Position numbers and translations under genes: made by a program
Shown here: in pieces, positions 1-32,560 of the stretch
Layout of the letters: every line of letters begins with the position of its first letter
Position numbering within the stretch: position 1 is the first letter of the stretch
From: an uncultured Clostridia bacterium
GTDB taxonomy: Bacteria; Bacillota; Clostridia; Christensenellales; UBA1242
Length of the DNA stretch: 32,560 nt
NCBI GenBank assembly: GCA_947303145.1
Contig: CAMYXB010000003.1
Span: 1-32,560, forward strand
Direction of reading: 5' to 3'
Notes under the pieces: generated by a model
Seen by the model: the letters and a program-made list of their open reading frames with translations, nothing else
What the model was told of the DNA's origin: nothing
The model's database searches: none

Positions 1-2
1 TT

Positions 3-259
3 CCCCTTTCCTCACTTACGTTCGTTAGGGGGCCCCGAAATTATGTCACTACGTTCATAATTTCTTATTACGTTGCCTTGACGGCAGCATTTTTTTATAA
101 AAAATGCTATGACCGGTTGGCAACATTTTTGTCTTATCCCCATTCCTCATATTCATTCGTCTGGGGGCAGAAATTATATCACTTCGTTCATAATTTCTTT
201 TATTGCGGTCTAAACAGACTGCGTTTTTTATCAAAAAAAAACACCATGTCTGCTTTACG
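3..259. repeat. Tandem pair of structured ~125-nt repeats (A and B)
   Basis: Unit A (3-124) and unit B (138-259) align along their length, offset by about 134 nt. Both begin with a CCCC..CCTCA segment and a GGGGG run. Both then carry a hairpin made of GAAATTAT(G/A) and CATAATTTC (37-64 and 170-197), and both end in further short hairpins. In A the last hairpins are closed by GTTGCC and GGCAAC (72-124). In B the corresponding stem has a different sequence but still pairs (GCGGTCT with AGACTGC). The ORFs reported here run through these palindromes and are not credible genes. Function is unknown; a decayed dispersed repeat or a structured RNA are both possible. Confidence 0.6.
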
Positions 260-293
260 ATTTTTTTATTTTATATTTCTATTTTTTGCAGGA

Positions 294-529
294 CTATATG
301 TCACTTGAGCGACTTAGAGACGGAGATTGTCTGTCACATCAGTCACCGAAAATCGCAGTCTCGCAAAAGCAAAGATATATGTGTTGTTAGGTTTTTATAC
401 CACATATATTTTTTTCTTCCTATTATATTCTATGAGCCTATATGTCTCTTGAGCAACTTAGAGACGGAGATTGTAGGTTATGCCAGTCACCGAAAATCGC
501 AGTCTCGTTTAGCGAAAGAGATATATAGG
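294..529. repeat. Second pair of structured repeats (C and D), ~90 nt each
   Basis: Unit C (294-383) and unit D (437-529) share nearly identical blocks, including TTAGAGACGGAGATTGT and CAGTCACCGAAAATCGCAGT. In D the ends pair as a 14-bp stem with one G-U pair (437-450 with 516-529). Inside it, GAGACGGAGATT faces AATCGCAGTCTC, 12 positions with two mismatches. Between the units, ATATATGTG (375-383) and CACATATAT (401-409) form a hairpin followed by seven T residues, a plausible plus-strand terminator. D abuts the 3' end of the tRNA gene on the minus strand. Confidence 0.6.
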
Positions 530-537
530 CGAATTCT

Positions 538-614
538 TGGTCGGAATGGCGTGATTTGAACCCACGATCTCATGGTACCGAACCATGCGCGCTACCGAAA
601 TACGCCACATTCAG
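538..614 (-). tRNA. tRNA-Pro(CGG), aberrant
   Basis: The minus strand folds as a 77-nt cloverleaf. The acceptor is CTGAATG/CATTCCG, the D-arm GCGT..GCGC contains GG, and the anticodon stem CATGG/CCATG encloses the loop TTCGGTA. The T-loop is TTCAAAT, the discriminator is A, and CCA is encoded. C1-G72 with A73 and anticodon CGG point to proline. Three features are abnormal. The acceptor has a T2:C71 mismatch, the T-stem GTGGG/CACGC has one G:A mismatch, and position 37 is T rather than the near-universal G of proline tRNAs. A good promoter lies directly upstream, so it is probably transcribed. It may be a divergent working tRNA or one in early decay. Confidence 0.75.
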
Positions 615-623
615 CTAGATTAC

Positions 624-652
624 ATATTATCACATCGATTTTTCACTGTCAA
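624..652 (-). promoter_or_regulatory. Promoter of the tRNA-Pro gene
   Basis: On the minus strand, TTGACA (647-652) and TAATAT (624-629) are separated by 17 bp. The predicted start is about 3 nt before the tRNA 5' end, which leaves almost no leader. Confidence 0.6.
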
Positions 653-702
653 ATAATGTATGACTCATTTTTATTTATGAATGAACTCTTTTTATTGAGC
701 GG

Positions 703-1311
703 TTAGGCAGACAATGGAGAAGTCTTATAACTAAACATCACTTTGCCGAGGATAGAAGAGATGTCAAAAGGACCATGGGAGGTGCTGTCCTTACTTACTC
801 CTCTGTTGTCGCCGAGGACGAAGACTTGATTGGGGCTTATATTAAGCGAGGCAGTCGTCTCTTCCACTCCTATGGAGATATACACGCCATCAAGATTGCA
901 AAATTTATTGAAATATGACAGAGTCATGTCCTTGTAATTATCACCGATATAACTCTCGTCTATCACTTCGCCATTTACCCTGTAATAGCAGTATTGACTG
1001 TCGCTTCGCTTCACTAAAGAGAGCACGTCCCCACCTTTTGCGACAACTCGCTTGACTATGTCGCTCGTATCCGTCCTTATGATGACTATGTCCGAGCGAT
1101 TGAGAACATAGTATCTCGCCACTACGACAATGTCACTGCCATCTGCGCTATATGTGGGCTCCATACTGCTACCTTCTATTCGCATCTGGAAAAACAACGC
1201 ATCAAAAGAAAACAAAGCAAGACAGAAAAAAAATATCACACAGAGAACTATGCTTAGGAACTTGTCTAGTCTATTTCTTTCTCTCAAAGTGAAAGTCATC
1301 TTGCTATTCAT
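703..1311 (-). CDS. lepB: Signal peptidase I
   Basis: This is a type I signal peptidase, the membrane protease that removes signal peptides from exported preproteins. One N-terminal membrane segment (about residues 18-41) is followed by GSSMEPT, with the catalytic serine at S49. The general-base lysine is K87 in DIVKRVVAKGGD, and the C-terminal GDNRGVSKDS box is present. The Ser/Lys pair places it in the bacterial P-type rather than the Ser/His SipW (ER) type. At 202 aa it is a normal length for Bacillota. The start is the first ATG, 7 nt downstream of a -10 box with no Shine-Dalgarno, so translation is predicted to be leaderless. It is monocistronic. Likely substrates include the secreted proteins encoded at 12444 and 27537, but that link is inference. 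Confidence 0.92.
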   Translation of the reverse strand: MNSKMTFTLRERNRLDKFLSIVLCVIFFFCLALFSFDALFFQMRIEGSSMEPTYSADGSDIVVVARYYVLNRSDIVIIRTDTSDIVKRVVAKGGDVLSLVKRSDSQYCYYRVNGEVIDESYIGDNYKDMTLSYFNKFCNLDGVYISIGVEETTASLNISPNQVFVLGDNRGVSKDSTSHGPFDISSILGKVMFSYKTSPLSA

Positions 1312-1317
1312 ATAACA

Positions 1318-1346
1318 ATTATATACCCACTGGGCGAAAAAGCCAA
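1318..1346 (-). promoter_or_regulatory. Leaderless promoter of the signal peptidase gene
   Basis: On the minus strand, TTGGCT (1341-1346), a 17-bp spacer and TATAAT (1318-1323) precede the gene. The A of the ATG lies 7 nt after the last base of the -10 box, at the expected transcription start. No ribosome-binding site is present. Confidence 0.7.
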
Positions 1347-1496
1347 CAAATTTTTGTCCGCCATGCCCTGCGAAATATTAACTTTTTTGAAAAAAGCCTA
1401 CATAGTGAAGATTAAAATTGAAAAGTAAACATACAACATACATAAAGATACTTGATTAACTAGATAGAAAGATTTTTCTCAAGAAAAATAACCCTC

Positions 1497-1543
1497 TTGA
1501 CGAGTGGAAAAGAGTGGTGTATAATAAAAATGAAGTTAGGAGG
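1497..1543 (+). promoter_or_regulatory. Consensus promoter and RBS of the 67-aa gene
   Basis: TTGACG (1497-1502), a 17-bp spacer and a perfect TATAAT (1520-1525) are followed by TTAGGAGG (1536-1543), 8 nt before the ATG. This is one of the best promoter/RBS pairs in the window, so the short ORF is very likely expressed. Confidence 0.85.
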
Positions 1544-1551
1544 AAAATGAC

Positions 1552-1755
1552 ATGAGCGATAATAAAAATGAATCGTTTGATTCACTTGATGGCTGGAGGA
1601 AAGAAAATTTTGGCTCTTATGCAGGCGGGAGTGAATATGACGAGACAGCGGAAGCTATCACTGTATTCAGTAGATTGCCTAAATGTGAGCAAGAGAGAAT
1701 AACTAGGGAATATGAGGAAAGACACAAGAATAGCGAACCCACCCTCGATAGATAA
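1552..1755 (+). CDS. Small acidic protein of unknown function (67 aa)
   Basis: I do not recognise this protein. It is short, hydrophilic and acidic, with no signal peptide or membrane segment. The N-terminal half is rich in Asp, Ser and Gly, and the C-terminal half (EQERITREYEERHKN) is predicted to be helical and highly charged. The single cysteine is in LPKCEQE. A consensus promoter, a strong AGGAGG site and a clear terminator flank it, so it is a monocistronic gene rather than a chance ORF. The strong expression signals would fit an abundant small cytosolic factor, but nothing in the sequence identifies a role. Confidence 0.8.
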   Translation: MSDNKNESFDSLDGWRKENFGSYAGGSEYDETAEAITVFSRLPKCEQERITREYEERHKNSEPTLDR

Positions 1756-1773
1756 ATATATTTTTTGGAAAAT

Positions 1774-1810
1774 AAAAGGACTTGCATAAGTATATGCAAG
1801 CCCTTTGTCT
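1774..1810. terminator. Bidirectional intrinsic terminator
   Basis: The stem is AAAGGACTTGCATA paired with TATGCAAGCCCTTT, with one mismatch and an AGTA loop. It lies between the 67-aa gene and the convergent rubrerythrin gene. T-rich sequence follows on the plus strand (TTTGTCTATTTTTT), and TTTTATTTT follows on the minus strand. Confidence 0.85.
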
Positions 1811-1884
1811 ATTTTTTAGCCACACAAACAAAGTAAGTGTTTTATTTTATAACCTTTCTAAAAAGCACAATATTGTTAAGTTTT

Positions 1885-2481
1885 TTACGCCTTAGTGTTG
1901 ACCAGTTCCGTCAGGTTGATGTAGTCCTTTGTCAATTCGCATAGAGGACAGGTCTCGAAGGCTTTTTTATCAGTGTGCGTGTGTCCGCAGTTGTCACATT
2001 TCCACTCGTAAGGAGTGCCATTTTCATATAGGCAGTCAGATTTTAGTTTGTTGTATAGTGCCTCTATCTGCAGAAAGTGATTGCCCTCCACCAGTGCTAC
2101 AAGTTTGAACTTTTCCGCCACATCTTTGAAGCCCTCGTCCTCTGCTATTTTGGCAAAACTGGGATAAATGGTGCTATTCTCGCTCTTTTCTGTGCTGGAG
2201 GCAGATTTTATCATTTCCATTAGGCTCCCGTCCTCGAAAGGATAACCCGCCTTTATCTCAATATTTCTCTGTGGTTTGGACAAGTGCTGTGACATGAGTG
2301 TCCAAAATGTCTTAGCATGTGCCATCTCATTCTTGGCGAGGCTTTTGAAAAAGGTGCTTACATTTTGCTTGCCCTCACTCACCGCCTTTTGTGAGATAAA
2401 TTGATACCTCGCTCCGTCTTGACACTCTGCCGAAAAGGCTCTGGCTAGATTTATCTTGGTCTGTGAATCGTCGAAATTCAT
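1885..2481 (-). CDS. rbr: Rubrerythrin
   Basis: Rubrerythrin is a cytosolic non-haem diiron peroxidase that reduces hydrogen peroxide in anaerobes. The N-terminal ferritin-like four-helix domain carries the expected acidic helices (LARAFSAECQDGARY, KNEMAHAKTFW, and KIAEDEGF later). The C-terminal rubredoxin-like domain has two Cys pairs, CDNCG and CPLC. I chose the internal Met, giving 198 aa, because AAGGAG precedes it at good spacing. The longer ORF start has no such site and would add 14 non-homologous residues. The gene is monocistronic, with its own promoter and a shared bidirectional terminator. It supports an anaerobic lifestyle. Confidence 0.93.
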   Translation of the reverse strand: MNFDDSQTKINLARAFSAECQDGARYQFISQKAVSEGKQNVSTFFKSLAKNEMAHAKTFWTLMSQHLSKPQRNIEIKAGYPFEDGSLMEMIKSASSTEKSENSTIYPSFAKIAEDEGFKDVAEKFKLVALVEGNHFLQIEALYNKLKSDCLYENGTPYEWKCDNCGHTHTDKKAFETCPLCELTKDYINLTELVNTKA

Positions 2482-2512
2482 ATCTATTCGCTCCTTTTTA
2501 TTTGATATATCA

Positions 2513-2542
2513 ATTATGTGCAAATACTTTCTTATTAAACAA
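2513..2542 (-). promoter_or_regulatory. Probable rubrerythrin promoter
   Basis: On the minus strand, TTGTTT (2537-2542) and CATAAT (2513-2518) are separated by 18 bp, about 30 nt upstream of the chosen ATG. It is a moderate match to the sigma-A consensus. Confidence 0.45.
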
Positions 2543-2664
2543 GTTTTTCAGATAAGACGAGAAAGCCACGCTCCGCACTTAGCATTTAATAAACATGACC
2601 GAGGCAATCTATTCCTATTTATGCAAAAGTAATGGTGCATGAATATCCCCTATCAAAAAAAAGA

Positions 2665-2693
2665 TTGATTTTTTCTCATAATATATATACAAT
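2665..2693 (+). promoter_or_regulatory. Promoter of the 2727-10701 operon
   Basis: TTGATT (2665-2670), a 17-bp spacer and TACAAT (2688-2693) lie about 34 nt before the first ATG of the operon. Confidence 0.65.
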
Positions 2694-2704
2694 AATAATT
2701 ATCA
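2690..2704. promoter_or_regulatory. PerR/Fur-like palindrome overlapping the -10 box
   Basis: CAATAATAATTATCA contains the core ATAAT-A-ATTAT, identical to the centre of the PerR box TTATAATnATTATAA; only flanking positions differ. It overlaps the -10 box and start site of the plus-strand promoter, a repressing position. The sequence is AT-rich, so a chance match is possible. Confidence 0.35.
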
Positions 2705-2726
2705 TGATAGGTGAGGGAGAGAGAAG

Positions 2727-3485
2727 ATGTTAGACACATATAGCATGAAGAGGAGATACACCCTTTTTGATGAGAAGAGCTATAGGGGACTTATCAGGAC
2801 TCTTTTGTCCATGACGACATATTCTCTGGAGGAGGGAGAGAGAAGAGTGGTGACAGACTACTACTTAGACAATCCCGAAGGCCTGCTCATGAGCAATAGT
2901 ATTGTGCTAAAGAGGAGAAATAGCAGGGACGAAAATTATCTCAAAATATCCAGACTGCATTATGACAAGCAATATTTCTACATGGATAGGATAAGAGAGA
3001 AGGATAGGAGACTGGATATCAAGTCAAGTGATAAATTGTCCGATCATTATTTCTTCCTATCGAATGCTCTGGGGAGCATGTTCTCCAATGCACTGCAGTT
3101 CGACACAGACAAGTTGTTTGGCAAGATGAGAGTTTTCCTTATGACAAAGAGTGAGGAAGAGACGAGAACAATGCATGGATATAGTGGGCTGAAGATGAGC
3201 CTCAGATATGACAAGCTCAAGATAAAGAACAACACCACTCGCAGAAAAAACGTGGCATATATTGTGCAATTCGACCTTTTATCCAAAGATGACACATTGC
3301 CTCTTTTCGATGAATTTATATCGAAACTAAATAAGAGATTTAAGGAGATGTTTCTCACCAAGGAAAATAAATGTGAACTGTCTCTTCGCATGACAGCACC
3401 TCTGCCTAGCAAGGAAGAGATGAGGAAGAAGCAGGCCCAGATAGCCCGCATGAAGAATATTGGACTAGGGGAGATAAAGGAGTGA
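2727..3485 (+). CDS. CYTH-like (triphosphate tunnel) protein, tentative
   Basis: This 252-aa soluble protein has no signal peptide or membrane segment. The stretch TDYYLDNPEGLLMSNSIVLKRR resembles the core of CYTH/triphosphate-tunnel proteins, in which a paired strand ends in an Arg-x-Arg-type motif (here KRR). Alternating charged strands follow (NYLKISR, KMRVFL, LKMSLRYDKLKIK). I cannot find a clear ExExK motif at the N-terminus (RRYTLFDEK is the nearest), so the assignment is weak. The C-terminal 40 residues are basic and helical. It is the first gene of the operon, and its stop overlaps the GTG start of the nucleoside hydrolase. A role in phosphoryl or nucleotide metabolism would fit that pairing but is inference. 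Confidence 0.45.
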   Translation: MLDTYSMKRRYTLFDEKSYRGLIRTLLSMTTYSLEEGERRVVTDYYLDNPEGLLMSNSIVLKRRNSRDENYLKISRLHYDKQYFYMDRIREKDRRLDIKSSDKLSDHYFFLSNALGSMFSNALQFDTDKLFGKMRVFLMTKSEEETRTMHGYSGLKMSLRYDKLKIKNNTTRRKNVAYIVQFDLLSKDDTLPLFDEFISKLNKRFKEMFLTKENKCELSLRMTAPLPSKEEMRKKQAQIARMKNIGLGEIKE

Positions 3486-4408
3486 CTAGACACTATTACA
3501 CCATCATTGATTGTGACCCGGGGATAGATGATGCTATGGCGATAATGAATGCAGTGGCAAGTGATGATATTTGTGTCAAATTGCTCTCCACAGTGTCAGG
3601 CAATCTGTCCATAGACAATACGCTCAAGAATACACTCAAAATATGTGAACTGCTTGGTGTGGACATTCCAGTCAGCCGAGGAGCCTCATCTCCGCTCAAG
3701 AGACAAGCGGTGTATGCCACTATGGCACAAGGAACGGCAGGCTTTGGCGGATATCAATATGACGAGGTGGCGGGAAGAGAGATTTCTCTTCAAGGCGAAG
3801 ACGCCATTCACTACTACCTACACGACACATTGTCCAAGAACACCACCATTGTTTGCCTAGGCCCCATGACCAATATTGCCAAACTTCTCAAGAAGTATCC
3901 CGAGGATAAGGACCGCATCGCTAGAATAGTTTTTATGGGCGGGAGCAAGGACGAAGAGGGAGATGTGGCTCCTTATAGGGAGTTTAACATAGCCTATGAC
4001 CCCGAGGCGACCAGACAGGTGATAGCCAGTGGCGTGCCACTAGTCATGATACCCATGGAACTGGGACATATAGCATACTTTGATAAAGCAGAGCAGAAAC
4101 TCATAAGGAGAATGAATGCCCTTGGCAAGACTTTCTACAAGATGTTCCAGAATTACAACGATTATCACGTGGGCAGGCTGGGTGCAGCAGTGCATGATAG
4201 TTGCGCTGTGCTATACCTCAGTTTTCCAGAGATATTCAAGACCGCTCCAGCGAGATTGGAACTGAAATATTACAAAGCAGGCGACACAGAATATGGATAT
4301 GTGGACTGCTCATTGACCAAGGAGAACAAGAACGCACTCGTTTGCGTGGATATGGATATAGATAAGTTCAAGACAATAGTATATGGCAATCTTGCCAAAT
4401 TCTGCTAG
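3482..4408 (+). CDS. Nucleoside hydrolase (IUNH family)
   Basis: This enzyme hydrolyses the N-glycosidic bond of ribonucleosides for base salvage. The calcium-binding signature DCDPGIDDA is at residues 10-18, with D12, D16 and D17. Further family blocks are GPMTNIAKLL, VFMGGS, the substrate loop EFNIAYDPEA, and HDSCAVLYL near residue 239, which carries the conserved His. At 308 aa the length is typical. The start is GTG, overlapping the upstream stop as GTGA, with AGGGGAG about 8 nt before it, so translation is coupled to the CYTH-like gene. Base specificity cannot be judged from sequence. Confidence 0.9.
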   Translation: MTRHYYTIIDCDPGIDDAMAIMNAVASDDICVKLLSTVSGNLSIDNTLKNTLKICELLGVDIPVSRGASSPLKRQAVYATMAQGTAGFGGYQYDEVAGREISLQGEDAIHYYLHDTLSKNTTIVCLGPMTNIAKLLKKYPEDKDRIARIVFMGGSKDEEGDVAPYREFNIAYDPEATRQVIASGVPLVMIPMELGHIAYFDKAEQKLIRRMNALGKTFYKMFQNYNDYHVGRLGAAVHDSCAVLYLSFPEIFKTAPARLELKYYKAGDTEYGYVDCSLTKENKNALVCVDMDIDKFKTIVYGNLAKFC

Positions 4409-4418
4409 TGGAGAAGAT

Positions 4419-5480
4419 ATGTTTTATTTCAAAAAATCTAAAAAAATAGTGCTTTTATTGCTAGTCATGCTCTGCATGATGCTCTTTTCCGCCTGCTCTC
4501 CAATAAGGCTCACCACAAAGTATGAAGATAGCGGGAAAGTAGAGGTCGCACTTACACTGCCTACAAGTTCTCTCAAGGCACTAGGCGAGAGTAGTTATTC
4601 TATTAGGGTGGACAGAGTATACACCATTTTGACACATTATATGCAAGATGTGAGGACGGCTTGCGAGGACAAGACATTGGAACTCTTCTCTCACATCTAT
4701 TCCTTTCCTCCCACCATGTCAAGAGAGGAAAAACTAAGTGAAATATATCTCACTAATCGCAAGTTCACCTTTGATACGGAGGTCTCTCCCTCAAGGAGCG
4801 CCTACGATTACTCTTCCACCACTCAAGAGATAACTATCACATGCACATTTTCCTCTATATATGCTTATATCATGTATTTCTATCCTGACGCCTTCAAATA
4901 CAACGAGGATGATAACAATCTCGTCATAGACAAGGACAAGACATCACTTCTCTCAGATGTCCCTGTGGCTAGTAGCACTCTTAAGATGGAAGATGCTTTC
5001 CTGTGGAAGACTTACACACAGATAGCCTCACCCTTACTTTACAATGGTGGGGAATGTGTCCTGCTGTCTCCTCTAAATGTTGGGCTCAAGTCTTATCCAG
5101 CAGGGGAACTCATCTCTAACGTAGTGAAAGATGCACTATCTCTCAGTAGTGAGGAGGCTAGTTTTGTGTTTAGTTTTCTCTCGCCATATAGGAGACTGGG
5201 AAGCAATGGCACCATATCATACAATGACGGATACTATGTGCATACGTGGGAGTTAGATGACACCTCTTCTCAGGTGAAATTCTCAAGGCGCATAGCCAAT
5301 TATTCCTCATGGTATATCTCGGCTGCTATCTTAGGCGCTGTGCTAATGTGTGGAATGATTGTATCATACTTTATCCAAAAGAAGAAGAACTCAAAATATA
5401 GGAAAAATGTAGCGAATAGCATTTTGTCCGACCAGTCAGTCGAAATAACAGAAAAGCCGACCAAGGAGACGGACAAATGA
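4419..5480 (+). CDS. Membrane-anchored lipoprotein, LppM-like in layout
   Basis: An N-terminal signal peptide (KKSKKIVLLLLVMLCMMLFSAC) ends in a lipobox, LFSAC, so the mature protein should be lipidated at that Cys. A C-terminal membrane helix (AAILGAVLMCGMIVSYF) precedes a basic cytoplasmic tail. The extracellular part starts SPIRLTTKYEDSGKVEV, reminiscent of LppM-type domains, and is otherwise beta-rich and unassigned. I moved the start from the ORF-track Met to the ATG at 4419, because GTGGAG precedes it at good spacing and the signal peptide then begins properly. The gene overlaps the next one by 4 nt (ATGA). Function is unknown. Confidence 0.7.
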   Translation: MFYFKKSKKIVLLLLVMLCMMLFSACSPIRLTTKYEDSGKVEVALTLPTSSLKALGESSYSIRVDRVYTILTHYMQDVRTACEDKTLELFSHIYSFPPTMSREEKLSEIYLTNRKFTFDTEVSPSRSAYDYSSTTQEITITCTFSSIYAYIMYFYPDAFKYNEDDNNLVIDKDKTSLLSDVPVASSTLKMEDAFLWKTYTQIASPLLYNGGECVLLSPLNVGLKSYPAGELISNVVKDALSLSSEEASFVFSFLSPYRRLGSNGTISYNDGYYVHTWELDDTSSQVKFSRRIANYSSWYISAAILGAVLMCGMIVSYFIQKKKNSKYRKNVANSILSDQSVEITEKPTKETDK

Positions 5481-5779
5481 GTAAAAAGAGGAAGAAAAAG
5501 ATTGACATAGACAGACGCAAGTCTTATGATATAACCAGTTTTATCAAAAAGCACACACTAAGATATGTCATCACACTGCTTGTCGCTATGCCCGTCATCA
5601 TGTTCATCAACTATTTTCTTTCTGAGAACATATCGGGCTATACATCGCTTATCACTGTGCTTGTCACCATTACCCTACTTTTGCTCTCACTACTTATCAC
5701 TACTCTGATTTCTATCAAGAGAGACAGGAGGGAGGAGGAGTCACTTGATGGAGAGAAGAGAGACCCATTCGCAGACTAA
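5477..5779 (+). CDS. Small two-helix membrane protein
   Basis: This 100-aa protein has a basic N-terminus (KKRKKKIDIDRRK), two hydrophobic helices (about residues 29-48 and 56-79) and a charged acidic/basic tail. Both ends are predicted to face the cytoplasm. The ATG overlaps the stop of the preceding lipoprotein gene, so the two are translationally coupled and may form one membrane complex. I recognise no family. Confidence 0.7.
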   Translation: MSKKRKKKIDIDRRKSYDITSFIKKHTLRYVITLLVAMPVIMFINYFLSENISGYTSLITVLVTITLLLLSLLITTLISIKRDRREEESLDGEKRDPFAD

Positions 5780-5804
5780 AATTTTTACATAAAGGAAGAA
5801 CAAT

Positions 5805-7229
5805 ATGGACAATTCACAGAAATCATCATTACGTGCCTTGCCACACAATATAGAGGCAGAGCAGTCTGTCCTTGGCTGTTGTCTTTTAGGTGACAATGCA
5901 CTGCTTATTGTCATGGAAGAGGTGGCAGAAGAGGACTTCTACACCCTCTCACACAGGACAATATTCGACAGTATGCGCACCATTTATACTCAGGGCAAGC
6001 CCATAGACTTCGTCACCTTGTCTGACGAGCTGGAGAAGCGTGGTTCGCTGGAGGCAATAGGCGGGATAGAATACATCACCACGCTCACCAACATTGTCCC
6101 CTCCTCTGCCAACATTAGACACTATGTGTCCATAGTGAAAAGAGACTCCCTTCTTCGTGCGCTCATACGCTCTAGCGAGGAGATTATCCAGAAGTCGTAT
6201 GAGAATAGCGAGGACAATATCCTCGCCTTTGCGGAGAAAAACATCTTCGATATAGCAGAGAGGGGGGATAAGTCTAGTTTAGTCAAAATGGCGGGTTCAC
6301 TAGATGACGTGCTCACCAAGTTTGAAGAAATCCACAAAAATGGTGGCATGATAAGAGGCCTAGCCACAGGATATGGCGAACTAGACAATCTCACCAATGG
6401 ATTCAAAGAGGGAAATCTAGTCATTCTTGCTGCTAGACCGGGCTTTGGAAAATCTTCTCTTGCCATGAATATAGTCAGCAACGTGTCTCTAGATATGGGC
6501 AAGAAGTGTGCGGTGTTTTCCCTTGAGATGTCGAGAGAGGAAATCACACAGAGAGTTTTATGCTCTGTCAGTGGAGTGAGCATGCAGAATGCCCTCACAG
6601 GACACCTCACTGGTGATGATTGGAAGGCTTTGTGGGAGGCGAGGAAGAAACTTGATGAGGCGGATATATACATTGACGATAGTTCCCTCAATTCCCCCAC
6701 AGAGATACTCTCTAAGTGTCGCAGAATTAAGAGAGAAATGGGTGGGCTAGACTTAGTGATGATAGACTATCTGCAGTTGATGAATGGCAACCTCAAGTAT
6801 CGAGACGGCAACAGACAGCAGGAGATAAGTGACATAACGAGGAATCTCAAAATTACCGCCAAGGAACTGGGCGTGCCCATACTTCTCCTATCGCAATTAT
6901 CTCGTGAGGTGGAGAAGAGAGAGGACCACAGACCTGTGGTGAGTGACCTGAGGGAGTCTGGCTCCATTGAGCAAGATGCAGATATAGTCATGTTCATCTA
7001 CAATAGTGCCAAATATGCCGATGTGGACGTGAAGGACGGGCCAAATGTGTGTGAACTCATCGTAGCCAAGCACAGAAGTGGACCATTGGGGACGATAAAA
7101 CTGAAGTGGATACCTGAGATAACCACTTTCGTCAATATGGAATACAATGCGGACAGGGTGAGCCTTGAGGCCACTGCGCCACCAGACATAGCCAAATACA
7201 AAAACATCGCTCAAGAGAGTGGCGATTAA
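5805..7229 (+). CDS. dnaB: Replicative DNA helicase DnaB
   Basis: DnaB is the hexameric helicase that unwinds DNA at the replication fork. The N-terminal domain (PHNIEAEQSVLGCCLLGD) matches the family signature. The RecA-like domain has Walker A ARPGFGKSS (K216, S217), the catalytic Glu in FSLEMS (E241) and Walker B LVMIDYLQLM (D321). The DLRESGSIEQDADIV block and a C-terminal KHRSGPLG arginine region complete the ATPase. At 474 aa it is a normal length and no intein is present. An AAGGAAG site precedes the ATG. The usual rplI/DHH-phosphoesterase neighbours are absent; here it sits between envelope genes and alaS. Confidence 0.96.
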   Translation: MDNSQKSSLRALPHNIEAEQSVLGCCLLGDNALLIVMEEVAEEDFYTLSHRTIFDSMRTIYTQGKPIDFVTLSDELEKRGSLEAIGGIEYITTLTNIVPSSANIRHYVSIVKRDSLLRALIRSSEEIIQKSYENSEDNILAFAEKNIFDIAERGDKSSLVKMAGSLDDVLTKFEEIHKNGGMIRGLATGYGELDNLTNGFKEGNLVILAARPGFGKSSLAMNIVSNVSLDMGKKCAVFSLEMSREEITQRVLCSVSGVSMQNALTGHLTGDDWKALWEARKKLDEADIYIDDSSLNSPTEILSKCRRIKREMGGLDLVMIDYLQLMNGNLKYRDGNRQQEISDITRNLKITAKELGVPILLLSQLSREVEKREDHRPVVSDLRESGSIEQDADIVMFIYNSAKYADVDVKDGPNVCELIVAKHRSGPLGTIKLKWIPEITTFVNMEYNADRVSLEATAPPDIAKYKNIAQESGD

Positions 7230-7245
7230 AAGAGAGGATTTTTTT

Positions 7246-9039
7246 ATGAGAAATTTGACAGCAAAAGAACTGAGAGAAATGTGGATTAAGTTTTATGTGG
7301 ACAAGGGACACGCCCTCATTCCGTCTGCATCACTTATCCCAGAGAATGACCCCACTGTGCTATTTACCACAGCTGGTATGCACCCACTAGTGCCTTTTCT
7401 GCTTGGAGAGAAGCATCCCTGCGGGAAGAGATTAGTCAATATCCAAAAGTGCGTCAGGACAGGAGATATAGACGAAGTGGGAGATGACTTCCACTGCACA
7501 TTCTTTGAGATGATGGGCAACTGGAGCCTAGGTGATTATTTTAAGAAAGAGAAGATTGCTTGGAGCTACGAGTTCCTCACCAGTCCAGAGTATCTAGCTA
7601 TCCCCAAGGAAGACCTCGTGGTGTCTGTCTTTGCAGGAGACGAGAGCGCCCCTAGAGATATGGAGTGCTATGAGGCATGGAGGAGCATGGGTATAGACGA
7701 GGGCAAGATATTTTTCCTGCCCAAAGAGAACAACTGGTGGATACTAGGCAGTGGTGTGGGGCCTTGCGGACCAGATAGTGAGATGTTCATAGACACTGGC
7801 AAGCCAAAGTGTAGCGTAGACTGCTCACCAGCTTGCAGTTGTGGCAAATATGTGGAAGTGGGCAATGATGTGTATATGCAGTATGTCAAAAAGACTAAAG
7901 ACGGCCCCGTATCTCCTCTTGAGCAAAAGAACGTGGACACTGGCTTTGGCTTCGAGAGAATACTCTGTCTCGCTAGTAAAAAGGACAGCGTGTATGACAC
8001 AGAACTATTCGTGCCTATTATCAAGAAAATAGAGGAGATAAGTGGCAAATATTATTTGCTTAATGATGACACCAAGAGAAATATGAGAATAATTGCCGAC
8101 CACATTAGAGCCAGCGTCTTTATGATAGCTGATGGCGTGGTGCCTCTCAATGTAGAGCAAGGATATGTGCTACGTAGGCTCATTAGACGCTCCATCAACT
8201 GCGCCTATAGACTGGGTTTTGAGGGCTCTAGACTGGCAGAACTTGTGCCAGTGGTAGCGGGAATATATAGTGACGTGTATCCTGAACTGACAGAAAAGTG
8301 TGAGCATATAGAGCAGACTATAAGAGAGGAGAACGATAGATTTTCCAAAACTCTCTCTCAAGGTATCAAGGAATTTGAAAAAGTGGCCAAGTTTACTCAA
8401 GGAGGTGTCCTCAATGGCAAGACGGCCTTTAGACTTTATGACACATTCGGCTTCCCTCTGGAACTTACCAAGGAACTTGCCAAGGAAAAGGGACTTACAG
8501 TAGATGAGGAGGGATATAAACTGGCTTTCAGTCAACATCAAGAGAAGAGCAAGGCTGGCAACGACAAGGTATTCAAGGGCGGACTGGCAGATAGCAGTAT
8601 ACAGACCACTAGACTTCACACTGCCGTTCACCTGCTTCATGCCGCTTTGAGAAAAGTGCTGGGTGATGATGTGTATCAAAAGGGTAGCAACATCACCAGC
8701 GAAAGACTGCGCTTCGACTTCAACTGTGACCACAAGATGACCGATGAGGAGAAAAAGCGAGTGGAGGACCTCGTCAACGAGGCCATAGATAGAGCCATTC
8801 CAGTCACGTGTGAGGAAATGTCTCTCGAGGAAGCAAGGAAGAGTGGTGCCCTTGGCGTATTCGAGAATAAATATGGAGACAAGGTCAAAGTCTACACCAT
8901 AGGCGATGTATCTAAGGAGATTTGCGGTGGCCCTCATGCCAACAATACCAAGGAACTAGGGCATTTTAGACTAGTCAAAGAGGAGTCTAGCAGTGCAGGG
9001 GTTAGACGTATCAAGGGTGTTATTGAGAGCGAGGCATAA
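7246..9039 (+). CDS. alaS: Alanyl-tRNA synthetase, short form without C-Ala
   Basis: This class II synthetase charges tRNA-Ala. Motif 1 and the active-site blocks are present (LFTTAGMHPLVPFLLG, CVRTGDIDEVG, HCTFFEMMGNWSLGDYF), as is the tRNA-binding region (ADHIRASVFMIADGV, YVLRRLIRR). A four-Cys cluster occurs in CSVDCSPACSC. The editing domain retains its zinc residues HTAVH (about residue 458) and CGGPH (about 560). The protein ends just after AGVRRIKGVIE, giving 597 aa against about 870 for standard bacterial AlaRS; the C-Ala/DHHA1 region is missing. The start at 7246 has AGAGAGG upstream, and the ORF-track start overlaps dnaB. The clean end and intact reading frame argue against a frameshift. 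Confidence 0.93.
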   Translation: MRNLTAKELREMWIKFYVDKGHALIPSASLIPENDPTVLFTTAGMHPLVPFLLGEKHPCGKRLVNIQKCVRTGDIDEVGDDFHCTFFEMMGNWSLGDYFKKEKIAWSYEFLTSPEYLAIPKEDLVVSVFAGDESAPRDMECYEAWRSMGIDEGKIFFLPKENNWWILGSGVGPCGPDSEMFIDTGKPKCSVDCSPACSCGKYVEVGNDVYMQYVKKTKDGPVSPLEQKNVDTGFGFERILCLASKKDSVYDTELFVPIIKKIEEISGKYYLLNDDTKRNMRIIADHIRASVFMIADGVVPLNVEQGYVLRRLIRRSINCAYRLGFEGSRLAELVPVVAGIYSDVYPELTEKCEHIEQTIREENDRFSKTLSQGIKEFEKVAKFTQGGVLNGKTAFRLYDTFGFPLELTKELAKEKGLTVDEEGYKLAFSQHQEKSKAGNDKVFKGGLADSSIQTTRLHTAVHLLHAALRKVLGDDVYQKGSNITSERLRFDFNCDHKMTDEEKKRVEDLVNEAIDRAIPVTCEEMSLEEARKSGALGVFENKYGDKVKVYTIGDVSKEICGGPHANNTKELGHFRLVKEESSSAGVRRIKGVIESEA

Positions 9040-9105
9040 AATAGGGGCTTGAATTTTTATTCATTTTATGAGAGAATATATTAGATAGTCGAAAGGAGGG
9101 AACTT

Positions 9106-10701
9106 ATGGCCAAGATTGGTGGGAAGAAGGGATTTTTCATATGGCTTGCCATAGCACTGTTTGCATTATTGCTACTGGGCTTGGCTTTCATTGGGATACT
9201 ATATATGTCGCCCAATAGAGTCATGCTAGGGCTAGTGTATGCCAAATATACAGACAGCCATACTTACGAATACAACACCTCAACCGACATCTCCACACTG
9301 GAGATTTCCTCTATAGAGATAAGTAGCGAGAGGAGCAATATCAACATTCTCCCACTCCCAGATGCCTCTGTGTCTAAAACAATAGTCGTGCATCAGGTGA
9401 GGAAGTTTGAGGGCTTTTCTGTAGCGAATGTGGGCTCCCCCACTTATGACGGCTCCTTCGCCTCCCATACTCTTAAGATAATCACCACCGAGCCTTTTCC
9501 TTTTGCCACCAACTCATCTACATATATCAATGTGTATGTGTCTCATGACTTGGAGTTAACTTCTGTCAAGGCAATATCCACTTACGGAAACGTGAGCATC
9601 TCCACATATTGTGCCACGTCCTCTTTCACTCTCCATTCTGCCAACTTACAGACGAGACACGCCTCGTCCATTAAAGTGGGTGATGTGTCAGGCATCGAGG
9701 ACTATTATTTTAGAACCAATAGGGGCAATGTGGAGTTCTCTCATACAGACTTTTCCGCCTCTTCAGTGACATTCCAGTCTTTTTCTGGCACTTTCAATCT
9801 CTACAATAATTCCATGACAGGCACTCTTTCCGTCACAGATAGATTCACTTGTCATGCAGACGGAAGCAGAGCCACAGTTAGAGTGAACAAAGTCTTTGGC
9901 GAGGTCCACCTGTCCGGTGTTGGCGGAGATTTCTCCTTCAATCAAATAGGCAAAAGTGATGCACCTGGCAGCATCATCGGCAATGTGGATTATGCCAACA
10001 TATTCATAGACACATTGTTTGGCGAGGCGTCCATTATGGAGAGCACCACTTCTTGCTCAAGCAATGTCTACATCAAGTCAATCGTGTCTTCAAGGGACAG
10101 CACATTCCATGTAGGGAGCGGGAGCCTAAGGATAGACAGCACAGACTCCACTGTGTCTGCGGAGTCCACATCTGGTGCTATCTCCCTTAAATCTATCACG
10201 CAGAGTAGCAGTGTCTATGCCTATTCTACCAGCGGTGATATATATTTGGAATATCTGGCCAGCAGCGATAGACATGATGACACCAATGTCACTGCCCTGA
10301 CAGATAGCGGAGATATATCTCTTGTCAATATCTCTGGCGTGCTCAATGTAGATGTGAGGAGCAATAGCCCAAGTGCCAAATTAAACATTTCATTCAATGC
10401 CATAGCGAAAAATAGCGAAAAAATCAATTCTATCAAAGCAGGCGGAAGAGTGGCCCATCTTACTTGGCTGGGCAATTCCACCGACTTGAAGTGCAAACTC
10501 TTCACCACCGCCACAGCATCTTCTTCCTCTTCTTCCATGATGTCTAAAGTGGAGAGTGAGGATAGCGATTACGAACTAGACTCTTACCCTGACTATTCCT
10601 CGCAATATCGTGTATCTTACAGCGAGGGCTCCACAGGCAGTTATACAGCAGGCAGACTATTCGTGTCCGCTGCATCACATGTTAGACTTATATTAGATTA
10701 A
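9106..10701 (+). CDS. Membrane-anchored beta-repeat protein (DUF4097-like)
   Basis: One N-terminal membrane helix (FFIWLAIALFALLLLGLAFIGILY) anchors a large extracytoplasmic domain. From about residue 60 onward the sequence alternates short strands with Ser/Asp turns (TLEISSIEISSE, SVYAYSTSGDIYLEYL, DSGDISLVNISGVL). This is the pattern of right-handed beta-solenoids in DUF4097-type putative adhesins. A Ser-rich stretch (TASSSSSSMMSK) precedes the C-terminus. It has no lipobox or LPXTG motif. GAAAGGAGGG gives a strong ribosome site. It is the last gene of the operon, followed by a terminator. The family call rests on repeat pattern only; function is unknown. Confidence 0.6.
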   Translation: MAKIGGKKGFFIWLAIALFALLLLGLAFIGILYMSPNRVMLGLVYAKYTDSHTYEYNTSTDISTLEISSIEISSERSNINILPLPDASVSKTIVVHQVRKFEGFSVANVGSPTYDGSFASHTLKIITTEPFPFATNSSTYINVYVSHDLELTSVKAISTYGNVSISTYCATSSFTLHSANLQTRHASSIKVGDVSGIEDYYFRTNRGNVEFSHTDFSASSVTFQSFSGTFNLYNNSMTGTLSVTDRFTCHADGSRATVRVNKVFGEVHLSGVGGDFSFNQIGKSDAPGSIIGNVDYANIFIDTLFGEASIMESTTSCSSNVYIKSIVSSRDSTFHVGSGSLRIDSTDSTVSAESTSGAISLKSITQSSSVYAYSTSGDIYLEYLASSDRHDDTNVTALTDSGDISLVNISGVLNVDVRSNSPSAKLNISFNAIAKNSEKINSIKAGGRVAHLTWLGNSTDLKCKLFTTATASSSSSSMMSKVESEDSDYELDSYPDYSSQYRVSYSEGSTGSYTAGRLFVSAASHVRLILD

Positions 10702-10743
10702 AATTAAACGAGTGAATAGTTGTATATATTTGAAAAGGACAAT

Positions 10744-10773
10744 CCCCCGTCATTTACTTGACGAGGGTTTTTT
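10744..10773 (+). terminator. Intrinsic terminator of the dnaB-alaS operon
   Basis: A 9-bp stem with one mismatch (CCCCCGTCA with TGACGAGGG) is followed by six T residues. It lies inside the last codons of the convergent SpoIIP-like gene, so the same bases encode its Ser/Lys-rich C-terminus. Confidence 0.75.
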
Positions 10774-11871
10774 CTTGGATAATTTGCGCCACCTATACAC
10801 AGACAATATCCCTATTATCCCGCTTATCGCCACCATTACACAGGCAATTGTCACCACACTTTTCTCCCCTCGGCTCTCGAAAGTGGTGGGAGTCTTGCCA
10901 TAAGAGAGGATATTGGAGACCATGCTCTCCTCTTCCTCTTGTGTGACGTCATCTGTGACAACGAGAGTGTCACCCTCGCCACTATCTATGGTGCTAAACA
11001 GCGTCTTATCCACCACCTCAGCAAGATATGGCACAGTCTCAATCACTAGGTCTTTCTCAACGAGGTGTGAGCCCATCTCGAATAGCAGAGACTTGGGAGA
11101 AAGTGCCTGATTGTAGTGTCCCTTCGCATGATAAATATCAAGGAAAAGCCAAGGACAATATACCTCTGCTACACTCATAAGATAGAGTGCAAATTGCAGA
11201 TTGACAGCCGAGTCAGGATTACCATTGCCCACCACAATGCGCACCTTGCACCTCTCCTTGCCATCAATGTTCTTCACATACAGCGACCTAGACGCTCCGT
11301 CTCTGTGTATGTCGAATATCGCATCAGGAGAGCTCTCTAGCAGTCTTTTTGCGGTGACACTGCTTCTGGTGTATGCACTCTTGTCATGAGGGATATGTAG
11401 AGTTTCATCTAGCGTGGCATCATAGCCAAGAGATACAAAACTCTCTTTAAGGAGTCTCGCTATATCATGTATTCCGCCCTTGCCATACACGCTGTCATAT
11501 CCGTCACCCGCTATGTAGCTCTCGTCATTGTGCGTCATATACAGAGCCACACTCTTTGTTTTAGGAGCGAGGTTTAGACCTCTTTCTTCTTCCACTATCT
11601 TGGGCTTTAAGTATCTGCCGTTGTATTCCGCATAGGCAGTGTGAGAGGCCTGGTCCACGTCCACCACCTCATACTCCAGAAATTCTCTAGTGATTATCTT
11701 GTCCCCCACCTCTACGTCCATGCCCTCGAATATGACATTCCCCATGCTATCCTGCACTATGTATATCTCCTCACTCATGGCACAAGCAGTGCCTATATGT
11801 GAGATGCACATCAGTGGCAGAATAAAGGTAAAAGATAACAATAATATCAAAAATTTTTTCATTATATCCAT
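10750..11871 (-). CDS. spoIIP: SpoIIP-like N-acetylmuramoyl-L-alanine amidase
   Basis: SpoIIP removes stem peptides from peptidoglycan and, with SpoIID, drives engulfment during sporulation. An N-terminal signal/membrane segment (KKFLILLLSFTFILPLMC) is followed by a unique region. The amidase domain then has ALYMTHNDESY (first His ligand, about residue 114), TRSSVTAKRLLE, FDIHRDG (second His, about 189) and LLFEMGSH with a candidate catalytic Glu (about 265). A C-terminal membrane helix (VTIACVMVAISGIIGILSVY) and a short basic tail end the protein. I chose the second Met of the track, giving 373 aa, because AAAGGA precedes it. Extracellular residues between the amidase and the helix are acidic. 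The double membrane anchor is unusual relative to B. subtilis SpoIIP. Confidence 0.85.
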   Translation of the reverse strand: MDIMKKFLILLLSFTFILPLMCISHIGTACAMSEEIYIVQDSMGNVIFEGMDVEVGDKIITREFLEYEVVDVDQASHTAYAEYNGRYLKPKIVEEERGLNLAPKTKSVALYMTHNDESYIAGDGYDSVYGKGGIHDIARLLKESFVSLGYDATLDETLHIPHDKSAYTRSSVTAKRLLESSPDAIFDIHRDGASRSLYVKNIDGKERCKVRIVVGNGNPDSAVNLQFALYLMSVAEVYCPWLFLDIYHAKGHYNQALSPKSLLFEMGSHLVEKDLVIETVPYLAEVVDKTLFSTIDSGEGDTLVVTDDVTQEEEESMVSNILSYGKTPTTFESRGEKSVVTIACVMVAISGIIGILSVYRWRKLSKKKPSSSK

Positions 11872-11902
11872 ATTTTGTCCTTTTTGCGACAAAATATGTA
11901 AT

Positions 11903-11936
11903 AAAAAACTCCCCAACGGCTAATATATTGGAGAGT
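11903..11936 (-). terminator. Terminator of the XRE regulator gene
   Basis: On the minus strand, ACTCTCC pairs with GGGGAGT (one G-U) and is followed by TTTTTT. It separates the XRE gene from the downstream SpoIIP-like gene. Confidence 0.7.
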
Positions 11937-11965
11937 TTGTATTGTATATATAATAAAGTATTTTT

Positions 11966-12241
11966 CTACAGCATTTTTTTGAGGTCGTCTAGCGAATTTT
12001 GAATAGAGGAGATAAGCCTCTTTTTGCTTGAGGAAGTAAACAGGTCATGTTCTGTGCGAGAGAGAAGATAGTCCACCGAGACATCGAAAAAGTCTGCCAG
12101 TTTGACCAGTGCGAAGCCGTCAGGGTTGGACTTGCCTGTCTCGTAGTTGGAGATGGTCCTTTGGTCTATTCCAGTGGCAGACGCCACATCACTCTGCTTC
12201 AAATCTCTGTCCTCTCTCAGTTCCCTTATCCTATTAACCAT
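11966..12241 (-). CDS. XRE-family transcriptional regulator
   Basis: This 91-aa regulator has a Cro/CI-type helix-turn-helix at residues 3-60 (IRELREDRDLKQSDVASATGIDQRTISNYETGKSNPD). The block FFDVSVDYLLSRTEHD is a common continuation in small Bacillota XRE repressors. A short C-terminal helix (SSIQNSLDDLKKML) may mediate dimerisation. GGAGG lies 8 nt before the ATG. It is transcribed divergently from the secreted-protein gene at 12444. Three similar 16-bp palindromes lie between the two genes, so it is likely the repressor of that gene and of itself. Confidence 0.9.
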   Translation of the reverse strand: MVNRIRELREDRDLKQSDVASATGIDQRTISNYETGKSNPDGFALVKLADFFDVSVDYLLSRTEHDLFTSSSKKRLISSIQNSLDDLKKML

Positions 12242-12266
12242 CTTTTTACCTCCGATGCTAATATTT

Positions 12267-12342
12267 TACTATAAATTTAGTAAAAACGCTTGACATACTA
12301 AATATTTACCGCTAAAATACACTTGATACCAATAATTTAGTA
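12267..12342. promoter_or_regulatory. Three-operator array for the XRE regulator
   Basis: Three related 16-bp sites occur. O1 is TACTATAAATTTAGTA (12267-12282), O2 is TACTAAATATTTACCG (12296-12311) and O3 is TACCAATAATTTAGTA (12327-12342). Each is an imperfect palindrome around TACTAAAT/TTTAGTA. Centre spacings are 29 and 31 bp, about three helical turns, so all three face the same side. O2 fills the spacer of the plus-strand promoter. That XRE is the protein which binds is inferred from position. Confidence 0.75.
12290..12318 (+). promoter_or_regulatory. Promoter of the 12444 secreted-protein gene
   Basis: A perfect TTGACA (12290-12295), a 17-bp spacer and TAAAAT (12313-12318) form the promoter. 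Operator O2 occupies 16 of the 17 spacer bases, so repressor binding should exclude RNA polymerase. A leader of about 120 nt follows, ending in AAAAAGGAG before the ATG; I see no clear riboswitch in it. Confidence 0.75.
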
Positions 12343-12443
12343 TACACATTTTCAAAAACATATTTTTTGGTAAAAAATATCACACTTAGAGCATCACAAA
12401 AGACACTCTTTGCGTGATAGTTGGCTAAAAAGGAGATAAAAAG

Positions 12444-13478
12444 ATGAGAAGAAAAAGATTTTTCAGTAGCATAGCATTCGTTCTATCTTTAGTTATGCTG
12501 GCTGTGAGTGGAGCCATGTTCGTCCACTCTGCCCAGCAACAGAGCGCATCGACGTCTCTGTCTGTCACATTCAGTGGCATGAATGTAGACTATACTGTCA
12601 GGGCGTGGTATCAATTAATGGGAACGACTGAGAGAACTCCTCTAAGAGACCCAAGTAATAACAACAATAACACCAATACAACCATCTCATTCGATGCTAC
12701 AGACCCAAGTTCAACCAAGACTTTGGCAGTGGCTGAAAATAATGGGAATATTGCACTTAGTGCCACAGCGACTTATGTGCTATTCACATATGAGTTCACC
12801 AATACTGCAAGCTCAGGTGCTAAAGGCATGCTGGTCAGCCTAGATAATTCCTCATCTTCGGATAACAATATCAGTATAAAATACCTCTCTTCTACAGATG
12901 ACTATACACCAAGCACTGGGCTTGACTCTCAAGCAAGTTCTGTATATGATTCATCAGAGAGCGAATTTGATGAAATATTCATTACTGCTGGACAACATAC
13001 AAAATATTTCTACATCTTAGTCTCTCTGGAAGATCCCACGTTGAATGGCACATACAACAAATCTTCTTCTCCTCTTAGTTGGAGCGTAGAGTGCAGTGAT
13101 GCCGAAACAGAACCCCCTGTGACGTTGTATATAACCGGCACCGGAACAGAGACTGCTCCTTTTATCGTATATGAGGGGAGTGAAGAAAATCAAAAATATT
13201 ATAATAATTCTATAACAGCAGATGAGGAGACTGTATTTGTTTCGAAAGGCTCCACAATAATATTGACCTATGGCCAAGGAGACAATATCTATAATTATGG
13301 GTCTAGTAATTTCATATCAGGAGCTCCACAAAAACCAGATTTTACTCCACGTGCTATCTCAATTGTTTCTGTAAGCGGGGCATTTAGTCATAATGGCGCA
13401 AATTCTGTCGGTTATGCATGTTCATTTATTGCCACTGAATCTAGTTATCAAATTTCATTTTATATTACTAATAATTAA
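12444..13478 (+). CDS. Secreted beta-rich protein, paralogue of the 27537 product
   Basis: The N-terminal signal peptide (RRKRFFSSIAFVLSLVMLAVSGAMFVHSAQQQ) lacks a lipobox. The mature protein opens SLSVTFSGMNVDYTVRAWYQ, matching SFTVSFTALSVDTTVSVKYYQ of the 27537 protein. A second shared block is LFTYEFTNTASSGAKGMLVSLD. Asn/Ser/Thr-rich linkers (SNNNNNTNTTIS) separate strands, and the C-terminal 100 residues are absent from the shorter paralogue. The layout resembles TasA/camelysin-type secreted fibre proteins, but the typical Phe-x-Asp motif after the signal is absent, so I do not assign the family. Expression is probably controlled by the divergent XRE regulator. A GC-rich structured element follows the gene. 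Confidence 0.75.
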   Translation: MRRKRFFSSIAFVLSLVMLAVSGAMFVHSAQQQSASTSLSVTFSGMNVDYTVRAWYQLMGTTERTPLRDPSNNNNNTNTTISFDATDPSSTKTLAVAENNGNIALSATATYVLFTYEFTNTASSGAKGMLVSLDNSSSSDNNISIKYLSSTDDYTPSTGLDSQASSVYDSSESEFDEIFITAGQHTKYFYILVSLEDPTLNGTYNKSSSPLSWSVECSDAETEPPVTLYITGTGTETAPFIVYEGSEENQKYYNNSITADEETVFVSKGSTIILTYGQGDNIYNYGSSNFISGAPQKPDFTPRAISIVSVSGAFSHNGANSVGYACSFIATESSYQISFYITNN

Positions 13479-13503
13479 AAAAAATTTTTTCTAAATAAAT
13501 ATT

Positions 13504-13589
13504 AAGAGATTGCCGCTGGGGCGGAAGCCCCAGAGCACCGCCCACGAACGTGGGTGGCGCAGTAGCCGACAGGCTACCGGCAATCTCTT
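13504..13589. other. GC-rich four-way-junction element (possible structured RNA or repeat)
   Basis: An outer 12-bp stem pairs AAGAGATTGCCG (13504-13515) with CGGCAATCTCTT (13578-13589), all Watson-Crick. It encloses three adjacent hairpins. These are CTGGGGC-GGAA-GCCCCAG with a GNRA loop (13516-13533), a long stem at 13535-13560 with one mismatch and one G-T pair, and GTAGCC-GACA-GGCTAC (13562-13577). Single A residues are the only junction linkers. There is no T-run after it, so it is not a plain terminator. It is much GC-richer than its flanks. It could be a small RNA, an mRNA 3' stabiliser or a miniature repeat. Confidence 0.65.
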
Positions 13590-13601
13590 CCTATTTCCCC
13601 T

Positions 13602-13630
13602 TTGACAAATCTACGCATAAGAGATACAAT
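13602..13630 (+). promoter_or_regulatory. Leaderless promoter of queH
   Basis: TTGACA (13602-13607), a 17-bp spacer and TACAAT (13625-13630) precede the gene. The ATG begins 7 nt after the -10 box, and no Shine-Dalgarno sequence is present. Confidence 0.75.
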
Positions 13631-13636
13631 TAAAGC

Positions 13637-14185
13637 ATGAAAAAGAGACTACTTTTGCACTCGTGCTGTGGGCCATGCTCCACCACTGTTATAAATAGAC
13701 TTAAAGAGGACTATGACGTCACCATTTTTTACTACAACCCCAACATCTATCCCGAGGAAGAATACTCCCATCGCCTTGCCGAGCAGACCAGATATGTGAG
13801 GGAGAGCGGAGTCCCTGTCATAGTGATAGACGGCACGTATAGCGACAGCGAGATGTTCCTGTCTAAGTATCAAGGACTGGAGAATGAGAAAGAGGGCGGA
13901 GCGAGGTGCAATGTGTGCTTTGCCTTGAGGCTAGACAAAACAGCCAAAACGGCTAAAGAGGGGAATTTCGACCTATTCACCACTACACTCACCGTCAGCC
14001 CGCACAAGAATGCGAAGTTAATCAATGAAATAGGCGAGGCAATGAGTGCAAAATATGGCGTAGAATATCTGCCTAGTGATTTCAAAAAGCAAGACGGCTA
14101 TCTAAATAGCATCAAAATATCCAAGGAATACAATCTCTACCGCCAGAACTATTGTGGCTGCAAATATTCGATATATAAAAATTGA
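13637..14185 (+). CDS. queH: Epoxyqueuosine reductase QueH
   Basis: QueH reduces epoxyqueuosine to queuosine at tRNA position 34, the last step of queuosine synthesis, replacing the cobalamin-dependent QueG. The family blocks are complete: LLHSCCGPCSTTVI near the N-terminus, FYYNPNIYPEEEY, ARCNVCFALRL, TTTLTVSPHKN and the C-terminal YRQNYCGCKYS. The cysteines in CCGPC, CNVC and CGC match the iron-sulfur and metal ligands of the family. At 182 aa it is typical. The gene stands alone with its own promoter and terminator, and is predicted to be leaderless. No other queuosine gene is in the window. Confidence 0.95.
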   Translation: MKKRLLLHSCCGPCSTTVINRLKEDYDVTIFYYNPNIYPEEEYSHRLAEQTRYVRESGVPVIVIDGTYSDSEMFLSKYQGLENEKEGGARCNVCFALRLDKTAKTAKEGNFDLFTTTLTVSPHKNAKLINEIGEAMSAKYGVEYLPSDFKKQDGYLNSIKISKEYNLYRQNYCGCKYSIYKN

Positions 14186-14207
14186 TACTTGAAAAGTATC
14201 TTTTTTT
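14184..14207 (+). terminator. queH terminator, overlapping the next promoter
   Basis: GATACTT-GAA-AAGTATC is a perfect 7-bp stem followed by seven T residues. It starts within the queH stop codon, and its loop and 3' arm overlap the -35 region of the next gene. Confidence 0.85.
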
Positions 14208-14217
14208 GTGATATAAT
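14189..14217 (+). promoter_or_regulatory. Promoter of the transglutaminase-like gene
   Basis: TTGAAA (14189-14194), a 17-bp spacer and TATAAT (14212-14217) form the promoter. The spacer contains the T-run of the queH terminator. AAAAGGA lies upstream of the ATG at 14284. Confidence 0.75.
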
Positions 14218-14283
14218 TTGGACAAGAAAAAGCCATTTTTTCTTAAAAATCTCAGCATATGTATATAAAAGGAAACAAAATTT

Positions 14284-15897
14284 ATGCTCACGAGAAAGGA
14301 AAACCCAGCACTCTTTTGGCTAGTATATGGCACACTTAGCGAGGAAGGAAAACTTGGACCTAAAAGCGATTCCATTCAAATAGCGAATGAGGACCTGGAC
14401 AAAGTGGAAACACTTGGAGAGATTGATGTGGAAATCACAGATAGGGGGCTCATATCCCTTGATGGCATTGAAAAACTGAAAAACCTCAAGGCTCTCACCA
14501 TCAAAGGCAATCATATAGACCCTATCACGAATATAATACAAGAAGATATAGTAGACGATATTTACGGCATCAAGGACACTATAGATGGCATAGAGAACAT
14601 CATAAATGGCATCATGGAGAATCGTGGGAAAAAGGCAGAGAAGGCCTTTATGTATAATCAACTGATGGACCTGTCTGCCCTCAAGCGTTGTCCTAGCCTT
14701 GAGTCTTTCACCATCACTCATCAAAGGCACTTTGATACCATAGATTTTTCTAAGAATAAGAATCTCAAGCAAATCGTCATCATGGATTGCAAGCCCCTCA
14801 CCACAATCAAGGGGCTAGACTCTCTTGAACTCAACAAAAAGACAGACAATGTGTATTTCAATTTCACTGAATGCAATAATATACAAGAAATCAAGGGCTT
14901 TGACAAATTAAAAGAGAAAATAATGTCTTTTCCCTCCTCTCGTGCTCAAGTGGTCCTTCCACTACAATACTATTGCCACCTTACCAATAAATATAAGGAT
15001 ATTTTAAGTGACGAGGCTTTCAATAGGAGCAAGAAATTTCTGTGGACAGAGACTTTAGATGAGGAGTTGTCCACTCAAAAAGCCAATATGCTTAAGAGTA
15101 GAGTGGACAATATCATGAACTCTATCTGCTCCAAGAAGGACACCGACCTAGAAGTTATCGCTCATGCATACAAGTATGTTTGTGACAACTACGAGTATGA
15201 TATGACAGGACTTCGTAGAGAGATGAGCACTGACAACGATATCCCCACCACATATATTATGCGCAGTGCATACCATGTTCTTGAAAAGGGCAAAGGCGTT
15301 TGCACAGGGCTTGCTAGGCTCTTCAACTTCATGCTAGCAAGTCGTGGCTTAGATGCGAGAGAAGTATTCTGCAGACATTCCAATCTGCCACTAGACAATA
15401 GGCTGGTGACCATTACTCATGCTATTAGTATGGTCTACCTAGACGGCAAGCCGTATTATCTAGATCCCACTTGGGACGGAGACAGAGAGCATTTCAAATA
15501 TTTTATGCTAAATAAAGAGGAAATGGAGAAAAATGGCCATATCCTCGACCATAACAACGATGATGTAATCAACTCCCCATCATTGCAAGAATTTATCGCT
15601 AACAGCGACTTAAATCTAACCAGTGGCAAGAAGAATCCCATTGATATCAACTATGACGGCACCATTGACGGAGAAGAGGAGATAGTGGAGCCAGAGATGT
15701 TCGAGTCCTTTTATACCAAGAAGGCATGTATCCCTCCTATGATGGATAAGAAATATTCTAGACATAATATCCACAACCCAGAGCCCATAGTATACACCTC
15801 GCCACTTTACCTAGAGGACAAAAGAGTAAAACCCGCCACTATCCCCACCGAGAATAAAAATACTGGCTTAGACGAAGAGAAAAATATGGATATGTAA
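14284..15897 (+). CDS. LRR-like and transglutaminase-like protein
   Basis: This 537-aa protein has no signal peptide or membrane helix. Residues about 45-215 contain irregular leucine-rich-repeat-like segments (LISLDGIEKLKNLKALTIKGNHI, DLSALKRCPSLESFTI, KNLKQIVIMDC). Residues about 275-420 are a transglutaminase-like cysteine domain. The candidate triad is C340 in GKGVCTGLARLFN, H379 in ITHAISMVYLDG and D394 in YLDPTWD. The C-terminal 100 residues are charged and unassigned. Such folds act as transglutaminases, proteases or peptide N-glycanases; which applies is unknown. A cytosolic location would be unusual for a bacterial LRR enzyme. It is monocistronic. Confidence 0.75.
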   Translation: MLTRKENPALFWLVYGTLSEEGKLGPKSDSIQIANEDLDKVETLGEIDVEITDRGLISLDGIEKLKNLKALTIKGNHIDPITNIIQEDIVDDIYGIKDTIDGIENIINGIMENRGKKAEKAFMYNQLMDLSALKRCPSLESFTITHQRHFDTIDFSKNKNLKQIVIMDCKPLTTIKGLDSLELNKKTDNVYFNFTECNNIQEIKGFDKLKEKIMSFPSSRAQVVLPLQYYCHLTNKYKDILSDEAFNRSKKFLWTETLDEELSTQKANMLKSRVDNIMNSICSKKDTDLEVIAHAYKYVCDNYEYDMTGLRREMSTDNDIPTTYIMRSAYHVLEKGKGVCTGLARLFNFMLASRGLDAREVFCRHSNLPLDNRLVTITHAISMVYLDGKPYYLDPTWDGDREHFKYFMLNKEEMEKNGHILDHNNDDVINSPSLQEFIANSDLNLTSGKKNPIDINYDGTIDGEEEIVEPEMFESFYTKKACIPPMMDKKYSRHNIHNPEPIVYTSPLYLEDKRVKPATIPTENKNTGLDEEKNMDM

Positions 15898-16031
15898 TAT
15901 AAGGACATATTCGTTATGACACACTTATAGACCAATTATGGCATATATTTATAAGAAAATAATCGCTTTGCCTTTGTTTTTTACAAGAGCTTAAACAAAA
16001 GCCCCCTATACTTACTATATTCTCATAACAC

Positions 16032-16060
16032 AAAAGCAGAGACAACACTCTCTGCTTTTT
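16032..16060. terminator. Intrinsic terminator after the transglutaminase-like gene
   Basis: AAAAGCAGAG pairs with CTCTGCTTTT around an 8-nt loop, followed by T residues on the plus strand. It lies about 130 nt downstream of the stop. The A-run on the other side could let it act for the convergent ATPase gene as well. Confidence 0.8.
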
Positions 16061-16072
16061 CTATTATATATT

Positions 16073-16168
16073 TGTCATTGTCCTGACAAGTAAAGATAGT
16101 TAATCTATCGTGTCACCTGTTGCCGAGCCTCAGCGAACGTCATGAAATGGAACAAAGCGACGTGGCAA
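16073..16168. repeat. Structured intergenic element, possible decayed REP-like repeat
   Basis: Two nested hairpins occur. TGACA..GATAG-TTAAT-CTATC..TGTCA covers 16084-16115. TTGCC (16120-16124) with GGCAA (16164-16168) encloses ACGTC (16137-16141) and GACGT (16159-16163). The right end AAGCGACGTGGCAAT resembles intergenic REP-like sequences that I recall from gut Bacillota. The match is from memory and imperfect. Confidence 0.4.
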
Positions 16169-16181
16169 TTTCGTTTTATTT

Positions 16182-18536
16182 CTAATTTGCCTTCTTCTTT
16201 TTGCCTATTGTGGCGGAGAAAAATTTCTCAAACAGCCACTTGATGAGCGGATAGGTGAGGGCAATAGCCAGCACAGAGATTGATACAAACAAGATGTCTA
16301 GCATGGATATGGGGCTAAACGAGAAGAAGTCTTTTGGAGCAAGGAATAAGATTAAAAAGCACAAGGCGAGCATGGATAGGGCGAGAATGGACCTATACTT
16401 ATTGAGTGGGAGGAATAGATTGAGCATAATGATGAATGCACCGAAGGTGGCAGTGTATGCGATAAGAGTGGGGACTATATCTATTTGATGAGTAAATGTG
16501 GTGTATATGTAGCAGGCTATGGCACTGAGGAACAACACCAGAGCCGCAGGCAGAGCCTTGGACGTAAGCGAGGCAATGAATGACGATGACACTCTATCTT
16601 TGCTGGGCTGAAGGGCAAGGAAGAATGCCGGCAGTCCTATAAAGCAACTCTCCCATATTATTATTTGATTGGGACTAAGTGGATATGTATATCCCTTGGC
16701 TATGAGGACGAATATGGTGAGGAACATGGTGAAAAATGTCTTGGTGAGGAAGAGCGAGGAGGCACGAGAGATGTTGTTTATCACTCTTCTGCCCTCCATC
16801 ACTATGCTGGGCATGGCGGAAAAGTCGCTGTCGAGCATGATGAGATTGCTGGCACCCTTGCACGCCTCACTGCCACTTGCCATGGCTATGGCGCAGTCAC
16901 ATTCCTTGAATGCTAGAATGTCGTTTACTCCATCTCCAGTCATGGCGACTTTGTGTCCCGACTTTCTCAGTTCTCTCACGATTATGCACTTTTGCTCTGG
17001 TGACACTCTGCCGAAAATATTGTATTCCTTGGCACTTTTCGCCACTTCTTCGTCACTTTTGCCCGCTAGAGAGATGTATTTGTCACAAGAGGCTATGCCC
17101 ACTTTTTGTGCGATGCTCCTCACTGTGTCTACACTATCTCCGCTTATCACCTTGATGGCGACATCATTGTCTTGAAACCATTTTATAGTATCACGTGCGT
17201 CCTTTCTTATGTTATCCTCTATGGCTATCAGTGCCATAACTCTGTTATCTAGGGACATATCTTCACTGCAAAGAGCCTCACCACTTTCGCACAAAACCAC
17301 CACCCTCAGCCCCTCACCTGCCAGTGCGTCAATACTCTCTTTTGCTTCCTTTGTGAGAGCGTTCGTCACCATTTCTCCCGCTCCTAGCATGAATGTTCCG
17401 AGATTTTCTAGCGACACTGCACTATATTTTCTCTCACTAGAGAAAGCCAGCATGGACGTGGACGGATATATTTTTCCATTATAGTCCTTTGCAAAGTATT
17501 CTTTAAGGGCTTTTGATGTGGCGTTATGTGATGGAGAGGCAGATACAAAACTTGCCATGACATCTTTTACTCTTTCTATATCACAGTCTATGGGTAGAAC
17601 GCTTTTCACAGACATTGTGCCGTCAGTTATGGTGCCAGTCTTGTCTAGGCACAATATGTCTGCACGAGACAACATCTCTATAGAATATAACTCCTGCACC
17701 AAAGTGCGCTTTCTAGCCAGATTGAGCACTCCCACCACCAAAGATACGCTGGTGAGAAGGAACATTCCCACCGGCATCATGCCTATTATAGACGCTGCAG
17801 TCCTCTCTACGCTTCCTGTCAAACCTATCGTGCCATATGTATCAAGGAATGTCAATATTCCCAGTGGAATGAGCACGATACCTATTGTCTTGATGATGAA
17901 GTTGAGAGTCCTTAAGATATCGCTTTGATTGCTCTTCAGTTCTCTCGCTTTTTTTATTAGCCCTGCACTATATGTGGCATCGCCCACTTTCACAGCTTCT
18001 GCTTTAATATTCCCGCTTACTAGATAACTCCCAGACAGAATCTCATCTCCCGCTTTTTTCTTGATGGGCTTGCTCTCACCTGACAGCATGCTCTCATTCA
18101 CTTCCGCCTCGCCGTCCAAAACTATTGAGTCAGCACAGATTTGGTCGCCAAGAGAGAGGCAGAGCACATCTCCCAGCACCACTTTGTCTATGTTTATCTC
18201 TTTTTCCTCGCCATCTCTTAGGACTTTTACTTTAGATGTGGATAGGACGGAGATTTTGTCTACCATTTTTTTTGCCTTCATCTCTTGCACTATACCGATG
18301 ACAAGATTGGTCATAAACACCACTATAAAGGTAAGGTTTTTATAACTCCCCACCGCTATCAGCACGCCAGCCAAGGCAAAACATATCATATTGAACCACG
18401 TGAAAATATTGTCAAACAAGATTTTGACATAACTTTTCGAGGTCTTGAGTTTTTGAGAGTTTACCAGGCCACGCTTTTCTCTATCTATCACTTCGCTAGA
18501 TGTGAGGCCAGTATTTATGTTCGTGCTATTTTCCAT
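16182..18536 (-). CDS. P-type cation-transporting ATPase
   Basis: This 784-aa membrane pump couples ATP hydrolysis to cation transport. It has the phosphorylation motif DKTGTITDG (D298), the actuator-domain motif MLSGES (151-155 for the loop) and the hinge GDGVND. Membrane segments lie before and after the phosphorylation domain, with about six in the C-terminal third. There is no N-terminal heavy-metal domain and no CPC motif, so it is not a P1B copper/zinc pump. The TM4 signature reads MMPVGM rather than PEGLP, and the layout recalls CtpE-like pumps; the ion is uncertain. AGAGGA precedes the ATG. It follows a TetR gene by 53 nt, apparently in one operon. Confidence 0.88.
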   Translation of the reverse strand: MENSTNINTGLTSSEVIDREKRGLVNSQKLKTSKSYVKILFDNIFTWFNMICFALAGVLIAVGSYKNLTFIVVFMTNLVIGIVQEMKAKKMVDKISVLSTSKVKVLRDGEEKEINIDKVVLGDVLCLSLGDQICADSIVLDGEAEVNESMLSGESKPIKKKAGDEILSGSYLVSGNIKAEAVKVGDATYSAGLIKKARELKSNQSDILRTLNFIIKTIGIVLIPLGILTFLDTYGTIGLTGSVERTAASIIGMMPVGMFLLTSVSLVVGVLNLARKRTLVQELYSIEMLSRADILCLDKTGTITDGTMSVKSVLPIDCDIERVKDVMASFVSASPSHNATSKALKEYFAKDYNGKIYPSTSMLAFSSERKYSAVSLENLGTFMLGAGEMVTNALTKEAKESIDALAGEGLRVVVLCESGEALCSEDMSLDNRVMALIAIEDNIRKDARDTIKWFQDNDVAIKVISGDSVDTVRSIAQKVGIASCDKYISLAGKSDEEVAKSAKEYNIFGRVSPEQKCIIVRELRKSGHKVAMTGDGVNDILAFKECDCAIAMASGSEACKGASNLIMLDSDFSAMPSIVMEGRRVINNISRASSLFLTKTFFTMFLTIFVLIAKGYTYPLSPNQIIIWESCFIGLPAFFLALQPSKDRVSSSFIASLTSKALPAALVLFLSAIACYIYTTFTHQIDIVPTLIAYTATFGAFIIMLNLFLPLNKYRSILALSMLALCFLILFLAPKDFFSFSPISMLDILFVSISVLAIALTYPLIKWLFEKFFSATIGKKKKAN

Positions 18537-18589
18537 ACGAGTCCTCTGTTTATTATATTATTCGCAAAAATTAAGATATAATGAGACTT

Positions 18590-19177
18590 TTATTTCATCT
18601 GCTTCACTATGCAGTCACACAGGTCTGAGATAAACTTTTCCACATCGTCACTAGTGACATCTAGATTTTTGTCCATTTTTTCAGTTATAGAGAGAATCAA
18701 GGCATTGAATGCAAATTTCACATTACTTTCGACCACCTCTCCTATCTCACCCTCTTCCTGTCCTTTCTCCAAAATGGTGGTGAAGAGAGTATATATGATT
18801 TTCTGACATTTATGTAGCATATTGTCCACCACTTTGGCATCTTCTTCTATAAGGAAAGACGAGTAGTTGTCGGTGAAAGTCCAAGGCATCACCATCCAAT
18901 AGTTGCCTTTCATGGAAATCATCACAGCCCTTATATAAGTCTTGAGACTACCATAAAAGTCGGTCACATTGAAACTCTCGGAGAAGAACTTGACCATATT
19001 ATTGAGATAGTAAATCATGCTGTTGAATATCATCTCATCTTTGCTTGAAAAATATTCATAGATAGTGCTTTTCCCCATATCACATCTACGTGCCACTTCA
19101 AGAAGAGTGATGGACTTGTAGTCCACTCGGTCGTTAAGCATAGCCAAAACCTCTGAATATATCCTTTCTTTCTTCAT
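18590..19177 (-). CDS. TetR-family regulator
   Basis: This 195-aa regulator has an N-terminal helix-turn-helix, ITLLEVARRCDMGKSTIYEYFSSKDEMI, typical of TetR proteins. The C-terminal ligand domain is helical and without recognised similarity. GGGAGG precedes the ATG. The palindrome GACCAATCGGTC lies between the promoter and the start codon, so it most likely represses its own operon, including the P-type ATPase immediately downstream. The ligand could be the transported ion or a membrane stress signal; nothing in the sequence decides this. Confidence 0.9.
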   Translation of the reverse strand: MKKERIYSEVLAMLNDRVDYKSITLLEVARRCDMGKSTIYEYFSSKDEMIFNSMIYYLNNMVKFFSESFNVTDFYGSLKTYIRAVMISMKGNYWMVMPWTFTDNYSSFLIEEDAKVVDNMLHKCQKIIYTLFTTILEKGQEEGEIGEVVESNVKFAFNALILSITEKMDKNLDVTSDDVEKFISDLCDCIVKQMK

Positions 19178-19188
19178 ATTAACCTCCC

Positions 19189-19200
19189 GACCAATCGGTC
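19189..19200. promoter_or_regulatory. TetR-type operator
   Basis: GACCAATCGGTC is an inverted repeat (GACC-GATTGGTC type) commonly bound by TetR proteins. It sits just downstream of the predicted transcription start and 11 nt before the TetR ATG, a simple blocking position. Confidence 0.7.
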
Positions 19201-19208
19201 ATAAAAAC

Positions 19209-19236
19209 ATTATAAAGTAAAAAAAATGAATTGTAA
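19209..19236 (-). promoter_or_regulatory. Promoter of the TetR/ATPase operon
   Basis: On the minus strand, TTACAA (19231-19236), a 16-bp spacer and a perfect TATAAT (19209-19214) form the promoter. The start site falls at the edge of the operator. Confidence 0.6.
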
Positions 19237-19278
19237 AATGAAATTTAACAAAAAAATAAAAAAAGTGACTATTTTTGT

Positions 19279-19306
19279 TTGTTTTTTGTGAAAAAAGAAA
19301 TATAAT
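19279..19306 (+). promoter_or_regulatory. Promoter of pyk
   Basis: TTGTTT (19279-19284), a 16-bp spacer and a perfect TATAAT (19301-19306) lie 30 nt before the pyk start. GGAGGAG is the ribosome site. It diverges from the TetR promoter with about 40 bp between the two -35 boxes. Confidence 0.55.
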
Positions 19307-19335
19307 ATATCTAGTAATAAGACATCGGAGGAGTT

Positions 19336-20772
19336 ATGAGTAAAAAAGACACTGCTTTTGTGCAAGACAGAAAGACCAAGATAATCTGCACTATAGGCCC
19401 CAGTTGCGAAAGCGTGGAGAAGATAGAGGAACTTTTGCGTGCTGGCATGAACGTGGCTAGACTCAACATGAGCCATGGTTCTATCTATTCTCATCAAAAA
19501 CTCTTGAACAATATCAAAAAAGCCCGCTCCGACCTTAATATCCCTTGCGCCATTATGGTGGATACTTGCGGGCCAGAGATAAGGATAGGCACATTTTCTT
19601 CTGGCAGAATTAGACTGGAGAGAGGACAGACCTTTTCTTTCTATTTTGCCGAGATAGAGGGTGACGAGGAGGGTGTAGCTCTCCCATATCCCGCTTTAGC
19701 AAAATCTGTCCATGAGGGGCAGAAGATATATGCCTGCAATGGACTATTAGAGTTCACTGCGACCAAGGTGGATAAAAAACACATTGAGTGTGTAGTGGAC
19801 GTAGGTGGAGAGATAAGTGACCACAAGAGCGTGTCTATCAAGGGAGTGGACTTGCCTCTGCCTTTCCTTGGAGTGCGAGATGAGGCCAATCTTAGATTCG
19901 CAGTGGAAAACGACGTAGAATATATCTCCGCCTCTTTCGTGTCTAGCAAGAGAGATGTGCTGGAGATGAGAGATTATCTTACATCTATCAAGGGCAAGTG
20001 TTCCATTATATCCAAGATAGAGAGCGAGACAGGGCTCAAAAATATAGATGAGATTTTGTCCGTCAGTGACGGGATAATGGTGGCTAGGGGAGACCTTGGC
20101 ACCAATATAGACATAGAGAGAGTCCCCCTCGTGCAGAGGGAACTGGTTGAAAAGGCTCTGTCTACCTCTAAGATAGTGATAGTGGCTACAGAGATGCTGG
20201 AGAGCATGACACATGCTCCTCGTCCCACTAGAGCAGAGACTACAGATGTGTCACTGGCGGTGTATGAGAGAGTGACTGCCACCATGCTGTCAGGGGAGAC
20301 CAGTAGCGGAGAATATCCCATAGAGGCGTGCAAGGCCATGTCCAGCATCGCCAGGATCGCAGAGGACAACCTCTCATATGGAGAACTCGATGATTTCAAG
20401 GGACAGAGGGGAGATGTGTTGAGGGGCTTGTGCCATAGTGCCAGCTTTGAGGCAAATGTCCTAGATGCAAAAGCCATAGTGTGCTTCACCAACAACGGCA
20501 TAACCGCCAGACTCATAGCAAGTTTTAGACCTAAGGCACCCATTATAGCCATAACTCATGATGCTGTCACTTACAATGCCCTATCTCTAGTGTGGGGAGT
20601 GGTGCCCAAGATGACCAAGAGCATCAAAAGAGTGGACAAGATGATAGAGTATGCCAGAGCGTTGGTCTGTGAGATGGGAATAGCAGAGGCGGGAGATGAG
20701 ATAGTGGTCACGCTAGGACTCCCTCTTGGCGAGAACTACACTACAGACACCATTCATATTATGACTGTCTAA
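19336..20772 (+). CDS. pyk: Pyruvate kinase, divergent
   Basis: Pyruvate kinase transfers phosphate from phosphoenolpyruvate to ADP in the last step of glycolysis. Recognisable blocks are KIICTIGPS, GMNVARLNMSHG, ISKIES with the catalytic Lys, DGIMVARGDLG and PRPTRAETTDV followed by MLSGET. The length, 478 aa, is normal and there is no extra C-terminal PEP-utiliser domain. Several conserved positions differ. The LDTKGPEIR motif reads VDTCGPEIR (C78 for Lys), ATQML reads ATEML, and the segment before MLSGET is AVYERVTAT instead of the usual DGTDA type. Glu81 in GPEIR suggests a potassium-dependent enzyme. A giant lipoprotein gene follows after 18 nt. Confidence 0.92.
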   Translation: MSKKDTAFVQDRKTKIICTIGPSCESVEKIEELLRAGMNVARLNMSHGSIYSHQKLLNNIKKARSDLNIPCAIMVDTCGPEIRIGTFSSGRIRLERGQTFSFYFAEIEGDEEGVALPYPALAKSVHEGQKIYACNGLLEFTATKVDKKHIECVVDVGGEISDHKSVSIKGVDLPLPFLGVRDEANLRFAVENDVEYISASFVSSKRDVLEMRDYLTSIKGKCSIISKIESETGLKNIDEILSVSDGIMVARGDLGTNIDIERVPLVQRELVEKALSTSKIVIVATEMLESMTHAPRPTRAETTDVSLAVYERVTATMLSGETSSGEYPIEACKAMSSIARIAEDNLSYGELDDFKGQRGDVLRGLCHSASFEANVLDAKAIVCFTNNGITARLIASFRPKAPIIAITHDAVTYNALSLVWGVVPKMTKSIKRVDKMIEYARALVCEMGIAEAGDEIVVTLGLPLGENYTTDTIHIMTV

Positions 20773-20790
20773 AGACCAAGGAGAAAGTTT

Positions 20791-23700
20791 ATGAGGAAGT
20801 TTTTGAGATGTGCGGTGATATTGGTTCTCATGCTTTGCATGGGGCTAGTATTAGGTTGTGGTGAGGACAAGTCTCTCTCATCTCTTTCCATATCCATTAG
20901 TGAGGACTACGCCACTTTGAGTTATACAGGGGCAGTGCCTACATACAGTGTGCAGATTTCTTCAGGGAGGATTCCTCTTAATATCTCCACCACACCAGCA
21001 TCTTTTGCTGTGAGAGACCTCACATTCACCACTAGTGCCGAGAATATTTGCTACATAACTGGAGACGGCTATCTAGTCACTAGAGCCGAGGGGAGCGCCA
21101 CACTTAGAGCATCATATAGAGATAAAAATGGCAAGACCACCGCATTTACATTCAAAGTCAACGTCATCACTACCCCTGTGCCGAAGTTCGCCCTCACATC
21201 ATACGCCTTGACATACAATGGCACAGACCAAAAGGACGATGCTCATCTTAAGGTAGACACAGAAAGTGAGGACTATACCTACTCATATCTATATTTTGCT
21301 GGTGGCGCACAGATTGCTACCGATTCCATAAAGGACGCAGGAGAATATACCATCAAGTATTGCAAGAGAGATGACGAGAATTTTGTCATAGCTCAGATGT
21401 CTCTCTCTGTCGCCAAAGCGAATCTTACATTGAATGCACAAAGCACACAAAGCACCTACCTCACATCACTAGGCGAGGGATTTTATTATGGAGAGGCCAC
21501 TACTCTGGACCATGAGATAGTGAGCAGTGTAGGAGCAGACACAGGGCGAGTGATAGGGAGATATTCCTTTGTCACCTCAGCCACCGCCACAGCATATTGC
21601 GGACAATACGATACAAACGTTCAGTATAGTATCGATGCAGATTATGCGGGCAATTACAATATCCACACCACTCGTGGCACGCACACCATAACTCCACTTT
21701 CTGCCATTCTGGTGATGGACGAATACAATGGACTGTATGGCGAGAATATAGAGAAGAATAGATTTACTCTCTATGATGATAGCCTGTGGCAAGAGCCTTT
21801 CGTTCCTTCACCCACTACCCCCACTCTCAACAAGTCCTATCTTATAAGCAAGATGGATATCTCCATGCAAGATTATTCTCTCAGTGTAGACGGGAATGAA
21901 GTGCAGAAAAATTCCTTTGGATATTATGATGTTCTGCCTACGGGAGAGAGTTATGACCTTGGTGTCAAGGGGCTAGCCACATCGCCCAATCTTATCATTA
22001 CACACATCGTGCCCACCAAGGCCACTATCGAGGCTCAGACGGTGAATATAGACATTCTCACTGCTACTCATGGCAAAAAACACCTTGAGAGAGACGATTT
22101 GTCCAGCATTTCACTCAATCTAGGCAGTCAAGAGAGATTTAAGAGAGAGATAGTCAGCAGTGTTGAGATAGACTACAAGGGTGTGTATTATGGCGAGGGA
22201 GCCATCATGGCTCCAGCGGGGGAATATTATTACAAACTCACCTCCACACCTAGCAATAACTTCAATCTATCACTTACAGAGAGATGTCAAGAGGGATATG
22301 TAGGAGATGACAAAGTGTCCTATGTCATATCCCCTGCAGAAGTGGAGGCACAGTTTAGTTATCTGTCAGACTACTATAAGGACACCCTCCCCACTGCGGG
22401 ATATTATGGGGAGAAGGCATACACACTCACCCTTCGCACTTTTTCTGTCAATGGCACGAGTCTGTTGGAGGATAAATACAAGGACGCAGAATTTGAAAAT
22501 AACGGATATTTCGTTCTTTCTTCGCCAGATTGCAATATTGAGGAGAAAATTCGAGCCAATGTCACACTTAGCGAGATAGCTACCACCGCATACAAGACTT
22601 ATGCTGTGGGCAAGTCGCTAGAATCTTATTCCGCATCATATAGCGGGAACTTCACTCTAAAAGGAGATACTTCCTCTCTCATAGAACTCAAGAGAGTGGA
22701 CCTATATTATTATGTCGGCACAGATTATGCCACAGCCACTTTTAGTGGACTGGGAGAGAATGCTCCATCTGTCAGTGAATTTTTGAGTGACATACACATC
22801 AAGGATAGTGATGTAGACATAGAGGACATCGTGGAGGACGTGTCGTCCCTTTTGTCACTATCATTTAAGAAGGGGAGCAGTAGAGTCTACAAGGTCAGAC
22901 AAGACGGCTCGTCATCTTTTGTAGAGACAGACACATTCGGCAATGCAGGACATTATCTCGTCACGGAGAATATAGATAGCTCTGTGGTCTACAAAACGGG
23001 CATGGAATATTACAATCTTATCCTCGATAGGAGCAGGGAGTATTATTTCACTATAGAGAAACTCCCCATAACCATAGTTCCAGAAGCGGGAGACAAGGAC
23101 ACGAAGGTCAACTGCAAGATATATGGCAGTGCGGACGGAGACATCACTTATTCTGTTATGGAGGAGATGCCCGCAGGAGAGGATCCTAGGAATCTTCAAG
23201 GCGCAACCTCTCTCTCTAGAGATAGTGGAGAGAATGTCAAAACAGGTGGATATAGGATAAAACTGGGCAATCTGTCCTTTAGGAATGACTCCACAGGCTT
23301 TGACAACTATATTCTTTCGCTAGATGAGGAGCCCAAATATTATCTCATTACACCCAGAACTATCATAGTGCGTCCTTACGATACTTCTCTCATATATGGA
23401 TCTTCCTATCCAGTGAGGACCATCACTTCCAGCGATTATGAAGTCAAAGTGAAACTAGATGACAACACACTCATGCCTGCCACTTCCAGTCAATTGTATG
23501 TCAGTTGTCCCACTCTTAGACTGCCCAGCATAGCGCAGTTTGAGGGTGAGTTCAAGTTGTCTAAAGACAGGACAAATATCGCCGAGAAGATAGGCGGAGT
23601 GTATCCTGTATTCATAGAGGGTGGAGACGTGTCTAGCTATTACATCATTCTTGGTGGGGACGAGGGTTTTAGATATGTCGGTCTCACTGAGGGAGGTGTC

Positions 23701-26700
23701 ACATATTACAACTATGAGATAGCCGAGGACGTAGATGATATGCCAAGGTGCCTCATAAGCAGGAGAGAGGCAGTGGTGTCCTTCGTCACAGAGGGTAGAG
23801 ACAACCTCGAGGGGCTAGAGAGGGACGGAGACATATTCAATCTCTCCTTTGACAGCAACACCTCTTCAGGCAAATATTCCATAAGCAATGTCCTACTTGA
23901 TGTCACATTCACCCAACTAGACATCAGAGCATCTATCAGTGATGACGGCAGTCTGATATACGTAGACAGCATAGGCGACATATCGTTTACCCTTATGGCA
24001 GGCGAAGTGGACGTCACGCAGTTCTACAGCTACAAGATTTCGTCCAAGAAGATATACAATATCGCCAGTGAGGTCATATCTATTCAACTCCTGCATGATG
24101 GGAGCAATGCAGTCACAGCTGTCTATGACGGCACGGACAAGAGCGGAATGTTCTCCCTCGCCATCACATCTGCCAATAGTGACAGATTTGAGATAGACTC
24201 TATGAGGTCGCAACTTCTTCTAAAAGACGGTATAATTTTCACCAATGCCAAGGGTGAGAGTGGCACAAGTGCAGTGGAGGCGGATAGTTATATCGTGTCG
24301 CTTTCACTAAATGAGGAAAAACCTCTGGTTATTGCTCTAGGCGACTCATTTTTGACATTCACATCATATACTACGAAGGTGAAGGGCTATGTGCTAGACT
24401 TCTCCACTCTTTCCTCACTCACCATAGAGAAAGCCACCATCACCACGCCTAGTGAGATAACTTTCGATGGACCTTTCATATATGGCATGGGCAGAGAGGG
24501 ACAGCCCAATTTATCCTTATCCATAGAGGGCGAGCCTGTATTTGTTGGTGTGGACGGAGCCCCCCTTAGACTTTTCGTTCGTGAGGGCATCAACTATGAG
24601 GTGATGAACAATGTCAATATATCCTATTTCCCAGTAGGCTCACAGATGGTGAGATTGAGGTTGTCTGTGGCTCGATACATTGATAGTAGCGGTGCTGTGG
24701 TGGACATAACGGGCATGACAGATGATGAGATATCCGCCCTCAATCAAGTGATAGATAGCAATTATATTCCGCTTGAGATAGATGTCAATATAGATGTGGA
24801 GAAGAGGCCTATTTATGTCAAAGACTACTCCCTTATGGTAGACAAGCAGGTGAGAGATAGTTCTATCTACTCCACCATATATAATGGTAGAGGTGTTATG
24901 GCGGGAGTAGATGTGTCCGCTGTGGTCAAGAATGCCTCGGGAGAGGAGATGCCAAGCAGTAGTTATAGCGTGCGCACAGATGTATTCCGCCTTGCATCGA
25001 GATTTAATGAGGCAGAGGTTCAGATAGAGTGCTATGGTTATGATTCCACCACAGAAGAAGTAGGAGAAGAGCCCACATACATATCCGCTACATACCTAAG
25101 CGAAATAAAGTCCGTCAAGAGACTAGGCAGCCTTATGATAATAAATGATGTATATGCCGCTCATTATTCTTCAGCCAGCAATCTCAGCGACAGCGGAGTG
25201 TATATAGTCGTGCCCACAGTCAGTGCTTTGGACAACTTCATATTTTCTACAGAAGATGGAGAGACTTATTCCAGTTTCCTTGCGCATTATCTAGTGGATA
25301 TTTCTAGGAACGCAGATTATATCAAATTCTATTCAAAGGACAATCCTCTATTCTATTTTGGCGAACAGTTTTTCCCAAATAATAGAGCGGAGACCATAGC
25401 AAAATTCGGCATTTCTCTGTCGCAGAACTTTTATGACAACCTAGAATTTAGCATAACAGGGGGCAGTGCGAGCGATGGGACACTACCCATAGGCACATAT
25501 AGCCTCAATTGCACCATATCTAGCCTAGACAACTATTACTTCAAGCAAAGCGTGTCTTTCACTGTGAAAAAGTGCAGAGCAGTTATTGGTGAGATTGTCT
25601 CCAAGGCCTTCACCTACACTGGAGAGGAGATTGACGACTTCCTAAGAGAACTATATGTCACCACATTTGATTATCTTGGCAATGGCACCACGTGGAGATA
25701 TGTAGACATGTCAGAAGAGAGACGGGGGAAGTTCACATTCAGATACGATCCTGAACTGTCAGAGGGGACCTATGCCAAGGACGTCTGTGAATATGGCAAA
25801 TATTATCACCTCTATATTCAATATGCTGATGACGATTATGAGACTGAGACAGAATATGAGTATGTTTATCGTATACTGCCCACACCTTATGATGGCGAGA
25901 TAGTGTGCTACACCACCACTATCGACTACGAGCCCACCATGTCATTTGCCGATCTCTACTCACTGCTTAGGGGCAGGATAACCATAGACAGGAGAGAGGA
26001 GGAGATAGAGGGTGTGGACATATTCTATGGCACAGCCCAAGACGAAAAGAGCGAGGAAAATTGCACTCTCCTCACTATAGACAGCATGACAGAAGAGGCT
26101 AGAGCGGGCAGGACTGACGAGGAGATAGAGACAGACCTCATGCGCATCATCATGCGGATCAATCAGAATGGCAAGATCACATACAAGGTGAAGTTCACAG
26201 ATGAGACCATAGCCAATGTATACAAGGACACAGATTTCATAGTCAGGACCAAGGTTATAAGTGACAGCACATTCTCCCTAGATTCCACAGAACTATCTGT
26301 GAGATACACTGGCTCTGCGCAATATCAAGGGATAAGATTCTCCACTATAGACCTGTCTCCATATAGTGCCACAGAGCAAGTGCTGTCTGGCAGAAAATAT
26401 ACCATAGAGACCGAGAAATCTCTCAACACATACATATATACAGTGGTGCTGAAGGATAACTTAGACAACGAGGTGGTGAGCGTGACATATACCTATGTCA
26501 ATGCTAGGACAGGCACATCTGCCTCTCCCATCACTCCTGACTTATATAGAGTGTCATACAAGATAGACGCAGGCATCAATTATAGCACATCCAAGACTCT
26601 GCAAGACAGAGAGTATTCCATCTCCCCTGCAGATAGACTCAATTTCAGCGTCTCAACAAGGGATATAGACTATACAGGTGAAGATTTGCTCAGTTCTATC

Positions 26701-27402
26701 AATTATGATGATTATAGAGATTTTAAGAATGGCAACAATTTTGTCCAAATCACTGGAACCAATGAGGACGGGAGAGATATTAGATTTAGTGTGGAACAGA
26801 GGAAAAACAACGATGGTCCTTTATCCTCTTCATACACTGCATTTAACGGAGTCAGTCTATTCTTAGGATTCAAGGCCAAGGGGAGTGATACATTCATAAG
26901 TGAGATAATAGATGCAGGCGAATATGTCCTATATGTATACTTCAATCACCACTCAACTTATCTTCCATACAACCATTTTAATAGCGTAGTGTTCAATTCT
27001 TCATCACTAGTTATCTCTTCCTCCGATTTGCAAGGAGAATATGTCTGCTCTGTGCCATTCATTGTGAATAAAGCAGAAGAGGTGGTGAATACGGACAATA
27101 TTCGAGACTATATTGAGGGAGAGTTTGAGGTAGCATACAATGACACACTGTCTTGTGATGTGATATACATCGACAGCACAGAGAGTTTCACCATAATAGA
27201 CGGAGAGGAATTTTCACTTAGATTGCACTACATGACTGTTGATGGAGGCATAGGTCCAGTAGTGGCGGGATTTGAAGAGAACGGCTTTAATGGGCTGTCA
27301 CATGATACAGATGAGGTCATGTTCTACCTGTATGTCGTGCCACTTAGTCTTAACAAATATTCCTCCTCACCTGTTATAGTGGTGGTGAATTTCGCAAATT
27401 AG
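20791..27402 (+). CDS. Giant MBG-repeat lipoprotein (2203 aa)
   Basis: The signal peptide (RKFLRCAVILVLMLCMGLVLGC) ends in lipobox VLGC, so the protein should be lipid-anchored outside the cell. A Big2-like region (about 35-125) is followed by at least eleven modules. Each runs roughly as AGxYxV...nY or nF, then a link such as VAKANLTL, ITPLSAIL, ISPAEVEA, IEKLPITI, ITPRTIIV, IEKATITT, VEKRPIYV or VNKAEEVV. This pattern matches MBG/YDG-type beta-sandwich repeats of large surface adhesins. Repeats are highly diverged, with no near-identical copies. It has no LPXTG or second membrane segment. AAGGAG lies before the ATG, 18 nt after pyk, so co-transcription is likely. Function in adhesion or surface layering is inference. 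Confidence 0.8.
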   Translation: MRKFLRCAVILVLMLCMGLVLGCGEDKSLSSLSISISEDYATLSYTGAVPTYSVQISSGRIPLNISTTPASFAVRDLTFTTSAENICYITGDGYLVTRAEGSATLRASYRDKNGKTTAFTFKVNVITTPVPKFALTSYALTYNGTDQKDDAHLKVDTESEDYTYSYLYFAGGAQIATDSIKDAGEYTIKYCKRDDENFVIAQMSLSVAKANLTLNAQSTQSTYLTSLGEGFYYGEATTLDHEIVSSVGADTGRVIGRYSFVTSATATAYCGQYDTNVQYSIDADYAGNYNIHTTRGTHTITPLSAILVMDEYNGLYGENIEKNRFTLYDDSLWQEPFVPSPTTPTLNKSYLISKMDISMQDYSLSVDGNEVQKNSFGYYDVLPTGESYDLGVKGLATSPNLIITHIVPTKATIEAQTVNIDILTATHGKKHLERDDLSSISLNLGSQERFKREIVSSVEIDYKGVYYGEGAIMAPAGEYYYKLTSTPSNNFNLSLTERCQEGYVGDDKVSYVISPAEVEAQFSYLSDYYKDTLPTAGYYGEKAYTLTLRTFSVNGTSLLEDKYKDAEFENNGYFVLSSPDCNIEEKIRANVTLSEIATTAYKTYAVGKSLESYSASYSGNFTLKGDTSSLIELKRVDLYYYVGTDYATATFSGLGENAPSVSEFLSDIHIKDSDVDIEDIVEDVSSLLSLSFKKGSSRVYKVRQDGSSSFVETDTFGNAGHYLVTENIDSSVVYKTGMEYYNLILDRSREYYFTIEKLPITIVPEAGDKDTKVNCKIYGSADGDITYSVMEEMPAGEDPRNLQGATSLSRDSGENVKTGGYRIKLGNLSFRNDSTGFDNYILSLDEEPKYYLITPRTIIVRPYDTSLIYGSSYPVRTITSSDYEVKVKLDDNTLMPATSSQLYVSCPTLRLPSIAQFEGEFKLSKDRTNIAEKIGGVYPVFIEGGDVSSYYIILGGDEGFRYVGLTEGGVTYYNYEIAEDVDDMPRCLISRREAVVSFVTEGRDNLEGLERDGDIFNLSFDSNTSSGKYSISNVLLDVTFTQLDIRASISDDGSLIYVDSIGDISFTLMAGEVDVTQFYSYKISSKKIYNIASEVISIQLLHDGSNAVTAVYDGTDKSGMFSLAITSANSDRFEIDSMRSQLLLKDGIIFTNAKGESGTSAVEADSYIVSLSLNEEKPLVIALGDSFLTFTSYTTKVKGYVLDFSTLSSLTIEKATITTPSEITFDGPFIYGMGREGQPNLSLSIEGEPVFVGVDGAPLRLFVREGINYEVMNNVNISYFPVGSQMVRLRLSVARYIDSSGAVVDITGMTDDEISALNQVIDSNYIPLEIDVNIDVEKRPIYVKDYSLMVDKQVRDSSIYSTIYNGRGVMAGVDVSAVVKNASGEEMPSSSYSVRTDVFRLASRFNEAEVQIECYGYDSTTEEVGEEPTYISATYLSEIKSVKRLGSLMIINDVYAAHYSSASNLSDSGVYIVVPTVSALDNFIFSTEDGETYSSFLAHYLVDISRNADYIKFYSKDNPLFYFGEQFFPNNRAETIAKFGISLSQNFYDNLEFSITGGSASDGTLPIGTYSLNCTISSLDNYYFKQSVSFTVKKCRAVIGEIVSKAFTYTGEEIDDFLRELYVTTFDYLGNGTTWRYVDMSEERRGKFTFRYDPELSEGTYAKDVCEYGKYYHLYIQYADDDYETETEYEYVYRILPTPYDGEIVCYTTTIDYEPTMSFADLYSLLRGRITIDRREEEIEGVDIFYGTAQDEKSEENCTLLTIDSMTEEARAGRTDEEIETDLMRIIMRINQNGKITYKVKFTDETIANVYKDTDFIVRTKVISDSTFSLDSTELSVRYTGSAQYQGIRFSTIDLSPYSATEQVLSGRKYTIETEKSLNTYIYTVVLKDNLDNEVVSVTYTYVNARTGTSASPITPDLYRVSYKIDAGINYSTSKTLQDREYSISPADRLNFSVSTRDIDYTGEDLLSSINYDDYRDFKNGNNFVQITGTNEDGRDIRFSVEQRKNNDGPLSSSYTAFNGVSLFLGFKAKGSDTFISEIIDAGEYVLYVYFNHHSTYLPYNHFNSVVFNSSSLVISSSDLQGEYVCSVPFIVNKAEEVVNTDNIRDYIEGEFEVAYNDTLSCDVIYIDSTESFTIIDGEEFSLRLHYMTVDGGIGPVVAGFEENGFNGLSHDTDEVMFYLYVVPLSLNKYSSSPVIVVVNFAN

Positions 27403-27444
27403 TGGATAAATTGGCAAAAATTTTTGAAAAAGTATTGAAATTAG

Positions 27445-27473
27445 TTGGAAAAATAAATTTTTTGATGTATACT
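27445..27473 (+). promoter_or_regulatory. Promoter of the 27537 gene
   Basis: TTGGAA (27445-27450), a 17-bp spacer and TATACT (27468-27473) form the promoter. A leader of about 57 nt ends in TTAGGAGG before the ATG. No operator like those at 12267-12342 is visible. Confidence 0.65.
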
Positions 27474-27536
27474 ATGGAATATATTGGACAATTTGTAGGG
27501 CTGACTTAAGGGAGACTATTTTCTTAGGAGGAAAAG

Positions 27537-28193
27537 ATGGGCAGGAAATCAAAGATTATCACAGCAGTTTTTTCGTTGTGTCTTATTGCGTTCGGCGTAG
27601 TGTTTGCTATGACCAACATCATCAGTGCCACTCAAGCCACCGCCAACTCTTCCTTCACAGTCTCCTTCACCGCCTTGTCTGTCGACACCACAGTCTCTGT
27701 TAAATATTATCAGCCAAGCACTCCTTCTGGGACAAATTTCACCCCCGCTACACTTTCTCTTAACGAAAACACTACCACAGGTTCACTATCTGGTGCAGCA
27801 GCCACATTTACTGTGCAGAATTTCTATGTTATCTATGAGTTTACGTTTGTAAATAATGACAACTCGCATGCTATGCGAGTGGATATGACAAGAGATACTA
27901 CTAGCGATAGCAATATCAAAGTGTTTTACCTAGTAGATGCCAATAATTCTGGTGACGCCATAACCGATTTGTCCACATTAGAAGCCAAAAGAGCCTTGCT
28001 AGAGCCAAATGATGTAAATCAACAATTAATCAACAGCAGCCCACCGACAAATGTCAATATTGCCGCTAAATCTACAGGTGAATTTACAGGCAAGTTATAT
28101 ATGCTTGTTAGAATTAATTCTTTCTCGACAGATTCCAGCTTTTCTGTAGGGAGTGTGACATTCACTCTTAATAGAGTGGCAGCCAGTTCATAA
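27537..28193 (+). CDS. Secreted beta-rich protein, paralogue of the 12444 product
   Basis: This 218-aa secreted protein has a signal peptide (GRKSKIITAVFSLCLIAFGVVFAMTNIISA) without a lipobox. The mature N-terminus SFTVSFTALSVDTTVSVKYYQ aligns with the 12444 protein, as do VIYEFTFVNNDNSHAMRVDM and the strand near LYMLVRINSF. It lacks the C-terminal extension of the larger paralogue. Cysteine is absent from the mature part, as in many self-assembling fibre subunits. It has a strong promoter, a strong AGGAGG site and a clear terminator, so high expression is likely. Whether it forms fibres is not known. Confidence 0.75.
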   Translation: MGRKSKIITAVFSLCLIAFGVVFAMTNIISATQATANSSFTVSFTALSVDTTVSVKYYQPSTPSGTNFTPATLSLNENTTTGSLSGAAATFTVQNFYVIYEFTFVNNDNSHAMRVDMTRDTTSDSNIKVFYLVDANNSGDAITDLSTLEAKRALLEPNDVNQQLINSSPPTNVNIAAKSTGEFTGKLYMLVRINSFSTDSSFSVGSVTFTLNRVAASS

Positions 28194-28211
28194 TTTATTT
28201 GATAAAATATT

Positions 28212-28240
28212 AAAGAGACATTTGTTTGTCTCTTTTTTTT
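28212..28240. terminator. Terminator of the 27537 gene
   Basis: AAAGAGACA pairs with TGTCTCTTT around a 6-nt loop and is followed by eight T residues in all. It lies between convergent genes; the minus-strand side is only weakly T-rich. Confidence 0.85.
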
Positions 28241-28249
28241 AGTCTATAT

Positions 28250-29410
28250 TTACATTGAGTTTTTTACTATATATTCTATATCTATCTTTCCGCTAAAGTC
28301 GCTTATTAGCCCTTCTACATATGCGCCTATGTTGTCTATGAGGAAGGCGTCACTCTCTGTCGGCATATTTTTTGGCGTCTCATATACTCCTATTATGTCT
28401 ATGCTATCAGCGGTGGGGCCTCTTAGTATCAATTTTTCGTCCAAAGGAGTAAGCGTTTTCATTTTTTTTGAGATAGAGGATTTTGTCACCACTCTTTTTA
28501 TGTGGTCTATTTTGTTTAGTTTTATTTTCTTGTCCCCAGCGAGTAGATAGATGTCAAATTCCCTCTTGTGCAGTTTTATATCCATAAGTCCATGATATAT
28601 TCCCATGCCCAGAGTGACCACCACCTCACCATTATCCTTACTCACGCATCTTATAGGTGGCACATATGCTCGCATTACACTCTCCACCATGTATCTGCCG
28701 GGCTCGAGAATGATTTTTTCTATTCCCAGTTTATTCAAAAGTCGCATTAGGGAATCATAGTGTTTCTCTAGGGTCCTTATTCTACTCCCTCCGCCGATGT
28801 TTATCCACTCAATCTTATCTTCTTTGTCAAAGTGCTTCAAAATGTATTTTGCGACCACTAGGAGCATATCTTCTTTGTCATGCATCTCTGCTTGGACATA
28901 AAAACTTATTCCTGCCGAGATTTTTATACCACTTTCTTCTCTTATTTTTTTGAGCAATTTTTTTAATGTCCCAACGCTGCTACCCAGTCTAGAGTCTGCT
29001 ATGCCTTTCTTTATAAAATCCCTTCTAAATATGTCATAAACATTCAGCCTTACATTTATTTTTAGACTATTTATGTGATATTTTTGGGCATAGTATATTA
29101 TTTTATCTAGTGTGTTTTCGTCATCTATAGTGTAAAAAGTGACATGATGAGACAATGCCCAGTCTATATCTTCCTCGCTTTTCGCTACATTGGAATATAT
29201 TATTTTGTCAGCATTTTTGTCTGTCAGGACTTTCTTCATATGGTCTATGCTGTCCACTTCAAACCCGCTTTCCATATCCTTGAGAACATTTAGCACAATA
29301 TCATTACTGCAGGTTTTGACAGGGAAATACACCTTGCCAAAACCTTTGAAGGACATATAGTTTTGACGCAATTTTTCCACATTTATCTCTATTTTATTTA
29401 CTTTTGACAT
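28250..29410 (-). CDS. Fold-III PLP-dependent protein, decarboxylase-like with altered active site
   Basis: The fold is that of ornithine/diaminopimelate (group IV) decarboxylases. The PLP lysine is in VYFPVKTCSN, followed by SGFEVDS, the phosphate-binding INIGGGSR, ILEPGRYMVE and the C-terminal GAYVEG. Two usual catalytic elements are missing. The HVGS segment that stacks on PLP reads FYVQAE, and the GPTCDS cysteine loop reads GPTADS. The length, 386 aa, is normal. I chose the second Met because AGAGGG precedes it. The enzyme may use another substrate or a different PLP reaction, or be a regulatory pseudoenzyme. It stands alone, divergent from an Rrf2 gene. Confidence 0.75.
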   Translation of the reverse strand: MSKVNKIEINVEKLRQNYMSFKGFGKVYFPVKTCSNDIVLNVLKDMESGFEVDSIDHMKKVLTDKNADKIIYSNVAKSEEDIDWALSHHVTFYTIDDENTLDKIIYYAQKYHINSLKINVRLNVYDIFRRDFIKKGIADSRLGSSVGTLKKLLKKIREESGIKISAGISFYVQAEMHDKEDMLLVVAKYILKHFDKEDKIEWINIGGGSRIRTLEKHYDSLMRLLNKLGIEKIILEPGRYMVESVMRAYVPPIRCVSKDNGEVVVTLGMGIYHGLMDIKLHKREFDIYLLAGDKKIKLNKIDHIKRVVTKSSISKKMKTLTPLDEKLILRGPTADSIDIIGVYETPKNMPTESDAFLIDNIGAYVEGLISDFSGKIDIEYIVKNSM

Positions 29411-29472
29411 AATCCCTCTTTTATTCAATTCTATATTATTTATGCACCATGCAGCCCAATTGTGCCAACATA

Positions 29473-29501
29473 TTGACGAAAAGAGGCACTTTTGTTATAC
29501 T
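29473..29501 (+). promoter_or_regulatory. Leaderless promoter of the Rrf2 gene
   Basis: TTGACG (29473-29478), a 17-bp spacer and TATACT (29496-29501) precede the gene. The ATG begins 7 nt after the -10 box. No ribosome-binding site is present. Confidence 0.75.
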
Positions 29502-29507
29502 ATAAAT

Positions 29508-29915
29508 ATGAAGATTTCTACCAAAGGTATATACAGTGTGAATATTTTGACAGACATCGCCTCCGCTCCAGACAAGACATGGACGGTGGCGGAACTTTCT
29601 ATGAGGAATAATATCTCTGTGAAATATCTCGAGCGTATTATTTCTCAGTTAGTCAAAAGTGGAATACTCACATCTTTTAGAGGGGCAAATGGTGGATACG
29701 TGCTCTCTAGAGAGCCAAAAGATATAACTTTGGGCGAGATATTGGAGGCCACAGAAGGCAGAATGCAGACTGTATCTTGCGTGAGTGGAGCGAGGTGCGA
29801 TAAAATGAGTATGTGCAAGACTTCTAAAGTGTGGCTAGCACTAGACAAGGCAATGAATGACTTTTTCCTAAGGACCACTTTAGAGGACATTGAGAGAGGG
29901 AATATAGACTGCTAA
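29508..29915 (+). CDS. Rrf2-family transcriptional regulator
   Basis: This is a winged-helix regulator of the Rrf2 family (IscR, NsrR, CymR). The start at 29508 (135 aa) is chosen because MKISTKGIYSVNILTDIA is the family N-terminus, and the longer ORF-track start would lie inside the promoter. The recognition region is WTVAELSMRNNISVKYLERIISQLVKSGIL, followed by the wing FRGANGGYVL. Three cysteines in CVSGARCDKMSMC match the spacing of iron-sulfur cluster ligands in IscR/NsrR-type members, so a cluster sensor is likely. It has its own promoter and terminator. Targets are not evident, and no iron-sulfur assembly or cysteine genes are nearby. Confidence 0.93.
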   Translation: MKISTKGIYSVNILTDIASAPDKTWTVAELSMRNNISVKYLERIISQLVKSGILTSFRGANGGYVLSREPKDITLGEILEATEGRMQTVSCVSGARCDKMSMCKTSKVWLALDKAMNDFFLRTTLEDIERGNIDC

Positions 29916-29944
29916 GATGTATTATGATAGTGCAATCTACATAT

Positions 29945-29970
29945 AAAAGAGGTTTTGTCACCTCTTTTTA
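29945..29970 (+). terminator. Terminator of the Rrf2 gene
   Basis: AAAAGAGGT pairs with ACCTCTTTT around a 6-nt loop, followed by T residues. Confidence 0.8.
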
Positions 29971-29971
29971 G

Positions 29972-30000
29972 TTGTATTGAAGCGAGAAATATAGTATAAT
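29972..30000 (+). promoter_or_regulatory. Promoter of dtd-metG
   Basis: TTGTAT (29972-29977), a 17-bp spacer and a perfect TATAAT (29995-30000) form the promoter. AGAAGGGG precedes the GTG start of dtd. Confidence 0.65.
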
Positions 30001-30033
30001 AAGGTATTTATAATGGGGTAGAAGGGGCAAAAA

Positions 30034-30492
30034 GTGAGAGCAGTTCTTCAAAGAGTCAATCATGCATCTGTCACAGTGGAAAATAAAGTGGTAGGAGAGA
30101 TAGGTCGTGGATTTGTGGTTTTCCTTGGCGTAGGCAAGGGCGACACAAAAGAGGATACAGACTATCTCGTCCACAAGATATGCGGGCTGAGGATATTCGA
30201 GGACGAGAATGAAAAGATGAATCTATCACCCAAAGATGTGGGTGCAGACATGCTGGTCATTAGCAACTTCACACTATATGCCTCCACCATTCATGGTTTT
30301 AGACCAGACTTTATCGCCAGCATGCCATACACAGAGGCACAAGAGTTCGTAGAGGACTTTATAGCCAAGTGCAAGAGAGAGAGCACATTTAGAAACATCG
30401 CCAGTGGCGTGTTCGGAGCCGATATGCGTGTGGACGTGAGTGTGGACGGCCCTATCAACATTATTTTCAATACAGAGGAGACTAGAAAATGA
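30034..30492 (+). CDS. dtd: D-aminoacyl-tRNA deacylase
   Basis: Dtd removes D-amino acids, and glycine from tRNA-Ala, from mischarged tRNAs. MRAVLQRVNHASVTVENKVVGEIG, CGLRIFEDENEKMNLS and GVFGADM match the family, and the Gly-cisPro element is present in VDGPINI. The length, 152 aa, is standard. The catalytic-pocket motif SQFTL reads SNFTL, and the following GNRPSF segment reads GFRPDF. The start is GTG with AGAAGGGG upstream, and the stop overlaps the metG ATG (ATGA), so the two translation-quality genes are coupled. Confidence 0.92.
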   Translation: MRAVLQRVNHASVTVENKVVGEIGRGFVVFLGVGKGDTKEDTDYLVHKICGLRIFEDENEKMNLSPKDVGADMLVISNFTLYASTIHGFRPDFIASMPYTEAQEFVEDFIAKCKRESTFRNIASGVFGADMRVDVSVDGPINIIFNTEETRK

Positions 30493-32213
30493 AAGAGAAG
30501 AGACTAATTACAGCAGCATTGACCTATGTCAACAATATCCCACACGTGGGGCATATAGTGGGGTGTCACCTCCCTGCAGATATTTTCGCTAGATTTTGCA
30601 GAAGTTATGGCTATGACACTACATTTGTCGGGGGTAGTGATATGCATGGCACGCCCAGCATGGTGACCGCACAGGAAATAGGAGTTGATGTAGAGACTCT
30701 CACATCTACTTTGCATGAAGTGCACAAGAAGATTTACTCTAGACTGGGCATTAGTTATGACATCTATTCCAACACTCACACAGATACACATGAAGAGATA
30801 ACTGACGACTTTTTCGCTAGTTTGCACAAGAGAGGATACATCAGTGAAGGCACCGCCAGTGTGTTCTACTGCGAGCATTGTGATACATTCCTGCCAGATA
30901 GGTTCGTCAGAGGCACTTGCCCAAAATGTGGCAACAAAGAGGCCAGTGGCGACCAGTGTGAGAAGTGCGACAGCCTCTTTTCTCCCGCTGAACTTATAGA
31001 TGCTGTGTGCAAGACTTGTGGAAATAAGGCAGTGCTGAAAGAGACCAAACATATTTTCCTCTCCTTGTCCAAGGGCGAGAAAATGCTGGAGGAATATATC
31101 GAGAGTAGAAAGGACGTGTGGCGTCCACATGTCTATAGTGAGGCGAAAAAGTGGCTCAAAGAGGGACTTAAGGATAGATGCATCTCAAGAGATATCAAGT
31201 GGGGATTCAAGGTTCCACTCGAGGGCTATGAGGACAAGGTCTTTTACGTGTGGTTTGACGCACCTATAGGATATATCTCCATAACCAAGGAATTATCTAA
31301 TGAAAAGTATCAAGACATTTGGAAAGAAAAAAACGGCAAGATATACAATTTTATCGGCAAGGATAATATCCAATTTCATACAGTGTTTTTCCCCACCATG
31401 CTACTTGAAGAGGGACACTACAATACAGCATACAACGTGGTGGGACTCAACTTCCTCAACTTCGAGGGCAAGAAGTTCAGCAAGTCCAAGAAAATCGGCG
31501 TATTCTGCAATGCCTTCCTTAATGATGATGTCAATGTAGATGTGGACACAATGAGAGCATACCTCACCACCATTATTCCAGAAAATAAGGATACAGATTT
31601 CAAGTGGGAGGAGTTTAAGAACAACTGCAACAGCGAACTTGTCGGCAAATTCGGCAACCTGTTCAATAGGACTCTCAACATGGTCAAGAACTATTTTAAT
31701 TGTCATTTAGACACCGACTTATCGGTCTTAGAACTAGGTGATGCCGACCAAGAGGTCGTGCGTAGCATACAGGAATTTCCTGCAAAAATCGCTTCTGCTT
31801 TTGAAAATGTAGAACTGAGAGAAGCGTATAAACTTATCATGAACTATGCGGTCGGTTGCAATGGGTATATTGAAAAATCGACCCCTTGGTCGCTCATGAA
31901 AGAAGGCAAAACAAAAGAGGCAGAAAAAGTGCTTTATCTAGCGCTCAATGTGTGTGCCTCACTTTGCATAGTAGCCAGTCCCATCATGCCAGATAAGACG
32001 AGAAGATTGTGGCAAGAGCAGTTGGGGCTATCTGGAGACCCCACATCGCCAGACTTCTGGCAAAGAGCCAGCCAGATGAATATTCCAAGTAGCCACACCA
32101 TTGGAGAAGTGTCACCTATGTTCGAAAGACTAGACGACATTCGTCTAAATGAGATAAAAGACATACTCTCTGAGCCATTTGATATAAAGGAATATTTTGA
32201 AAATAAGGATTGA
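30489..32213 (+). CDS. metG: Methionyl-tRNA synthetase
   Basis: This class I synthetase charges tRNA-Met. The HIGH motif reads HVGH near residue 19, and the KMSKS motif reads KFSKS. Two zinc knuckles are intact: CEHC paired with CPKC, and CEKC paired with CKTC. This gives the four-Cys-pair (two-zinc) type. KVFYVWFDAPIGYIS is the methionine-pocket region, and an anticodon-binding helical domain follows. The protein is 574 aa and lacks the C-terminal EMAPII-like dimer domain. There is no T-box in the short dtd leader. It is translationally coupled to dtd. No terminator is visible after the stop; a new promoter follows instead. Confidence 0.95.
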   Translation: MKEKRLITAALTYVNNIPHVGHIVGCHLPADIFARFCRSYGYDTTFVGGSDMHGTPSMVTAQEIGVDVETLTSTLHEVHKKIYSRLGISYDIYSNTHTDTHEEITDDFFASLHKRGYISEGTASVFYCEHCDTFLPDRFVRGTCPKCGNKEASGDQCEKCDSLFSPAELIDAVCKTCGNKAVLKETKHIFLSLSKGEKMLEEYIESRKDVWRPHVYSEAKKWLKEGLKDRCISRDIKWGFKVPLEGYEDKVFYVWFDAPIGYISITKELSNEKYQDIWKEKNGKIYNFIGKDNIQFHTVFFPTMLLEEGHYNTAYNVVGLNFLNFEGKKFSKSKKIGVFCNAFLNDDVNVDVDTMRAYLTTIIPENKDTDFKWEEFKNNCNSELVGKFGNLFNRTLNMVKNYFNCHLDTDLSVLELGDADQEVVRSIQEFPAKIASAFENVELREAYKLIMNYAVGCNGYIEKSTPWSLMKEGKTKEAEKVLYLALNVCASLCIVASPIMPDKTRRLWQEQLGLSGDPTSPDFWQRASQMNIPSSHTIGEVSPMFERLDDIRLNEIKDILSEPFDIKEYFENKD

Positions 32214-32226
32214 TAAAATGCCCCCC

Positions 32227-32255
32227 TTGACATCAAGTATAATTTATTATATAAT
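32227..32255 (+). promoter_or_regulatory. Consensus promoter of the last partial gene
   Basis: A perfect TTGACA (32227-32232), a 17-bp spacer and a perfect TATAAT (32250-32255) make this the strongest promoter in the window. GAAGAGAGG precedes the ATG. Confidence 0.85.
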
Positions 32256-32278
32256 GTGCGGGAAGAGAGGATATTATA

Positions 32279-32560
32279 ATGAGTATTGAAGAAAATAAAA
32301 ATGATTTCAATATACAACTTGCACCAGAATTATTGTTCAAGGATATATACTGTGCCAGAAGATATGCAAGGATAGTGGAAGTTAACAAAGACAAGAATCA
32401 AGATATAATCAATTTTCTTGAAAGATGGGGCAAGGCCATGCAGTATCTTATAGAGGTAGAGGGCATAAGTGTAGCCGAGAGTGCAGATGCTACGCAGTTT
32501 ACTTGCGACCTAGAGGGTATGAGTGGAATGACTTTTGGCTTGGCTGTCAAAACACTGTGT
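32279..32560 (+). CDS. Partial unknown protein, cut by the window end
   Basis: This open frame is missing from the ORF track because it has no stop before the window end. From the ATG it gives 94 residues starting MSIEENKNDFNIQLAPELLF. It is soluble and mixed in charge, with no signal peptide. Segments YCARRYARIVEVNKDK and FLERWGKAMQYLIEVEG look helical. I do not recognise a family. The consensus promoter and ribosome site make it a real, well-expressed gene. The remainder lies beyond the window. Confidence 0.75.
   Translation, partial: MSIEENKNDFNIQLAPELLFKDIYCARRYARIVEVNKDKNQDIINFLERWGKAMQYLIEVEGISVAESADATQFTCDLEGMSGMTFGLAVKTLC

Follow-up and report, generated by a model that had tools for sequence, protein, structure and literature searches.

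The GC-rich fold at positions 13504-13589 of the window (the whole 32,560-nt stretch analysed here, contig C3 in a draft genome of 940,195 bp and 108 contigs) very probably belongs to a non-coding palindromic repeat of approximately 86-100 bp, akin to bacterial MITE and REP sequences, which is specific to this species and of which it is one of several dispersed copies. The presence of copies at unrelated sites, together with the absence of the element from the queH locus of congeners, constitutes the pattern of a dispersed repeat and not that of a conserved, queH-linked RNA. Placing so striking a fold among the repeats, instead of among riboswitch-like RNAs of queH, guards against its annotation as a regulator.

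The preliminary description of this locus had proposed a four-way junction, in which a 12-bp outer stem encloses three hairpins, and both the fold and its coordinates proved right. The parts of the element and its neighbours are arranged as follows (window coordinates):

12444-13478, + strand: upstream gene (344 aa) without a Pfam family, with an N terminus that by eye resembles a signal peptide
13504-13515, + strand: outer stem, 5' arm (AAGAGATTGCCG); it forms the left inverted end
13516-13533, + strand: hairpin 1, 7 bp with a GGAA loop; one C-G pair is replaced by T-A in the C28 copy
13535-13560, + strand: hairpin 2, 2+8 bp with an A.C mismatch (A-T in the C85 copy) and the loop GAAC
13562-13577, + strand: hairpin 3, 6 bp with the loop GACA
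13578-13596, + strand: 3' arm of the outer stem (13578-13589) with its TTCCTATT extension, reverse complement AATAGGAAGAGATTGCCG
13602-13630, + strand: promoter-like site of queH, TTGACA-17-TACAAT, outside the repeat
13637-14185, + strand: queH (epoxyqueuosine reductase), PF02677

The outer stem is uninterrupted, as had been claimed (12 pairs, 13504-13515 with 13578-13589), and the hairpins are indeed joined by single adenines (A 13534 between hairpins 1 and 2, A 13561 between hairpins 2 and 3); hairpin 2 holds a G.U pair besides its A.C mismatch, which corrects the earlier account. Together with its extension, the right arm matches the left side in inverted orientation at 89% over 19 nt. The element does end just before the queH promoter (the promoter-like site starts 12 nt past it), and the stop codon of the upstream gene is found 25 nt on its 5' side. 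The GC-richness first noted by inspection is borne out by a content of 65%, as compared to 31.5% in the 100-bp flanks, the window as a whole having 43%. The minimum free energy of the element is -62.4 kcal/mol (shuffle mean -30.0, sd 3.6, z = -8.96), the lowest of any 86-nt segment on the two strands of the window, and none of 200 dinucleotide shuffles was as stable. As the opposite strand folds almost as well (-60.2 kcal/mol), the shape does not tell which strand would be an RNA.

A blastn search of the own genome with the element recovered four copies at 91-100% identity, three of them complete and the fourth a half copy, and a covariance model of the element returned the same set and nothing further:

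C3:13504-13589: complete, the window copy
C28:670-754: complete, 95% identical to the C3 copy over 85 nt
C85:719-805: complete, 91% identical to the C3 copy over 87 nt
C49:1-55: half copy, 100% identical to the C3 copy over 55 nt, beginning exactly at the contig end

A copy cut off at a contig end is what an assembly broken at a repeat would show. All copies are intergenic and each follows the 3' end of at least one gene; the similarity among them ends at the arms of the element. Their neighbours comprise the secreted-type protein of no known family and queH (C3), a Listeria-Bacteroides-repeat protein and GerAC (C28), tRNA-Ser and genes without a Pfam family (C85), and DAP dehydrogenase (C49). 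Such a scatter over unrelated loci supports the miniature repeat that the preliminary description had listed beside a small structured RNA and a stabiliser of mRNA 3' ends. A chance fold or an assembly artefact, to which the 108-contig state of the draft and the copy at a contig end might point, has a negligible probability: the z score of the fold argues against it, and it is refuted by the three complete copies, which are found inside contigs with different flanks and carry different pairing-preserving substitutions.

Among the genomes searched, the element is restricted to its own species. The covariance model placed it in none of 147 relatives, and an element-only model run with laxer filters placed it in none of 37, its other matches being at chance level; no copy was present in 11 congeners, nor, by blastn, in the remaining 308 family genomes or in the samples of the class and of the order. 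Order-wide blastn picked up only pieces of the element, 19-47 nt long and lacking the four-way fold, and distant blastn against plasmids, phages and E. coli genomes gave no match. Patterns drawn from the fold yielded a similar picture: hairpin 3 with the outer arm had nine matches in GTDB r220, none of them with the rest of the fold, while in viral contigs the outer-stem pattern had 41 matches, none with the three-hairpin core, and neither the hairpin 2 pattern nor the hairpin 3 pattern was matched. In the ten congeners compared, queH is 65-72% identical at the protein level, and the DNA preceding it is AT-rich and devoid of such a fold. Because the gene order around queH differs in congeners, a strict empty site is not demonstrable there.

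These distributions bear directly on whether the element acts as an RNA. The earlier suggestion of a dedicated small structured RNA finds no support, given the several unrelated loci and the queH locus of congeners without the element; of the three options, it is the miniature repeat for which both observations speak. Rfam, searched at gathering and at lax thresholds, held nothing near the gathering score, in agreement with the earlier statement that no recognisable riboswitch is matched (the best lax match, Giardia U1, was rejected, as it scored 24.8 bits where the cut-off is 100). An intrinsic terminator (GC stem followed by a T-run) was discarded, as the T-run is absent, just as had been described, and no terminator-like site was found at the element. 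The proposed check for covariation gave nothing above chance: 1 of 35 pairs is changed on both sides, and 159 of 500 shuffles did as well, in a comparison of low power, since the copies number three and a half and vary very little. This result, read with the same reserve, and the absence from congeners speak against a cis-regulatory or small RNA family. The GNRA (GGAA) loop is real in hairpin 1 of the window copy and unconserved: the C85 copy has AAAA there, and loops in general differ among copies.

It is likewise unlikely that the copies represent a multicopy structured RNA or 3'-UTR element, whose four-way fold would block exonucleases or insulate neighbouring genes at transcript 3' ends. 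The fold is very stable in all three complete copies and the + strand slightly more so in every one of them (+/- strand energies -62.4/-60.2, -61.7/-58.6 and -62.4/-55.9 kcal/mol), which would suit such a role, as would the intergenic placement of all copies 3' of at least one gene; against it stand the lack of a conserved promoter beside the copies and of a T-run, covariation no better than in shuffles, the unconserved loops, the silence of Rfam and the fact that no congener conserves the element. The evidence leaves no case for an RNA that is conserved or specific to queH; it neither requires nor excludes an effect on mRNA, and any stabilisation of 3' ends would be no more than a by-product at single sites.

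As a dispersed palindromic repeat, the element would have spread, or been copied, as DNA. Either a transposase supplied in trans might recognise its inverted ends (AATAGGAAGAGATTGCCG..CGGCAATCTCTTCCTATT), or recombination might exchange them with other hairpin repeats that bear the same arm; the nested hairpins would represent the element folded as a single strand or extruded as a cruciform. In a copy that is located inside a transcript, the fold may shield the 3' end of the mRNA or serve in its processing, which would be a consequence of the element and not the reason for it. Several observations weigh against the repeat reading: a copy number of only about four is low for a REP or MITE family, no empty site was demonstrable, and no target-site duplication or TA ends were recognised by eye in the flanks of the three complete copies, the true borders of which are uncertain because the left end is degenerate in each. 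Furthermore, no cognate transposase was found; the search, which covered the Y1 family (PF01797), returned three IS200-like TnpA copies with their own ends, and these ends were rejected as a source of the element, from which they differ.

A role as a DNA site for recombination or chromosome organisation (an attachment, gyrase or Holliday-junction-binding site, with a cruciform bound by a host protein) is highly improbable. Extrusion of the nested palindromes could give a four-way junction, and the C85 copy folds without any unpaired junction base; set against this, the genes looked at include no integrase or integron-like neighbour, the flanks are unrelated and the occurrence is limited to one species.

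The dispersed repeat is connected to other palindromes of the same genome through its arm. The outer arm, (A)ATAGGAAGAGATTGCC, is also present in GTCATTGCGA..GGCAATCTC hairpin repeats, in which the extended right arm, read on the opposite strand as AATAGGAAGAGATTGCC, recurs; ATAGGAAGAGATT is enriched in the own genome (16 matches versus 1 in the control, at most one mismatch) and is not enriched in congeners. These hairpin repeats share with the element the GAGATTGCC arm and the same flank at C49/C28; unlike the element, they consist of a single short hairpin without the GC-rich three-hairpin core, and their type is widespread (at least 120 stretches of viral contigs). To the right of the C49 half copy, 63 nt of flank match the DNA beside another hairpin repeat (C28:6415-6477) at 92% identity; the match has its boundary at the shared arm and takes in an CTCTACTCG..GTAGAGTTTTTT hairpin, which is also found at a third site, on C50, adjoining another repeat end. 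With both kinds of body beside the same flank of about 60 bp, the two bodies, four-way and simple hairpin, therefore look like alternatives on one shared arm, an arrangement that may be viewed as a mosaic reminiscent of BIMEs. That the folded four-way junction, and not a simple hairpin, is the substrate of a mobilising enzyme, in a class of mobile palindromes spreading by the swapping of bodies between repeats that share the AATAGGAAGAGATTGCC arm, is a speculation that we hold to be decidedly improbable.

Other repeated motifs were recorded alongside. A terminator-like hairpin (CTCTACTCG..TATGGGTAGAGTTTTTT) occurs at three sites (L004 70-103, L094 6415-6450 and L069 818-866), each adjoining the end of a palindromic repeat; dispersed hairpin repeats of the form GAGATTGCCAC..CGCAATGACA are found in the own genome (L012, L013, L017-L020), and the nine-mer GCAATGACA has 16 occurrences versus 0 in the control, about half of its sites looking coding. 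Near the contig end, window positions 30-66 and 163-199 carry two copies (86%) of a 37-nt hairpin (GAAATTATGTCAC..TTCATAATTTCTT), apparently another short palindromic repeat. Beside a tRNA (541-614), positions 260-380 and 404-524 form a 121-nt tandem duplication (74% identity, copies on the - strand) with the invariant blocks CGAGACTGCGATTTTCGGTGACTG and ACAATCTCCGTCTCTAAGT, no Rfam match and modest folding in only one copy. The Lachnospiraceae loci L036, L038, L039, L041 and L042 bear a conserved hairpin (such as GTAGCCGACAGGCTACCGGCAATCGTGTACATACCGTATGG) 3' of a -10-like TATAATA, without an Rfam match at gathering score and unrelated to the element; in L042 it is followed by a small hydrophobic ORF resembling a holin-like type I toxin. 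In L095 (837-1854), two adjacent - strand ORFs have the common ending YYFGEES.QGYL, perhaps a duplicated C-terminal tail.

In comparison with known families, the element shares with the bacterial MITEs (Correia/NEMIS, ERIC, RUP and RPE; reviewed in PMC2229807) a length of about 100 bp, a non-coding, intergenic nature, inverted ends, extensive base-pairing as RNA and dispersal within one species or few. Specifically, it falls below the 200 bp of the MITE definition (about 86 bp), has several dispersed copies (three complete and one half) and possesses terminal inverted repeats (perfect arms of 12 bp, about 19 bp at 89%); it departs from these MITEs in being GC-rich (65%) instead of A+T-rich, in its few copies, and in its three nested hairpins, where MITEs form one long stem-loop. 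No TA ends or target-site duplication were recognised in its flanks, the borders being uncertain, and no parent IS was found in the Y1 family searched. REP, BIME and REPIN sequences mobilised by RAYTs (PMC2817692, PMC3116915, PMC3733652) are likewise extragenic palindromes, species-specific and occurring in mosaic combinations. The element is longer than a REP, has about 4 copies against the usual >100, and carries GTAG inside hairpin 3 instead of an unpaired GTAG/CGTC tag; no RAYT with matching ends was found, the Y1 transposases present being IS200-like, and no repeat arm is located beside the three Y1 genes, whereas a RAYT gene is flanked by inverted repeat copies. The element would work like these families, and because the defining features of neither are all present, we report it as a variant, and not a member, of MITE or REP. 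It is unusual as a repeat in being GC-rich, in its nested four-way architecture and in its confinement to one species of a small-genome lineage. As in REP, BIME and REPIN sequences, one arm is common to different repeat bodies, and the sharing of this arm with another, widespread hairpin repeat offers a small test case for the exchange of parts among palindromic repeats.
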